64,000 bases of DNA, from positions 1-64,000 of the forward strand of contig NZ_SJPY01000003.1 in the NCBI RefSeq assembly GCF_007860185.1. Reading direction: 5' to 3'. Positions 1-64,000 of this stretch are shown here, piece after piece. The stretch's first letter is position 1; each line of letters starts with the position of its first letter. The notes beneath the pieces are model-generated. The model had not been told where the DNA came from. It saw nothing but the letters and a program-made list of their open reading frames with translations, and ran no database searches. Origin of the DNA: Novipirellula aureliae. GTDB taxonomy: Bacteria; Planctomycetota; Planctomycetia; Pirellulales; Pirellulaceae. The position numbers were made by a program, and so were the translations under genes.

Positions 1-146
1 CATGACGCCACCCACTCGGTCGAATCCCAATGGAAGGCGTTGGTTTCCATCGGATCGACGATCGAATCATCCGCTTCATAGTCGAAGATGCGGCGTGGCG
101 AGAATGGATCGTGAACAACAACGTTAGGGGCTGCTGCGTTAGTCGA
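1..146 (-). other. Possible fragment of a minus-strand gene at the window edge
   Basis: The minus strand is open from 146 down to 1, with a stop at 149-147 just upstream. From about 125 leftward it reads like real coding sequence (contains PNVVVHDPFSPRR and DPMETNAFHWDSTEW, with third positions rich in G and C). The polymerase fragment on the plus strand becomes recognisable from about 130 rightward, so the two overlap or abut. I do not recognise the family. The open frame is short and cut by the window edge, so it could be chance. If real, it lost its N-terminus at a junction near 115-135. Confidence 0.25.
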
Positions 147-873
147 TCACGCCAAGTTCAAATACGGGGTAACGATTACGCAGAGCGAGGCCGAGACATT
201 TATCGACCTGCTAACGAAAAAAGTGTATCCCGAACTGAAACTGTATTTGTCCGAAGATACCGCAGCGATCCTAGCCGCAGCATTAAACGCCGATGCCGTG
301 CAACTGCGAGCAACGTGGCCCGAGCCGTATCACATTGGGATGCTTCGCAAGATCCTTTCCGGCAATCCAGCCAGAGCCGACGGCACCCCCTACCAGCAGC
401 GTACAACCGATCGGGCATGGATGCAGCTTCAGGGGCTGTGCCGCAATCAGCACCTGCTGTCGCACATCCAACAGCGGAACACAGCCGAGGATTCACCGCT
501 ACGGAAACTGTTGCACAGTGCGGTCAGTACCACAACTGGTCGGATGCGAGGCAAGGTGTCGTTTACCGCAGCCAAAAATGCACCGTTTCAAGGTTTGGCA
601 GCCGATGGTTGTAAGCAGGCATTGTGGAGCCTGACCAAAGCAGGCTACCGAGTGGTGGCGTTTATTCACGATGAATTTATTATCGAACTAAACCGGCTCG
701 ATGACATGGACCGAGCAGCCGAAGACATCAGCCGCATCTGCAGCGAATCAATGCAACCCTTTGTACCTGGCATCCCTGTGCCCTGCGAATACGCACTGAC
801 GGAACGTTGGTACAAGGGTGCCGAGGCGGTCTATGATGAGGCTGGCAGGCTGCAAGTATGGAAACCAAATTGA
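115..873 (+). pseudogene. Family A DNA polymerase, C-terminal fragment (5' truncated)
   Basis: The frame opens after a stop near 112. It encodes the end of the fingers/palm of a DNA polymerase I-type enzyme: LVDHAKFKYGVT then YPELKLYL, as follows the O helix in phage polymerases; TTGRMRGKVSFTAAKN; the NAPFQGLAADGCKQAL segment; and palm motif C with the catalytic VAFIHDEF. The O helix, motif A and everything N-terminal are missing, and the preceding 114 bases do not encode them in any frame. The fragment cannot be an active polymerase as it stands. Polymerases of this type are common in phages and phage-like plasmids, which fits its place beside an XRE regulator and an integrase (element A). 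The first ATG-like start in frame (GTG at 223) lies inside the conserved region and is not a true start. Confidence 0.75.
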
Positions 874-906
874 CTAAGAAACCCAACCCTTATACCATGG
901 TGCTAT

Positions 907-1119
907 ATGCCTAAGCGTCAAAAGAAACCGCCGACAATTCAACAGCAGCTAATTGAAGCCGTGCAGGCATCCCCATACAGCCAGAACCAGCTAGCCAAGC
1001 TGTCAGCCATTCCCCAGCCGACCATCAACGCTTTTGTACACGGCAAACGGGGGCTGAGTTTGGAAAGCATCAACCGGCTGTGCAGTGTGATGCAGCTGGA
1101 ACTGAAACCAAGCAAATAG
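907..1119 (+). CDS. Small XRE/Cro-family HTH regulator
   Basis: A 70-residue protein that is almost entirely one helix-turn-helix domain: QNQLAKLSAIPQPTINAFVHGKRGLSLESINRLCSVM has the layout of the XRE fold (recognition helix around PQPTINAFV). The N-terminus is basic (PKRQKKPP). It lies 33 bases after the polymerase fragment and 11 bases before integrase 1, so it probably belongs to element A and may control its integrase or copy number. That role is inferred from position. No operator was identified. Confidence 0.75.
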   Translation: MPKRQKKPPTIQQQLIEAVQASPYSQNQLAKLSAIPQPTINAFVHGKRGLSLESINRLCSVMQLELKPSK

Positions 1120-1130
1120 GAAACCCACCG

Positions 1131-2840
1131 ATGGCAAGCATTCGCAAACGACCGAACGGTAGCACCGAGCTACGGTACATCGACGCTAATAGTATTCGAC
1201 GCAGTATCTATCTAGGCAAGATTGCAAAACGAGATGCCGAAACCATTGGCGCCAAAGTAGACCACATCGTTACCAGGCAGATTGCCGGAAGTACCCCAGA
1301 TCCTAACGTAGCTCAGTGGCTCGCAGACCTGCCCCAAAGGCTGCACCAAAAACTGGTAAAAGCAGGTTTAACAACTGCACGTATCAAACCAGAGCCGGAA
1401 CCAGAGCCGGAGCTGCTGCCGACAATTAAAGAATGGACTGACAAGTACATTGCCGAACATCCTGGCAAGGACAGCACTATTCTGCTGCTGACCGTTACAG
1501 CTCGCAGCCTGTGCAAAAAGTTTGGACCTGACCGGAGAATAGACACATTCACCGCAGGGGATGCAGAGGACTTTCGCAAGTGGCTACAGACCAAAGGCAA
1601 CGAACGCAAGGATTACAAAACTGGGCTGGCACCTAACACGGTACGCCGCAGGCTGGGCAGAACCAAGCAGTTCTTTAACAAAGCGGTAAAACACAAACTG
1701 ATAGTCGATAACCCCTTTGCAGATGAAAAAGCAACCGTCACCGGCAACGATGAACGCATGATGATGGTACCTGCTGAGTGGATAGATGCCTGCATTCGCA
1801 AAGCACCCTGTGAGGATTGGCGAATCATCCTAGCCTTTGCTCGATACGCTGGAATGCGAAAACACGAATGCCTGATACAGCGATGGGATGACATCGACCT
1901 GCCTAATAACAGGATGATAGTACGCAGTCACAAGACACCACCCGTCAGAGTGTGTCCGATCTTTCCCGAGCTGCGGCAGCACCTGCTGCGAGCAAAGGAA
2001 ATGGCACCTGAGGGTGCTGAGTACGTGCAGACCCGTTACCGACACGATGCCAACATCGGCACCACACTGGAAAAGATAATCACACGAGCAGGATTAGTGC
2101 CCTGGCCGAAACTGCTGCAGAACCTGCGAGCTACCAGGGAAACTGAGCTGATGGCAAAGTACCCTGCCAAGGATGTGACCAGCTGGCTAGGAAATTCCCC
2201 CCAAGTGGCGAACAAGCACTACGCCATGACGATGCAGGCATCATTCGACCGAGCAATAGCAGAGGGTGCCAGGATTGCAGGTGTAACTGCAGCCGTCGGG
2301 GGTAACTTGGAAAAAGTACCCCTGAAAGTACCCCAGACCTTGCAGGACAAGGGCAGAAATCCCGAGACACGAAAAAAGCCGAAGAGAGAAAACCCTGTAA
2401 ATAACTGGGTATGTCTCGCATCGGCTTTGGGTGGCATAGCCACTAAGCTCCCCCGACAGGACTCTCACAATCGCCTGAAACACTGGGAAATACGCAAGCC
2501 TGTAGTTTGGCGGTCTTACAGGCGGTCTTATCAGGACACATCCAGGCCGATCACGAGACGACCGAACTGCTACGACTATGGGCGGCAATGGATGAACGAA
2601 CGCGGCGGCAATTGCTCGCGACAATCAAGCAGGGGGCAAGCAACAGTCGATAAAGAAGCATCTCGGTGCCCAGAATGCGTGTTCGGTACAAATGTGGCAA
2701 GCGAGGCAGCCAAACCCGATGATGCGTTAAATCGCGAATCTGGGCGTTTGTGGAAGTGTCCAACGTGGAACATTTTTTTTCTAAAAGAAATCGGGCGGGC
2801 CAACGAGTCATTCGCCAAGGGCCGTTTCACCCGCCCATGA
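1131..2840 (+). CDS. Tyrosine recombinase / integrase 1 (element A), 3' end extended by later insertion
   Basis: Phage-type integrase. An N-terminal arm-binding region starts MASIRKRPNGSTELRYID, followed by a SAM-like core-binding domain (about residues 110-210) and a catalytic domain with Arg243 (AGMRKHECL), LLQNLRATRETEL in the box II position and Tyr364 (VANKHYAM). The usual His of the GH motif is Asn here (WLGNS). ATG at 1131 is chosen because the protein then aligns with integrase 2 from its first residues. The gene runs through the attachment core at 2446-2464. If the tRNA followed directly, as before element B arrived, the frame would end after DSNL at 447 residues; now it continues about 125 codons into element B sequence and stops at 2840. 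The added tail looks non-native. Two tandem 12-base repeats (AAAGTACCCCTG / AAAGTACCCCAG) lie near 2314-2337 inside the gene. Confidence 0.85.
   Translation: MASIRKRPNGSTELRYIDANSIRRSIYLGKIAKRDAETIGAKVDHIVTRQIAGSTPDPNVAQWLADLPQRLHQKLVKAGLTTARIKPEPEPEPELLPTIKEWTDKYIAEHPGKDSTILLLTVTARSLCKKFGPDRRIDTFTAGDAEDFRKWLQTKGNERKDYKTGLAPNTVRRRLGRTKQFFNKAVKHKLIVDNPFADEKATVTGNDERMMMVPAEWIDACIRKAPCEDWRIILAFARYAGMRKHECLIQRWDDIDLPNNRMIVRSHKTPPVRVCPIFPELRQHLLRAKEMAPEGAEYVQTRYRHDANIGTTLEKIITRAGLVPWPKLLQNLRATRETELMAKYPAKDVTSWLGNSPQVANKHYAMTMQASFDRAIAEGARIAGVTAAVGGNLEKVPLKVPQTLQDKGRNPETRKKPKRENPVNNWVCLASALGGIATKLPRQDSHNRLKHWEIRKPVVWRSYRRSYQDTSRPITRRPNCYDYGRQWMNERGGNCSRQSSRGQATVDKEASRCPECVFGTNVASEAAKPDDALNRESGRLWKCPTWNIFFLKEIGRANESFAKGRFTRP
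2446..2464. repeat. attL core of element B
   Basis: Identical over 19 bp to the 3' end of the tRNA-Asn gene at 10842-10860. It retains 17 bases of tRNA sequence plus two flanking bases. It also interrupts integrase 1 of element A, so it doubles as the former junction between element A and the tRNA. Confidence 0.85.
2447..2653 (+). other. Detached 3' end of the integrase 2 gene
   Basis: In the same phase relative to the att core as integrase 2, this frame reads APPTGL (shared core), then 62 codons to a TAA at 2651-2653. The new part contains LQAVLSGHIQADHETTELL and LWAAMDERTRRQLLATIKQ, an amphipathic helical segment like those that end other planctomycete integrases as I recall them. It has no start of its own (TAA immediately upstream at 2444-2446). 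In a circular element B it would be the natural C-terminus of integrase 2, giving a 502-residue protein. In the integrated state it is probably untranslated. Confidence 0.75.
2509..2532 (+). promoter_or_regulatory. Tandem 12-bp repeats, candidate left arm-type integrase sites
   Basis: Two adjacent copies of GGCGGTCTTnnn (2509-2520, 2521-2532), 45 bp right of the attL core. The same 12-bp unit occurs three times on the other side of the joined att site (10708-10743). Direct repeats on both arms of attP are what the N-terminal domain of a lambda-type integrase binds. The sites lie in different reading phases on the two sides, so the match is at DNA level, not protein level. Confidence 0.5.
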
Positions 2841-3830
2841 TGGCCCGCGCTCAGCAGCATGAAGCGGATGGTGGCGGTAGGATTCTGTAAAAGGGAAAAC
2901 GCTATCGCCACCATCCAAGACCGCTCGATACTGCACTCGCGATAGCGTACCGGCTTTGCTTGCGTCGTCATCGCGCGAAGGTCTACCGAAACCGAACCGA
3001 GTGTAGAAGCGAATGACGACGCACGCGAGCATGGAGGCGAGCCAATGACCGGGAAACCGGCATGGATGTCGCCGCCGCCGTGGTGGCATGGACGCCAGCA
3101 CGGTGGCGGTCGAGCGAAGCGAGAGTTTCCCGCCGTCGTCGTCCCCGCCGTAGCGAGCGAGGATGAGCGAGCGTCGGCAGCCGTAGGTTCTTGCGAGCGG
3201 GCCGTAGCCGTGCGAGCGAAGCGAACCGGCGGAGGGTCGCGAAGCGGGACCGAAGGCGGGACGACGACGTAGGCAGGGATGCCGTAAGAGCGGATGAGCG
3301 ATGGATCGCGAATTCCGCTCCTTAAGACCGTAGCGGAGTCGACGTGCGACGTAGGAGCCGTCGTCGTAGCGGTGTATCACGTTTGATGTCTACCCGCGAA
3401 TGACGGCCAATCGACGGAAACCAAGACGCCTATCGCTATTCGGTGGATCTCGTAACGCTAACGACGTCATCCGAAGCGTCGCCCTCCTCGTCGATTAGAG
3501 GGCCGTCATTTGTCGGGCGATCGATGTCTGAAACTCGCTTGCGATCCGAGGCGACCACGAGGGATTTGCGTAGTGGATGGTGATTATCGCGCAGTCTTTA
3601 CGTAGCGATAATGTCCATCCACGGAGCAAGTGCGGTATGCCTACGTAGCGGAGTCGATACCGTCGTAGCCGCCTGTGAGCGAAGCGAGCGAGGGGCGGAG
3701 ACGGTGTCGGCGTAGCGGTGGGGAAGCACTCGAGTAGTCTCGGCAGCCAACGGAACCACACAACTGACCAGCAGGAATGCACTCGACGGAACATACAACT
3801 GACCAGAGGGTGTCGTTAAGGGGTGGCCCG
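2780..3830. other. Gene-free region packed with long hairpins (candidate structured RNA or DNA)
   Basis: No credible gene was found between 2654 and 3969. Instead there are nested inverted repeats: 2866-2880 with 2902-2916 (15 bp with one G-U); 2900-2908 with 2939-2947 (9 bp, competing with the first); 2961-2971 with 3013-3023 (11 bp perfect); CCGG-GAAA-CCGG at 3049-3060 (GNRA-like tetraloop); 3134-3149 with 3255-3269 (15 bp, one bulge); 3400-3416 with 3489-3509 (17 bp, 4-nt bulge); 3573-3590 with 3605-3622 (16 of 18). The string CGTAGCGGAGTCGA occurs twice (about 3329 and 3644). Runs such as GAGCGAAGCGAGCG give low complexity. It could be a large non-coding RNA, a packaging or transfer site, or decayed DNA. 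I recognise no known RNA family. Confidence 0.45.
3751..3806 (+). repeat. Pair of direct repeats, about 20 bp
   Basis: CGGAACCACACAACTGACCAG (less its first base, 3752-3771) is echoed by CGGAACATACAACTGACCAG (3787-3806). The 12 bases ACAACTGACCAG are identical, with 35-bp spacing. They lie at the right end of the hairpin-rich region. Function unknown; possible protein-binding sites. Confidence 0.5.
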
Positions 3831-3969
3831 ACCCCAAGACCGCTGCATGTCCCTATGTATGTCCGGGAGAAAGTATTTCGGTCCGATGGGGGCCAGATGG
3901 CAGGAGCTTACCTCCATGCGACGAAGCACCGCATGTGTGAACGGAAGGTATCAAAAATGTTGACCTGAG
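3831..3969. other. Short spacer between the hairpin region and the nuclease gene
   Basis: Downstream of the minus-strand nuclease gene. Some weak complementarity (ggtggccc with gggggcca), but no poly-T-tailed hairpin and no gene seen. Confidence 0.4.
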
Positions 3970-4911
3970 TTAATGCGATCGATCGCCGTCATCATTTGCC
4001 AATAGTCTTTCGCGAATGTCCGCCAACGTTGAGCCGTTATCGAGTCTCCACGCCGTCCACCCATTGACGGTTGAGCGAGGACTGCCAGCGTCTTGAATAC
4101 AAAATAACGCTGCATAGCTTGGTGCAGAGAACGTTCTGCCTAACACCTCTAATGACCCATCCTCAAGCACGATAGCTTCGTAACTCTTTTGATCTCCGTT
4201 TCGAGGCTTGTATTTCATTACGAGTCGTTGTCCAACCGAGATTAGATTCGATTCAATCAAGTCTGAAACCGAAACGTCGTATCTCGCAACCCTCGCCGTT
4301 CTTTCTGGTTCATCAGGAGACGCGTAAAAAACGGGGCGAAATTCCTCAGGGATTTCGTAAACGACGTTATTTGGATTATTGAATTCGACGTATTTTTGGA
4401 CGATCCATAACCGAACATCGACCTTGAGAGTGGCTGCCCACTCGCGAAGATCGTTCTTAACTGCATCGATGGGCATGCCGATGATCGGATCGCTCGCCAC
4501 TATCTCTGCAAGGGCTTGGCGATAGTCGATCGGTTCAATACCTTGTTCTGCAAATTTGTCCTGTAACGTTTCGTCGTCCCGAACGCGGTCGATAACAGTT
4601 TCTATGATTTTCTGTTTTGTGACGGGGTTGTTGGCAGCAATGATTTGCTTTGCGACTTGCGGGGCAATGTGACTCCAGACGCTGTGTTGACTGACCTCCG
4701 CCTCAACGATGTACCACTGCTTGCCATCAAGATCAACTACGTATCCGTCGGGGATTGTCCCAGTTCCGTCACTGGTGCGAATGAGAGATTTCGGCAGGTA
4801 AATCGATGATGGCCCAAAGATGTACTCAGCATTGGCAACGACCACGCTCTCGAGTTCGTCTTCGGTTTCAAATTTCGTCAGTACAAATTTGCGATTGTCG
4901 ATAATCAGCAT
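3970..4911 (-). CDS. Predicted PD-(D/E)XK nuclease with C-terminal RAMA-like domain
   Basis: A 313-residue stand-alone protein. The N-terminal half has the restriction-endonuclease fold signature: acidic helix ETEDELESVVVANAEYIFG, then Pro54-Asp55 (IPDGYVVD) and Glu70-Ala-Glu72 (WYIVEAE), a PD...ExE site. The C-terminal 100 residues (about 205-305) resemble the RAMA domain found in restriction enzymes and methylases: VSDLIESNLISVGQRL, YEAIVLEDGSLEVLGR, SAPSYAALF, NGWTAWRL. RAMA is proposed to read modified bases, so a modification-dependent nuclease is a reasonable inference. No methyltransferase lies nearby. The gene is transcribed against the rest of element B, as cargo often is. The start at 4911 gives a natural hydrophobic strand (MLIIDNRKFV). 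It could protect the host or element from phage; target and activity are unknown. Confidence 0.65.
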   Translation of the reverse strand: MLIIDNRKFVLTKFETEDELESVVVANAEYIFGPSSIYLPKSLIRTSDGTGTIPDGYVVDLDGKQWYIVEAEVSQHSVWSHIAPQVAKQIIAANNPVTKQKIIETVIDRVRDDETLQDKFAEQGIEPIDYRQALAEIVASDPIIGMPIDAVKNDLREWAATLKVDVRLWIVQKYVEFNNPNNVVYEIPEEFRPVFYASPDEPERTARVARYDVSVSDLIESNLISVGQRLVMKYKPRNGDQKSYEAIVLEDGSLEVLGRTFSAPSYAALFCIQDAGSPRSTVNGWTAWRLDNGSTLADIRERLLANDDGDRSH

Positions 4912-5188
4912 GATTTCTTACAGATAATAGAATGCATCACGGGGTGGCAACAACGACGTGCAGTTTAGATTTTGCCCGGTTGGCAACTTGGGTGCAGTCG
5001 TACGCCCGACATAAGCATGAACTTGTGGGGTGTCGCTTTCTTTGGGAAGCCAGTTTTCTACACGAAAACAAAACTTGAACGAAGGGCAGTATACCAAGTT
5101 CTGTCATTCGGGATTACGTACTAGGCAAAGGCAACTGCGGAAAGCACAAACAGTGGAGGTGGAAGCCTGCAAGGGGGCTTAAGCGAAG
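4912..5188. other. Divergent intergenic region
   Basis: Lies between the start of the minus-strand nuclease and the start of the plus-strand zinc-ribbon gene, so promoters for both should be here. No -35/-10 pair good enough to call was found. Confidence 0.4.
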
Positions 5189-6160
5189 GTGCTCAATGTA
5201 AGGGAAGTAGAACGGTTTTTCCTCGCGTCGTCGGGGCTCGCTCGAAAAAACCGCGGCAGCCAATTTATACGGGTTCGTGACGCTTCAGCTATCGTGCCAT
5301 TAGACGAAGGGGTGTCAACGGTTGACAGTTTTTCCCTGCCGTTGGCCATCTGGCCTACATTAGCCAGCGAGAAATTAGTAGAATTTCGTAAGGCTTATGC
5401 AATCGTGAATCGCTCGGTCGCCCTATTTGTGGAGGATGCAGTGGATCAACGTACTTTTGAATTACTCAGTTCGGTACTGTCGGGACGTGAAAGGTGGATC
5501 GCGCTGATACACTGTAAGGTATCAAGGTCGGGGTACAAGTGGACTCTGTGTGCCGGATGCAAATGCCTCGTTGCGTATCCGCTTCGCGGAATTGATACCG
5601 GATCGGACTTCAACCGCCAGTACTTTCTTTGCAAAGGATGTGAAGCATGGATTCATGGCGACGATCCTCCAGACTGGTGGAGGGAAGCAAAGCGATTGGG
5701 GCACGTTGGTGGTTTTTCGATGCGGAAGTTCAAAAGTGCGGTGGTTGAGACTTACGCGCGGCCACACGTGCCTTCCTACGATGAGAGCTATGTAGCGAGC
5801 ATGGGACGAGAGACAGTTGACCGAAATAACCGCGAGAGCAAGGCGAGCGTATCCATTAGCAGAGCGATTGAAATGGTGGCACAAAAAATTGGTCCCAAAT
5901 ACAGCGATGATGTTGTTGAGTGTCGCATTTGCAAAGTTGACTTGACCAGCGAACAAAAACTGGCGTCTTACAAGCGATCGCAAAAACTGAAGCACCATGA
6001 TGCTGAAAGCTATGAAGTCTTCTTGGAGAGCGGTTTGTACGCTCCGCCTGGATACAACGGCAGGGTTGATTGGCTTTGCGACAGATGCTTTCGCATAGAT
6101 TCTGATAAAAAGGCTGCGAGGACAATTGGGCAGAAGATCGCCGATTGGCTTGGAATTTGA
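5189..6160 (+). CDS. Protein of unknown function with two four-cysteine zinc-ribbon-like motifs
   Basis: A 323-residue protein I do not recognise. Two likely zinc sites: Cys121-x2-Cys124 with Cys148-x2-Cys151 (CAGC ... CKGC) in the middle, and Cys245-x2-Cys248 with Cys297-x2-Cys300 (CRIC ... CDRC) near the end. The C-terminus is basic. No membrane segment or signal peptide. The GTG at 5189 is the longest open start; no strong ribosome-binding site decides it. It lies divergently from the nuclease gene and may be its partner or an independent cargo gene; both are inference. Nucleic-acid binding would fit the paired ribbons. Confidence 0.6.
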   Translation: MLNVREVERFFLASSGLARKNRGSQFIRVRDASAIVPLDEGVSTVDSFSLPLAIWPTLASEKLVEFRKAYAIVNRSVALFVEDAVDQRTFELLSSVLSGRERWIALIHCKVSRSGYKWTLCAGCKCLVAYPLRGIDTGSDFNRQYFLCKGCEAWIHGDDPPDWWREAKRLGHVGGFSMRKFKSAVVETYARPHVPSYDESYVASMGRETVDRNNRESKASVSISRAIEMVAQKIGPKYSDDVVECRICKVDLTSEQKLASYKRSQKLKHHDAESYEVFLESGLYAPPGYNGRVDWLCDRCFRIDSDKKAARTIGQKIADWLGI

Positions 6161-6286
6161 CGTTGATGATGATAGCTATCGTGGTAACGTTTGTGACGTG
6201 GGCTTGATCACCCGCGTTTCGCCATCGTGGTGCGACCCATCCCCGTGGGTTGCACGCGATGGCTTTCTTGAAACGGGGAAATCTCA
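6161..6286. other. Short gap
   Basis: 126 bases between the zinc-ribbon gene and the next; nothing recognised. Confidence 0.3.
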
Positions 6287-7033
6287 ATGAACCGCGAAAC
6301 GGTAACTTATTGGTGTAATGCTCTGGAAGAATCCACATGGGGCGAAAAGCCACTGCGAAGCGATGACGAACGAATTGTCAGGCTTTACGAATCTTTGGAG
6401 GCGTGGCTATCTCCCGAGAAAATTGCTGAGTGGTATCAGCGTCGTCTGACCGGAAAGGGCGACCGAAGCACGGAGGCGGAAGGAATTGCTTTTTTGGTCG
6501 ATGCGTATCAGGACCGTGAATACGACCCGAAACTACGGCAAATTCTGAGAGCACGCAGGAGAGGCGAAACTGTCTCTGCAGATGCAAAAGAGTACGAACT
6601 AGAACGGCAAATGGGATTTCCGGTTTGGCGAAAATGCGAAGTGCGCAAAAAGATCGTCGATGCGGTGAAGCTGCTGCTAACTGCGGATGCGGATGCGAAG
6701 CAAACACGAATGACCGCTGAGGAAATCGCGATTCAAGCAAACGGAATTTTGGCAACCGAAACGAAAGCCAAGCGAAGCGTACCGAGCAAGAACGAACTAG
6801 CCCGCCGTGTAGGATGTTCGCCAAACGCACCTGCCCTAATCAAGGCGTGGAAGGACTACCGGAAAGCAGGCGGCGGTTCGTTTGCGAAACCCAAATCGCA
6901 AGCGATCGATGAGGGGATCGGCTGCGAAGACAAAGAATTAGAAAGGCTGATACGCGAGCAAGAAGCGGAAGCGAAAGCAGACCTGCGAATGCACAGAGGA
7001 AAGCAGAGAGCGCGCACGCCAGTGGACGATTGA
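6287..7033 (+). CDS. Unknown protein, highly charged, with HTH-like segment
   Basis: 248 residues, rich in Glu, Lys and Arg, with no membrane segment. Residues about 150-195 (MTAEEIAIQANGILATE, then PSKNELARRVGCSPNAPALIKAW) look like a helix-turn-helix. The C-terminus is a long charged helix (KELERLIREQEAEAKAD). ATG at 6287 follows GAAACGGGGAAAT, a plausible but weak ribosome-binding site. Not recognised as a known family. Its place before the two excisionase-like genes suggests an element-maintenance or regulatory role. Confidence 0.55.
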   Translation: MNRETVTYWCNALEESTWGEKPLRSDDERIVRLYESLEAWLSPEKIAEWYQRRLTGKGDRSTEAEGIAFLVDAYQDREYDPKLRQILRARRRGETVSADAKEYELERQMGFPVWRKCEVRKKIVDAVKLLLTADADAKQTRMTAEEIAIQANGILATETKAKRSVPSKNELARRVGCSPNAPALIKAWKDYRKAGGGSFAKPKSQAIDEGIGCEDKELERLIREQEAEAKADLRMHRGKQRARTPVDD

Positions 7034-7134
7034 CGGAATTTTGGTGCGGCGATTTACGATGTTTCGCGTTTTTTGCGCGCACGCTCTGACGACTACTGAG
7101 ACCCCACATCAGTACTCGTATCGGAGCAATCGCA

Positions 7135-7356
7135 GTGTTAGACCCGCCTACCCTACTCACATCGGGCCGCATGGCCCATCTACTGGGCGTCACGCCCGAT
7201 AGGGTGCGTCACGTACTAGCGTCACGTCACGACATCCATCCATCGGCATACGCTGGGCACGTCCGTCTATACGACCGTCAGGCATTGGCCCGTGTACGTC
7301 ACGAGCTAGCCGCCATAGCCGCCCGACGTGGGCGTCAGGAGGTGGATCGTGGCTAA
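7135..7356 (+). CDS. Small excisionase-like HTH protein
   Basis: 73 residues starting at GTG, preceded by GGAG. LLTSGRMAHLLGVTPDRVRHVL is a MerR/excisionase-type helix-turn-helix, followed by a wing-like strand (VRLYDRQALARVRHEL). Such proteins pair with integrases in planctomycete elements, as recombination directionality factors or regulators. It overlaps the next gene by 8 bases, so the two are probably translated together. Confidence 0.6.
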   Translation: MLDPPTLLTSGRMAHLLGVTPDRVRHVLASRHDIHPSAYAGHVRLYDRQALARVRHELAAIAARRGRQEVDRG

Positions 7357-7612
7357 TGTAGACATCACTGCGACCGTTTCCGATGACGACCGAGCATTGA
7401 TTGTAGCCGACGTGGTAGCGGCTATCCGCCCGATGATCGAGAGCCGTCATACGCTCCTGGTCGATGGCGATCGGCTTGCAGAGCTGCTGGGCGTGTCACG
7501 TCCTACTATCGATCGGCTACGGGCCGATAGCGTCATTCCTTCCGTGCTCATCGGTCGGCGACGGCTGTACAATCCTGATGCCGTGCTTGCAGCGTTGGAG
7601 GAGCGAAAATGA
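7349..7612 (+). CDS. Excisionase / AlpA-like HTH protein
   Basis: GTG at 7349 is chosen because AGGAGG at 7337-7342 stands at ideal distance; the longer open frame from 7328 has no such site. The 87-residue protein has an N-terminal acidic helix and a C-terminal HTH of excisionase type (LAELLGVSRPTIDRLRADSVIPSVLIGRRRLY), the last part being the typical wing with Arg-Arg. Likely a DNA-bending directionality factor for integrase 2 or a transcription regulator. Its stop overlaps the next start (ATGA). Confidence 0.7.
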   Translation: MANVDITATVSDDDRALIVADVVAAIRPMIESRHTLLVDGDRLAELLGVSRPTIDRLRADSVIPSVLIGRRRLYNPDAVLAALEERK

Positions 7613-7971
7613 TTGACTCCCATGATGAAAACGGCAAACGTAAGCCGCGAAGACAACGCAAGGCACCGGAGACGATGCCGTTGTTCGATCACGTTGAAAC
7701 ACCCAAGCAGACAAAAAAGAAGGCGTTCATAGCGAGTCGAAAGACGTTGCCAAAGAATAGCGAGATTGTCTTGGCGTTCATTCGCAAACAGGGCGACTAC
7801 GGTGCGATGATGTACGAGGCGTCTGTAGGAACCAGCGTTCTGTATCAAAGCATGAGTTCCGTTTATGCAAATTTGAAAGAGAAAGGTCTGATCCGTCACA
7901 ACGGTGTGGAACGTCCAACGCCTTCCGGCATAATGGCGGCGGTTGCTGTCGCTGTAGAGGTGTCGGCATGA
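7609..7971 (+). CDS. Small basic protein with winged-helix-like C-terminal half
   Basis: 120 residues. The first 45 are basic and disordered (KRKPRRQRKAPE). The rest (NSEIVLAFIRKQGDYGAMMYEAS, VYANLKEKGLIRHNG) has the pattern of a winged helix seen in replication and regulatory proteins. Overlaps both neighbours by four bases (ATGA at each end), so it is part of a tightly coupled operon with the replication-initiator-like gene. Exact role unknown. Confidence 0.55.
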   Translation: MIDSHDENGKRKPRRQRKAPETMPLFDHVETPKQTKKKAFIASRKTLPKNSEIVLAFIRKQGDYGAMMYEASVGTSVLYQSMSSVYANLKEKGLIRHNGVERPTPSGIMAAVAVAVEVSA

Positions 7972-8837
7972 ATGGATGGTTTCCAATTCAACACGACATC
8001 GTTGATTCCCCAGTGTTCCACGATGCCGAGTCATTAAGGCTGTTTGTCTGGTTGTCCAAACGAGCTGCAATTTCTACGCAGCGTGTTTCGATGCAAACCG
8101 GGCGAGGTGCAAGCGTTGTCACTTTACAGCGTGGGCAATGCATTGTTGGTCGAAAAAAGGGCGGCGAATTACTTGGATGGTCCGAAGATCGCTTTCGGTA
8201 TCGTCTCGAAAAACTGGAAGAGTGGGAGTTGATTCGTCGGATCCCCGCCACCCATTGGACCGTAATTGAAGTAGTAAATTACGGTGTTTCTGGTAAGACG
8301 AACGAAAATAGTCCCCAACCAAACGCCAACCAAACCCCCAACCAAACGCCACATAGTAAGAGGACCAAGAAGACTAAGAACCAAAATAAAAATACTTCTT
8401 TGTCCAAACTTCGTTTCGACGAAAAAGATTTGAATTTTGCAGAAAAGATGCTTAGCAAAATCCGCGACGTTCTTCCTAAAACGAAAGATCCAAATCTAAA
8501 AAATTGGGCAAGCACAATTAGGTTGATGCGTGAACAAGATTCTTTGACGTATGAGGAAATCCGACAGGTTTTTCTTTGGGCAAACGCAGACGACTTTTGG
8601 TCAACGAACATTGCATCACCAAAGTCGTTACGAAATCATTTCGCGACCCTTCACGCCAAGAGTCTCGCGGCAAGTCAACATCAGACGTCCAGAGTGGCGA
8701 CGGCTGAACAACTTGCGAATTGGACTCCCAACAATCCAGCGTACGGAAGACCGGCCAATGTTCGTCGGATGAAACGGTATGGACCGAAAGCAACGGATGA
8801 ATCAGGGCAACCAGATAATGGGAACGAAAAGCAATGA
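7968..8837 (+). CDS. Replication-initiator-like protein (phage O / DnaD-type organisation)
   Basis: 289 residues. The N-terminal 110 form a winged-helix region like phage replisome organisers: GWFPIQHDIVDSPVFHDAES, LQRGQCIVGRKKGGELLGWS, FRYRLEKLEEWELIRRI. A low-complexity linker (about 115-150) is rich in Asn, Gln and Lys. The C-terminal part (about 160-230) has the motif FWSTNIASPKSLRNHFATL found in phage replication proteins that load helicase. Its linker is encoded by three tandem 11-12 bp repeats, the arrangement of the lambda O gene, whose origin lies inside it. It would let element B replicate when excised. Overlaps the upstream gene by four bases. Confidence 0.65.
   Translation: MNGWFPIQHDIVDSPVFHDAESLRLFVWLSKRAAISTQRVSMQTGRGASVVTLQRGQCIVGRKKGGELLGWSEDRFRYRLEKLEEWELIRRIPATHWTVIEVVNYGVSGKTNENSPQPNANQTPNQTPHSKRTKKTKNQNKNTSLSKLRFDEKDLNFAEKMLSKIRDVLPKTKDPNLKNWASTIRLMREQDSLTYEEIRQVFLWANADDFWSTNIASPKSLRNHFATLHAKSLAASQHQTSRVATAEQLANWTPNNPAYGRPANVRRMKRYGPKATDESGQPDNGNEKQ
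8317..8350 (+). repeat. Three iteron-like direct repeats within the replication gene (candidate origin)
   Basis: AACCAAACGCC (8317-8327), AACCAAACCCCC (8328-8339) and AACCAAACGCC (8340-8350) lie head to tail. A purine-rich, AT-rich stretch follows (8355-8400, with aaccaaaataaaaatac). Iterons plus an AT-rich segment inside the initiator gene are the hallmark of lambda-type origins. Not tested. Confidence 0.5.
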
Positions 8838-8919
8838 CGCTATCAAAAGGGATCGGAAACCTTTTGATTAACAAGTGCTAAGCAAGAGGAAAGCAATTGC
8901 TTTTGAAAATGGAAAAACA

Positions 8920-9222
8920 ATGGGTAAACGAAGAGTCAGACCGATTTGCCTGATGGCACCGATGACCAATGGTGTTGGCGATGCGATTTTAATTGGTCGA
9001 TCCGATGTTGCTTTTGAGGTTGGTTCGTTACTTGCGATTGGACGCGCTAGCGATGGTCGGCAATGGTTGGTTCGCGTTGGTGGTGATGATGTGACGAACG
9101 CATTGCGTGATTTGGTGATTGACGTTGATCCTCCTGGGGTACCAAAGCCTGTGCATGTCTATGACGGGCCAGTGGGGTCGATGCTGTGTATTGATAGTGT
9201 GGAGGGTTATCGAGTTGATTAG
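8920..9222 (+). CDS. Small protein of unknown function
   Basis: 100 residues from the ATG at 8920; an earlier in-frame start at 8875 is possible. The sequence is mostly beta-rich with several Gly-Asp turns (AILIGRSDVAFEVGSLLAIG, WLVRVGGDDV). No motif recognised. Last gene before the integrase promoter region of element B. Confidence 0.45.
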   Translation: MGKRRVRPICLMAPMTNGVGDAILIGRSDVAFEVGSLLAIGRASDGRQWLVRVGGDDVTNALRDLVIDVDPPGVPKPVHVYDGPVGSMLCIDSVEGYRVD

Positions 9223-9540
9223 GTTTTTGAGACGTTGGGCTTGGGTGCTTTTGTTGGGTCTGCGATTGTAGTTTGCCTGGTGGTTGGCGGACTATCGTTT
9301 TAAGGTACTGGTTGATGCACGCGGTTGGTGTTTGGCGGTCAGGAGGCGTTAGGAACTGTCCCCTTGGAGTGCAATGTAACCAAAGGGGGGGAAAAAGGTT
9401 GCGGCTGATTGCTTGTGATTGGCCGTGACGATTGAAGATGGGTATAGTTTTACTGCTGCGGCTAGGTTCGCTACCGAAAACCGGATTACACCACCGGCCC
9501 GCCGCAGCGTTTTCCTTTTGGTGTTTTGTGAGGTGTGACA
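9223..9540. other. Upstream region of integrase 2 with a hairpin
   Basis: 318 bases without a gene. GCTGCGG (about 9454-9460) can pair with CCGCAGC (about 9503-9509), followed by gttttccttttgg, which could end the upstream operon; the enclosed loop is long. A promoter for integrase 2 must lie here or upstream but none is clear. Confidence 0.35.
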
Positions 9541-10905
9541 ATGGCGAGTTTAAGAAAAGAATCTGACCGTGGGCGTACGGGTTGGCGGTTACGGTTCTAT
9601 GTTGATAAGAAACAACGGTCACTCTATTTGAGCGATAGGAGTAAACGACGTGCTGAAAACGTCATGCGACACGTTGAAGAGCTTGTTAGGGCGAAGGCAT
9701 CGGGCGGGGGTGTCGATCCTGTGACAACCAAGTGGGCAGGTGGTATTGATGAACGGTTGTTTGAATCGTTGCTGCGGTATGGCTTGGTTGATCCGAAGCC
9801 GAAGCAAGCCAATAGCGACGAAGCGAAGTTACTTGGCCCGTTTTGCGATGCGTACATCAAGGGGCGAACGGATGTAAAGGAAGCTACCCGCGAAAAATAC
9901 GGGCATACCAAGCGGTTTCTAGTCGGCATGTTCGGGGCGGATCGTCTATTGAAGTCGATCACCAAGGCGGACGCTAAGAAGTGGCAACGATGGCTTTTAC
10001 AGCAACCCGCCCACGTCGATAAGAGCGGTAAAGTCACTCGTTTAATGGCAGAGTCAACGGCGTCCAAGCATGTCAAAAGAGCCAAGACGATGTTTGATGA
10101 AGCGGTTGACGCCCGATTGATCGACGATAGCCCGATGGATGCAATCAAGGGGGGCGACGAAGTGAACCGCAACCGAGACTTCTTTGTTGATCGGCAAACG
10201 GCAACCAAGGTGCTCGAACATTGCCCCGACCACGATTACCGGTTGGCGTTTGCTCTTGCCAGGTACGGCGGGTTCAGGGTTTGCGAGATTCTTTCGCTCA
10301 CCTGGGCGGACGTACTCTGGGACGAAAACAAGATCCGCAACAATTCACCCAAGACGGGTTTGCGGCTAGTGCCCGCCTTTCCCGAGCTGATGCCGTACCT
10401 AGAAGCCTCGTTCGATGCCGCCCCCGCTGGGCAGGTTCGATGCTTAGCGCGTTTCGTGCTTGATGCGAACTTGGGCACCCACATGAACCGCATTATCGAG
10501 CGAGCCGGTTTAGTGCCCTGGGAAAAGACTTTCCAGAACTTGCGTGCATCCCGACGAACCGAGTTGGAAGAGCGTTTCCAAAATCACGTCGTCAACGCAT
10601 GGATGGGGCATTCCGCCAAAGTGGCCGAGAAAAGCTATCTGCAAGTGACACCCGATCACTGGGCGTTGGGTGCTTCAATGAACACCGGAAAAGGGACCGA
10701 AACAAACGGTGGTCTTGCTGGCGGTCTTGTAGGCGGTCTTATCAGTGCCGATCTGGACGCCTCTAAGGAAATCACCGCCAACGAAAAAACCCGTAAAACA
10801 CTGGGTTTTACGGGTTCAGAATGCTTGGGGATTACCCCATTAGCTCCCCCGACAGGACTCGAACCTGTGACAGGCGGATTAACAGTCCGCTGCTCTACCG
10901 ACTGA
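9541..10905 (+). CDS. Tyrosine recombinase / integrase 2 (element B)
   Basis: 454 residues in the integrated state. The N-terminal arm-binding domain begins MASLRKESDRGRTGWRLRFY, like integrase 1. The core-binding domain is about residues 95-190. The catalytic domain has Arg246 (GGFRVCEIL), FQNLRASRRTEL at box II, His357 (WMGHS) and nucleophile Tyr366 (VAEKSYLQ). ATG at 9541 is preferred over a GTG two codons earlier. The last 14 residues (EPVTGGLTVRCSTD) are antisense tRNA-Asn sequence, because the frame runs through the att core and stops inside the tRNA gene. In the circular form the frame instead continues from the core into 2465-2653, giving a 62-residue tail. It should catalyse integration and, with an HTH partner, excision at the tRNA 3' end. 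Confidence 0.9.
   Translation: MASLRKESDRGRTGWRLRFYVDKKQRSLYLSDRSKRRAENVMRHVEELVRAKASGGGVDPVTTKWAGGIDERLFESLLRYGLVDPKPKQANSDEAKLLGPFCDAYIKGRTDVKEATREKYGHTKRFLVGMFGADRLLKSITKADAKKWQRWLLQQPAHVDKSGKVTRLMAESTASKHVKRAKTMFDEAVDARLIDDSPMDAIKGGDEVNRNRDFFVDRQTATKVLEHCPDHDYRLAFALARYGGFRVCEILSLTWADVLWDENKIRNNSPKTGLRLVPAFPELMPYLEASFDAAPAGQVRCLARFVLDANLGTHMNRIIERAGLVPWEKTFQNLRASRRTELEERFQNHVVNAWMGHSAKVAEKSYLQVTPDHWALGASMNTGKGTETNGGLAGGLVGGLISADLDASKEITANEKTRKTLGFTGSECLGITPLAPPTGLEPVTGGLTVRCSTD
10708..10743 (+). promoter_or_regulatory. Three tandem 12-bp repeats, candidate right arm-type integrase sites
   Basis: GGTGGTCTTGCT, GGCGGTCTTGTA and GGCGGTCTTATC lie head to tail inside the 3' part of integrase 2, where they encode GGLAGGLVGGLI. 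They match the two units at 2509-2532 across the att core. A glycine-leucine repeat with no structural need in an integrase tail suggests the DNA is under selection rather than the protein. Confidence 0.5.
10784..10816 (-). terminator. Rho-independent terminator downstream of tRNA-Asn, inside integrase 2
   Basis: On the minus strand a perfect 12-bp stem (AACCCGTAAAAC with GTTTTACGGGTT, 10788-10799 / 10805-10816) with a 5-nt loop is followed by a run of T. It lies about 28 bases past the tRNA 3' end. The element carries it, replacing whatever terminator the tRNA had, and it overlaps the integrase 2 coding sequence on the other strand. Confidence 0.8.
10842..10860. repeat. attR core of element B inside tRNA-Asn
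   Basis: Same 19 bp as 2446-2464. It covers the last bases of the tRNA-Asn gene (acceptor 3' strand, T-arm 3' strand and part of the T loop), so crossover here leaves the tRNA intact. Confidence 0.85.
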
Positions 10906-10916
10906 GCTACAGGGGA
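10844..10916 (-). tRNA. tRNA-Asn (anticodon GTT)
   Basis: 73 bases. The minus strand reads tccccTGtagctcagtcgg then an anticodon arm GGACTGTTAATCC with GTT in the loop and a T-arm with TTCGAGT. The acceptor pairs TCCCCTG with CGGGGGA (one G-U), discriminator G. CCA is not encoded. Integration target of element B, and by inference of element A. Confidence 0.95.
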
Positions 10917-11099
10917 TCTCGGTAGAACGATCGCCAACTTGGCTGGCTGATCGCTTCAGTGAGCGTAAATTTACTAGAGCGATCCGTTCCTCGCAAGGGG
11001 AACTTGCCAATACTTGATTCGCCTCTCGTTTTTTTATCGTCTTGTCGCCGGATAAAACAAATCCAACGGTTTTTTGGGATAATCTAGCCTCCATTTTGG

Positions 11100-12593
11100 C
11101 TATTTGTTTAGTTCATATTTCGCTCGGTAAGGGTAACGGTCGAAGGCGGATGCCTGTTTCTGATTGCCGACCACCAACGGATCGTTGGTTTCGCGAAGCT
11201 TTTCGTAGAGCTGATTTCTCAAAATCTTAGCCACTTCGGCTAAACTTGGGTCGTCGATTCGATTGTCGACCTGCGCGGGGTCGTCGGCGAGGACATACAA
11301 TTCTTCCGCTGGCCTCCGAGCGAAGCATCGATCGTAGTATTGTTGGTTTTCGGCGTCCTGATTGCACTCCATGATTCGGCTTTTCGTTGGTCCATTGTCA
11401 CAATCAGCGAATGAGTTGATCGGATGGGTACTCCCGCTCGGCACTCCCGCTGGCCAACGGTCAGGCTCGAAATTGACGATCAATAGATACTCATCCGTTC
11501 GGATGCCACGCGATGGGTAGCCATTGATCGAGGGCGACTCTTGCGCCGGCGTATGTCGCTGGCGTCCCACGATCACTGCGTTCCGTGATGAGTCGATGCG
11601 ACCTTCCGCTTTTGACGACAAGATGGGCAGTAGCGAACGACCGGTCATCTGAGCGGGAACTCGCACTCCAGCGGCCTCCAGAAACGTTGGTGCCAGATCG
11701 GTCAGACTGACAAGATCGCTGACTCGTCGGCCTATCGGCACTTTACTCGGCCAACGGATCGCTAGCGGCACCCGCGTTCCCCCGTCATACAAGTTTCCTT
11801 TGCAACGCGGGAAGGGCATCCCATGATCGCCGCTGATGACGACGATCGTATTGTCCGAAAGTCCCATCTGTTCGAGCTTATCTAAGACCAAGTCAACTTC
11901 GTTGTTAAACCTTTCCACTTCGAAATAGTAGTCCGCGATGTCGCTTCGTATGATTTCTTCATCGGGGTAGAAGGGAGGCACATCGATCTTGTCGATTGCC
12001 AAACCGCTTTCCCGTCCGCTACCGAGTTTGTAGGGTCGGTGAGGGTCGGACGTTCCAAACCAAAAACAGAATGGCTTCGACGTATCAAGTTTTGCGATGA
12101 AGGCATCGAAGGTTGAATTGGGGCCGCACGGATGCGTTTGGTATCCGCCAGCCGTAAAATCGCCTGGTCCCCAGGCCTTCCGGTAATGGCCTACTTGGTA
12201 ACCTGCATCCTCTAGCAACGAAACAAAATTAGGATGTGCTCTATCAAGTGTCGAATGCAAGTTCGCTCCTTCCCCAAGACGGTAAAACGCTTGTCCCGTA
12301 ATGACTGCATTGCGACTAGGCGTACACGACGGAGAAGAAACGAAAGCGTGTTCGAATAACACGCCATTGCGAGCGATCCGGTCAAGTGCAGGTGAGCGAA
12401 CGACCTCGTCGCCATAGACATGGCCATGCGGCCAACCCCAGTCGTCGGCAAAACAAAACAAGATGTTCGGACGTTTGTCGTTTGGCGAAGCATCCGCTGC
12501 TAGGCCATCGATCGGTGCTGCGAAGGACAGCAATGTGAATAGCAATGTAGCGATACGAGGCGAAGTTAGCGTGTCGAGATTCAGGCTATTCAT
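11100..12593 (-). CDS. Secreted sulfatase, formylglycine type
   Basis: 497 residues. An N-terminal signal peptide (ATLLFTLLSFAAPIDGLAADA) sends it across the inner membrane. The type I sulfatase signature C-T-P-S-R-N at Cys90 is the site converted to formylglycine, with following ITGQ. Metal-site residues appear as FCFADDWGWPHGH near the N-terminus and VVISGDHGMPFPRCKGNLYDGG in the middle. The overall pattern is heparan N-sulfatase/sulfamidase-like, so a sulfated polysaccharide is the probable substrate; the exact bond cannot be told. Its start overlaps the end of the upstream anti-sigma kinase by 8 bases. Planctomycetes encode many such enzymes for algal polysaccharides. Confidence 0.92.
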   Translation of the reverse strand: MNSLNLDTLTSPRIATLLFTLLSFAAPIDGLAADASPNDKRPNILFCFADDWGWPHGHVYGDEVVRSPALDRIARNGVLFEHAFVSSPSCTPSRNAVITGQAFYRLGEGANLHSTLDRAHPNFVSLLEDAGYQVGHYRKAWGPGDFTAGGYQTHPCGPNSTFDAFIAKLDTSKPFCFWFGTSDPHRPYKLGSGRESGLAIDKIDVPPFYPDEEIIRSDIADYYFEVERFNNEVDLVLDKLEQMGLSDNTIVVISGDHGMPFPRCKGNLYDGGTRVPLAIRWPSKVPIGRRVSDLVSLTDLAPTFLEAAGVRVPAQMTGRSLLPILSSKAEGRIDSSRNAVIVGRQRHTPAQESPSINGYPSRGIRTDEYLLIVNFEPDRWPAGVPSGSTHPINSFADCDNGPTKSRIMECNQDAENQQYYDRCFARRPAEELYVLADDPAQVDNRIDDPSLAEVAKILRNQLYEKLRETNDPLVVGNQKQASAFDRYPYRAKYELNK

Positions 12594-13029
12594 CTTGGCT
12601 TTCGCTGTTTTCTTTGTGCTTGATCATGGTGATTTGGTTTCCAGCTTTATTGTAGGAAATTTCGCTCATGATTTCACTCATCAGAAGCACCCCTCTTCCG
12701 CCTGGAACCTCCAACAGTTCTTCACTGCGTGGGTCAGGGATACTGTCGGGGTCAAATCCGCACCCCTGATCGGTGATCTGTATTTCCACCCGTTCGTCGT
12801 CACACGACATTTTGACTTCGACCGTTTTTTTACAGTCATGGCGATTGCCATGGCGAATCGCGTTGACGATCGCTTCTTCGTAGGCCAATTGAACGCGAAA
12901 CAGATCCTGTGGCGACCAATTCCGCTTTGTCATCGCATCCATTATCTCATGCACCAGGGCGCTGCCGGTCGCAGTGTCGCTGGGGATACGACGATGAAGC
13001 GTCCACTTGGAATCCTTGTCGGTAGCCAT
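12586..13029 (-). CDS. Anti-sigma serine kinase, RsbW/SpoIIAB-like (HATPase_c_2)
   Basis: 147 residues with the GHKL ATPase fold: N-box QLAYEEAIVNAIRHGN, G1 box ITDQGCGFDP, G2 GGRGVLLM. Proteins of this kind bind a sigma factor and are relieved when a STAS protein takes their place, phosphorylating that protein on Ser. The STAS protein encoded upstream (13172-13570) on the same strand is the obvious partner, 142 bases away. No sigma factor or PP2C phosphatase is adjacent. The 3' end overlaps the sulfatase start, so expression of the two may be linked. Confidence 0.88.
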   Translation of the reverse strand: MATDKDSKWTLHRRIPSDTATGSALVHEIMDAMTKRNWSPQDLFRVQLAYEEAIVNAIRHGNRHDCKKTVEVKMSCDDERVEIQITDQGCGFDPDSIPDPRSEELLEVPGGRGVLLMSEIMSEISYNKAGNQITMIKHKENSESQDE

Positions 13030-13171
13030 GAAAAACGGTCCTTGGGCGGAAGAAAAGACTCGCGATCTTGCAAGATGAACGGACGAATTGTAAGCAGAAT
13101 TCGTTTTCGATTGCAGCCAAGTAGCAGGCTTCCCCGTTTTTTTACCGAGAATATTCTTTCGAGCCGAATGG

Positions 13172-13570
13172 CTACGCTTTACAGATCAACGCGTCTTCCC
13201 AGTCGATGTTGAACATTCGCTCAAGTCGAGTCAACACAAGAACTTCCCGGACGGCCGTCTGAACATTCGTAAGCACCAGTCGCACTCCATTTTTTCGTGC
13301 TGAACGGTTCATTTCAATCAGTTCATTCAAGCCAACGCTACTGACCCAAGCGACCTCGGCTAAATCAACCGCTACCAGGTCCGTTGCATCCGCGGAAGGC
13401 CGTGATTCAATCCACTGGGTCACGTGATCGGACAACTCACTCGCTGTCTCTGCATCATTGAGATGATCCGCTGATAGTGAAATCCAAGGCTGATCTCCCT
13501 TTATATTCACCAAAGTTGAGGCAAGCTGCGCTGATGTTGCATTCGTGGCTGATTTACTTAGATCGCTCAT
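13172..13570 (-). CDS. STAS-domain anti-sigma factor antagonist
   Basis: 132 residues. VDLAEVAWVSSVGLNELIEMN matches the SpoIIAA/RsbV switch segment, with Ser in the phosphorylation position (SSVGL). The N-terminal 20 residues are an unstructured extension. Works with the neighbouring kinase in a partner-switch; when unphosphorylated it should bind the kinase and free a sigma factor. Confidence 0.85.
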   Translation of the reverse strand: MSDLSKSATNATSAQLASTLVNIKGDQPWISLSADHLNDAETASELSDHVTQWIESRPSADATDLVAVDLAEVAWVSSVGLNELIEMNRSARKNGVRLVLTNVQTAVREVLVLTRLERMFNIDWEDALICKA

Positions 13571-13905
13571 GTTTCTCCAACGTGCTGTGTACTGCTTGGT
13601 TGGCCATCATGTCCAACTCGCTCGCAAGGATCCAAGGCTGATCCCCAAGCGTCTAGTACGAAGAAGGAACGTCGAACACACCCTAGGGCACCCCAGATCA
13701 TGCAAGGATAAGGAAGCATAACAGATCAGAGCTTTGCTATCAAGTAAAAGGTGTGGTCCTTGATGATCGCCCAAATGTCGCACTTCTGGTTCGCGAGGTC
13801 GTCTGGTTCGCGAGTTGGGAGCCTCCTTGTTGGCAGCGTGTATCGAGTCGGGAACTTGGGGGCTTGCAAGGGGGGACCCAATCCACTCGGAGAGCCGAGC
13901 GACGT
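13571..13905. other. Intergenic, 335 bp
   Basis: Between the STAS gene and the end of the next minus-strand gene. Contains tandem-like gttcgcgag repeats (about 13788-13815) but no recognised gene or terminator. Confidence 0.4.
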
Positions 13906-15504
13906 TTACTCGCGTTTCTCTTTCTGATCGGGCTTCAGGGTATCGGGCTTCGGGGTATCGGGCTTCGGCTTATCGGGCTTCGGCTTATCGAGCTTTGGCT
14001 CGATGATGTCTTGCCCGATTGTATACGCCAAACGGCCGATCATTGCAAAATAGAGGAATGCACATCCGATGGTGACAAAGACGGTCATGACGGCTGCGGC
14101 TTGCGGCGCAATCGTCGTACACATTCCATAGAAAACAAGCAATAGAAAGAACATAATCCCTGCGGTGAAGTACAGACCACCCCAAGCTTCGTGGCTGTTG
14201 GTTATGCTGCGGGACACCTCGGCTGAAAATGGAGTAAACGGGTTTCCCATATCCAGCATCGATAGCAAGACAAAGGGGAACAAGATGTAGAGCGATAACA
14301 TCGTGATCGCAACCGCCATCAATCCGGGGCCGAACAACCATTGGCACAGAAACCAAACTGGAACGGCTGAAAAGCCAAACGCTGAAAACGCGACGAAGAG
14401 CGGTTCCATCCAGGCGTAAAAGTCAAAGATGGGCCAATCGGTGACACGTTCTTCTCCGTTTGCGACCGATTGTAAAATGGCAAACCCACAACTAATCACG
14501 ATCGCACATAAGAAGAACCCACCGATATAGGAAGCCGGGATAATGATCTTCGATTCTTGGAAGTTCACGTACAAGACAGCCAAGGCCGAGGCGAAGACCG
14601 ATAGAATGATCCAATGGGCGATCACGCCGATGTCGAAGAAGATACCAAAAATCCCTTTCAGCCAGACACCGATACTTGGAACATCGTATGTCGGCGGAGG
14701 CGTCTCGATTTCGGCTCGCGATGCTTCGTCGAGATACTGTTCGGCCGACTTGCGAAAGGCCTCGATCGGTTTGGGTGTCGTCGGTGACTCTCCCAATCCA
14801 AACGTTTCGACCTTCTGGAGATCGAGTGATTGTTTCTTTTTTATCTTTGGTGGTGGTGGGACCGTGAGTTGCGTGTAGCAGTCACTGCACTTAACCGTTT
14901 TGCCCGCTTGCGTTGCTTGGACGTACAATAGCGAACCGCACACCTTGCACTTCAGCCGATACTCGTTCGCGTATTCGTCCTGATCCGCCGTCGATGCTGT
15001 TTTGGGCGAATTGGGTGTGGAAGCCGGCGTTTGGCTTGTGGTGGCTAGAGGTTTTGGGGCTGGATTTTGATGTGGCGATGGAGTCGAAGGCGTTTCAAAA
15101 TCAGGCAAACTCCCAAAATCGAATGCGTCAAAGTCGTCGGAAGAGGAAGATCCGTCGGTACCAAAGTTGGAGCTTGGCTTCCTCTCTTTGGCCGGCAGTA
15201 AAGCTGGAATCTCATCACCCCAATCATCGAAATCCGCAACCGATGAACTACCAGCCGTCGGCGGGTCGGGGATGGGGGCTTGATCGGGTGCTGATTTGGG
15301 AAAGGGATCCGATGCTGGGGCTTGATTTGGAGATGGGACCGTGTCGCTGTCGAGAGACAACCAATCGTCGTCATCGTTGGGAGCTGAACCGATCACACCG
15401 GGAGTCAGAAAAGTCTTGCCGCAATGCGGGCATTTCACTCGTTCGCTGGCGGACGACGATGGTTCAATGGAAACCGAGCGATCGCATTGAGGACACTTTA
15501 GCAT
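13906..15504 (-). CDS. Zinc-ribbon multi-pass membrane protein of unknown function
   Basis: 532 residues. Two zinc ribbons: MLKCPQC ... VKCPHCGKTF at the N-terminus (MJ0042-like) and LKCKVCGSLLYV ... VKCSDCYTQL about residue 180-210. Between them is a long Pro/Ser/Asp-rich linker. The C-terminal half holds about six hydrophobic helices (for example DIGVIAHWIILSVFASALAVLYV and PLFVAFSAFGFSAVPVWFL). The tail is a run of KPDKPKPDTPKPD repeats, encoded by slippage-prone DNA (13930-13995). Common planctomycete architecture; function not known. The N-terminal ribbons should face the cytoplasm. Confidence 0.75.
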   Translation of the reverse strand: MLKCPQCDRSVSIEPSSSASERVKCPHCGKTFLTPGVIGSAPNDDDDWLSLDSDTVPSPNQAPASDPFPKSAPDQAPIPDPPTAGSSSVADFDDWGDEIPALLPAKERKPSSNFGTDGSSSSDDFDAFDFGSLPDFETPSTPSPHQNPAPKPLATTSQTPASTPNSPKTASTADQDEYANEYRLKCKVCGSLLYVQATQAGKTVKCSDCYTQLTVPPPPKIKKKQSLDLQKVETFGLGESPTTPKPIEAFRKSAEQYLDEASRAEIETPPPTYDVPSIGVWLKGIFGIFFDIGVIAHWIILSVFASALAVLYVNFQESKIIIPASYIGGFFLCAIVISCGFAILQSVANGEERVTDWPIFDFYAWMEPLFVAFSAFGFSAVPVWFLCQWLFGPGLMAVAITMLSLYILFPFVLLSMLDMGNPFTPFSAEVSRSITNSHEAWGGLYFTAGIMFFLLLVFYGMCTTIAPQAAAVMTVFVTIGCAFLYFAMIGRLAYTIGQDIIEPKLDKPKPDKPKPDTPKPDTLKPDQKEKRE

Positions 15505-15534
15505 AGGAGAATTTTAAAGGGATTTTGAGCGAGC

Positions 15535-16116
15535 TTAGGAGCGAGAACCGTGTAATATTTCATCGAAATTCAATTCCATCTGCTCGTCACGATTGTCGCC
15601 ACCAAGTTCACGAAAGATCAAGCTTGGCTGAATATCGCGACTGTTTTGGTACTTTTTGCTGCAATACGTCGCACCTGGATTGAGGAGATCCAAATAGTAG
15701 ATCTGGCAAACCTTCATGTTGGGATAAATTCGAATCGGTTGAACACAGTGCAGATCCAACGTCCAAGTACCACAGTAGCCGATATCGCCTAAACTACCGC
15801 CTGGGTTGACCATCAATCCGAGTCGCGCAAAAGAGCTACGGCCTTGAATCATCGGGACCAACGAATGGGTCTCGGTGAATTCGACCGTCCGGCCTAGGTA
15901 CAGCAGGCCTGGCTGCAGAGTCAATCCTTCTGGGGGGATCTCAATTCGCCGATAACGGTTTGGCGAAGCGGCATCGAGTACAATTTCCTCGTACACCAAC
16001 AATTCGTGATGCAGCGACAGATCGTAGCTGTTAGGGTTCACTCGCAGAGGATCGAACGGATCGATATTAAGATCGAGTCCCATTCGGCGTTGAATTTCTT
16101 CACCCGAAATCAGCAT
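15535..16116 (-). CDS. dcd: dCTP deaminase (Dcd family) with altered catalytic position
   Basis: 193 residues from the ATG at 16116 (MLISGEEIQRRM); upstream in-frame codons lack conservation. Family motifs: VNPNSYDLSLH, LQPGLLYLGRTVE, the active-site IQGRSSFARLGL, and GTWTLDLHCVQPIRIYPNMKVCQIYY. The enzyme converts dCTP to dUTP for dTMP synthesis and works as a trimer. In most members the residue after T-L in GTWTLE is the catalytic Glu; here it is Asp. It may still work, or this may be a divergent paralogue. Lies 30 bases downstream of the zinc-ribbon gene start. Confidence 0.88.
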   Translation of the reverse strand: MLISGEEIQRRMGLDLNIDPFDPLRVNPNSYDLSLHHELLVYEEIVLDAASPNRYRRIEIPPEGLTLQPGLLYLGRTVEFTETHSLVPMIQGRSSFARLGLMVNPGGSLGDIGYCGTWTLDLHCVQPIRIYPNMKVCQIYYLDLLNPGATYCSKKYQNSRDIQPSLIFRELGGDNRDEQMELNFDEILHGSRS

Positions 16117-16327
16117 TGTCTTGAGTCTGTATAATTTGGTTGGGGACAGCAGCAACAGCGTCTATTGTTGGTGAAGATGGCGTCGGAGTCAATGATTTCA
16201 TTGAGCACAAGCGTGACTCGGTACGATATATTATCGATAAGGCCCGATTTGTTGGATAAACTCGCCAGGTAACTTTTGCGGGTGGGGGAACTTGGTCGAA
16301 TGGCAATCTTTCGCTCGAAATAGATAG

Positions 16328-17110
16328 GTGAACGCGGTGATGGACGATTTGGATGATGCATTGCGACTGCCAGACGATTTTGATGGTCGTGTGCGGTTGT
16401 TTCCGTTGCCTCAACTCGTTCTATTCCCGCATGCGATGCAGCCTCTGCATATTTTCGAGCCACGGTACTGCGAAATGTTGAACGAATCCTTAGCGTCGGA
16501 TCGCTTGATTGCCATGGCGACGCTGACGGGCGGTTTTCCAACGCCAGGATTAAAAATTCCGCCCGTCGCCTCGACGATTTGCATCGGTCGTATTCTGTCG
16601 CACGCCGAACTCGATAATGATCGGCATAATGTCTTGCTCGTCGGTGCAAAACGGGCGACAATCGTTCGCGAACTCGATACCAATCGGCCTTTTCGGATTG
16701 CTGAAGTTGAGGTTCATCCCGACATCTACCCACCCTTGGGTGCGGAATCGCGGGGAGATTTGAAACGAGAGTTGCTTGAAGCTTTCGCATCGGTGATCCC
16801 GACAGGCCAGACCGCAGCGCAAAACTTGACCGAGTTGATGGCAGGGCAAATGGGGCTTGGTCCCATCACCGATATTATCGCCTACACGCTGCCGTTCGAA
16901 GTACGTACAAAATTGAAACTGTTGAAATTGGCGGATGTCGACACTCGCGCTGCGGAGCTAATCGTCAAGCTTCAAAGTGGAACCATCGAACTCCATTCGA
17001 CCTCGAGCGAAGAACAATTCGGCGAGTTGGGTGAAGCAGACGATGGCGAACTTGATCTGCCGGAAGCAAACGGAAACACGCCCTTTCCACCTCCGTTCAG
17101 TCAGAATTAG
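16328..17110 (+). CDS. LON peptidase substrate-binding-domain protein
   Basis: 260 residues. VRLFPLPQLVLFPHAMQPLHIFEPRY is the hallmark start of the Lon N-terminal (PUA-like) domain. The helical part follows (about 120-215), with no ATPase or protease domain. Stand-alone versions occur widely; a role in protein quality control is assumed, not shown. GTG at 16328 and ATG at 16340 are both possible starts. Divergent from dcd. The acidic and proline-rich tail is probably disordered. Confidence 0.85.
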   Translation: MNAVMDDLDDALRLPDDFDGRVRLFPLPQLVLFPHAMQPLHIFEPRYCEMLNESLASDRLIAMATLTGGFPTPGLKIPPVASTICIGRILSHAELDNDRHNVLLVGAKRATIVRELDTNRPFRIAEVEVHPDIYPPLGAESRGDLKRELLEAFASVIPTGQTAAQNLTELMAGQMGLGPITDIIAYTLPFEVRTKLKLLKLADVDTRAAELIVKLQSGTIELHSTSSEEQFGELGEADDGELDLPEANGNTPFPPPFSQN

Positions 17111-17609
17111 AACGATTCAACGGAGAACGGAATTGCTTCCGTTCTCAATCCGATTTCGCCTCGACGAGTGCTTTGTCACCGCTCGATTTTGGGCTTGGCA
17201 ACCGAACTGCGGGTGGAAGCCACAGCCACGAAAGATGCTTTCCCTGATGCTTCCTTGTGACAAAGAGGTCGCGCCGCTCCCCCGGCTGCGCCGGGGCAGG
17301 TACACCTAAAACAAGCACTGAAAAGCGGCACGACCTCCCAAACGCAGGGACCGATCCTCGGCGATTGTCGCTCGGCTCTGCGAACGCAAAAACGCCTTCG
17401 AAGTGCAGATCGAAAGTTGGACCGAGCGAATGGGTGGATGCAATCTGCGCGGAGAGCAGTGAGTTGTTGGCCTGCGGTCTATTGTCGCACGCCGTTCCTT
17501 GAGCGGGAAATCCGTCGGAAGCGAGGCTTGCTTTTGCGAATCCGATTGAAAGAATGACGCTGGGTCTGCGAATCGTTTTATGCGTCCAATCTCATGGAGG
17601 ACACGCTCA
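17111..17609. other. Intergenic, about 500 bp
   Basis: Contains a degenerate GTGGAAGCCACAGCCACG palindrome piece (about 17212-17229), member of the repeat family seen at 21.0 and 34.9 kb. No gene is supported; the open frames here have no conserved features. Confidence 0.4.
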
Positions 17610-18167
17610 ATGCTTTCGAACCAAACACGCTCAAGCCCGCTGGGTGCCGACTCGGCTTCTTGTGCTCAGGCTACAAGTTCCCTACACGTCGACGGTCAAA
17701 CGGGATGCTGCCAAACGTCAAGAATTGGCTCTGCTACAGGGTCTAGGCAGCGGAGTACCTCGTATCAGCCTGAATGGTTGAGTCAGCTTTATGCCTCGCT
17801 TTGTTTCGAAACCAACGGGCGATTGCTGGGCCTCATGATTTATGTCGAGGACGGGGTGACGGTTGTGCGATGTGGTGTCCGCACCTTTCATCTGGTTCAG
17901 CTCGTTATTCATGCCATGAAGGTTTGCTCAAGAGCCGTCCCAGGCGAGCATCCGATTCGCTTATCGATTCTGGTCAACGGCAAGCCCTTCGAACTCAACT
18001 TCGGTTGCGATCAAGCAGCATCGGTCGCGAAATCCGAAATCAAACGGCTCAAGCTGCCACTTCAACAAAGTGGAGTTTTGCCAAAAGGTGAGCCTAAACG
18101 CACACCTAGTCAAATTATGTTTAGCGAACCGATCTTCCAAACGGATGCCTTTGTTTCGTCACCCTAA
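17610..18167 (+). CDS. Hypothetical protein, diverged BON-like C-terminal half
   Basis: 185 residues. The ATG at 17610 follows GGAGG (17596-17600), which supports a real gene. The N-terminal 60 residues are Ser/Gln-rich and low in structure. The middle (TVVRCGVRTFHLVQLVIHAM, then IRLSILVNGKPFELNFG) loosely recalls the strand-helix-strand layout of small planctomycete BON proteins, but the match is weak. No signal peptide. Stands alone between two repeat-bearing gaps. Confidence 0.5.
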   Translation: MLSNQTRSSPLGADSASCAQATSSLHVDGQTGCCQTSRIGSATGSRQRSTSYQPEWLSQLYASLCFETNGRLLGLMIYVEDGVTVVRCGVRTFHLVQLVIHAMKVCSRAVPGEHPIRLSILVNGKPFELNFGCDQAASVAKSEIKRLKLPLQQSGVLPKGEPKRTPSQIMFSEPIFQTDAFVSSP

Positions 18168-18375
18168 CCCGGCTAATTCGCAGAGTGTTTTTCAAAGAGT
18201 TCACGCAAACTCTTTGTCTTTAATGAGTTGCCCAAATGACGACCAATCACAGGAATCATTTGGGCTAACCCGGATGATTCATGGGCTTGCAAATTGTTTT
18301 GCTAACGTCTACGCCTTCAAGCGTTTACGTTCATTGCTCGAAAAACAGTCTGCGTATTAGCCGTTTTGGCGTTAG

Positions 18376-18493
18376 CGGGCTGTCGATTTAATCGTTTAAC
18401 GCTTAGCCGAAGGCGTCAGCTTTTCCGTAAGCGGTCGCCTATGGCTTGGCGTTAAACAATAAGTCGAGTCAAACCGATTAAATCAGCAGGCCG
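18376..18493. repeat. 118-bp inverted-repeat element, copy 1
   Basis: Nearly identical to 37296-37413 and of equal length. The internal GTTTAACGC ... GCGTTAAAC arms pair, and the right end CGATTAAATCAGCAGGCCG is shared exactly; the left end is degenerate (CGGGCTGTCGATTTAATCG). This copy sits inside a further inverted repeat (AGCCGTTTTGGCGTTAGCGG at about 18359 against CCGCTATCGCCAAAACGGCT at about 18491), so the whole unit could fold into one long hairpin. No coding capacity: MITE-like or a structured intergenic repeat. Confidence 0.75.
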
Positions 18494-18650
18494 CTATCGC
18501 CAAAACGGCTAATGAATAATCCGGGCTAAGGCTATTTCTAAGTGTCGAGTTCAGATTAGAAATATTTGTGCGATAAAGCAAAAAACGGCGGAGAGCGATT
18601 CGAGAAAACAGAGGCGGCTGTCGCAGATTGACTCCCCATTTGGGTCGTCC

Positions 18651-19721
18651 TTATCGGCTGCTTGCCTTGCTGGCATTTTCGGCCATTGGATCCGCGCTGG
18701 GGAGCTGGCCGATTTGCTTTGTTCCAAGCTTGGGGACGAGTGGCGATAAAATGTATTGTCGCAGCAAAAACCACAATAAGTTCTTTTCGTTCAACTTAGG
18801 TTCGATCGAGTCGGCAATCAGGGCGTGGGCAGCTGGCAGTTCACTCCAATGCATCGCTGGGTGATCGTGGTGGATGGTGTGATAGCCATTGTTGAAAAAC
18901 AGAAAATTAAACCACGACCCCACGAAATTTCTGGAGTGGTCATGGTCGCTCCAAGCGTCCGTGTGAACATGCTGAATAAAGTTGAAAAACATGATCACGG
19001 TACTCGACAAAATCGCTGGCAAGATGACCGAGAAAAACCAAACGTAGAACCCTAAGCCGGTTTGTTGGTTGTGGTACAACACGGCTGCCAAGATGCCGAG
19101 CAAGATATACGAACCGATCCAGATCGCATATTGGAAGCGAATCCGAGCGTACAGTTTTGGTTTCTTTTTCTTCACACGGTCGATGTAGTTTCGGATGGGA
19201 ATACTTTGAAAGTATCCTGACACGAAGGGATAAGTCACCGCGACCCACAAATTGTGTTTGTTGGTGTATCGCCAAGTCGCGGTGGCGTCGCCAGGGCGAT
19301 TGACAAATTTGTGATGGTTTAGATTGTGCGTTGGCACCCACATCAACGTCGGATAGCCATAAAAGATGGTTAGCGCGTGTCCGAACAAATTGTTTAACCG
19401 TTTGCTTTTGAACGTCGCTTTGTGATTGTGGTTATGCGAAACGGTACCGAGAGAAATCGCCAAGTAGCAGCTGATTGGGGACAAGTACTTGACCCATGTG
19501 GGATCGCTGTATTGGATCGCAACCAAGCTGATTGCAAGCAGCAACCAAAAGACGGATCGATAATCGGCAGCATTTTGAACCAGAAAGGTCGCTGGTGTGG
19601 TTGGCTCGCTACTGCCTGCGCCAACCGGTTCGACGCTTGATGAAGGAGGCGTCATAGAATCGAGCTCAGATTTTCGAATGATCGTCGCTTCATGCTCGTT
19701 GTCGGTTGTTTGGTCTGGCAC
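18651..19721 (-). CDS. Membrane fatty-acid desaturase / hydroxylase family protein
   Basis: 356 residues with the three histidine boxes of the family: HNHNHK near residue 95, HNLNHHKF near 130, and NGYHTIHHDHP near 285, plus HVHTDAWSDHDHS. These bind a di-iron centre. Four or so hydrophobic helices (SVFWLLLAISLVAIQYS, IWIGSYILLGILAAVLY, FYVWFFSVILPAILSSTVIMF) place it in the inner membrane. Likely introduces a double bond or hydroxyl into lipid acyl chains; regiospecificity cannot be told. The N-terminal 45 residues are a polar extension. Confidence 0.85.
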   Translation of the reverse strand: MPDQTTDNEHEATIIRKSELDSMTPPSSSVEPVGAGSSEPTTPATFLVQNAADYRSVFWLLLAISLVAIQYSDPTWVKYLSPISCYLAISLGTVSHNHNHKATFKSKRLNNLFGHALTIFYGYPTLMWVPTHNLNHHKFVNRPGDATATWRYTNKHNLWVAVTYPFVSGYFQSIPIRNYIDRVKKKKPKLYARIRFQYAIWIGSYILLGILAAVLYHNQQTGLGFYVWFFSVILPAILSSTVIMFFNFIQHVHTDAWSDHDHSRNFVGSWFNFLFFNNGYHTIHHDHPAMHWSELPAAHALIADSIEPKLNEKNLLWFLLRQYILSPLVPKLGTKQIGQLPSADPMAENASKASSR

Positions 19722-19957
19722 GGCATGCGTTTAAGCCTCCAAGTCAATTGCATGGAGGGTGACGACGAAGTGGGCAAAAGCTAATCTTTTGAACGGCAAT
19801 TTGCAAGACAACAAAGCGATTTTGTTGGAAGAAACCATCCGTTAGGCATGTCATGGAGAAGGAATGAGCAGCGAAACTTGCTAAGCGTTTCGGTCCTGGA
19901 GCGGCGGTCGTCGAACGTCTTGGCGACGTTCGCTACGGTGAGACGTGGGTCCTTGGC
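19722..19957. other. Intergenic
   Basis: 236 bases between the desaturase start and the NAD kinase end, which holds no gene I can support. Confidence 0.3.
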
Positions 19958-20866
19958 TCAGGAGATCGTCTTCACGGAGCCCCCCCATCCCAGTTTTTCT
20001 CGGAGCGTTCGATAATCATCTTGCCCGGGCACTGACAACATTTTGAACGTTGGCACCGCGCGTTCGACGCGAACTCGATCACCGGGCAGCAGCGGACTCA
20101 AGATTCGCCCATCGACGACGACGCTGGTGGTATCGTACGGTTCGGTTACCGACAGTTCAAACACGGTATCGGCGGAATCGACGACGGGGCGATAGGTCAG
20201 CGTGTGGGGGCTGATGGGCGAAATCACAATCGCTTGCATGTTGCGTCGGATGATCGGTCCGCCCGCCGACAAGTTGTGTGCAGTGGAACCAACGGGCGTC
20301 GCCAATATCAATCCGTCGCAGCGATACCGGGTCGCCAGATGGCCATCCGCGTAAAGGTCGATATCCAAAATCGAGTAGGGAGCACCGCGCATGATCGCGA
20401 TTTCGTTGAGCGCCAATTGATCTGCGATTTTTTCTCCAGCTCGCAGAACGGAAATGTGAATCATCAGATGTTCAACAATATCGAACTCGCCGCGAATCAC
20501 ATCGGGCCACGCGTGCAGGAAATCATCGGGTGAAATAGCCGCTAAAAATCCGAGTCGTCCGCAATTGACGCCAAGCACGGGGAATTGATGCGTTCCCATT
20601 TCCCGAGCCGCTTGCAAGATCGAACCATCGCCTCCGAGGACGATAACGAGATCCAAAGCAGCGTTGCCATCACTTTGGTCGTGACTTGCGAAGTCATAAT
20701 GGTAGGCTAAATCCTCGCCAGCAATGTCGGCTTTCTCGGCAATCAATGGCCGTAATCGCCTGTATTGAGCCTGCACGCGTTGACGTCCGGGGGCGCCAAG
20801 AATAACAACGCTTGGGCGATCGCCGTTATGGCACCATTTAACCGTATTGCGTGAGGGCATGAGCAA
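19958..20866 (-). CDS. nadK: NAD kinase
   Basis: 302 residues. The GGDGS motif (VIVLGGDGSILQAAR, residues 78-82) binds ATP/NAD, followed by PVLGVNCGRLGFLA and the conserved DGLILATPVGSTAHNLSAGGPII. It makes NADP from NAD in the cytoplasm. Starts at 20866 or, two codons in, at 20860. Lies downstream of dxs on the same strand after a repeat-filled gap of about 390 bases, so probably transcribed separately. Confidence 0.93.
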   Translation of the reverse strand: MLMPSRNTVKWCHNGDRPSVVILGAPGRQRVQAQYRRLRPLIAEKADIAGEDLAYHYDFASHDQSDGNAALDLVIVLGGDGSILQAAREMGTHQFPVLGVNCGRLGFLAAISPDDFLHAWPDVIRGEFDIVEHLMIHISVLRAGEKIADQLALNEIAIMRGAPYSILDIDLYADGHLATRYRCDGLILATPVGSTAHNLSAGGPIIRRNMQAIVISPISPHTLTYRPVVDSADTVFELSVTEPYDTTSVVVDGRILSPLLPGDRVRVERAVPTFKMLSVPGQDDYRTLREKLGWGGSVKTIS

Positions 20867-21002
20867 GACTTATTTTGAATTTCGTTCGATATCAGTTAAC
20901 GCCGCGGTTGATACTGTTTCGTGCTAATTTGGGGTAGTGGATCTCGTAAAAAATCCATGCCGTCTCGTGCGTTGTCACAACCAAGAAGGAGGGTAAGCAA
21001 CT

Positions 21003-21118
21003 TACGTGGCAGTGGCTTCGAGCCGCAGTTTACGTGGCTGTGGCTTCGAGCCACAGTTTACGTGGCTGTGGCTTCGAGCCGCAGTTTTCGTGGCTGTGGC
21101 TTCGAGCCGCAGTTTACA
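21003..21118. repeat. Four tandem palindromes, GTGGCTGTGGCTTCGAGCC(A/G)CAG
   Basis: About 29-bp units repeated four times between nadK and dxs. Each has the core GGCT-TCG-AGCC with outer arms CTGT/ACAG, and each is followed by TTTACGTGG or TTTTCGTGG. Part of the same family as 34.9 and 46.15 kb. A GGATCTT palindrome (about 21211-21229) lies just to the right. Confidence 0.75.
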
Positions 21119-21252
21119 GGGGTATGATCTACTAGAGCATGATTTCCGGGAGGCAAGATGTCCCAGCCACTTTTTTTGCAAGCCTAAAATCAAGCGGTGA
21201 CAAAGCACGAGGATCTTTAACAAGATCCGCTACATGTTGCGGCGAAGCGGAG

Positions 21253-23202
21253 TTACGTTGAGTAGCTTGCAACCAAACCGGCGGCTTCTCGGCATCTTGC
21301 CACGATCTGTTTTGCACCTAAGCCCTGTTCGGCTAAAAGCTCATCACGATCTCCATGGTCAATATAACGGTCATCGATTGCCAAGCAGTGTACTTGTCGA
21401 GTATCGAGTCGTCGTTCGACCGCGGATTCGACGAATGCCGAACCGAAACCTCCCATCTTTGTATGCTCTTCGACCGTGATGACAAATTTACCCGCTTCGA
21501 TACTCGAGTGGACCATGTCGAGATCGATTGGTTTGGCGAACCTCGCGTTTACGACTCCCACATCCAAATCACCATCGAGTATTTCCGCAGCCGCCAACGC
21601 TTGGTCCAACATCGACCCAAAGGCGATGATGGTACCATCAATGCCCTCACGAATCCGCTCGCTCTTTCCAATCTCCACCGGCTCGATGTTTCGGTCGAGC
21701 TCTAACGCGGATGCCTTGGGATAGCGAATCGCTACGGGATGATCATAAGCGAGTGCCGCATCGAGCATTCGCTCTACTTCGGAAGCGTATCCCGGAGCCA
21801 TGATGACGATGTTGGGAAACACTCGCAGATAGCCGATGTCAAAGAGTCCATGGTGGGTTGGCCCGTCGGGGCCCGTCAACCCGGCCCGATCGAGCATGAA
21901 GACGACCGGTAAATCTTGCAGCGTTACCTCTTGAAAAATCTGATCATAACTGCGTTGCAAAAACGTGCTATAGATATCGACAATTGGCCGCAGTCCCATC
22001 TTGCATTGACCGGCAGCGAAGGCGACGGCGTGTGATTCACAAATGCCGACGTCAAAAAAGCGATCAGGAAATTGCTCACGAATTGGCTCAAGCTTGTTCC
22101 CTTGGCACATCGCAGCGGTGATGATTGTCACGCGATCGTCTTCTGCCATCTTCTTGGCGATTGCATTGCGAGCGTGCAGTGTAAATGGAGGGCAACCGGA
22201 ACTAGGCGTGGCCGCGTCCTCGGCTTGCTCGACTCGAAAGGCGGGCGGGGTATGAAAGAAAACGGGATCTTCGGCGGCCGGTTTGTAGCCGTGTCCCTTT
22301 TCGGTCACAACATGTAGTAGCACGGGGCCCTTCATCTCGCGAACCATTGCCATGTATTTTCGCAACAGCGGAATATCATGACCGTCGATCGGACCGACGT
22401 ATCGGATATTTAACTCCTCAAACAACATACCGCCTAACAATCCCGCTTTGACCCCTTCTTTCATCTGTGCCAATAATCGTTCCGTTGGATCGCCGAACAT
22501 TGGCACATGTTCGAGCAACCGCACGACCTCGGTCTTCAAGCCAGTGTAATAAGGATTGGAACGCAAACGGTCCAAATAAGTCGCGACCGCCCCGACGCGG
22601 GGACAAATGGACATTTTGTTATCGTTGAGGATGATGGTCAAATCGTCCTCGAGTTCGCCTGCGTTGTTGAGTGCCTCGAAAACCATCCCGCTAGGGAAGG
22701 CTCCATCACCGATCACGGCAACGGTACGTCGATCGGAGTGCCCGGTTAGCAGATCGCCACTGCGAAGCCCCACCGCCGTTGAAATACTCGCGCCGGCATG
22801 TCCGGTCATGAACAGATCGTAGACGCTCTCTGACGGATTGGGATATCCCATCAACCCGCCGCGGGTTCGGATCGATGGAAACTCATGGTAGCGGCCTGTC
22901 ACCAATTTGTGTGGATAAACCTGATGGCCGGTATCCCAAATCAAATGATCCTTCTGAAAGTCGAATTCACAGTGCAACGCGATGCAAAGTTCGATGACCC
23001 CTAAATTCGAAGCAAAGTGGGCGGTCCGGGTTGCCAACAGGTTGCACAGAACATCTCGTATTTCGGCAGCCAGGGCGGTTAGATCCGACCGAGACATCGT
23101 CCTCAGGGCTTGAGCGTCCACGAGACCTTCGAGGAGGGGATGCTTTTTTTCCTTGGAATCCTCCTTGGAATTCCCGGAAACCGCGTCTTCATCGTTGTTC
23201 AT
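21253..23202 (-). CDS. dxs: 1-deoxy-D-xylulose-5-phosphate synthase
   Basis: 649 residues, full length for the family. TPP-binding GDGAFPSGMVFEALNNAGELEDDLTIILNDN and the transketolase pyrimidine domain (DRAGLTGPDGPTHHGLFDIGYLR) are clear; the N-terminal DTGHQVYPHKLVTGR is diagnostic. Condenses pyruvate with glyceraldehyde-3-phosphate, first step of the MEP isoprenoid pathway. It lies 39 bases after ispA on the same strand; the two with xseB form the gene order also found in Escherichia coli. Confidence 0.95.
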   Translation of the reverse strand: MNNDEDAVSGNSKEDSKEKKHPLLEGLVDAQALRTMSRSDLTALAAEIRDVLCNLLATRTAHFASNLGVIELCIALHCEFDFQKDHLIWDTGHQVYPHKLVTGRYHEFPSIRTRGGLMGYPNPSESVYDLFMTGHAGASISTAVGLRSGDLLTGHSDRRTVAVIGDGAFPSGMVFEALNNAGELEDDLTIILNDNKMSICPRVGAVATYLDRLRSNPYYTGLKTEVVRLLEHVPMFGDPTERLLAQMKEGVKAGLLGGMLFEELNIRYVGPIDGHDIPLLRKYMAMVREMKGPVLLHVVTEKGHGYKPAAEDPVFFHTPPAFRVEQAEDAATPSSGCPPFTLHARNAIAKKMAEDDRVTIITAAMCQGNKLEPIREQFPDRFFDVGICESHAVAFAAGQCKMGLRPIVDIYSTFLQRSYDQIFQEVTLQDLPVVFMLDRAGLTGPDGPTHHGLFDIGYLRVFPNIVIMAPGYASEVERMLDAALAYDHPVAIRYPKASALELDRNIEPVEIGKSERIREGIDGTIIAFGSMLDQALAAAEILDGDLDVGVVNARFAKPIDLDMVHSSIEAGKFVITVEEHTKMGGFGSAFVESAVERRLDTRQVHCLAIDDRYIDHGDRDELLAEQGLGAKQIVARCREAAGLVASYST

Positions 23203-23241
23203 CTTCTATCCGATTCTATGCTTGTGTTCTTGCAACGCACG

Positions 23242-24192
23242 TTAGACAGACCGTTTGAGAACGTAGTCCGCTAACATCGTTAACCGCCATCCCGAGCTTC
23301 CGAAAACACCGACGTGCTGGCGAGCGGATTGGATCAGCCGACTCGCTTTATCGCGTGCTGCGGGCAAACCGAGCAGGCCAGGGTACGTTAGTTTACCTCG
23401 TTGGACGTCTTTACCAACCCGTTTTCCCATCGTTTTTTCGTCGGCGGTAAAGTCTAGCAAGTCATCAACAATCTGAAATGCCAAACCGAGATCACGAGCA
23501 TAACGGCCGAGGGCGCTGCGTTGTTCGGCTTTGGCACCGGCAAAAATCGCTCCTAGGTCGAGAGCAGCGGAAAACAACGCCCCGGTTTTTCGCCGATGGA
23601 TGCTTTTCAATTTTTCCAACTTTGACGATTCGGACGGGCTGCTTTCTAAGGGGCTGCTTTCTAAAGGGGCAGCGCTCGCGACGGAGTCGATCGATCCATC
23701 GGCGACCAAGTCGTCGTATTGGCCTCCCACCAGGTGACCTGGCCCAGCAGCCACCGAGAGAACGCGGATCGCTTCAAAGACGCGGGGGATGCGATCGACG
23801 CTGGTATTGCACCGCACCAAATGCGAAAACGCTTCGGCTTGAAGTGCATCGCCAACCAAGATGGCTGTTGGTTCATCAAAGGCAACATGGACGGTCGGTC
23901 GCCCACGGCGAAGATCATCATCATCCATTGCCGGTAAATCGTCATGGACTAGCGAATACGCATGGATCATTTCGATCGCTACAGCTGCGGGCATCGCATC
24001 GTCTCGACGACCACCGCAGGCTTCCGTGGCCATAAGAACCAAGCCGGGGCGAAGTCGTTTGCCGGGCGCCAGCAGCGCGTAGCGGATTGCCTCTGCCAAT
24101 CGAGAGGGGCATCCTTGCTCGAAACAACAAGCTTCCTTTAGTGCCTCTTCAATCGAGGGTAGGAAGTCTTCGATTCCAATCTGTTCGGTCAT
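23242..24192 (-). CDS. ispA: Polyprenyl (farnesyl/geranylgeranyl) diphosphate synthase
   Basis: 316 residues. First aspartate-rich motif SLVHDDLPAMDDDDLRRGRPT, second QIVDDLLDFT; GKRLRPGLVLMA near the N-terminus binds substrate. Builds C15 or C20 prenyl diphosphates from IPP and DMAPP; chain length cannot be judged here. A low-complexity insert, APLESSPLESSPSESSKLEK, at about residue 185-205 comes from short DNA repeats (23640-23680) and is unusual for the family. Feeds on the pathway headed by the adjacent dxs. Confidence 0.92.
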   Translation of the reverse strand: MTEQIGIEDFLPSIEEALKEACCFEQGCPSRLAEAIRYALLAPGKRLRPGLVLMATEACGGRRDDAMPAAVAIEMIHAYSLVHDDLPAMDDDDLRRGRPTVHVAFDEPTAILVGDALQAEAFSHLVRCNTSVDRIPRVFEAIRVLSVAAGPGHLVGGQYDDLVADGSIDSVASAAPLESSPLESSPSESSKLEKLKSIHRRKTGALFSAALDLGAIFAGAKAEQRSALGRYARDLGLAFQIVDDLLDFTADEKTMGKRVGKDVQRGKLTYPGLLGLPAARDKASRLIQSARQHVGVFGSSGWRLTMLADYVLKRSV

Positions 24193-24728
24193 GCGATGAT
24201 CAGCAAGGTTGATGGGTGTGTTCAGAACGTGGACAAGGCGTCAAGCCTGGGGCTGGATAGCCAATAATGTTATCGAGGCAGGCATGAGGCCGACCGTTCA
24301 AGATTGCAACGTGCAAATGATTCTGCCTTGAAATCTCTGATCCCTTTGCAATTTGCAACACGTTCAATATGCCAACGCTGAGCGAAAAACGCTCCGATTT
24401 CCCCCGCGATCCCCCCGCTTCCTTCATGTAACTGTTTTATCTAATCCAATCGAATTCAATCCAGGCCCATTTCGGACCCAGGCTAGAAGGCAGGGCTATG
24501 GCAAATTGGGCTGTGCAAATTGGGCTATGGCAAATTGGGCTGTGCAAATTGGGCTGTGCAAATTGGGCTGTGCAAATTGGGCTGTGCAAATTGGGCTGTG
24601 CAAATTGGGCTGTGCAAATTGGGCTATGCAAATTGGGCTATGCAAATTGGGCTATGGGCAAACTCGCTATCTACGGAAGCCGGTAGCTTGGCAAGCCACA
24701 TTTTAGCATATTGGCAACCTGAATTCGC
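24193..24728. other. 536-bp gap within the xseB-ispA-dxs group
   Basis: Dominated on its left-to-xseB side by the 14-bp tandem array listed separately. The frames open across the array are products of the repeat and are not genes. A promoter for ispA may lie at 24195-24420, but none is clear. Confidence 0.4.
24501..24657 (+). repeat. Tandem array of a 14-bp unit (GCAAATTGGGCTGT), about 11 copies
   Basis: Head-to-tail copies of GCAAATTGGGCTGT or GCAAATTGGGCTAT, with one or two 15-base variants. No spacers, so not CRISPR. Lies between xseB and ispA. The unit length and near-identity suggest recent slippage growth. Confidence 0.85.
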
Positions 24729-25181
24729 TCAAAACAATCCCAATGAATCATCGTCGTCAGACTCATCCTCTTTTTCGGTGCTAATTTGTCGCCGTTTCGC
24801 TTTGCTTGTCTTGGCTGCATCGCGGCTTTGGCGGCCAGCCTTTTGGGGTTCTTCCGCAGATGATGAGTCATCAAAATCGTTGGCGATGGGGTTGCCGTCT
24901 GCATCCACACCTGACAAGACCATCACCTTCTGCTGAGCCGCCGTCAGTAAGGATTGGCATTGATTCAGTCGTTTAATCCCCACTTCGTATTGGGTCAACG
25001 AATCGCTCAGGCCAAGTTCACCTCGTTCGAGATCGCGGACGATTTGCTCGACCTCTCCGAGAGCGGTTTCAAAATCGATCGGTACTTCTGAATCGGTGGG
25101 TTCTTTGCTCTCTGGATGCAGGCCGCTGTCGCGATTACCAGAACCATCATTACTCGTCGTAGACTTCTTCTTTTTTGCCAT
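24729..25181 (-). CDS. xseB: Exodeoxyribonuclease VII small subunit
   Basis: 150 residues from the ATG giving MAKKKKS. The core (IDFETALGEVEQIVRDLERGELGLSDSLTQYEVGIKRLNQCQSLLTAAQQKV) matches the 60-80 residue XseB family. Both ends are extended: a basic/acidic N-terminal tail and a long charged C-terminal tail ending EDESDDDDSLGLF. It is one of several small subunits per large subunit in the nuclease that degrades single-stranded DNA. xseA is not in the adjacent sequence on either side. Confidence 0.88.
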   Translation of the reverse strand: MAKKKKSTTSNDGSGNRDSGLHPESKEPTDSEVPIDFETALGEVEQIVRDLERGELGLSDSLTQYEVGIKRLNQCQSLLTAAQQKVMVLSGVDADGNPIANDFDDSSSAEEPQKAGRQSRDAAKTSKAKRRQISTEKEDESDDDDSLGLF

Positions 25182-25323
25182 GAGCTTTTTTTGACAGGGT
25201 TTTAGTTTCAACCTAGATATTAGAGCAGGGATGCTACAAAAGCGACGCAGAACCTAGTTTAACGCTTCAGGCGGTCAAGCGGTATGAGGTTCGAGTGGTT
25301 ACCCAATCAATAAATTGATCGAA

Positions 25324-26403
25324 ATGTCCCGGAAGTCACAAAAAAACCGAATTCGCAACATCGATGCAACTGCCGATGCGACGGAATTGCTCTTTGAAGC
25401 GGTGACGGGAAATTCGGAATTATTGTTGCAATTGGTCGCCGAGTTTTCGGATCTTCGACAAGTCCTCGATTCGGCTGTCCAAGCCGACACGCCCCCAAAC
25501 CTCGCCGATTCTGTCCTCGCCGATTCAAACCCCGCCGATTCAGAGCCCGCCGATTCAGAGCCCGCCGATTCCGATCCCGCCGATTTGGCAACAACGCTTG
25601 ACCTTGAAACAAGTGGCCAGGTAGAAACAAGTGGCCAGCTAGAGTTGATCGAGTGCGAATTTGAATCCCTTCGGCAAAGAATCGAAGAGCTCGAATCTCA
25701 GAACGAAGAGCTTGAATGTGACAATTCCGAGCTTCGTCGCCAAAATGAGGAATTGGCGAGCAAGGTTGCGGACGCAAATGTTCAGCGGTCGATCAAGAGT
25801 GCAAACTCGCTCCGTAGTGAATCGCTTTCCTGGGAAGAGCGAAAACAATTGATATTTCGCCAAATGGAAGAGGATTCGTTCGATGCCGAGGCCTTCATTA
25901 CCAATACAATTCAAAAACATTTAACGGAAGAGGAATCAGCGGAGCCATTGGACGAATCGGCCGCTACGCTCGATCCAATCTCTTATGTTGACGAGCTGAA
26001 CCAAGAACTCGATCGTCTCAACCGAGACCTTGCTCGCCGCGAAAGAGAGATTCGCGAGCTCAACCATTTACTTGAACAACGACCCGAGCAGAGCCAAGAG
26101 GGGATGGCGATTGGCGCTGCGGCAATCGCCAGTATGGTCGATAGCGATGAGCTGATTCAAGAAGAACGCTATCGTTTGCAGGAACTCCAAGTCGAGTGGG
26201 AAGAAAAATTCCGTCAAACGGAGATTGAAGCATCCCTGGAAAGAGCCAAACTGTCACGCGAGCGTCAAGAGTTGATCAAGCGGACTGCCGAACTTGAAGA
26301 ACAACTCGAACACATGCGTCATGACATTCGGCAAGCCGAGCAAGCGGACGGCCATTCACGAAAATGGTTGGCAAAGCTAGGGCTGGCTGGGAACGACAAT
26401 TAG
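25324..26403 (+). CDS. Coiled-coil protein of unknown function
   Basis: 359 residues from the ATG at 25324. Long heptad-rich segments (about 100-155, 215-250 and 275-345: ESLRQRIEELESQNEELECDN style) indicate a coiled coil. Residues about 60-95 are a repeat of (S/D)xPAD units from short DNA repeats (25500-25590), and TSGQ occurs twice nearby. No membrane segment. Divergent from xseB, with the start regions about 140 bases apart. A structural or scaffolding role is plausible but not shown. Confidence 0.65.
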   Translation: MSRKSQKNRIRNIDATADATELLFEAVTGNSELLLQLVAEFSDLRQVLDSAVQADTPPNLADSVLADSNPADSEPADSEPADSDPADLATTLDLETSGQVETSGQLELIECEFESLRQRIEELESQNEELECDNSELRRQNEELASKVADANVQRSIKSANSLRSESLSWEERKQLIFRQMEEDSFDAEAFITNTIQKHLTEEESAEPLDESAATLDPISYVDELNQELDRLNRDLARREREIRELNHLLEQRPEQSQEGMAIGAAAIASMVDSDELIQEERYRLQELQVEWEEKFRQTEIEASLERAKLSRERQELIKRTAELEEQLEHMRHDIRQAEQADGHSRKWLAKLGLAGNDN

Positions 26404-26439
26404 AGGCGAGTTTACGCGAATTAGAGGCGAGCTTACGCG
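26400..26439 (+). repeat. Direct repeat TTAGAGGCGAG(T/C)TTACGCG, two copies
   Basis: 19-bp near-identical copies at about 26400-26418 and 26421-26439, right at and after the stop of the coiled-coil gene. The remaining space to 26699 shows no gene or clear promoter. Confidence 0.6.
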
Positions 26440-26699
26440 GAGTGGAATCCAGCGTTGGTAATAGGCGGCTAGTGAGAAACGTGGGACGCTTAGCTTAGAC
26501 AGATACGGGTGTTCACTGTCTAGGTTTGTTTTTCTTGCGGTTTTGTCGCAAATCGGACGCCAAATTCGTGGTGGTGATGGAACTTTTTATGTTATCAAGG
26601 CATCCGACCGTAAACGGAACGCATTGCTTGCGTTCCCAATGGATACTAAAACTTAAAAAGCTTCCCTGGCGGGGATAACGTCAAAACGGCCAGTCAATC

Positions 26700-27983
26700 A
26701 TGTCAGTGCCCAAAGAACTTCTCGAATCGATGCTGAGTGCGTACATGGATGACGTGCTTAGCCCCGACGAACGCACTCGCGTCGAACAGATGCTTGCGGG
26801 CGATTCTTCAATGCGTGCCCAGCTCGAAGAGATGCGAACCAATCGAGCAGCGCTGCGGCAAATTCACGGCATGGATTCTGAATACAAATTGCCAGATCAT
26901 TTTGCTTCGTCGGTGATCGAAGCGACGGTAGAACGGGCTCGACGTGAAGGGCTTGCCGATGAGCATCCGGTCATGCGGTTGGCCGAACAGCCGATCACTC
27001 ACCCCTCTCGCTCGCGGTCCTATGCGAAAGTCGCTACCGCGGTTGCGGCCCTTGCGGCATCGATTGCGATCGCTGTCGTTGCGGTCCGTGGTACTGCAGA
27101 CCCGGAGACGGTTGCCCAGCGACCACCATCGATACCGTCGCAGCCAAATGGTGACTTATCCAATACGCTATTGGACCCCGCCAGCCTAGCGACATCGGTT
27201 GACGTTGCCGCCGATCGAGATATGGAAGCGTCCAGCGAGTCGGCTGATCCAACGGCGCTCGCTTCTTCGAGCGACTCTACCCAACCGCTGCAAACCGATC
27301 GGTCGATGGAATCAGGCCCGGCAATTCCTGATGGAAACGCAATTGCGTCAGCCTCGGTAGCGGCTTCGCAATCAGAGGCGACGCGGCAATCAGAGGCGAT
27401 TCGGCAATCCACCCCGTTGGCAGCGAGGGCGAAGTCGGTCGTTCCGGTGTCGGCAATTTTAGTGCTTGAAGTTCGTCTAACGATGTCTGGAGTCGATAGC
27501 GACGCTGTTTCGCAGGCTATGGAGTTAGGAGGAATCGAGGCGGTAAGCCGTAAGGCGATTGACGAGGACGTTGTTCGCTTTGCGAAACAAAGCACTCAAT
27601 TGCCAGCAGACGAATTGCCGTCAGCGTCCGTCTTGTATCTACAAGCTCCGATGAAGAAGCTTGATCGCTTCATCAATCACTTGGTTGCTGACGACAAAGG
27701 GGTTGATTCGGTACGGATGAGTCTAGCGACCGAGACGCCGTTGGTCCGGTTGGTGAACTCGATACGAGCGGTCGATCCAACGACGATTCAATCGGAAAGT
27801 AGCTCGTGGCAATTGGATGCAGGGCAGCGAGGCAATCGGACATTGGCGAGTCACTTGAGCAATCGAGCGTTCGCGGGACTTGATCGTAACACCGCGCGAA
27901 TGGGCGTGGTCAGTAGCGTCGGTTCCGCGTCAACCTCTCCATCCGACGATGTACCCGCTTCGATTTTGATCGTCGTCCGCTAG
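26700..27983 (+). CDS. Anti-sigma-factor-like single-pass membrane protein
   Basis: 427 residues. The N-terminal 80 (LLESMLSAYMDDVLSPDERTRVEQMLAGDSSMRAQLEEMR) have the zinc-less anti-sigma domain pattern that binds ECF sigma factors in the cytoplasm. One membrane helix follows (VATAVAALAASIAIAVVAV, about 108-128). A long Ser/Ala-rich stretch (about 135-250) leads to a folded periplasmic domain (about 250-427) I do not recognise. No ECF sigma gene is adjacent on either side, which is unusual. The ATG at 26700 is well placed. Confidence 0.7.
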   Translation: MSVPKELLESMLSAYMDDVLSPDERTRVEQMLAGDSSMRAQLEEMRTNRAALRQIHGMDSEYKLPDHFASSVIEATVERARREGLADEHPVMRLAEQPITHPSRSRSYAKVATAVAALAASIAIAVVAVRGTADPETVAQRPPSIPSQPNGDLSNTLLDPASLATSVDVAADRDMEASSESADPTALASSSDSTQPLQTDRSMESGPAIPDGNAIASASVAASQSEATRQSEAIRQSTPLAARAKSVVPVSAILVLEVRLTMSGVDSDAVSQAMELGGIEAVSRKAIDEDVVRFAKQSTQLPADELPSASVLYLQAPMKKLDRFINHLVADDKGVDSVRMSLATETPLVRLVNSIRAVDPTTIQSESSSWQLDAGQRGNRTLASHLSNRAFAGLDRNTARMGVVSSVGSASTSPSDDVPASILIVVR

Positions 27984-28429
27984 ACGATTCGAAGGCCTTC
28001 GAAAGTCTTCTTCGACATTCTTTAGGCGTTTTCGGCGAAACATTGCTCAGCTTTCCGAGCGGGTAGCGTCCATTGATTGGCCCGGCCCGACTTTCGATCA
28101 GCAGGCCGACGGCGCATTCCGCGCGGAGCGCAGAGCGACAAACGCCGGGAAACCATACGTTTCGAGATAACGACGGATAAAGCAACGGAGAGTCGAAACG
28201 CGGGCTATGAGCACGCGATTGCTGGTGTGTCGTTCGTACTGGATTTTCAGGCGGACTCCCTCTACCGATTGGATTCTTCTTCCCATCGTCCTCCCTCGTT
28301 CGTTTAAGTGTTCCTTCGCACCTACTCGCAAGCGCGTTTTGAGCGTATAACGTGTTTTCACTGGATCCGATTTCACTTAGACATCCTCGCGTCGTTTACG
28401 TAGGGGATGCGCGATGGAGTAAAACGTAG
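27984..28429. other. Intergenic upstream of thiC
   Basis: 446 bases. I looked for the THI-box conserved parts of a TPP riboswitch (CUGAGA and the ACCUGAUC region) and did not find them. No gene is supported. Confidence 0.4.
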
Positions 28430-29764
<1,335 letters not shown>

Positions 29765-29769
29765 GGCAG

Positions 29770-30711
29770 ATGACTCGAGACGCATTTCAAACCTCCCGTC
29801 GCCTACGTGAAAACATCGAAACGGTCCTCTTTGGTAAAAACGAAGTGGTCGAGATGTTGGTCGTTGCGATGTTAGCGGGGGAGCATATTTTGCTCGAAGA
29901 CGTGCCTGGCGTTGGTAAAACGTTGGCGGCCAAGGCGCTTGCCCATTCGCTCGATGGGAAATTTTCGCGGCTGCAATTCACTCCCGATTTGTTGCCGTCG
30001 GACATTACCGGCAGCATGATTTATCGGAGTGATCGGCAGGAGTTCGAGTTCTGCCCTGGCCCGATTTTTGCCAACGTGGTTTTGGCGGATGAAATCAATC
30101 GAGCACCGCCGCGTACGCAGTCTGCGCTGCTTGAGGCGATGAGCGAAGGCAGCGTTTCGGTGGATGGAACGACTCATCCGTTGCCCAAACCCTTTATCGT
30201 TGTCGCGACGCAAAACCCATTTGAATTCGAGGGCACCTACGCGTTGCCGGAAAGTCAACTGGATCGATTTTTGCTGCGAACTTCGTTGGGCTATCCCGAT
30301 CGCAGATGGGAACAGCAAGTATTGTCAACTCACCGCAGTGGTGAACCGGTCGATCGACTCGAGGCGGTCGCCACCATCGACTCGATTATCCACGCACAAT
30401 CGGTCGTCCGCGATACCCGATTCGATGCGAGCTTAGTTGATTACCTACTCGATGTTGTCGATGCCACGCGAAACCATCCTGGATTTGAATTTGGCGTCAG
30501 CACTCGTGGAGCGCTGAGTTTCTATCGAGGTTGCCAGGCGCGGGCGGTTTCGCAATCGCGTGATTTTGTCACCCCCGATGATATCAAAGCGTTGGCGGTC
30601 GCAACGTTGTCACACCGAGTGGTCCACGACGGGGTGTTTCAAGGTGCGAGTCGGCAAGCTGTTGAAAAACAGATTGCCGAGATATTGGAAAAGGTCATTG
30701 TTCCAACGTGA
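29770..30711 (+). CDS. MoxR-family AAA+ ATPase
   Basis: 313 residues. Walker A VPGVGKT (residues 45-51), Walker B VVLADEINRAPPRTQSALLEAM, sensor ATQNPFEFEGTYALPESQLDRFL, then a lid domain. MoxR proteins act as chaperones that help assemble complexes, almost always encoded with DUF58 proteins, as here. 12 bases before the DUF58 gene. Confidence 0.92.
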   Translation: MTRDAFQTSRRLRENIETVLFGKNEVVEMLVVAMLAGEHILLEDVPGVGKTLAAKALAHSLDGKFSRLQFTPDLLPSDITGSMIYRSDRQEFEFCPGPIFANVVLADEINRAPPRTQSALLEAMSEGSVSVDGTTHPLPKPFIVVATQNPFEFEGTYALPESQLDRFLLRTSLGYPDRRWEQQVLSTHRSGEPVDRLEAVATIDSIIHAQSVVRDTRFDASLVDYLLDVVDATRNHPGFEFGVSTRGALSFYRGCQARAVSQSRDFVTPDDIKALAVATLSHRVVHDGVFQGASRQAVEKQIAEILEKVIVPT

Positions 30712-30723
30712 AAAGGTCCGCAA

Positions 30724-31953
30724 GTGAAATCGTCAACCTCGCGTGTTTGCGAGCGGAAGATCCGGCTGACTCGCCTTGGAGCACACTTTCTATTTGTCGC
30801 CTGTTTTGCAATGTTTGGTGGTGCGCTGCGAGGATTTAATCTGCTGTTGGTGATCGCCGGGATTTTGGTTGGTGCGGTACTGATGCAATGGCGATGGTCA
30901 CGAGCGGCATCGATCCGTTTGTCAATCACTCGAAAATTGCCAAGTGAATTGTTTGCAGGCGAACCCTTCCGGGTCGAGTACACGGTTGGCAACCATGATC
31001 GATGGTTGACGTTTTCGATGCTGCGTCTTGAGGACCGCGCCGTCGCGGTCGGCAAAGGGCAAACCAATGCGACGGTGACCGAGCATTCGGACCAGCGATT
31101 GACGTTATTGCATTCCCATCTCAGTATCGGAAAACTGCGACGAATGGAAACGCAGACGCATTCTTATCCATTTAGCCCGCTAGGTCGTGGTGAATGGGCC
31201 TTTGGGCCGATGGCGGTCACAACGACATTCCCGCTTGATTTGATGGTGTGTCATGTCGGCAACCGAGAACGGGAAACGATTCTCGTCTATCCGAGATTGG
31301 TACCGCTACGGCGTGGGTGGCAGCACGTATTGGCCCGTCAGCGCGGCGGTTCCCATTCAGCGACGCACCGAGGTGGTCGTGGTGAGGGCGTCTTTTTTGG
31401 GCTCCGAGAATGGCGAAACGGCGACAAATTACGCTGGATTCATTGGCGTACGACCGCTCGCATGAATGAACCGGTGGTTTGTCAGTATGATCGACCAAGG
31501 CGGTATGACCTATGCTTGCTTTTGGATGCCTATTGGGAGTCCGAGGCAGAGGATGATTCAAACGTGGAGACGGCGATTAGCGTCGTTGCAACCATGATCA
31601 TGCAACTCACCTCGGAAAACTCGAATCGGGTCGTTCTAGCAGCCAGCGGAAAAACATTCGTTTCGGCTCTTTCGAATGGAGCGATAAAAAATCAGAAACA
31701 CTTGCTCCAAATATTGGCTAAGATACAACCATCGGATTCGCCTCGTTTAATCGACGCGATGGAGGATGCAGCAAAAAGGGGAAAGATTAGAAACATTGTT
31801 GTCGTCAGTCCCCGCGCACAAGAGGCGGCATTTGAGTCCATCGGTCCAGCGTCCCGCGAACAGCTCCATCGCTGGATAAGCCATGGAATGCTACGTTGGA
31901 TTAATGTATCGGATCAAGAAACACGAATTGTGGAAGCCGAACGCCATGTCTAA
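30724..31953 (+). CDS. DUF58-domain membrane protein
   Basis: 409 residues. Two membrane helices near the N-terminus (FLFVACFAMFGGAL, LLLVIAGILVGAVLMQW). The DUF58 signature is GVFFGLREWRNGDKLRWIHWRTTARM (split around residue 220-245), followed by a von Willebrand-like fold. Forms a unit with the MoxR ATPase upstream and the transglutaminase-like protein downstream, whose start overlaps this stop by 8 bases. Role in the cell envelope is inferred from the family. Confidence 0.88.
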   Translation: MKSSTSRVCERKIRLTRLGAHFLFVACFAMFGGALRGFNLLLVIAGILVGAVLMQWRWSRAASIRLSITRKLPSELFAGEPFRVEYTVGNHDRWLTFSMLRLEDRAVAVGKGQTNATVTEHSDQRLTLLHSHLSIGKLRRMETQTHSYPFSPLGRGEWAFGPMAVTTTFPLDLMVCHVGNRERETILVYPRLVPLRRGWQHVLARQRGGSHSATHRGGRGEGVFFGLREWRNGDKLRWIHWRTTARMNEPVVCQYDRPRRYDLCLLLDAYWESEAEDDSNVETAISVVATMIMQLTSENSNRVVLAASGKTFVSALSNGAIKNQKHLLQILAKIQPSDSPRLIDAMEDAAKRGKIRNIVVVSPRAQEAAFESIGPASREQLHRWISHGMLRWINVSDQETRIVEAERHV

Positions 31954-34606
31954 CCGCTTTCCAACCGACCGATCGAAGCCAAAAGTCCAGTCGTCGATGG
32001 GTCAGCAAATCGAATCGTTTCGGCACGGATTGCAGACACGTCTCGCGAAGCTTGTCGATCGAAAACCACAGATGGCGCGAGAGCCGAAATCGATCGAGGC
32101 GAAGCCGAAGCTTGATGAGTCCAAACGCTCCGAAGAGTTACTGGTTGATAAGCGAGTGCGGCTGATTTTTGCGCTTCTGTCGTTGTTGGGCGGACTGGTT
32201 TTAGCGGGTGATGGTGAAACGCACTCGTTCGCCCTGATTGCGATCTTCTTTGCGGTCTTCGGCTACCTTTTCGTCGATTGGTTGGAGTTTTTTTCGCTGC
32301 CACCCATGTTGGCCTATCTCGCCATGATCGGATCGGCCTTCTACTGCGTCAGCGATTTTCTCTACTTCAATCCAGATAGTCGATTTGGTATCTCGCTGAG
32401 TCTTCAGCATACCGCAAGCAGTCACTTGGTCGCTGTATCGCAGTTGCTTGTGCTTGTTCAAGCGATCTTGATGTTGCAATCCAAGACGCGGCGGGTCTGC
32501 GAGCAACTGTGCGTGTTTTGTTTGTTGGAGCTCGTCGTCGCAGCCGTTTTTAACAATACAATAAGCTTTGGTATTCTTTTGATCCCGATCGGAATCTTTT
32601 CCGCCTGGGGGCTAACGATCTTGTCGGCTGCGAAGGCGATCGAAACCGAAGAGGCGCCGATCACGATCCAAATGGCTCGAATGTCGGTACTGCTAATGCT
32701 GATCCCGGCAACACTTTTGATTGGTGGAACCTTTTTTTATGCTATTCCAAGGACAACCGATGCGGCGCAGATGGATAGTCGCGGAAATGCGATCGTCGGT
32801 TTTAGCGACGTCGTTCGGCTCGAGCAGTTTGGACAGATGTTGCAATCCAACGATGCCGCATTGCATATTTGGTTGACGAATCGAATCACGGGAGAACCTT
32901 ATACGGCCAATGGTGGCATCTATCTTCGCGGGCGTGTGCTCGAAACGTATCGGTCGCGGGTCGATATTGAGCGTCCCAAATCGGAATGGTCTTCGATCTT
33001 GGCTGGTCCTGTGAATGGGTCGCATCGGTTTCCTGCCGAGTTCAATTCGGCTCGGCAGAGCGACTATCTTTTTTACGATGTCGTGGACGCGAAAGTGGAT
33101 TGCGAAGCGAGTCAGAGTGCGGCTTTGTTCGCAATCGCGCCCTATTTCGAAGTGGAACAGGGTCAGCCTATTTTTCACCAACTCGATCGCTGGACCCTGC
33201 TACGTTGGCATGATGACCAAAATGGTTTTCCCCCCTTAAAGTATGTGTTTGGCACCAATGCATTTCATCAGGGGTATCAAACTCGGTTCGTTGCTCGCTT
33301 TGCTGAGGACGAAAGGTTGAAATTGGTCTACCACCCGCTCGATTTGGAGGCCTACGCGGAGGATTTCCCTCTGAGTGAAGAGGAATATTTCCAACTCGAG
33401 CAGCTGCACAAGCGAAAACAAGATGAAATCATTGAAAATTACGTTCAAGATCTTTTGGTGTTCGATGCCAAATCAATGCCAACGATCAAGCGGATAGCGG
33501 ACTCGATCGTGGCAAACATTCCCGAAGCGGATCGAAATCCTTACTCGATTGCACAACAGCTTGAAAGTTTTTTTTCGAGTGCGAACCGATTTCAATACTC
33601 TTTGAACCTGAATTCGACACCTCAATCGGGTGTCGATCCGATTGAGCAGTTTGTGGCAACGGATCGTACAGGTCATTGTCAATACTACGCTTCGGCACTT
33701 GCGATGATGTTGCGAAGCCAAGGCATCCCTGCACGATTGGTGGTCGGCTACTACACCAATGACTATAACGAAATGGGGTCCTACTATCTGGCTCGTCAAT
33801 CGCACGCCCACGCATGGGTCGAGGCACTCATTGACAAGCAAGACATCGAGTCGGTTGTTTATGGGCAACCGATATCCGATCAATACTGGTACCGGTTGGA
33901 CCCGACACCGGGTTCAAGTGATATCAGCGTGGCCAAGACCTCGGCTGGGGATGTTTTCGAATTCGCGAAAACGTTATGGAAGGGCTACGTTGTCGACGTT
34001 AGCCCGGAAAAGAAAGCTAGCCAAGGGATGGAGTCGGGCGAGGCGTCGATTAGTCAAATCGCCGAATCGAGAAATAATTTGGCTTGGTGGTTCGAAACAA
34101 CGATGGCCAATATTCGAGCTGGCGATCTTGGTGGTGGGGCGTTTGCGAACAAGCAACGCTTTTCATGGCCTGCGGCGATCCTTGGCGTTGGGATGACGTT
34201 AGCCGTGGCTGTCATCGGCCGATTCGCAATCACACCAAGAGCGAGAAGAAAAAAACAGAACGCTGCTCTGGCAAGTCGATCAAGGGTCAAGTTCTATGCC
34301 GACGCAACCGATTGTCTTGCCAAAGTCGGGATTGAACGCGGACCGGCACAAACGCCAGGCGAGTTTGCCGAAATGGCCGCAGCTCGCCTCAGGTCCTTTC
34401 ATCCATCGGCTCATCGAAGAGACGGTTCCGATGATATGCAGCCGATCGAAGGGTCGCTGGAGTTGCTGACCGATGCATTCCAACAAATACGTTACGGAGG
34501 TGGGGCGAGAGATGGGTTGTGCGACGATTCCAACCAGATTTCGCTGGCACTAAAAACGTTGAGGAACCATGTCAGAAAGATCGGTCGTCGGCGGACGATG
34601 GAGTAG
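31946..34606 (+). CDS. TgpA-like transmembrane transglutaminase (DUF3488 - transglutaminase - DUF4129)
   Basis: 886 residues from the ATG at 31946 (MSNRFPTD), chosen for overlap with the DUF58 stop. After a basic 60-residue tail, five or six membrane helices (about 65-285) form the DUF3488 part. A periplasmic domain carries the transglutaminase triad: Cys578 in TGHCQYYASALAMMLRSQGIPARLVVGY, His in SHAHAWVEA, and Asp in YWYRLDPTPG. A last membrane helix (WPAAILGVGMTLAVAVIG) leads to a cytoplasmic DUF4129-like tail. Pseudomonas TgpA of this family is essential, but the substrate is unknown. Confidence 0.9.
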   Translation: MSNRFPTDRSKPKVQSSMGQQIESFRHGLQTRLAKLVDRKPQMAREPKSIEAKPKLDESKRSEELLVDKRVRLIFALLSLLGGLVLAGDGETHSFALIAIFFAVFGYLFVDWLEFFSLPPMLAYLAMIGSAFYCVSDFLYFNPDSRFGISLSLQHTASSHLVAVSQLLVLVQAILMLQSKTRRVCEQLCVFCLLELVVAAVFNNTISFGILLIPIGIFSAWGLTILSAAKAIETEEAPITIQMARMSVLLMLIPATLLIGGTFFYAIPRTTDAAQMDSRGNAIVGFSDVVRLEQFGQMLQSNDAALHIWLTNRITGEPYTANGGIYLRGRVLETYRSRVDIERPKSEWSSILAGPVNGSHRFPAEFNSARQSDYLFYDVVDAKVDCEASQSAALFAIAPYFEVEQGQPIFHQLDRWTLLRWHDDQNGFPPLKYVFGTNAFHQGYQTRFVARFAEDERLKLVYHPLDLEAYAEDFPLSEEEYFQLEQLHKRKQDEIIENYVQDLLVFDAKSMPTIKRIADSIVANIPEADRNPYSIAQQLESFFSSANRFQYSLNLNSTPQSGVDPIEQFVATDRTGHCQYYASALAMMLRSQGIPARLVVGYYTNDYNEMGSYYLARQSHAHAWVEALIDKQDIESVVYGQPISDQYWYRLDPTPGSSDISVAKTSAGDVFEFAKTLWKGYVVDVSPEKKASQGMESGEASISQIAESRNNLAWWFETTMANIRAGDLGGGAFANKQRFSWPAAILGVGMTLAVAVIGRFAITPRARRKKQNAALASRSRVKFYADATDCLAKVGIERGPAQTPGEFAEMAAARLRSFHPSAHRRDGSDDMQPIEGSLELLTDAFQQIRYGGGARDGLCDDSNQISLALKTLRNHVRKIGRRRTME

Positions 34607-34659
34607 CTTGCTCGTCATCTTGCTAAATTTTCTAACATTGAAAGAACCCTACTTCCTTC

Positions 34660-34908
34660 ATGGCTCACAATCACTTGGGTGCGCTGTTGAATCTTGGTGT
34701 GATCGCCGCGAATCAGCAACAATCGCGCAAAGCGATCGACCATTTCGAGCAAGTTTTGGAGCTCGAGCCAAAGCATTTGGCAGCGACATTCAACTTGTCC
34801 GCGATGCATGAATCAATCGGCGAGTCCGAGCAGGCCCAACGCTACTTTCAACGCGCTGAGCAGAGCCGAAAGGACGCTGGGTTCGAGCTAGTGCATTTTG
34901 ATTTTTGA
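34660..34908 (+). CDS. Small TPR protein
   Basis: 82 residues covering two TPR units: LGALLNLGVIAANQQQSRKAIDHFEQVLELEPK and AATFNLSAMHESIGESEQAQRYFQRA. Such a short TPR protein is either a stand-alone adaptor or the surviving end of a longer gene; upstream sequence in the same frame does not continue the repeat. No strong ribosome-binding site. 53 bases after the transglutaminase gene. Confidence 0.55.
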   Translation: MAHNHLGALLNLGVIAANQQQSRKAIDHFEQVLELEPKHLAATFNLSAMHESIGESEQAQRYFQRAEQSRKDAGFELVHFDF

Positions 34909-34910
34909 CG

Positions 34911-35215
34911 TGGCTGGGGCTTCCAGCCCCAGTTGAGAAGAACGCTGTGGCTAGAAGCCACAGCCACGAAACACGCAGCCTACGGCTTTTTGCAAAATGG
35001 TCTAGAGAATGAGTCAGGCGAAAGAGCCATTTACCCCATTTTTTGACTCATTCAACGGTAGTGAATCAAGCATGCGGTAGGAGTAGGCCGTGAAAGGCGG
35101 CCGGAGTCTCACTCTCGAGTCTTCTTTCGCATGCGCGCGAAGACTCATGCCAAAGCGTGTAGAATGCTGTTAGCTGGTCGATTTTGTTTTCTTTGTTTGG
35201 AAAGGATATTCTGGG
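34911..35215. other. Intergenic with two family palindromes
   Basis: At 34911-34970: TGGGGCTTCCAGCCCCA and TGTGGCTAGAAGCCACA, each flanked by CGTGGC or GCCACG. Both have the GGCT-3nt-AGCC core of the array at 46.15 kb but different outer arms. The rest (to 35215) shows no gene; AAAGGATA just before 35216 may be the ribosome-binding site of the next gene. Confidence 0.6.
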
Positions 35216-36880
35216 ATGGTGAATTTGAAACATTTAGGAGTTTTTGCAATGGGAGCAATCGTTTGCTGCACCTGCTCGGTCAGTGCTCGTGCGGCTTCGT
35301 TGGGCTACCAATGGAAGAACGGACAGAGGTTCTCCTACCAATTTGAAGTCACCGTAGAGATGGATGACGAAACCATCACCTACAAAGGGATCACGCACTA
35401 TACGGTCAATACCGTGAACGCCGAGCAGGCGATTGTTACCTATCGTGGTGGGCTGAATGAATCAAAAAAGATGAAACAAAGCAATCGCGGCGGACCGTTC
35501 GGTCGGCGCGGCTTCCCTGGGCCACCCTCAATCCCCAGTCCCTTTTCACGTCCAACCTTCGCGGGGAAGACACAAACCACTAACAAGATTACGATCACGC
35601 CCTCTGGCGAAACTTTGGCCATGCAAGGTGATTCTCAGCTTCCCTACCTGTTGGGAAATGTGTCGCTAATGCCCTTTGAACGCTTGCCGAGGGATGAGCG
35701 GCGAGAGTGGACGATCGATAACGGCGTGTCAATTTCAGAAACGAACGAGGATCGCCGCAACCGGTTCGGACCATTTGGCCCCGGCGGACCGTTCGGCGGA
35801 AACCAGGATCGTAACGTCCAAGCGGCGGGCGAGGTCGCCAACTATACGATCCAAAGCGAAAACGGGGATCTGGTCGTGATCAAGAAGTCCTATCGACTGA
35901 CAACCCCACAAACAGGCGACAATCCCGCATTCGATATGACCGGCAACGGTACTTGGACGTTCGACCGGAAGGAAAATGTGCCTCATGCCTTTGACATGAA
36001 TATCGAACTGACGATCAAATCAGGCAATTCTTCCGTCGTCTTACCGATCTCGATCAAATACGACCGTATCTCTGCCGAGAAGATTGCCGAGATGGAAGCC
36101 GCTGCGAAAGCGAAGGCGGATGCAATGGCAAAAGCGGCTGCCGAAAAGCTGGCGTTGGCCAAAGCACCACTGACACCACAGGAAAAACGCGATGCGCTAG
36201 CCTCACTTTCTGGTCGCGATGCCAAGAACATTCAGACAACGCTTGGCCAACTGGCCGCCAAGTCACCCGAAGATCCCGATCCCGAAATGGCAGCAGCGAT
36301 CGAGCAACATATCGATAACCCAGACAAAGCGGTGTCCGCGGCGGCACAAAAAGCCTTGGTCAAATGGTCACCAAGCTATGCCCTAAAAAAGAAACTCGCC
36401 AAAGCCTATCAAGGTCCCGGAGTGCTGAGTTCCACCGGTCTGGTCGTCGAATCGATCACGCCCCTCTTTGTGGGCCAACTGGTGCAAGCGCAAAAACCAC
36501 GCTACGGCTCGTTCTGGCGTGCCGCAAAGGTGAAAAAGCTGCTTCCCGATGGCCAAGTCGAACTCGCCTTTCTGACCTGGGGCAAAGAAGACGGTGCCGT
36601 CGCAGTTGCCCGGCGGAATATTCAACTGGCGCCACCCGAGTTGGATCAGCCCGACAAGCCAGCGAACATCGATACACTCAAATCGGAGTCGCGTACCTGG
36701 TCCGATGCGACTGGTCGGTTTAAGACCGATGCGGTGTTCCTTAGCGCCGCGGATGGAACCGTCAACTTGCGCCGCTCCGATGGACGGACTTTGTCGGTAC
36801 CACTCGAAAAACTTAGCGAGGCCGACCAAGCATTCGTCAAGCAACTCGAGGATTCAGAGAATCCGTTCAAACTTGATTAG
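35216..36880 (+). CDS. Secreted SHD1-domain protein
   Basis: 554 residues. Signal peptide (LGVFAMGAIVCCTCSVSARAA), then a beta-rich domain (about 28-260) with a Gly/Phe/Pro-rich loop (GPFGRRGFPGPPSIPSPF) and a second (RFGPFGPGGPFGGN). Residues about 285-325 are an Ala/Lys-rich helix. A Tudor-like segment (VGQLVQAQKPRYGSFWRAAKVKKL) follows. The C-terminus is an SHD1 (SLA1 homology) domain: RTWSDATGRFKTDAVFL, GRTLSVPLEKLSEADQAFV. SHD1 proteins are abundant in planctomycetes and bind peptides in eukaryotes; the bacterial role is unknown. Confidence 0.78.
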   Translation: MVNLKHLGVFAMGAIVCCTCSVSARAASLGYQWKNGQRFSYQFEVTVEMDDETITYKGITHYTVNTVNAEQAIVTYRGGLNESKKMKQSNRGGPFGRRGFPGPPSIPSPFSRPTFAGKTQTTNKITITPSGETLAMQGDSQLPYLLGNVSLMPFERLPRDERREWTIDNGVSISETNEDRRNRFGPFGPGGPFGGNQDRNVQAAGEVANYTIQSENGDLVVIKKSYRLTTPQTGDNPAFDMTGNGTWTFDRKENVPHAFDMNIELTIKSGNSSVVLPISIKYDRISAEKIAEMEAAAKAKADAMAKAAAEKLALAKAPLTPQEKRDALASLSGRDAKNIQTTLGQLAAKSPEDPDPEMAAAIEQHIDNPDKAVSAAAQKALVKWSPSYALKKKLAKAYQGPGVLSSTGLVVESITPLFVGQLVQAQKPRYGSFWRAAKVKKLLPDGQVELAFLTWGKEDGAVAVARRNIQLAPPELDQPDKPANIDTLKSESRTWSDATGRFKTDAVFLSAADGTVNLRRSDGRTLSVPLEKLSEADQAFVKQLEDSENPFKLD

Positions 36881-37557
36881 TGTCGGATATCAAAGGCATC
36901 CACCAAAGTCGCCGTCGACGTAGCAATCGCTGCTGAAACGAGAGAAGCCTGGGGGGGCTCAAAATCAGGGCTCGTCAGCAATCGGTATAGAGCAAGTTTT
37001 AGTCCCGATAGGGACGTCAGGCACCAGCCTTGGACGCAAGCCCCAGGTTCCAAAATTCGGTTAGGTCGGGAGTCGCAAAGTGACGGCAGATGTCCATGAC
37101 TCCGTATTTCGTCTGACTTTCAAAACCTGTCGTCGCTTCGCGACTTCAAGACTTGTGGCTTCATCCAGTCCCCGGACTCGCGTCCGGAGCTACTATCTGT
37201 CGTCGCTATCGCGACTAAGCAAGAATGAAATATGCATTGCTGATTTGCACCGAAAAAAACAAATTTTGAGTACCCCACTCCCAGCCTTACGATTGCGGCC
37301 TGCTGATTTAATCGTTTAACGCTTAGCCGAAGGCGTCAGCTTTTCCATAAGCGGTCGCCTATGGCTTGGCGTTAAACAATAAGTCGAGTCAAACCGATTA
37401 AATCAGCAGGCCGATTGTGACGATATCGACGCAAACGGGAAATAAACCATGGCCACGTTTACAATCACGTTAAGCTGCAATCGTAACTCCTAACGGCAAT
37501 ATTGCCTTAGAAGCCGGTTTGCACGTCAACCTAACGATTACGAAACCCGCCCCCCAC
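36881..37557. other. Intergenic upstream of the GntR operon
   Basis: About 680 bases. Holds the second 118-bp inverted-repeat element (37296-37413). The stretch 36960-37260 has two short near-repeats (gtcgtcgcttcgcgact / gtcgtcgctatcgcgact, about 37128 and 37198) but no gene. Confidence 0.4.
37296..37413. repeat. 118-bp inverted-repeat element, copy 2 (MITE-like)
   Basis: Perfect 19-bp terminal inverted repeats CGGCCTGCTGATTTAATCG (37296-37314) and its complement (37395-37413). ATTG occurs directly outside both ends, a possible 4-bp target duplication. The inner arms GTTTAACGC / GCGTTAAAC also pair. Differs from copy 1 (18376) mainly in the left terminus and one base inside. Confidence 0.8.
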
Positions 37558-37585
37558 TTGACACCTTTAATGGCCGGTGTACTAT
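37558..37585 (+). promoter_or_regulatory. Promoter of the GntR-ABC operon
   Basis: TTGACA (37558-37563) and TACTAT (37580-37585) with 16 bp between. 53 bases before the chosen gntR start. Confidence 0.65.
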
Positions 37586-37598
37586 GTTACTAGGTAAC
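37586..37598. promoter_or_regulatory. Palindromic operator next to the -10 box, probable GntR site
   Basis: GTTAC-TAG-GTAAC, a perfect dyad directly after the -10 hexamer. Looser symmetry extends outward (CTAT ... TAAG). YtrA-type GntR proteins bind such dyads and repress their own operon, so autoregulation is likely. Confidence 0.6.
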
Positions 37599-37638
37599 TA
37601 AGTTTCTGTGCCGAGTAGTGCATCAGGAGGTAGTGGGT

Positions 37639-38088
37639 ATGTTCTTATCGATCGACGTTCACTCGGATGTAGCGATCTATTCCCAGATCGTTCGTCAAGT
37701 GAAATTCGCCGTGGCTGCGGGGACGCTCAGCCCTGGCCAGCTCTTGCCCAGTGCTCGAACATTGGCACGCAAGTTGGCGATCAACCCCAACACCGTCGCT
37801 CGCGCCTTTACCGATCTACAGAACGACGGCGTGGTCGAAACGCTCCGCGGCCGCGGGATGGTGATTCGCGATGATGCCGTCGCGATTTGTCGCCGCGAAC
37901 GTGAAGAGGTTCTTGGCGAACGGCTTGGCGAAGCGCTCGCGGAATCTTGGCACGCTGGCTTGAATGCGAAAAAGATCCAATCGATCGTAGACAAGCACTT
38001 GAAACAATTGACCAAAACCAATCCTACGGTGATGGTTCGGATCGATGATGACACAGACGACAAGACAAGGGCGAAGGAGAAAGCATGA
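37639..38088 (+). CDS. GntR-family regulator, YtrA subfamily
   Basis: 149 residues. ATG at 37639 is set by AGGAGGT at 37625-37631. The winged HTH is typical: VAIYSQIVRQVKFAVAAGTLSPGQLLPSARTLARKLAINPNTVARAFTDL (in two parts). The short helical tail (about 80-140) fits YtrA rather than the larger ligand-binding types. These regulators control ABC transporters encoded right after them; here the stop overlaps the ATPase start by four bases. The upstream palindrome is its probable operator. Confidence 0.88.
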   Translation: MFLSIDVHSDVAIYSQIVRQVKFAVAAGTLSPGQLLPSARTLARKLAINPNTVARAFTDLQNDGVVETLRGRGMVIRDDAVAICRREREEVLGERLGEALAESWHAGLNAKKIQSIVDKHLKQLTKTNPTVMVRIDDDTDDKTRAKEKA

Positions 38089-39005
38089 ACCCCGTAATCA
38101 CTGCCCAATCGTTGACGATGCACTTCCGCCGCTGTGACGCCCTTCGCGGTGTCGATCTGTCGATCGAACCGGGAACCGTTTTCGCCCTTCTGGGCGAAAA
38201 CGGTGCGGGAAAAACGACACTGATCCGCATTCTGACCGGCTACCAGAAACCCACCCGTGGTTCCTGCCGGGTTTGTGACCTCGATCCGACTCGGGATCCT
38301 CGCGGAGTGCGTCGGCAAATTGGCTACGTGTCTGACTCGCCCGCCCTCTATGACTGGATGACCGTTGCTCAAATCGGCGGTTTTACGGCATCGTTCTATG
38401 ATGATGCGTATCGAAGAAACTTCATCGATTCGATTGCAAAGTACGACATCCGGCCTGACCAGAAGATCCGCAGCCTGAGTAAGGGGCAACGAGCGAAGGT
38501 GGCGTTGTCATTGGCAGTCGCACACGATCCAACGCTGTTGATCATGGACGAGCCAACATCGGGCTTGGATCCGAAGGTACGGCGTAGTTTCTTGGAAAGC
38601 ATGATCGACCGTGCGGCTACCGGACGGACTGTCTTTCTAGCTTCGCACCAAATCAGCGAAGTCGAACGTGTGGCCGATACAGTGGGGATCATGCACCAAG
38701 GGCGGGTCTGCTTGGTGGCACCGCTGAGCGAACTACGCGAATCGTTTAGCGAAGTGGTGATCGATGTGGAAGACCCTCTGCGGACGATGCCGCCATTGCC
38801 ATCGCCAGCGGTCGTGTTGAGCGAAGAAACCGAAGGTCGCCAACGCGAATGGATCGTGCGAAACCTGACGCCTGAAATGATTCAAGCGATTCGTGAATTA
38901 CCAGGCGTCATCGATGTTCGTCACCGCGTGGCAACACTCGAAGAAGTCTTTATTGCCTGCACGTCCGGGAGCTTGTCGGCGGAGACAGCGGAGGTGGCAA
39001 CATGA
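38085..39005 (+). CDS. ABC transporter ATP-binding protein
   Basis: 306 residues. Walker A GENGAGKTT, Q-loop IGYVSDSP, signature LSKGQRAK, Walker B LLIMDEPTSGLDP, and H-loop ASHQ are all present. The C-terminal 80 residues are an accessory domain. Works with the permease encoded next, whose start overlaps this stop. Export of a lipid, peptide or antibiotic is possible; the substrate is unknown. Confidence 0.93.
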   Translation: MNPVITAQSLTMHFRRCDALRGVDLSIEPGTVFALLGENGAGKTTLIRILTGYQKPTRGSCRVCDLDPTRDPRGVRRQIGYVSDSPALYDWMTVAQIGGFTASFYDDAYRRNFIDSIAKYDIRPDQKIRSLSKGQRAKVALSLAVAHDPTLLIMDEPTSGLDPKVRRSFLESMIDRAATGRTVFLASHQISEVERVADTVGIMHQGRVCLVAPLSELRESFSEVVIDVEDPLRTMPPLPSPAVVLSEETEGRQREWIVRNLTPEMIQAIRELPGVIDVRHRVATLEEVFIACTSGSLSAETAEVAT

Positions 39006-41548
39006 GTACAACCACCGCTGCTTCAAGACCGAGTCGATTCAACACATGGCTAATCTGGAAAGACGTTTGCCAAGTCATTCCATTGGTCGTCGCACTACTG
39101 CTTGTCGTCGGAATCATCGTTGCATTTCAGTACTGGAACAGTGAACTGCGAACGTCCCAATTCTACGTATCGATCGAGTTGACGTTGCTCGTTCTTCCCG
39201 GCATTTTTGCCACGGGCGTGGGTGCGGTGATGGTCGGTCAAGAACGCGAGAACCGGACGATCGATTGGTTATCGTCGCTGCCGATCACGCCGCGACAATT
39301 GTTTCTGTCCAAAGTCGCGGTCGGTGTGGTGGGATTAGCAATCATGTGGTTGATTGCGGTCCTATCGGTCACGTTGTTGGTCGGTAGCGACGCGAACGTC
39401 TCACGGTGGCGTTTGACCAACACGACTCAAATCACGCAAAACCTAACGCCAATCAGTTTTCCATTGTGGATCATTCATTCGTTGTTCGTCATGTTGGCTG
39501 GCTTCTATACGTCTTGGCGAGTCAAGAATCAATTCTTTTCGCTCGTTGCCCTGATGGCTTTGGCGACCGTTCCCTTTTTGGCATCGATAGCCATCTCTGA
39601 ATTCGGCACGCTCCGCGGTCGGGTCTATCCCGGAACCGAGTTCTTTGTGTGGTTGGGCGTTTCGCTACTGCTGATACCGGTATCTTTTCTCGCTGGCTAT
39701 CGTCGAGCCGAAAAGGTGTTATCGCCTGCGGAGGCGACGACGCTTAGCCCGCTAAAGCGATTCCAAGCCCACTGGGTTGCTGCCGAGCCACCGACGTTTC
39801 ACAGCGGTACCGCAGCGATCGTGTGGCAATCGATTCACTCGTCTTGGTTTCTGTTCCCGATTATCTTGGCATTAATGATTGGCGTCTTTTTTGACGGCAA
39901 TAACGCCTGGAATCGAGGCCTCTGGTTTTCATTTGCAGGACACATCGGCATGCCCTTAGCGGTTTGTTGGTTAGCCGTTTCCGTTTTTAAGTTCGCAGGC
40001 ACTCCCGAGCAACTGCGTTTTTTGGCCGACCGCGGCATTTCACCGACCAAGGTTTACATCGCTCGTCATGCTGTCCCGATCGCCGTGGTGGCAACGGGAA
40101 TCGTTATCTATACCTTTTATGCAACCTATGTCCTCAGCAGCAGCGATGAACAACCGAGGCCCTCTGATTGGCCTAGCCTGTTGCAAGTCACACTGTCGTG
40201 TGCAGGAATCTATGCCGTGTCGCAGTGGATATCGCAACTGATCCGCACAACGACGATCGCGTTCATGATTGCTCCGCTCGTTGCGATCTCAGCCACCTAC
40301 AGTCGCCTCTATCATTTCGTGCCGGATGTTAGGTGGCAAGTCTTTTTTAGCTTGCTGTTTGCATTGGTTCCGATGTTGGGCACATGGGCGATGATGCAGC
40401 GATACATGGATCGCCGCGATTCGCCTGGGAAGTATTTGATTGTCCCATTGTTTTTAATGCTCTTCGGGGTGATCTCAATCGCCACGATCTATATTGACCA
40501 ATGGCACCTGATCGGCAGGGGCAATGAGGATGTCGGTGCGTTCACCATCTCGCAACGCGAGGCTCGGGACGGGGAAGGCAAGTCGGTCGCAGAATCAACG
40601 CCGACGTATGTATTGATCGAGTCCGAACAATTTAATGATGTTCCGCTAGAGTACACGAGTGAGTTTAAAAAGAAGACGGTGACTCAGCTCATGCAAGCCG
40701 ATTTGATCGAGCCAGAAGATTTACTGACAAACCTTGAGCAACTTCGCGATGACCGGTCGTTGGCTGCGAAGATTGACTCCAATGCGTGGCAGGGATTTTT
40801 GATTTGGGCGACGCTTGAGCAAGTTAAATTTGAAAACGCGTCTGGTACTGAAGCCTTCGACGAGTTCGCTCCATGGATCGATACCGCATCGCTGCTTGTG
40901 GCGTCACTGCGCAGGAGTCACCGTTGGTTTGACCAAGAAGTAGCCGATCGCACCGAGATTTGGCTGGCGAGTTTGCTGTCGAGTGAAGCGATGAAGCCGT
41001 ATCGCAGCGAGGCCGTCATCCAAACAACACTTGACCGCTTGCCCAGTCGTAGCGAGCGGAACCGGGTTCGCCGAACTGCGATCTTGGCCAGTTGGGCGAC
41101 TTGGCCCTATACCGCGGAAGATAACTTCAAACGGGTGTATCGAGATGGCAATGAGTTGCTGAGCATCAATGGGTTGAATTTGGGTGGGATGGAGTTGATC
41201 GATGCGAAGTTAACCGAGAAATATGTTTGGATGTCCGATGCAGAGGCTTACCGCGTGGAACAAATTGCGACGGCGGCGTTGGCGGCGACGAGGCAAAGCG
41301 AGTTGGGGCCAATACCCCGCGACCCAAATCGACTTATGACTTGGTGGGAAGAAGTCCTTCATGACGCGACAGTCGCCAGTCTTGTTCCGGCCGAGATTGG
41401 GCCCTATTCCGCTCGCATGCGTCGTTTGCCAGCGATGATGACGATGGTGCTGATTCAAGGCTATCCAGGCGAGAAAATCTATCCAGCCCAGTACATCGCG
41501 ATGCCTTGGGAAACGACGGTGGAATCCTTGAAGGAGAGCAAAGAATGA
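39002..41548 (+). CDS. ABC-2-type permease with large soluble C-terminal part
   Basis: 848 residues. Two sets of about six membrane helices (about 20-235 and 275-500; for example LVVALLLVVGIIVAFQYW, GIFATGVGAVMVGQERENRT). The second set ends near FLMLFGVISIATIYI. The last 330 residues are soluble and helical, unusual for this family. Co-translated with the ATPase (ATGA overlap) and with the following gene. The N-terminal half resembles permeases of the YtrB/YtrC-type systems. Confidence 0.82.
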   Translation: MSTTTAASRPSRFNTWLIWKDVCQVIPLVVALLLVVGIIVAFQYWNSELRTSQFYVSIELTLLVLPGIFATGVGAVMVGQERENRTIDWLSSLPITPRQLFLSKVAVGVVGLAIMWLIAVLSVTLLVGSDANVSRWRLTNTTQITQNLTPISFPLWIIHSLFVMLAGFYTSWRVKNQFFSLVALMALATVPFLASIAISEFGTLRGRVYPGTEFFVWLGVSLLLIPVSFLAGYRRAEKVLSPAEATTLSPLKRFQAHWVAAEPPTFHSGTAAIVWQSIHSSWFLFPIILALMIGVFFDGNNAWNRGLWFSFAGHIGMPLAVCWLAVSVFKFAGTPEQLRFLADRGISPTKVYIARHAVPIAVVATGIVIYTFYATYVLSSSDEQPRPSDWPSLLQVTLSCAGIYAVSQWISQLIRTTTIAFMIAPLVAISATYSRLYHFVPDVRWQVFFSLLFALVPMLGTWAMMQRYMDRRDSPGKYLIVPLFLMLFGVISIATIYIDQWHLIGRGNEDVGAFTISQREARDGEGKSVAESTPTYVLIESEQFNDVPLEYTSEFKKKTVTQLMQADLIEPEDLLTNLEQLRDDRSLAAKIDSNAWQGFLIWATLEQVKFENASGTEAFDEFAPWIDTASLLVASLRRSHRWFDQEVADRTEIWLASLLSSEAMKPYRSEAVIQTTLDRLPSRSERNRVRRTAILASWATWPYTAEDNFKRVYRDGNELLSINGLNLGGMELIDAKLTEKYVWMSDAEAYRVEQIATAALAATRQSELGPIPRDPNRLMTWWEEVLHDATVASLVPAEIGPYSARMRRLPAMMTMVLIQGYPGEKIYPAQYIAMPWETTVESLKESKE

Positions 41549-42948
41549 AAAGGACCAGCCGGTTTGACAAACGCTATTTGCTGTTGGTCAGCGTTCCAAT
41601 TGCGATCCTAGCAAGCCTATTCGCAATCTCGCTCTTGACGGCTTGGAGCAGCCAACGGAAATTGGATCGCGGTCTACGTTTGGTGACCGGACTCGATGAT
41701 GCGACCGCAGCGGATGCGCTCGCGGTTTGGTATGATTCCCACTCGTCAAAAGCGGAGACGTTGGAGTGGCGGAAAATGGAAACCGCTTCGATGGCTGTTA
41801 GCTATCTGTCGAACCACGTCTTTGGGGAGTACCGCTATCAATTAAATACGTTGGTGCCGCCCGGTCAACCATGGCCCGACGAAGCGAGGAACGAGCGACT
41901 GGTCGCCTTGGCTAAGCCGGTTGTCGATCGGCTGAAGGCCACACCGATGCCCGACGAACCGGTCTGGCATCCACTCTTCTATGAATCGTTTGCCAATCCG
42001 TTTCCCATTGCTGAAATGCCTGCCCCGTTGATGGCGGTACTTTGGCCCGAGATCCGCGACGCTTACTACAAAGGAGACACGTCGCGTGCGATTTCCGCGA
42101 TTCGCTTGTATCTCGATCTGTTGGGCCCAAAATCGAATCGCTCCATTGAGCAACCCCTTTTCACGAGTTACGAACTCCACATGGCCATTCGCAATTCGCT
42201 CTCCGATGGCATTTGGTCCGAGGCAGAGTTGGTGGAGCTGCAACAATTGTTGACACCCGAGCATGATTGGCAGCGGATATGGGAAAGGCGCGTCGCACTT
42301 GACGCTTTGATCGTTTCTCCTTGGTTGCAAAATCCTTGGCGTCACGAACGGTTCGCACAAATTTCTCGGGTCGGCAACGGGACCAACGGCGGTTTGCAAG
42401 ATGTCAATCGCTCGACTTGGGTACCCTCCGATTCGCTTGATGTGGTCATGAAGTACGTAGACGTGAAAGAGCTTGATGCGGAACCAGGAACCGCAGCGTT
42501 TCGTGATGCTGCCAACGCGCTATTCGTTTCTCGGTTAACGAACCCTTACAACATCCCCCCAGGCGGCCCAGCTTTCTGGCTAGATCAATGGCTAAAGTTG
42601 CCGTGTATGCCCAGCAGTCATTTAGACTCGAATATCGGTAGCAACCTATCGACCGAAGCACAGATGCTATTCTCTACTGCAGTCGATTGCCGATTTACAC
42701 GCACCGCGATCGCCGTGAAACAGTACCAGATGAAGTCTGACAAATGGCCTGAATCGCTCGTGCAGTTAAAAAAAGTCGGTCTGCCGCTGCCGCAAACGAT
42801 CGGCAGTTATGAGACACCGTTCTACTATGAAGTCGGCAAAGATTCGCAAAAAGTGAAACTCGGAAAAGTCCCAGTAACGTCGCACGATCAAGGCAAATCG
42901 CTGCAATATGATTTAAACTCGACCGTGATCGAGATTTCACTCCCGTGA
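41545..42948 (+). CDS. Membrane-anchored protein of the ABC operon, unknown function
   Basis: 467 residues from the ATG at 41545, which overlaps the permease stop. One N-terminal membrane helix (LLLVSVPIAILASLFAISLLTAW, about 11-33) and a long helical exported or cytoplasmic domain. Not recognised. Its tail (RTAIAVKQYQMKSDKWPESLVQLKKVGLPLP) resembles the ends of planctomycete proteins annotated only as hypothetical. Likely an accessory subunit of the transporter. Confidence 0.65.
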   Translation: MKRTSRFDKRYLLLVSVPIAILASLFAISLLTAWSSQRKLDRGLRLVTGLDDATAADALAVWYDSHSSKAETLEWRKMETASMAVSYLSNHVFGEYRYQLNTLVPPGQPWPDEARNERLVALAKPVVDRLKATPMPDEPVWHPLFYESFANPFPIAEMPAPLMAVLWPEIRDAYYKGDTSRAISAIRLYLDLLGPKSNRSIEQPLFTSYELHMAIRNSLSDGIWSEAELVELQQLLTPEHDWQRIWERRVALDALIVSPWLQNPWRHERFAQISRVGNGTNGGLQDVNRSTWVPSDSLDVVMKYVDVKELDAEPGTAAFRDAANALFVSRLTNPYNIPPGGPAFWLDQWLKLPCMPSSHLDSNIGSNLSTEAQMLFSTAVDCRFTRTAIAVKQYQMKSDKWPESLVQLKKVGLPLPQTIGSYETPFYYEVGKDSQKVKLGKVPVTSHDQGKSLQYDLNSTVIEISLP

Positions 42949-43041
42949 GGCCGCAGAGTCAATCATGGCTTCGCTTCTGGTAGCGTCCATCGATTGGCTC
43001 GGTCCGACGTTAGATCCCGTTTTCCTGAGTCTCGTCAGTCC

Positions 43042-43605
43042 CTACAGTCCGAGCGCTGAAGTCAACAGGCCGTCCATCAACACAATTGGCTTTTTCGCGA
43101 CAAAGATGCGGTCGCCGGGGTGCAGGGCGTAATCGGATTCAGGGAGGACCGTCTTTCCACCTTCGGACATCTTCACATCCAATTTCACCCCGCCGATTGT
43201 TTGCGGTGAACTGCGGTATAGTACCACTTTCACGCCGCCGATTTCTTCGACCACACCTGATTGCGTCAAAAGGCTGCTAACAAACACGCTGCGACCGTCC
43301 GCTGGTAGCGGCAGGACGCGTGATTCTTCGCGATTTCCGTCTACTTGCAAAACGATGGCATTATTCGCTGCTGCTTCGCGAACGCGTTGATAGACCGTTT
43401 CGGTCATCGTTTCATCGAAACCCTTGTAATCCGCGCCCGTGCTATTGGAGACATATTTTGTTCCGTCAGGCGACGTTCCGGCCCCTGGCAAATGGATGCC
43501 AGGCAGATTGAAGGAGGTGCATCCAGTGGCGAAGATCGTCAAAATGGCCATTGACATGACCGTCGTCAGGCCGCTGAGACGTTCCAAATTCGTGGGTCGT
43601 TGCAT
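43042..43605 (-). CDS. Lipoprotein with SLBB-like export-protein features
   Basis: 187 residues from the ATG at 43605 (MQRPTNLERL). The lipobox is ATGC (LTIFATGCTS), so the mature protein is a lipid-anchored. The body (ETVYQRVREAAANNAIVLQVDGN, SGVVEEIGGVKVVLYR, YALHPGDRIFVAKKP) recalls the soluble ligand-binding repeats of polysaccharide-export proteins, ending with LHPGDRI. An earlier in-frame start at 43770 would add 55 residues without a signal and is less likely. No polysaccharide genes adjacent. Confidence 0.65.
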   Translation of the reverse strand: MQRPTNLERLSGLTTVMSMAILTIFATGCTSFNLPGIHLPGAGTSPDGTKYVSNSTGADYKGFDETMTETVYQRVREAAANNAIVLQVDGNREESRVLPLPADGRSVFVSSLLTQSGVVEEIGGVKVVLYRSSPQTIGGVKLDVKMSEGGKTVLPESDYALHPGDRIFVAKKPIVLMDGLLTSALGL

Positions 43606-43918
43606 CACAAAAGTCACCGCTTCGAGTGGATGTGTAATTGTGCCGATTAGGCAGGATGTAAGGGGCATCGGCTTTTTCGACGCAAAAACATCAGCAAATC
43701 CTAAAAAAGTCGACAATTTCGTTGAAGAACCTGTGCTCAGACCCCCTTTTCGTCCTTCACGCCGAGCCATTCGATCGCTATATTGCCGCTTCGAATGAAA
43801 GCAACCCCAGAGATTGACTCGGAGATTACCTCTGGATTGAATGCCCGGGAATCGAACGTGAATCGATCTGGGCGTACCGATTAAGCAGCTATACCCACAT
43901 CAGTGGCGGAGAATCAAA

Positions 43919-44188
43919 ATGGCACGGCAATGCGAAACCTGCGGTAAAGGTGTCCAAATGGGCAACCGAATCGAAACACGTGGTAAGGCCAAATACCTCG
44001 GTGGTGTCGGTACGAAAATTACTGGCTGCACCCGCCGGAAATTCGTTCCCAACCTTCAAAAAGTGCATGTAACGATGCCAAACGGAACCAACAAGACAAT
44101 GCGAGTATGCGTGCAATGCATCCGCAGTGGTGCGGTTCGCAAAACGGTCAAGGTCAAGCCATTTGATGTCAGTGGTTCGAAGAAATAA
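43919..44188 (+). CDS. rpmB: 50S ribosomal protein L28, zinc-binding form
   Basis: 89 residues, full length. MARQCETCGKGVQMGN is the conserved start, with GTKITGCTRRKFVPNLQKVHV. Cys5, Cys8, Cys64 and Cys67 (CETC ... CVQC) make the zinc site of the C-plus form. 18 bases before gatC. The 120-base leader (43799-43918) has no gene and may hold the promoter. Confidence 0.95.
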   Translation: MARQCETCGKGVQMGNRIETRGKAKYLGGVGTKITGCTRRKFVPNLQKVHVTMPNGTNKTMRVCVQCIRSGAVRKTVKVKPFDVSGSKK

Positions 44189-44206
44189 CGTCATTCGGAT
44201 CCGCTC

Positions 44207-44518
44207 ATGGCACTTTCACCTGATGAAGTCCGCCGACTCGGCCTCCTCGCCCGCTTAGAACTGAGCGAGGAGGAAGTCACTGCGCTCGGACCACAAGTCG
44301 CGTCGATTCTTGATTTCGTCGAACAGTTAGCTGATCTCGATACCGAGAACGTCGAACCGATGACGACAGCTCTCGACGTCGACAACCGTTGGCGTGCCGA
44401 TGAGCGTGTGGCTGGTTTGACGAACGAGCAAGCCCTGCAAAACGCTCCGCAACGGGACGATGACTGCTTTTTAGTGCCACCTGTTTTAGGGACGGCGTCC
44501 GTCAAGGGCGATAGCTGA
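44207..44518 (+). CDS. gatC: Asp/Glu-tRNA amidotransferase subunit C
   Basis: 103 residues. MALSPDEVRRLGLLARLELSEEEV and the ILDFVEQLADLDTENVEPM helix are typical of GatC, ending with DDCFLVPPVLG. Part of GatCAB, which converts Glu-tRNA(Gln) or Asp-tRNA(Asn) to the amide. gatA and gatB are not in the window. Confidence 0.93.
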   Translation: MALSPDEVRRLGLLARLELSEEEVTALGPQVASILDFVEQLADLDTENVEPMTTALDVDNRWRADERVAGLTNEQALQNAPQRDDDCFLVPPVLGTASVKGDS

Positions 44519-44581
44519 GGCCGGATCGGCGTCATAAGGACTCCTTTGATCTCGTCTACCTTCCTTCCGAGTCCTTTCTCT

Positions 44582-46165
44582 ATGCAGTACGGTTTCGAGA
44601 GCATCCTGCCGCCATTGATCGCGATTGTCTTAGCGATTCTAACACGTAGGGTTTTGCTGCCGTTGGCGACTGGCATCTTTGTCGGCGCGATTCTGCTATC
44701 ACTCGGCAAGCCTGATTCACGTTGGTTTGACAGTTTCATTCTGTTTCTCACGTCGCTTGTCGATTCGGTTCGTGATGCGGACCATCTAAAGACGCTTGCT
44801 TTTACGTTGCTGCTCGGAGCGATGGTTGGCGTCATGGAAATCGGTGGCGGCATTCGTTCGTTAATTTATCATTTGTCCAAACGCATCCGCTCGCGCAGTG
44901 GTGCAAAGGTGATGATCTCGCTCAGCGGTTTGATTATCTTCTTCGACGATTATGCCAACACACTACTGATTGGCGGGACGATGCGATCGACCGCCGATCG
45001 CTACAAGATTTCGCGTGCCAAGCTAGCCTATCTCGTCGACTCAACCGCGGCACCGGTTGCCGGTTTGTCGGTGATCAGTACGTGGACGGCGATCGAAATC
45101 AGCTACATCGCCGAAGGGCTCAAGGCGGCGGGTATCGACGATTCCTCTGCCGCATTTTCATTGTTCTTGGAGTCGATCCCCTATCGCTTTTATCCGGTGC
45201 TAGCGATTGTGATGGTGTTTTACGTGTCAATCAGTGGCCGTGATTTTTCGGCGATGCGAAAAGCTGAAAACGATGCGATCGATTCGAAAGAGGACGTCTT
45301 GCCTGAAACTTCCCTTAGCGATCCCGGTAGCGATTTACCGAGCCGACTTTGGTTGGCTGCCATCGTGCCGATTGCTTGCTGCGTCGCCGCAATTGTGTCG
45401 GTGCTGGTTTTCACCGGTAAACGCGAAGCTGAAGTCGCGCCCGAGATGAGTTCTTTTCGAGCAGCGATTGAAATTATCGGCAGCGGCGATTCCTACTTGG
45501 CGTTGATCCTCGGTGGCGTTGTGGGTTTGGTGATGGCGGTGTGGATGCACCGCCTACTCTCCAACTCTAGCAACTTTAGAATGTTGGAGGGAACGGTGCG
45601 GGGCGCGTTGCAGATGATGCCCGCGATGTTAATCCTCTGGCTGGCGTGGGCGTTGGGGGCGATGACTCAAAGTGATGCTCTCGATACGGGAGGTTATCTG
45701 TCACGCATTTTGTCCGATCGACTCGCGCCGGAGTGGTTACCGGCAACCGTTTTCCTACTGTCTGGCTTTGTCGCGTTTTCAACCGGGACGAGCTGGGGAA
45801 CGATGGCCATTCTGACCCCTTTGGCCGTTACCCTGTCGATTGAAATGGACTCGGTCGCTGGACCTGCCGGCGTGATCTGCTTGGCGACCTCGGGTGCGGT
45901 TTTAGCCGGAGCGATTTTGGGAGATCATTGTTCGCCGATCTCCGATACCACTGTGCTCTCGAGTCGTGCCAGCGGGTGCAATCATGTCGAGCATGTTCGC
46001 ACTCAAATGCCATACGCACTGATCGTCGGCAGTGTCGCAATCGTAGCGGGCTGCATCCCCGCGGCTTATGGAGTATCACCCTGGATTTGTCTGATCGTAG
46101 GCGCGGTGCTGCTGTGGTTCATTCTACGGCTAGTCGGTCGCCCCCCCTGTGCCCCAGGCTTCTAG
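44582..46165 (+). CDS. NhaC-family Na+/H+ antiporter
   Basis: 527 residues from the ATG at 44582 (MQYGFESILPPLIAIVLAILTRRVLLP). About 12 membrane helices. The family signature IIFFDDYANTLLIGGTMRSTADRYKISRAKLAYLVDSTAAPVAG (read in parts) and GAILGDHCSPISDTTVLSS are clear. Exchanges sodium for protons or carries a substrate with sodium. The last residues, RPPCAPGF, and the TAG stop come from the first palindrome of the repeat array, which has run into the gene end. Confidence 0.88.
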   Translation: MQYGFESILPPLIAIVLAILTRRVLLPLATGIFVGAILLSLGKPDSRWFDSFILFLTSLVDSVRDADHLKTLAFTLLLGAMVGVMEIGGGIRSLIYHLSKRIRSRSGAKVMISLSGLIIFFDDYANTLLIGGTMRSTADRYKISRAKLAYLVDSTAAPVAGLSVISTWTAIEISYIAEGLKAAGIDDSSAAFSLFLESIPYRFYPVLAIVMVFYVSISGRDFSAMRKAENDAIDSKEDVLPETSLSDPGSDLPSRLWLAAIVPIACCVAAIVSVLVFTGKREAEVAPEMSSFRAAIEIIGSGDSYLALILGGVVGLVMAVWMHRLLSNSSNFRMLEGTVRGALQMMPAMLILWLAWALGAMTQSDALDTGGYLSRILSDRLAPEWLPATVFLLSGFVAFSTGTSWGTMAILTPLAVTLSIEMDSVAGPAGVICLATSGAVLAGAILGDHCSPISDTTVLSSRASGCNHVEHVRTQMPYALIVGSVAIVAGCIPAAYGVSPWICLIVGAVLLWFILRLVGRPPCAPGF

Positions 46166-46950
46166 CCTGGGGGTATCCTGATCCCAGGCTAGAAGCCTGG
46201 GCCACGTGTGTTGGTCCCGTGTGGCCCAGGCTTCTAGCCTGGGGGCATCCTGCTCCCAGGCTGGAAGCCTGGGCCACGTGTGTTGCTCCCGTGTAGCCCA
46301 GGCTTCTAGCCTGGGGGGGATCCTGATCCCAGGCTGGAAGCCTGGGCCACGAGTGTTGGTCCCGTGTGGCCCAGGCTTCTAGCCTGGGGGTATCCTGATC
46401 CCAGGCTGGAAGCCTGGGCCACGAGTGTTGCTCCCGTGTGGCCCAGGCTTCTAGCCTGGGGGCATCCTGATCCCAGGCTGGAAGCCTGGGCCACGTGTGT
46501 TGCTCCCGTGTGGCCCAGGCTTCTAGCCTGGGGGCATCCTGATCCCAGGCTGGAAGCCTGGGCCACGTGTGTTGCTCCCGTGTGGCCCAGGCTTCTAGCC
46601 TGGGGGCATCCTGATCCCAGGCTGGAAGCCTGGGCCACGTGTGTTGCTCCCGTGTGGCCCAGGCTTCTAGCCTGGGGGTATCCTGATCCCAGGCTGGAAG
46701 CCTGGGCCACGTGTGTTGCTCCCGTGTGGCCCAGGCTTCTAGCCTGGGGGCATCCTGATCCCAGGCTGGAAGCCTGGGCCACGTGTGTTGCTCCCGTGTG
46801 GCCCAGGCTTCTAGCCTGGGGGCATCCTGATCCCAGGCTGGAAGCCTGGGCCACGTGTGTTGCTCCCAGGCTAGAAGCCTGGGCCACGTGTGTTGATCTC
46901 AGGCTAGAAGCCTGGGCTACGTGTGTTGATCCCAGGCTGGAAGCCTGGGC
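46153..46950. repeat. Array of about ten 72-bp units, each with two 19-bp palindromes
   Basis: Each unit holds CCCAGGCTTCTAGCCTGGG and CCCAGGCTGGAAGCCTGGG (or AGA centre), both perfect 8-bp arms around 3 bases, spaced by ggcatcctgat and ccacgtgtgttgctcccgtgt-type linkers. About three more single palindromes follow at the right (46865-46945). The 72-bp length is a multiple of three, so all frames stay open and give false long ORFs. It separates NhaC from the convergent prenyltransferase-fold gene. Confidence 0.9.
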
Positions 46951-46956
46951 TACGTT

Positions 46957-48198
46957 TTATGGCAAGGTCCGAACGAGAGTCATTAAAGCGAACCCGGTTC
47001 CGTAGGGTTGATGGTAGTCATACAAGGGATAGTCCCACCAGGAACCGTTTTTTTCTTGTTTCTCCAGGATCAATTTCGCCAGGTTAGCCTGATACAAATC
47101 TCGTTCGGCTGCAGGCAACAGGTCAATGCATAACGCAGCATAGAAGTGACCAAAATAATAGAAGTACCCTGCGACCTGCATCCACGATTCATGAGGAACC
47201 GGCCGTTTTCGCCCGATATCGAGCCAACCATTGCGGGCATAAAGATGAGCCAGCCAATGTTTGATGACCTGGTTGCTAACTCGTTCGTCGCCCCACATCC
47301 GCAGGGCGGCGTTGCAACATTGCGAGCGTCCCAAACTGCCACCCGGGCGGTTGATTTCTCGCATTGGTTGGTATTGAAGGTACTCGCCGTACAAGTAGGT
47401 GAAGTCGGGTTTCTGTTGCCGCTTGGTCGCAGCAATCGCTCGTCTTACCAATCGGCTTGGCGGCTCGATCGATGCTGCCTTCGCTTCGGCAAGTGCCACC
47501 AGGCAAGCTCCATTGACAAAACTGATCGAACTGGCAGTCGGCTGATTGGCCTTGTAACGGAAATCGTAATATCCCCAGCCACCATCGACCGACTCATATC
47601 GCTCGAGCATGTCGAATTGAGACTTTATCAACTCAACGATTTTCTCGGTTTTCTCGTTGTCGTCTTTATACCGAGGAAGCATGCGTACGAGGGCCGAAAT
47701 CGAGTAAGCGTGTCCCCAAACGTTGTAGATTGCGTCGCCCGTTGCACGGCGAAGATCGGGCAAATAATCGATCAACCACTGCTCACCGCGGCGGAGCGCC
47801 GCAATTGCCGCAGGATCGTCGGTCTTCGTTTCGATCAATGCAGAGATGCAAAGAGAAGTCGTAGCGGTACGAAACGCATCATGAGCACCAGGAACCGGTG
47901 CAAAGATATTCAAACCTTTTGTTCGGGTTGGTGATCCCCACGAACCGTTCTTATTTTGGTCTTCCACCAAGAACTGAATTCCACGCTCGATCGCCGCCCT
48001 GATTGCGACCTCGCTCGGCAGGTCTTGTGTCGGCAAGATAGGTTCCAAAGAGAAATCAAAGTCTCCGATACGCTCGGCGACTTTGCTAGATTGACCTGAG
48101 CCAATGTTGTCATCTGCTACTAAGTCGACCCATGGACCTGCCAGGAGGAAACCCGTCAGGAATAGAATGGCCGATGGAGGCAATCGTTTCACAGTCAA
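46957..48198 (-). CDS. Secreted protein with prenyltransferase / squalene-cyclase-type alpha-alpha repeats
   Basis: 413 residues. Signal peptide (SAILFLTGFLLAGPWVDLVAD). Repeats of the toroid fold: AIERGIQFLVEDQNKNGSWGS, ALRRGEQWLIDYL, MLERYESVDGGWGYYDFR, LAKLILEKQEKNGSWWDYP. Gly-Ser-Trp and Gly-Gly-Trp at repeat ends match the QW-like motif. The DXDD cyclase acid is absent, so an enzyme role is uncertain. 6 bases downstream of the adaptor gene on the same strand, so co-transcribed. Confidence 0.78.
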   Translation of the reverse strand: MTVKRLPPSAILFLTGFLLAGPWVDLVADDNIGSGQSSKVAERIGDFDFSLEPILPTQDLPSEVAIRAAIERGIQFLVEDQNKNGSWGSPTRTKGLNIFAPVPGAHDAFRTATTSLCISALIETKTDDPAAIAALRRGEQWLIDYLPDLRRATGDAIYNVWGHAYSISALVRMLPRYKDDNEKTEKIVELIKSQFDMLERYESVDGGWGYYDFRYKANQPTASSISFVNGACLVALAEAKAASIEPPSRLVRRAIAATKRQQKPDFTYLYGEYLQYQPMREINRPGGSLGRSQCCNAALRMWGDERVSNQVIKHWLAHLYARNGWLDIGRKRPVPHESWMQVAGYFYYFGHFYAALCIDLLPAAERDLYQANLAKLILEKQEKNGSWWDYPLYDYHQPYGTGFALMTLVRTLP

Positions 48199-48204
48199 TC
48201 AACC

Positions 48205-49497
48205 TTATTGTTCAGTTTCGAATGCCAACACACAATTCATCGTCGGCATGATTTTGGGCATCTCCGAATCCGTTTCGTCTTCGGATTGTTTGAACGTGAT
48301 CACGCAATCAAACTTGCCGCTGGCGTATGGAATGTTGGCGACGGATTTGACTTTTCCCACGGCTTTAAAATTGGGAAAGCCAGTTGCGGTGATCTGACAA
48401 GCCTTCCCTTTTTGGACCAAGTGCAAATGCTTTTGTTCCAAATCGACTCGAACGCGAAGTTTGTCAGGATCAACGATGGTCGCGACCACTTGATCTTGGG
48501 ATACCTTAGCACCTGCTTCCAAATTACTTGGTTTGCTGCCCAACTGACCTCGCGTTAATTCACCGTACAGTACGATACCATCGATGGGTGCTTTTAGAAC
48601 CGAGGCACGACGTTCCGCTTGCAGTTTCTCGAGATTCTCTTTTTCTTTTTCGAATTGATCTCGCTGTTTTTGTCGTTCGATCGTACGTTTCTTTTTGTCT
48701 GAATCGTAAGCTTGCATTGCCTTTTTATAATTGATTTGAGCCAAGCTCAAGCTCGTTTTTTGGTTGGCTTCCGATCTTGGAATCGATTGTTTGATTGCCC
48801 GTTGGGTTTGGATTTTTGCTCCGTCGTACCGAAACTGGGCCGATTCGACAGCTTGCTTCGCTCGTTTGAGAACGATCTCTTCGGACTCTTCGGTCAGATC
48901 GTCTTCCTCGTACATTTGAGTCAACTGTTCAAGTTCTTCTTCTGCATTTTCAAGATAGGCTTGGGCCGATTTTAAGCTAAACTCGGCTGACAAGACCTGG
49001 CGATCCCGGTCAACTCGCACAAAGTTGTCATAGTCCTGCTCAGCCTGGGCCAAGGTTCGCTTCGTTCGAGCTCGCTCAATCTTTTGAGTCTCGAGAAATT
49101 GCTCGTAGTCGAATTCAGCCTTCTCGAATGCGATTCTCGACAACGACAAAGCAACCTTGGCATCACTCAATCTCTTGTCGATATCCTCGGTTTCAAACCA
49201 AACGATGTTTTGCCCTTCACGAACGCGAGTCCCATGTGGCACGATTCGCTCAATGGTCCATGAGGTGATCTGCTCCGATGCCGGAGAAACGGTTTGCGAA
49301 CGAACCGCTTCAAAGACTCCATTGAGTTCCGTTTTCTCCGCTTCCTTCTCTTTTTTATCAACCGGGGTTTCTGATTTCGAATCCTTCTTCGTCGACTCGT
49401 TTATGTTCGTCTCAGCGGCGTAAAGGGTTGTTGAAGGGGCTGCAAACAGGGCTGCAAGCAGGGAGAGCGTAGGGAGGCAATACAGATGGTTTCGCAT
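48205..49497 (-). CDS. HlyD-type membrane-fusion / periplasmic adaptor protein
   Basis: 430 residues from the ATG giving MRNHLYCL. Signal peptide (LLAALFAAPSTTLYAAE). A Ser/Lys linker, then half a lipoyl domain (IVPHGTRVREGQNIVWFET), a long coiled-coil hairpin (about 110-300), the second lipoyl half (LKAPIDGIVLYGEL), and a beta-barrel (VVATIVDPDKLRVRVDLEQKHL). Such proteins bridge an inner-membrane pump to an outer channel; the pump is not adjacent. Downstream it leads into the alpha-alpha repeat gene. Confidence 0.82.
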   Translation of the reverse strand: MRNHLYCLPTLSLLAALFAAPSTTLYAAETNINESTKKDSKSETPVDKKEKEAEKTELNGVFEAVRSQTVSPASEQITSWTIERIVPHGTRVREGQNIVWFETEDIDKRLSDAKVALSLSRIAFEKAEFDYEQFLETQKIERARTKRTLAQAEQDYDNFVRVDRDRQVLSAEFSLKSAQAYLENAEEELEQLTQMYEEDDLTEESEEIVLKRAKQAVESAQFRYDGAKIQTQRAIKQSIPRSEANQKTSLSLAQINYKKAMQAYDSDKKKRTIERQKQRDQFEKEKENLEKLQAERRASVLKAPIDGIVLYGELTRGQLGSKPSNLEAGAKVSQDQVVATIVDPDKLRVRVDLEQKHLHLVQKGKACQITATGFPNFKAVGKVKSVANIPYASGKFDCVITFKQSEDETDSEMPKIMPTMNCVLAFETEQ

Positions 49498-53522
<4,025 letters not shown>

Positions 53523-53698
53523 GCGAACAGGCCAAATGACAAGTTGCAAACAGGATCAGCTCGCGAATTTGTGACGGGTTGGTGACTTGCCAGCAAATTT
53601 GTGGCAAAATGGTAATCTTCGCAAGAGGCTTGGGGGGTATTTCGGCACCCCAGGCATTTTGATGATCGATTCCTATCTTATCACCGACCAAAATACAT
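53523..53698. other. Short intergenic gap
   Basis: 176 bases; nothing recognised. Confidence 0.3.
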
Positions 53699-54559
53699 AT
53701 GGCAAAAAAGCAACCAGCTAAGCTTCCGGCAACGGTAACCAGACGATTGGGAAAAGTTTCCGACGTCGATTTAGCGAAGGAGTCCGGTATCGATTTAGAA
53801 ACGATTCGTACCGCCCGGCAAATCCGAGGGATTCAACCTCGATTATGGACTGCATGGAAAGCGAAAGACATCAAATTGCTCGGCACGATGTCGGATGTTG
53901 AGGTTGCAAAACGGGTCGGTGTCACGAAAACGGCTGTTTGTCGAAAACGCCAAAGTCTTGGTATCGAACCGTATGGCGAATCGCGGAAACAGGCTCGGCA
54001 CCGTTGGACAAAGAAGCAGCTTGCTTGGCTGGGGAAAATCAGCGATGCGGAGGTTGGCCGACGGGTCGGACTCGATGCAACCACGGTGGCAACGAAGCGA
54101 GAATCGCTCGGCATCGAAGCGACGCGAAAAGGACGGGCGGCGCGAAAATGGTCCAAGAAGGAACTCTCTTGGCTCGGCAAATTGCCGGACGCCGAGATTG
54201 CTCGTCGGATGAAGATCGGACGCCGAAAAGTGATCGTGAAACGACGACTACTCGGTATCGAAAATCCGACGGTTGCCGCGGCCAAGGCGCGATGGACGCC
54301 AGAGGTCATCAAGATGCTCGGGAAAATGCCTGACGCGGTCGTCAGCGAAAAAACGGGGATTCCCAAATCGGCGATTAGCGCTTACCGAAGTCGTCATAAT
54401 ATCCGGATCAAACGCAAGCAACATGTTTGGACTCGCGAAGATATCGAGATACTCGGTAAAAAGTCGGATGCCGCGATTGCTAAAAAATTGGGACTGAAAC
54501 CATCAACGGTCGCTGCCAAACGACGACGATTTAAGTTGCCAACGGCGAAAGGCAAGTAG
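53699..54559 (+). CDS. Protein built of about six tandem HTH repeats
   Basis: 286 residues of period about 48. Each unit reads W(T/S)xxxxxxLGKxxDxx(I/V)Axxxgxxxxx(V/I)xxKRxxLGI: conserved Trp at 53, 103, 151, 199 and 244; LGKISDAEVGRRVG and LGKLPDAEIARRM are examples, the second helix-turn-helix part ending KRESLGIE. The first unit (about 10-47) lacks the Trp. The protein is very basic, so DNA binding along a long site is likely. Not recognised as a named family; Myb/SANT-like or phage-type repeats are the closest impression. No partner gene adjacent. Confidence 0.65.
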   Translation: MAKKQPAKLPATVTRRLGKVSDVDLAKESGIDLETIRTARQIRGIQPRLWTAWKAKDIKLLGTMSDVEVAKRVGVTKTAVCRKRQSLGIEPYGESRKQARHRWTKKQLAWLGKISDAEVGRRVGLDATTVATKRESLGIEATRKGRAARKWSKKELSWLGKLPDAEIARRMKIGRRKVIVKRRLLGIENPTVAAAKARWTPEVIKMLGKMPDAVVSEKTGIPKSAISAYRSRHNIRIKRKQHVWTREDIEILGKKSDAAIAKKLGLKPSTVAAKRRRFKLPTAKGK

Positions 54560-54600
54560 GCGGTTTGATCTCAGTGCACGGTCACAGCCCCTGTTTTAGT

Positions 54601-54690
54601 GTAGTGGATCTTGTTAAAGATCCTGCGTGGGGGATCTTTGACAAGATCCACTACCGGGCTGTGGGGGATCTTTGACAAGATCCACTACCG
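54601..54690. repeat. Three GGATCTT-centred palindromes
   Basis: GTAGTGGATCTTGTTAAAG followed by ATCC at 54601-54623, then GGGATCTTTGACAAGATCC-CACTAC type in the other sense twice (to 54690), the last two separated by CGGGCTGTG. Same family as 61818-61935 and near 20937 and 21211. Confidence 0.75.
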
Positions 54691-54701
54691 GGCTGATTCT
54701 C

Positions 54702-55574
54702 TTAATGGGCGGCTAGCTCCAAGCCATCGAGAAGTTTTTCAGCGGCTTCGCTTTTGTTAAGCACGTAGTAGTGGATGCCAGGGACCTGGTTCGAAATCAG
54801 GTCAATCGTTTGTAAGCGAGCATGTTCGACGCCGACGTTGAACTGATAATCAGCGTCGTCATTTTGGTTCATCGATTCTGCTAAACTTTTGGGGATTGCA
54901 GCCTTGCACATCGCAGCAATCCGTTCGGCTTGCTTGAAATTTGTCACCGGCAAGACGCCTGGTATGATTGGGACGGTAATCCCCGCAGCGACACAATCGT
55001 CACGGAATCGGTAAAAGTCAGCATTGTCATAAAACAGTTGAGTGATGATGACATCGGCGCCCGCGTCGACTTTGCGTTTCAAATTATCCAAATCGGTTTT
55101 CGCATCGACAGCTTCTTGGTGGACCTCGGGATAGCCAGCGACCGCGATTCCAAAATGATTGAAGTTTTCTCGAATCATCGCCACCAGTTCATTCGCATAC
55201 CGAAGCCCTCCTTCAACCGCTTCGAATTGTGCCGATCCTTTGGGTGGGTCACCGCGAAGAGCCACCAAATAGTCGACTCCACGTCGGTGAGCTTCCTGTA
55301 GGAACGCAGCCAATTGGTCAACCGTGCTACCGACGCAAGTCAAATGGGATGCAACTGGCAACCCGGTTAATTTTTTGACTTTCTCGACGACATCGAGTGT
55401 CGAGTCTTGGGTCGAGCCACCCGCACCGTAAGTGCAAGTAAAAAATGCGGGATCGAACGATCGCAATCGCTCAACATTATTAAGCATCGCCTCGATTCCC
55501 GATTCGGTCTTGGGCGGAAACAATTCGAAGGAAATCGCACATCGAGACGATTGGTAATGAGAAGCTAAAGTCAT
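54702..55574 (-). CDS. metF: Methylenetetrahydrofolate reductase
   Basis: 290 residues, normal for bacterial MetF. SFELFPPKTESGIEAM starts the FAD-binding barrel (catalytic Glu in FELFPPK); TYGAGGSTQDSTLDVV, SHLTCVGSTVDQL, YLVALRGDPPKG and ADVIITQLFYDNADF follow. Makes 5-methyl-THF for methionine synthesis. Divergent from the MnmD-like gene. Confidence 0.95.
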   Translation of the reverse strand: MTLASHYQSSRCAISFELFPPKTESGIEAMLNNVERLRSFDPAFFTCTYGAGGSTQDSTLDVVEKVKKLTGLPVASHLTCVGSTVDQLAAFLQEAHRRGVDYLVALRGDPPKGSAQFEAVEGGLRYANELVAMIRENFNHFGIAVAGYPEVHQEAVDAKTDLDNLKRKVDAGADVIITQLFYDNADFYRFRDDCVAAGITVPIIPGVLPVTNFKQAERIAAMCKAAIPKSLAESMNQNDDADYQFNVGVEHARLQTIDLISNQVPGIHYYVLNKSEAAEKLLDGLELAAH

Positions 55575-55714
55575 AAGTATCTAAGTTTGAGGATTATTCA
55601 GGTTGGGGGATTGTTCAGTGCGGGCAGTGTCTTTTGTTCATCGGGCGTCCTAACATAGCGTACTGATAAATTTGGTTCAAATGACCCGTTTTTTCCTTGG
55701 ACGCCGTCTTTACA

Positions 55715-56467
55715 ATGAATGAGGACAAAAAGAATGCTCGGCACAGGTCGACTCTGCCGACCGACCGCGATGATTTGCGGATCCAAGTGACCGATGACAC
55801 TAGCTATACTTTAATTCGGATTGGCAGCGACGTCACCTACCATAGCAGCAGTGGGGCGATGGCTGAAACGAAGCATGTGTATTTAGGAAACAGCGGAATC
55901 GCGGCCCGTTTACGGGCTGGAAAAGCCAGCAACGTACTCGAAGTAGGTCTCGGTACAGGGATGTCGATGCTGATGACTGTCGATTTAGCAGTTCAAACGG
56001 ATGCTCCACTCGATTACGTAGCGATTGAGTGGGATTTACTTTCGGAATCGATCCTCCGTGGTTTGAAACCCGAAACGTGGCTTCAGGATGGCTCTCTAGC
56101 CAACGAATATTTATCTTGGCGATCGCGTTTAGGGGCCGCCGAATTGCCGTCGACACATACATGGCACGCGGGTGAGAAACAACGTGTCACAATTCACTGC
56201 ATCGATGCTGAGCAATTCAATGGTACGCCGGAGCAGTTTGATGGGATCTATTTTGATCCGTTCGCACCGGAAGTCAGTCCGGGTCTTTGGGAACTTCCGG
56301 TTTTGGAGCGAATGTTTGACGTCCTCAAAAGTGGCGGAACATTAGTGACATACTGTGTCAAAAGGCAAGTTCGCGACCGCTTGGCGGCGGTAGGATTTAG
56401 CGTTCAAAAGTCGCCTGGCCCGCCGGCTGGCAAACGAGAAGTTCTCATTGCCAAGAAAATACGGTAA
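55715..56467 (+). CDS. mnmD: MnmD-like tRNA (5-methylaminomethyl-2-thiouridine) methyltransferase
   Basis: 250 residues from the ATG at 55715. TYHSSSGAMAETKHVYLGNSG is the family start, SAM site LEVGLGTGMSMLM, and FDGIYFDPFAPEVSPGLWELPVLERMF is the diagnostic middle. The tail GFSVQKSPGPPAGKREVLIAKK completes it. Corresponds to the methyltransferase domain of MnmC without the oxidase domain, as in many non-enteric bacteria. Acts at U34 of tRNA. Confidence 0.85.
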   Translation: MNEDKKNARHRSTLPTDRDDLRIQVTDDTSYTLIRIGSDVTYHSSSGAMAETKHVYLGNSGIAARLRAGKASNVLEVGLGTGMSMLMTVDLAVQTDAPLDYVAIEWDLLSESILRGLKPETWLQDGSLANEYLSWRSRLGAAELPSTHTWHAGEKQRVTIHCIDAEQFNGTPEQFDGIYFDPFAPEVSPGLWELPVLERMFDVLKSGGTLVTYCVKRQVRDRLAAVGFSVQKSPGPPAGKREVLIAKKIR

Positions 56468-56500
56468 GCTCTTGCTGTGAGGAATCTTAATGCGGCCACT

Positions 56501-56549
56501 AAGTTTCTGGCAATAAGATTCTGGCAATAAGTTTCTGGCAATAAGTTTC
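56501..56549 (+). repeat. 14-bp tandem repeat AAGTTTCTGGCAAT, 3.5 copies
   Basis: Copies at 56501-56514, 56515-56528 (one change), 56529-56542 and a partial at 56543-56549. No spacer; slippage product after the methyltransferase stop. Confidence 0.75.
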
Positions 56550-56713
56550 CTACGCCAGCGGCGTTAGATACCGTAGCCCAGGGTTAAAGATGTCAATTGC
56601 CTTTGCGATTGACGCTGCAACCCTGGGTAAACTGGAACAATACCGCGTCAATCGTTTTTCGTACAACACTCGATTTTGAGCACTCTAGGGTGGTCCACTC
56701 GCAAAGTAGAAAT

Positions 56714-57055
56714 ATGCAAACGGACGGAGAATCCATTCGGATAGGGTCACCATTTAAAGTGGATCCTCCGCAACTCAATGAGTTGGCCGGCCAAGCCGTC
56801 AACGCCTCGTTCGAAATCGATTCGGACGCAACGCCGATTCGATATGTTGCGATGGGAAGTGTTGCTGCGTCGGCAATGGTATTAACATTCGCGATAGCCG
56901 CGGTATACTGGTTTCCACTTGGCGGTGCGATGATTGCAGGGCTGGGGTGTTTGTTGTCGGTATTCGGACTCTCTTCACCCCATCGAATCAAATCCGCGGC
57001 TCTGCTAGTGATCCATGCTGCAATTTTTCTGTTTTGCTACAGCCAAACGATGTGA
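56714..57055 (+). CDS. Small membrane protein of unknown function
   Basis: 113 residues from the ATG at 56714. A polar 50-residue N-terminus is followed by two or three hydrophobic helices (YVAMGSVAASAMVLTFAIAAVYW, LGGAMIAGLGCLLSVFGL, SAALLVIHAAIFLFCY). Earlier in-frame starts add unlikely sequence. No motif recognised. Confidence 0.55.
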   Translation: MQTDGESIRIGSPFKVDPPQLNELAGQAVNASFEIDSDATPIRYVAMGSVAASAMVLTFAIAAVYWFPLGGAMIAGLGCLLSVFGLSSPHRIKSAALLVIHAAIFLFCYSQTM

Positions 57056-57170
57056 TGGTCGCTTGGTTCACCGGGCGAAAAACGCCTTTGCCCGGGGGGG
57101 CAAAAGTTGATCGGAGCCAATCGGTGGACGGTGTCAGGATCGGAGGGCTGAGCGACACTGCTGGCATATG

Positions 57171-57209
57171 AAAAGACCCGCGGCGAGTTCTTGTCACTCG
57201 TCGCGGGTC
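57171..57209 (-). terminator. Rho-independent terminator after the BON gene
   Basis: On the minus strand GACCCGCGACGAG pairs with CTCGCCGCGGGTC (12 of 13), 9-nt loop, followed by TTTT. Lies 100 bases past the BON gene stop. The plus strand lacks the T run, so it serves the minus gene. Confidence 0.75.
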
Positions 57210-57308
57210 CAAATTCATTCACGATCTATCTACTGGAAAGATCTCCAGAGCTCATACCTTCAAGCCGCCTTCTTTATCGATCTTACTTGTCGGGCTTACT
57301 TGTCGGCC

Positions 57309-58556
57309 TTACTTGTCGGTGAAGTCGAGGAACCACCAACCGTCGTCCCATTCCAAGCTGACTTTTCGCCAACCGAGTGGAACTTGAGGATAGGGATAGA
57401 ACGGGCCGATGTATGGCCATGCCGATGGGCTATACTGCTGAGGATAGGTCAATGCAGCGTAGTTGGGGTGAGCGGAGTAACCGGGCCAAGCATAGTTTGG
57501 CAAGTTCGGTGTATCGTAGCGAGGTGCTCCGCCGCCACTGTAAGGGGCCATTGGAACGGGTTGTCCCATTGTAGGAGCGCCCATACCGTAACCGGCTGGT
57601 TGTGCTTGCATCGGATGTTGTTGGTTCATTCGATAGGGCACTGGCTGTGCTTGAGCGTTTTGACGGTGCGCGACCGTTTGGGCTGGAACGGACGCCGTTG
57701 CCACGCGGTTGGGTGCGGGAGCCAGATCGGCTTGTACCGACTGAGACGCTGGAATGCGAATCAAATCTTCCACCCCGTAGCCCGCAGCAGCCCGGTTGGC
57801 AATTTCAATGATCGTATTTCGTTGAGCTTCCGAAGCCGCTCGCCCTTTCAAGGTAACGACACCGTTGTTACTGGTCACGTCGACGCCGAAACCGCGTAGT
57901 TGGCCCGAACGTTGTGCGTTTCCAAGAGCTTCGATGACCGATGAGACAGCTTTCTGGTCATTGTTTGCGAGCGGTGCCGTGTCAAGCTCAACCGCTGCGG
58001 TTGGACGAACCTCGCCTGGCACCACTTGTTGTGTGGCAATCTTTTGCATGTCAGCCTGTTTGACTGGCGACTTCGAAACCGGGTTGCTCTCAACCAAATT
58101 CTGGTCTTCGCTGGAGCCCATTGCAGCCACGGCTTGGCTAAACGAAAATCCTGAATCGGATGTTTCGGCTTCCATTGCGGGGGGCTTGATTGGCTTGGCG
58201 ACCTTGGCGATCGTCTTAGCTGGGCGAACCAATTTTGCTTCGTCTACAGGTGCTTGAGCAACTTTTGCTTCAGCGGTGACGGTCACTTCATCAATGACCC
58301 GTTCGATACCTTCGAGTCCATCGGCGGTCTTCAGAACAAGATCTTTTTGTCCTGCTTGACTAACATTGCCGCGGAAAACTACCACGCCATTGTCGACTTT
58401 CATGTCGAGCGTGAAATCCTTCAACGCTCCTTGGTCTCGATTAACTTTTAACCGTTTGATAATTTGTTCGGCGATTTCTCGGTCGCCGCCCCAGACCTGC
58501 ATCGGCCCGAGAGCAGCGATCGCGGCAATCGCTAGTCCGAAATATGTGCTTCGCAT
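57309..58556 (-). CDS. Secreted protein with two BON domains
   Basis: 415 residues. Signal peptide (YFGLAIAAIAALGPMQVWGG). BON 1 about residues 27-95 (IIKRLKVNRDQGALKDFTLD, VVFRGNVSQAGQKDLVLKTA) and BON 2 about 200-270 (VIEALGNAQRSGQLRGFGVD, VVTLKGRAASEAQRNTIIEIA). The C-terminal third is Pro/Gln/Tyr-rich and ends with KVSLEWDDGWWFLDF. BON domains bind phospholipid surfaces; a periplasmic or envelope role is probable. Confidence 0.82.
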   Translation of the reverse strand: MRSTYFGLAIAAIAALGPMQVWGGDREIAEQIIKRLKVNRDQGALKDFTLDMKVDNGVVVFRGNVSQAGQKDLVLKTADGLEGIERVIDEVTVTAEAKVAQAPVDEAKLVRPAKTIAKVAKPIKPPAMEAETSDSGFSFSQAVAAMGSSEDQNLVESNPVSKSPVKQADMQKIATQQVVPGEVRPTAAVELDTAPLANNDQKAVSSVIEALGNAQRSGQLRGFGVDVTSNNGVVTLKGRAASEAQRNTIIEIANRAAAGYGVEDLIRIPASQSVQADLAPAPNRVATASVPAQTVAHRQNAQAQPVPYRMNQQHPMQAQPAGYGMGAPTMGQPVPMAPYSGGGAPRYDTPNLPNYAWPGYSAHPNYAALTYPQQYSPSAWPYIGPFYPYPQVPLGWRKVSLEWDDGWWFLDFTDK

Positions 58557-58936
58557 GGAAATGCCTCCCTACAGTCGTGAATCGTTCCGATGCTTACGTG
58601 GGTCGAAGGCCCAGCCGCACGATGCGACATGGATGTCACCGCTAAAGGCGACTGATCCTACGACCGATCACAACAGACCGGTGTTACAGGTTGTTTCGGT
58701 TATTCCGCCACCGTTTGGGTAGGTTTTTTCGGATTTTGTCGCTAAATTCGGATATTCAGTCCTTCGCCTCGCTTGCGGCCAGCCGTCTGGTTTCGTTTTT
58801 GTGCCATCGGAGGCTCCGCCACGACAATTGTCAGAGATGCAACGGAAACGAGCTCTCGAGCGGTATCCCTCGATCCGTCCCTCGATCCCTAAACGCCCCA
58901 GGTTGTGCGATTTCACGACGATGCGGCGCCGCTGGG
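58557..58936. other. Intergenic, 380 bp
   Basis: Upstream of the BON gene and downstream of spoVR. No gene or strong regulatory element recognised. Confidence 0.35.
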
Positions 58937-60475
58937 TTACGGCATTGGCATCGCTTCGTATTCATCGAGTGTGATGCCGGTCTCGGGATCGGTTTCTAGC
59001 ATGCGGACCCGGTAGCCCCACAGATTCGCAACATGCCGCAGCGTCCGCTTGCACTGTTCTTTGTTAAGCTGTCGTCCGCTGTGAACGCGATGCGTCAACA
59101 CCAAGCGGCGACTGCCTTTCAAATCCGCATCGGTGACTTCAATATCAGGGTCCTGCTTTGAAAGGTCATACTCGGACGCCAATTGTTGGCGAATGTTTCG
59201 ATAGCCGCGTTCGTCATGGATATCGCTAATGGAGACGAATGGTCGCTCCGAATGGTTGTTGACCGCAAACATTCTTAGCTCTCGGATCAAACGGGGGCTC
59301 AGAAACTGCATCACAAAACTCTCGTCACGATACTCTTCCCAAGCCTGGCGAATGGTCTGCATCGCTTCTCCGTTACCCGCGATCTCAGGAAACCACTCGC
59401 GATCCTCCTCATCCGGCTCGTTACAAATGCGTTGAATATCCCGCATCATCGCAAACCCGAGCGCGTAGGGATTGATGCCTCGATAGAACTTTGAATCGAA
59501 GGAGGGCTGGGTAACAACCGCCGTGTGCATATGCAGAAATTCTAGCATCGCACCTTGGTCAATTTGGCCGCGATCATGCAATCGGTTCATGATCTCGTAA
59601 TGCGTGAACGTTGCACAGCCTTCATTCATCAACTTGGTCTGTCGCTGAGGATAGAAGTACTGAGCCAAACGGCGAACGATCTCCAGGACCTCCCGTTGCC
59701 AATCCTTCAATTTTGGCGCATGACGAGCCAAGAAGCGGAGAAGGTTTTCTTGCGGCAATTCCAAAGTATTTCGTTCCTGCTTCGCTTCCTCCTCCGTCGC
59801 CGTTAGCGGTTTCGCGAGGCGATCGGTCGACGTCGGCAGTGTTCGGTAAAGATCATTAAACGTTGACTCTAAATAGTTGGCTCGCGATTCAGCTTTCTGT
59901 TTCTTGTCGGACGTCGATTGACGCTTCGGGGCGTAGCGGTCGACACTCTGTTGCATCAGAGCGTGGGCCGAATCGAGCAGGTCCTCAACCGCATCGAGAC
60001 CGTATCGTTGCTCACAATCGGCCAAAAACTTTTTCGCATAGGACAATTCATCGAGTACTCGGTCGGCACGCGTCCATTGCCGGAACAATTGATTGTTCTT
60101 GAAAAAGTGGTTGTGTCCAAACGCGGCGTGAGCGATCACCAACGTTTGCATGGTTGCCGTGTTTTCTTCCATGATGTAGTTGACACATGGATTTGAATTG
60201 ATCACCAACTCGTAGGCCAAGGACTGTGCACCTTTGCGATAGAGCATCTCCTCGCGAGCAAACTTTTTGCCGAATGACCAATGGCGATACATCGTCGGCA
60301 TTCCAATCGCAGCGTAGGCATCGAGCATTTGCTCGGATGTAATGACTTCCAATTGGTTTGGATAGGTGTTCAAACCAAGTTCACCAACGGCGATTTCTTC
60401 ACATGCATCGTAGATGTGCCGTAGCAGATCAAAATCCCATTCCGAACCATGGTAAAGAAGGCGTTTGTTGGTCAT
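58937..60475 (-). CDS. SpoVR-family protein
   Basis: 512 residues, normal length. WDFDLLRHIYDACEEIAVGELGLNTYPNQLEVITSEQMLDAY begins it (read in parts); HEIMNRL-like FTHYEIMNRLHDRG and GINPYALGFAMMRDI are conserved. Third member of the widespread prkA - DUF444 - spoVR set, linked to stress and spore-coat formation elsewhere; its chemistry is unknown. 33 bases downstream of the DUF444 gene. Confidence 0.92.
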   Translation of the reverse strand: MTNKRLLYHGSEWDFDLLRHIYDACEEIAVGELGLNTYPNQLEVITSEQMLDAYAAIGMPTMYRHWSFGKKFAREEMLYRKGAQSLAYELVINSNPCVNYIMEENTATMQTLVIAHAAFGHNHFFKNNQLFRQWTRADRVLDELSYAKKFLADCEQRYGLDAVEDLLDSAHALMQQSVDRYAPKRQSTSDKKQKAESRANYLESTFNDLYRTLPTSTDRLAKPLTATEEEAKQERNTLELPQENLLRFLARHAPKLKDWQREVLEIVRRLAQYFYPQRQTKLMNEGCATFTHYEIMNRLHDRGQIDQGAMLEFLHMHTAVVTQPSFDSKFYRGINPYALGFAMMRDIQRICNEPDEEDREWFPEIAGNGEAMQTIRQAWEEYRDESFVMQFLSPRLIRELRMFAVNNHSERPFVSISDIHDERGYRNIRQQLASEYDLSKQDPDIEVTDADLKGSRRLVLTHRVHSGRQLNKEQCKRTLRHVANLWGYRVRMLETDPETGITLDEYEAMPMP

Positions 60476-60508
60476 GCTCGATTCCTTAGCGGCCTTTTCG
60501 GGCAGGCT

Positions 60509-61777
60509 CTAACGCGAATGTTCGTTGGCAAAAAGATCATGAAAGACATGAAAAATCTCCGCTGCCTCGTTCACTTCCGCACGTGCAAAGTTCTGATGCT
60601 GTTCCTGGAGCGAGGTATACCCATTCCACAACACGCTCGTTCCAGGAAAGATGTCATCGCCGACTTCGATATAGGCATAATATTGGCAAATCGGCAAAAT
60701 TCGCTGGCTCAATAGAGACAACGTGTTTTGCATATCGTAGTCGAAGTTGTGACCATCGGAGACTTGAGCGGCGTAGATGTTCCAATCATCGATAGGGTAG
60801 CGAGCGTCGACAATCTCAATCATTTTATCGAGCGCCGACGACACCACCGTGCCTCCCGATTCGCGTCCATGAAAAAATGTATCCTCGTCGACCTCGCTCG
60901 CTAAATAGGTATGCCGAATGAAGACGAGTTCCACGGATCGATAATGCCGTTTGAGAAACAAATGCAGCAGCATATAGAATCGCTTTGCTAAATCTTTTAA
61001 CTGCTCGGTCATGGATGCGGACGTGTCCATCAAACAAAACATGACCGCTTGCGTGGTCGGTCGTGGCAATCGTTCGAAACGGGTGTAACGCAAATCGACC
61101 GTGTCGAGAAACGGAACCTGCTGCATTCGGATCCGGTTGGACGATAGGAGTTTGCGAATCCGATCGGCTTCGACGTCGTCATTTTTTTCGAGAGCTTTGC
61201 TTAGCAATGCCTCGAGCTCTTGCATTTCTGACTTCGAGGGTCTTCCCAGTGCGATCCGCCGCGATAGACTGCGCCGCATCGTTTGCCGTAGATTCATCCG
61301 CTGAGGTGCACCGTCTTTCGCAAACCCCGCACGAACTCGCTCGGACGACGTGAGAGACTTCAACTTCTTTTTGGCCAAATTCGGAAGCTCTAAATCCTCA
61401 AAGAAAATGTTCAGGAACTCGTCGCTGCTAATCACAAACGAAAAGCTATCCTCCCCCTCGCCATCGGGGCTACCCTGCATTCCGCTACCGCCTTCACCCG
61501 ATGACGGTTTCGAAATGACGTCACCTCGTTTGTAATCCTTGTTGCCTGGCAAAACAAATTGGCGGTTCCCATGCTTTGGATCGTGATGAAAGCTAGGTTC
61601 CTGTAAATCCTTGCTATCGATCGAAATCTCTTGGCCGTTTTCTAAGTCAGAGATTTTGCGATGGCGTATCGACTGATTGACCGCCTCGCGAATGTGAGAC
61701 TTCATACGGCGGAGAAACCGTTGCCGGTTTCCCAGACTTTTGGATTTTGGATTTCGGCGACGATCGATCACGTGCAT
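60509..61777 (-). CDS. DUF444 (YeaH/YhbH) family protein
   Basis: 422 residues from the ATG at 61777 (MHVIDRRRNPKSKSLGNRQRFLRR), the family start; the longer frame from 61870 runs into repeat DNA. A von Willebrand A-like part (AVMFCLMDTSASMTEQLKDLAKRFY, IRHTYLASEVDEDTFF, GGTVVSSALDKM) holds a MIDAS-type DTSAS site. Works with the PrkA kinase in the stress response. Confidence 0.92.
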   Translation of the reverse strand: MHVIDRRRNPKSKSLGNRQRFLRRMKSHIREAVNQSIRHRKISDLENGQEISIDSKDLQEPSFHHDPKHGNRQFVLPGNKDYKRGDVISKPSSGEGGSGMQGSPDGEGEDSFSFVISSDEFLNIFFEDLELPNLAKKKLKSLTSSERVRAGFAKDGAPQRMNLRQTMRRSLSRRIALGRPSKSEMQELEALLSKALEKNDDVEADRIRKLLSSNRIRMQQVPFLDTVDLRYTRFERLPRPTTQAVMFCLMDTSASMTEQLKDLAKRFYMLLHLFLKRHYRSVELVFIRHTYLASEVDEDTFFHGRESGGTVVSSALDKMIEIVDARYPIDDWNIYAAQVSDGHNFDYDMQNTLSLLSQRILPICQYYAYIEVGDDIFPGTSVLWNGYTSLQEQHQNFARAEVNEAAEIFHVFHDLFANEHSR

Positions 61778-61817
61778 AGCATTCAACCTTTCTGATGCGA
61801 GGCGGACAAAACCTACC

Positions 61818-61935
61818 GTAGTGGATCTTGTCAAAGATCCGTCGGCATGGGGATCTTTAACAAGATCCACTACCTGTTCAACACGCTTGCATGGGGATCT
61901 TTAACAAGATCCACTACCTGTTCAACACGCTTGTA
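61818..61935. repeat. Three GGATCTT palindromes plus a repeated spacer
   Basis: GTAGTGGATCTTGTCAAAG-ATCC then two copies of GGGGATCTTTAACAAGATCC-ACTACC, each followed by TGTTCAACACGCTTG. Between the DUF444 and PrkA genes. Confidence 0.75.
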
Positions 61936-61946
61936 CCTGACAAAGC

Positions 61947-63893
61947 CTAGCTTGATTTACTGACTCGCATGTACCAATCCACCAAACGGCGAACCTGACG
62001 CTGAGTGTAACCACGTTTTGACATTCTCTGGACAAACTCATTGTGTTTCTGTTCCGCTTCGTTGTCCTTCTTCGCGCCGAAACTGATCACTGGCAACAAC
62101 TCCTCGATCTGGCTAAACATTCTCTTTTCGATGACATCACGGATTTTCTCATATGAATTCCAACTTGGGTTTTGGCCTTCATTTTTGGCGCGGGCGCGGA
62201 GCGCAAACTTGACGACCTCGTACCGGAAATCCTTGGTGTTTGCGATGCCCGCGGGATGTTCAATCTTTTCAAGTTCCTCGTTCAAAATATCGCGGTCCAT
62301 TAATTGACCAGTGTCGGGATCTTTGAAGTCTTGATCGTCAATCCACGCATCGGCATAGGAGATGTATCGATCGAAAAGGTTTTGTCCATAGCTGTGGTAC
62401 GATTCGAGGTAAGCTTTACGAATCTCGTTGCCGATGAACTCGGCGTACCGAGGCGCCAATTCCTCTTTAACAAACTCAATATACTCTTGCTCGACATCTT
62501 CGGGTAACTGTTCGCGGCGGATCGATTGCTCGAGGACATACATCAAGTGAACGGGATCGGCAGCCACCTCTTCGGTGTCAAAGTTGAAGGTTTCGGAAAG
62601 GATTTTGTATGCGAAGCGCGTCGAAACTCCCTCCATCCCTTCGCTAACGCCAGCAGCATCGTGGTATTCTTGGACCGTGCGAGCTTGCGGGTCGGTATCC
62701 TTCAACGACTCACCATCGTAGACTCTCATTTTGGCATAGAGGCTCGAATTGTCATGCTCTTTGAGACGGGTTAGCACGGAAAACCGAGCCATCATTTCAA
62801 GTGTATCGGGAGCACAAGGAGCGTTGCCGAGTTCGCTGTTTTGAACCAGCTTTTCGTAGATCATCTTCTCTTCGGTCACGCGTAAACAATAGGGGACCTT
62901 CACGACACAAATACGGTCGAGGAAGGCTTCGTTGTTTCGGTTGGCACGAAAACTCTCCCACTCCGACTCATTCGAATGAGCCAAGACCGCTCCTTGATAC
63001 GGCATCGCGCCCACGTTCTCGGTACCCACGTAGCTGCCGTCTTGGGTCGCTGTTAGCAACGGATGCAGCATCTTGAGGGGCGCCTTGAACATTTCGACAA
63101 ACTCCAACAAGCCTTGTGTGGTCCGATTCAATCCTCCGGTGTAGGAGTAGGCATCCGCGTCATCTTGCCCAAAGTGCTCTAATTTGCGGATGTCAACTTT
63201 GCCGACGAGCGACGAGATGTCCTGGTTGTTCTCGTCGCCAGGTTCCGTTTTCGTTACACAGCACCTTCGCTGTTCCGATGGCACGACACGAACGACTGAG
63301 AATTTTGAGATGTCGCCGCCATACTCGTCGAGCCGTTTGACGGCCCATGGCGACATATACCCAGGCAATCTTCGCCGCGGAATACCGTAGTCATCCTCTA
63401 ACAGCATTCCCATCGTGTTGGGATCGAACAGCCCGAGCGGACTCTCGTAAATCGGGCTAACTTCGTCGTCGGCGCACAAAACGTAAACGGGCCGCTTTTC
63501 CATCATCCGTTTAAGTTGTTCGCTGATCGAACTTTTACCACCGCCAACCGGGCCGAGTAGATAAAGAATCTGTTTCCGTTCCTCAAGTCCTTGGGCTGCA
63601 TGACGAAAATAGCTGACGATCCGTTCGATCGTTTCCTCAAGCCCAAAAAAATTACTGAATGACCTGTAACGTTTGATTGTCCGGTTCATAAAAATCCGCC
63701 CTAGACGCGAATCTTGGGACGTATCAAACAGTTCCGGCTCTCCGATCGCATCGACCATTCGCTCGGCCGCAGAAGCGTAGAGCGAAGCATCTTTGGAGGC
63801 ACTTTCGAGAAACTCTTTGAGTGTCATTTTGACTTGTTTATGCTTCTCGTAATTCTCGCTGTAGAGACGCAAAATATCCGTTGGGTTCGTCAT
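61947..63893 (-). CDS. prkA: PrkA-family serine protein kinase (YeaG)
   Basis: 648 residues. AAA+ P-loop GPVGGGKSS (114-122) in ILYLLGPVGGGKSSISEQL; the N-terminal start TNPTDILRLYSENYEKHKQVKMTLKEFLE and GMLLEDDYGIPRRRLPG are family hallmarks. The C-terminal part (about 500-648) is the kinase-like portion. Heads the prkA - DUF444 - spoVR cluster on the minus strand. Involved in starvation and stress survival in Escherichia coli and sporulation in Bacillus. Confidence 0.94.
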   Translation of the reverse strand: MTNPTDILRLYSENYEKHKQVKMTLKEFLESASKDASLYASAAERMVDAIGEPELFDTSQDSRLGRIFMNRTIKRYRSFSNFFGLEETIERIVSYFRHAAQGLEERKQILYLLGPVGGGKSSISEQLKRMMEKRPVYVLCADDEVSPIYESPLGLFDPNTMGMLLEDDYGIPRRRLPGYMSPWAVKRLDEYGGDISKFSVVRVVPSEQRRCCVTKTEPGDENNQDISSLVGKVDIRKLEHFGQDDADAYSYTGGLNRTTQGLLEFVEMFKAPLKMLHPLLTATQDGSYVGTENVGAMPYQGAVLAHSNESEWESFRANRNNEAFLDRICVVKVPYCLRVTEEKMIYEKLVQNSELGNAPCAPDTLEMMARFSVLTRLKEHDNSSLYAKMRVYDGESLKDTDPQARTVQEYHDAAGVSEGMEGVSTRFAYKILSETFNFDTEEVAADPVHLMYVLEQSIRREQLPEDVEQEYIEFVKEELAPRYAEFIGNEIRKAYLESYHSYGQNLFDRYISYADAWIDDQDFKDPDTGQLMDRDILNEELEKIEHPAGIANTKDFRYEVVKFALRARAKNEGQNPSWNSYEKIRDVIEKRMFSQIEELLPVISFGAKKDNEAEQKHNEFVQRMSKRGYTQRQVRRLVDWYMRVSKSS

Positions 63894-64000
63894 GGCTCAC
63901 TCGCACGGCAAGAGAAAAAGACTGCGAAGAACAATCGTGACACTATTATAAGATCGCATGGCGATTGCCCCCAAATCATTTGGCTCAAGAAACGGCCAAA
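63894..64000. other. Window edge, promoter region of prkA
   Basis: 107 bases upstream of prkA; no clear -35/-10 pair and no gene. Confidence 0.3.

Follow-up and report, generated by a model that had tools for sequence, protein, structure and literature searches.

Proteins with several helix-turn-helix (HTH) domains and the DNA readers of homing nucleases are already known. Among the described systems closest to the protein examined here, the product of gene D5 of phage T5 binds double-stranded DNA cooperatively and is a model for DNA coating, and GcrA of Caulobacter has, besides its DNA-binding domain, a part that binds a sigma factor. The T5 record describes D5 as a protein that binds DNA and is required for replication and late transcription, and in the excerpt consulted of a study on a T5-like phage (PMC8624392) the D5 protein is placed among the major virion-associated proteins. 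In literature searches on tandem HTH arrays, D5, GcrA, GIY-YIG/NUMOD, Rhodopirellula palindromes and pQBR103, the titles and abstract openings of the matches listed do not describe the repeat treated below; searches on tandem, multiple or repeated HTH gave no base-recognition code for HTH arrays among the matches listed.

The repeat was examined in a stretch of 64,000 nucleotides from Novipirellula aureliae (Planctomycetota, Pirellulaceae; NZ_SJPY01000003.1, positions 1 to 64,000), referred to here as the window. The protein encoded by the array gene of the window belongs to a widespread and mostly unnamed kind of HTH-array protein, and what is new about this kind is that long, regular arrays with unit-specific sequences are found in hosts, plasmids and phages alike. 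The window protein is best explained as a stand-alone, site-directed DNA-binding array, most likely a single-gene regulator, a reading to which a probability of about 0.55 is assigned.

Repeat architecture and predicted fold

The array gene (Table 1) occurs as a single copy in the genome and its product carries no domain besides the HTH units. A repeat profile of 38 positions, iterated from the window protein and its relatives, finds six units of 25 to 56 bits each. Among 1,000 shuffles of the protein 18 gave any profile match and none gave more than one unit, a result that measures regularity and is not an independent discovery, since the profile was drawn from the window protein and its relatives. 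The original prediction of six tandem HTH units in one basic protein is borne out by the profile, by three helices in each unit of the structural model, by five Pfam HTH families above the cut-off and by a pI of 11.27 (73 Lys and Arg vs. 26 Asp and Glu). Its description of the repeat holds in part: the repeat is regular, but a strict period of 48 residues is not kept, as the LG[KT]xxD motif, present in all six units, starts at residues 17, 61, 111, 159, 207, and 252 (spacings of 44, 50, 48, 48, and 45). Only units 2, 3, and 4 have the KRxxLGI motif in strict form, the equivalent sites being ARQIRGI in unit 1, YRSRHNI in unit 5 and KRRRFKL in unit 6, and the Trp claimed as conserved is missing from unit 1.

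Table 1. Array gene, its six HTH units and the palindromes that follow it, in window coordinates.
Feature	Position	Strand	Details
Six-unit HTH array gene	53699..54559	+	286 aa, ATG to TAG
HTH unit 1, residues 15-45, without Trp, weakest	53741..53833	+	profile 25 bits; AF2 helices 11-16, 22-29, 33-43
HTH unit 2, residues 53-89	53855..53965	+	profile 56 bits; AF2 helices 55-61, 66-73, 77-87
HTH unit 3, residues 103-139	54005..54115	+	profile 52 bits; matched to GcrA DBD 5yiu
HTH unit 4, residues 151-187	54149..54259	+	profile 47 bits; two-unit model matched to GcrA DBD 5yiu
HTH unit 5, residues 199-235, KR to YR	54293..54403	+	profile 48 bits; AF2 helices 201-207, 212-219, 223-233
HTH unit 6, residues 244-280	54428..54538	+	profile 48 bits; AF2 helices 246-252, 257-264, 268-277
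Three GGATCTT-N4-AAGATCC cores (54606, 54632, 54666)	54601..54694	.	directly downstream of array gene

The Pfam families above the cut-off are HTH_AsnC-type (2.4e-10), HTH_24, HTH_23, HTH_50, and HTH_3, all of them partial HTH matches. The best HTH_AsnC-type stretch in the window protein covers positions 16–35 of 42, and a search of the whole genome with this family (PF13404) at E 0.001 returned no match, the array gene included, so that the HTH_AsnC-type label is weak. The 16 Pfam matches of the window protein up to E 10 include a weak one to TnsD (E 0.67) and no nuclease family; GcrA is likewise absent from them, although most matches above about 0.1 are lost to the HMMER filters. In NCBIfam there was no match near the cut-off. 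Among named families the closest one found is PHROG 323, "D5-like" (6.3e-21), which matches in four repeated stretches, the best of them at profile positions 94–206 of 319. With no single Pfam or NCBIfam family spanning the protein, the remark in the original prediction that the family was not a recognized one was fair.

Structure prediction, which had been proposed as a check, gave an HTH-type fold of three helices in all six units. The full-length AlphaFold2 (AF2) model, built from 17 aligned sequences, has a mean pLDDT of 80.5 and a pTM of 0.38, and a two-unit model has a pLDDT of 82.2 and a pTM of 0.46; given these low pTM values, no fixed packing of one unit against the next is predicted. 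The top solved neighbor of both models is the DNA-binding domain of GcrA (5yiu), aligned with unit 3 at Z 5.4 (43 aa, 1.9 A, 23% identity) and, in the two-unit model, with unit 4 at Z 5.7 (43 aa, 2.2 A, 33% identity); the GcrA-DNA complex (5yiv) reaches Z 5.3. FapR, Mos1, a resolvase HTH and homeodomains follow closely, the lead of GcrA being less than one Z unit, and most of the solved folds close to the models are three-helix domains that bind DNA, at modest Z values of 5–6. Foldseek searches of the PDB with both models gave no match that reached E 0.001, and the top non-significant matches include DUX4 and tandem engrailed homeodomains. By sequence, the window protein matches no PDB chain up to E 10. 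Against predicted viral proteins the model gave 42 matches at E ≤ 0.001, including a D5 protein and several endonucleases.

The strong positive charge of the protein also fits non-specific binding. A nucleoid-associated protein that has little sequence preference and bends or coats the chromosome, in the manner for which T5 D5 is the model, is a possible but rather unlikely alternative. The high pI and the D5-like family label both speak for it, as do the parts that D5 takes in replication, late transcription and the virion. Long Lys-rich N-terminal tails, of a kind common to many nucleoid proteins, also point this way and are present in three relatives of one genus (L007, L008, and L009).

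Relatives and the individuality of the units

Relatives of the window protein are scattered over bacteria, plasmids and viruses. Within the Pirellulaceae 28 of 241 genomes match, one of them weakly, and in a draw across the phylum 20 of 392 do, eight of these only at E 7e-9 to 5e-4. Named genomes, when scanned, yielded 54 loci, mainly in Pirellulaceae and other Planctomycetota, Verrucomicrobiota, Paraburkholderia and Comamonas, and viral contigs contributed 11 loci. Counting ORFs with three or more units, 74 distinct ones were found, ranging from 3 to 17 units: thirteen Comamonas loci have three, and the Pirellulaceae relatives have mostly four to six, with a separate group of ten. In this ten-unit subfamily (L019–L024 and L028) the fifth unit is consistently weak (12–25 bits). 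In a quick-method tree of 23 proteins, nine of the ten six-unit proteins form a clade together with one four-unit protein (SH-aLRT 97), which splits into genera g1 plus g14 and g45; the remaining six-unit protein (L056) falls outside, and the deep branches are long and unresolved.

Other arrangements of the repeat occur as well. In a MAG contig (L066:973-4141) an ORF of 17 units overlaps one of 6 units in another frame, the two being possibly a single frameshifted gene; the units of one ORF resemble each other by up to 84%, so the array has probably grown here by recent tandem additions. Proteins of Chromohalobacter (L101:7956-8552) and of a viral contig (L108:3116-4117) read as having in common an extra domain C-terminal to their HTH units, and Pfam, run on the latter, named no family.

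A Paraburkholderia relative matches 96 plasmid records, 86 of them from Pseudomonas. Among the 30 of these matches listed, 27 fall on genes labeled hypothetical (some with a second gene also under the match) and three on no listed gene. In the Pseudomonas megaplasmid pQBR103 (NC_009444) tblastn reports 12 places with array relatives. This plasmid was considered as a cluster of repeat genes and rejected, only one ORF with repeats (six units, immediate neighbors hypothetical) being found within 285–330 kb.

One relative with a domain of another type comes from Vibrio phage 424E50-1 (L118). Its protein starts with a GIY-YIG catalytic domain (Pfam, 2.9e-11), which is followed by array repeats, three clear units of 22–40 bits and two weak ones of 5–10 bits; it is assigned to PHROG 7168, homing endonuclease, and is 29.7% identical to a viral relative (L105) over 66% of the latter. 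The 424E50-1 record is absent from the five records that the window protein matches at 1e-5. Related Vibrio phage genes are labeled GIY-YIG nuclease, homing endonuclease or hypothetical protein. A homing nuclease has to be directed to its DNA site, a task that in the 424E50-1 nuclease very probably falls to the array; most GIY-YIG enzymes carry NUMOD domains at that place, according to the part consulted of a survey of this group (PMC1564403).

Seven viral loci (L105–L111) offer a second context. In five of them the repeat gene is preceded, with one small gene in between, by a gene for a DnaB-type helicase; a sixth (L110) is truncated at that place. A common gene, the putative large terminase, is found downstream of the repeat gene in six of the seven. 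Pfam, run on one of these loci (L111), confirmed DnaB_C and Terminase_2 and gave no name to the putative large terminase, an identity that we infer from reading. Such surroundings are plausibly a fitting place for a regulator of replication or of late genes.

The units of one array differ from each other in a conserved way. Across ten six-unit orthologues (the near-copy L004 was dropped) units of the same index are 60% identical, vs. 39% between units of one protein, and the corresponding values in seven ten-unit proteins are 51 and 34%. Residues specific to the unit index are overrepresented in helix 3 (columns 25–34) by column shuffling (p 0.027 in the six-unit and p 0.014 in the ten-unit set), helix 3 ranking 6th and 1st, respectively, among 28 contiguous windows; the enrichment is mild and rests on 10 and 7 related proteins. 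As far as sequences can tell, this individuality fits units that read different bases, short of proving it. Units that are not interchangeable, with helix 3 enriched in index-specific residues, argue against a protein that merely coats the chromosome, and so do the patchy presence of the gene in the family and the service of the same repeats in a homing-type nuclease, which needs a site.

The interpretation preferred here is that of a flexible string of six three-helix HTH units resembling those of GcrA, Myb and homeodomains. The third helix of each unit would enter the major groove of DNA, and the six units together, one per stretch of sequence, would read a long composite site with an affinity and specificity beyond those of any single unit. 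In the planctomycete the protein would most likely regulate transcription or replication from defined sites. The long target suggested in the original prediction is plausible in this composite form, because the phage repeats follow a GIY-YIG domain and each unit keeps a sequence of its own.

All six units are kept in the ten orthologues, and comparisons of the window gene with two orthologues gave a dN of about 0.25 with dS values of 2.9 and 1.7, a third comparison giving no dS. The gene appears to be under purifying selection, "purifying" being the only safe statement since dS is saturated.

Gene neighborhoods and the palindromes

Across the window and 20 wider loci no operon partner was recognized, and the upstream regions of the window gene and five orthologues contain no conserved block that could be an operator. 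The neighbors in the window read, from their ORFs, as beta-galactosidase-like and MetF-like. A Methyltransf_30 gene, with Pfam run on two of the three copies, occurs 0.5–1.1 kb from the array gene both in the window and in two genomes of g14. Five loci of genus g45 with arrays of 4–6 units (L035, L036, L037, L038, and L042) have a gene for a RecQ helicase next to the array gene; it is divergent and 14–147 bp away in the four loci with the array ORF listed (Pfam on L035). At L032, L033, and L042, in genomes G037 and G087 of g1 and G197 of g45, the array gene has GlnE, sigma-70 factor and ABC ATPase genes at distances of up to about 9 kb, the nearest at 195 bp (Pfam on one copy each). A protein kinase/WD40 gene is found 0.2–2.2 kb from the array gene in G037, G013, and G077 (Pfam on one copy), with relatives 8–10 kb away in two more loci. 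Gene order around the array gene is shared by the loci of g14, by those of g45 and, in part, across g1 and g45. These recurring neighbors look like inherited housekeeping surroundings, left by vertical descent at a drifting chromosomal place, and not like an operon; none of them names a regulated pathway.

The neighborhoods bear on another explanation, in which the array derives from an HTH array of a phage or plasmid (that of a homing endonuclease, for instance), either as a remnant without the nuclease or as a copy recruited by the host, and now has little function or counters incoming elements. The relatives in Vibrio phages, in the plasmid records and in viral contigs agree with such an origin, as does the patchy presence among genomes, but purifying selection, the retention of six units in ten orthologues, the supported clade and the gene order shared within and partly between genera (the last two being signs of vertical descent) make it improbable. 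Nor does a role in defense gain much from PADLOC, whose best match, mad1 (1e-4 for the window protein, 7e-8 for a relative), consists of short, weak, HTH-like stretches only.

The original prediction had named as a perhaps fitting target the palindromes that fill this genome. GGATCTT-N4-AAGATCC is present in 377 copies, three of which (54606–54683) lie within 125 bp after the stop codon of the array gene, two of them in a 34-bp tandem. The window holds seven cores in all (21211, 54606, 54632, 54666, 61823, 61851, and 61895), and elsewhere in the genome the palindrome is often tandem, with periods of about 28–39 bp. A second palindrome, CCCAGGCT-N3-AGCCTGGG, forms a tandem array with a period of about 72 bp at window positions 46149–46820; it has 88 exact cores in the genome and occurs in four others of the 241 family genomes, with at most four copies each, and is of little use as a control since so few other genomes have it.

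That the protein binds the dispersed GGATCTT-N4-AAGATCC copies, and organizes or silences them, could be examined by asking whether homologues co-vary with the repeat family, as the original prediction had proposed. The palindrome is patchy, being present in 61 of the first 199 family genomes, and at least 20 copies were found there in 7 of 24 carriers of the array gene vs. 6 of 175 other genomes (genus-stratified permutation p 0.00025). Over all 241 genomes the counts are 7 of 27 carriers, the weak match G084 being left out of the carrier list, and 9 of 214 others (p 0.004 by the same permutation); both p values overstate the association, because species within genera are not independent. The association was not repeated in 42 held-out genomes, in which the three carriers, all of genus g11, have 1, 10, and 0 copies, and g11 non-carriers have up to 104 and 41, in assemblies 80–82% complete that leave the absence of the gene uncertain. 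Orthologues are also encoded in genomes nearly devoid of the palindrome, with one copy in G037 (same genus, 69%) and none in G149 and G119, so an obligate link between gene and palindrome is untenable. Conversely, non-carrier genomes have 125, 107, 95, and 83 copies, and among the first 50 loci (L001–L050) the palindrome is found only at that of the window itself (L001). The palindromes were dropped as the main target on the strength of the held-out genomes and of the orthologues that do without them, and their binding by the array protein is considered highly improbable.

Comparison with known systems

As a proposed site-directed, single-gene regulator built from HTH units, the window protein has points in common with several known systems and differs from each of those compared. 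To T5 D5 the window protein is linked by the PHROG 323 profile, and D5 adjoins the DnaB-like helicase gene D6 much as the five viral relatives lie close to a DnaB-type gene. On the other hand, BLASTP of D5 against the window protein gives E 0.75, the repeat profile scores only 9 bits on D5, D5 matches its own PHROG at 243 bits over positions 3–270 in one stretch, and it is without the LGKxxD and KRxxLGI repeats. With BLASTP similarity nil, the relation is one of analogy plus a remote profile match.

The GIY-YIG nuclease of 424E50-1 shares, in its C-terminal part, the repeat of which the window protein has six units, and differs by the N-terminal nuclease domain that the window protein lacks. 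Single units align with the DNA-binding domain of Caulobacter GcrA (5yiu and 5yiv) over 39–43 aa at 1.7–2.2 A and 23–33% identity; GcrA has one such domain vs. six in the window protein. TnsD/TniQ selectors resemble it in having several C-terminal HTH domains in a target-choosing protein (as given in the consulted part of PMC10293859), whereas the window protein consists simply of short repeats in series and reaches TnsD only by the weak Pfam match mentioned above. From AsnC/Lrp regulators it differs by its partial HTH_AsnC-type match and by the AsnC ligand-binding domain, for which Pfam gave no match.

A broader proposal, which is speculative and held to be unlikely, would unite these observations: bacteria, plasmids and phages would share a modular GcrA/Myb-like HTH scaffold for reading DNA, its number of units and its third helices tuned to long addresses, fused to a nuclease in phages and used as a regulator elsewhere, with the planctomycete protein as the six-unit version. 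Arrays of individually conserved small HTH units would be a compact, all-helical means of addressing long DNA sites, and the binding site of one member would provide a first handle on many unannotated genes as well as a test of a unit-by-unit code. The window protein shares with TAL effectors, zinc-finger arrays, Myb R2R3 and DUX4 the use of small DNA-binding modules in series; TAL effectors and zinc fingers are built from a different module, and Myb and DUX4 have only two or three. If the broader proposal were true, these proteins would do with HTH units what TAL effectors and zinc-finger arrays do with their own modules, and might be programmable.
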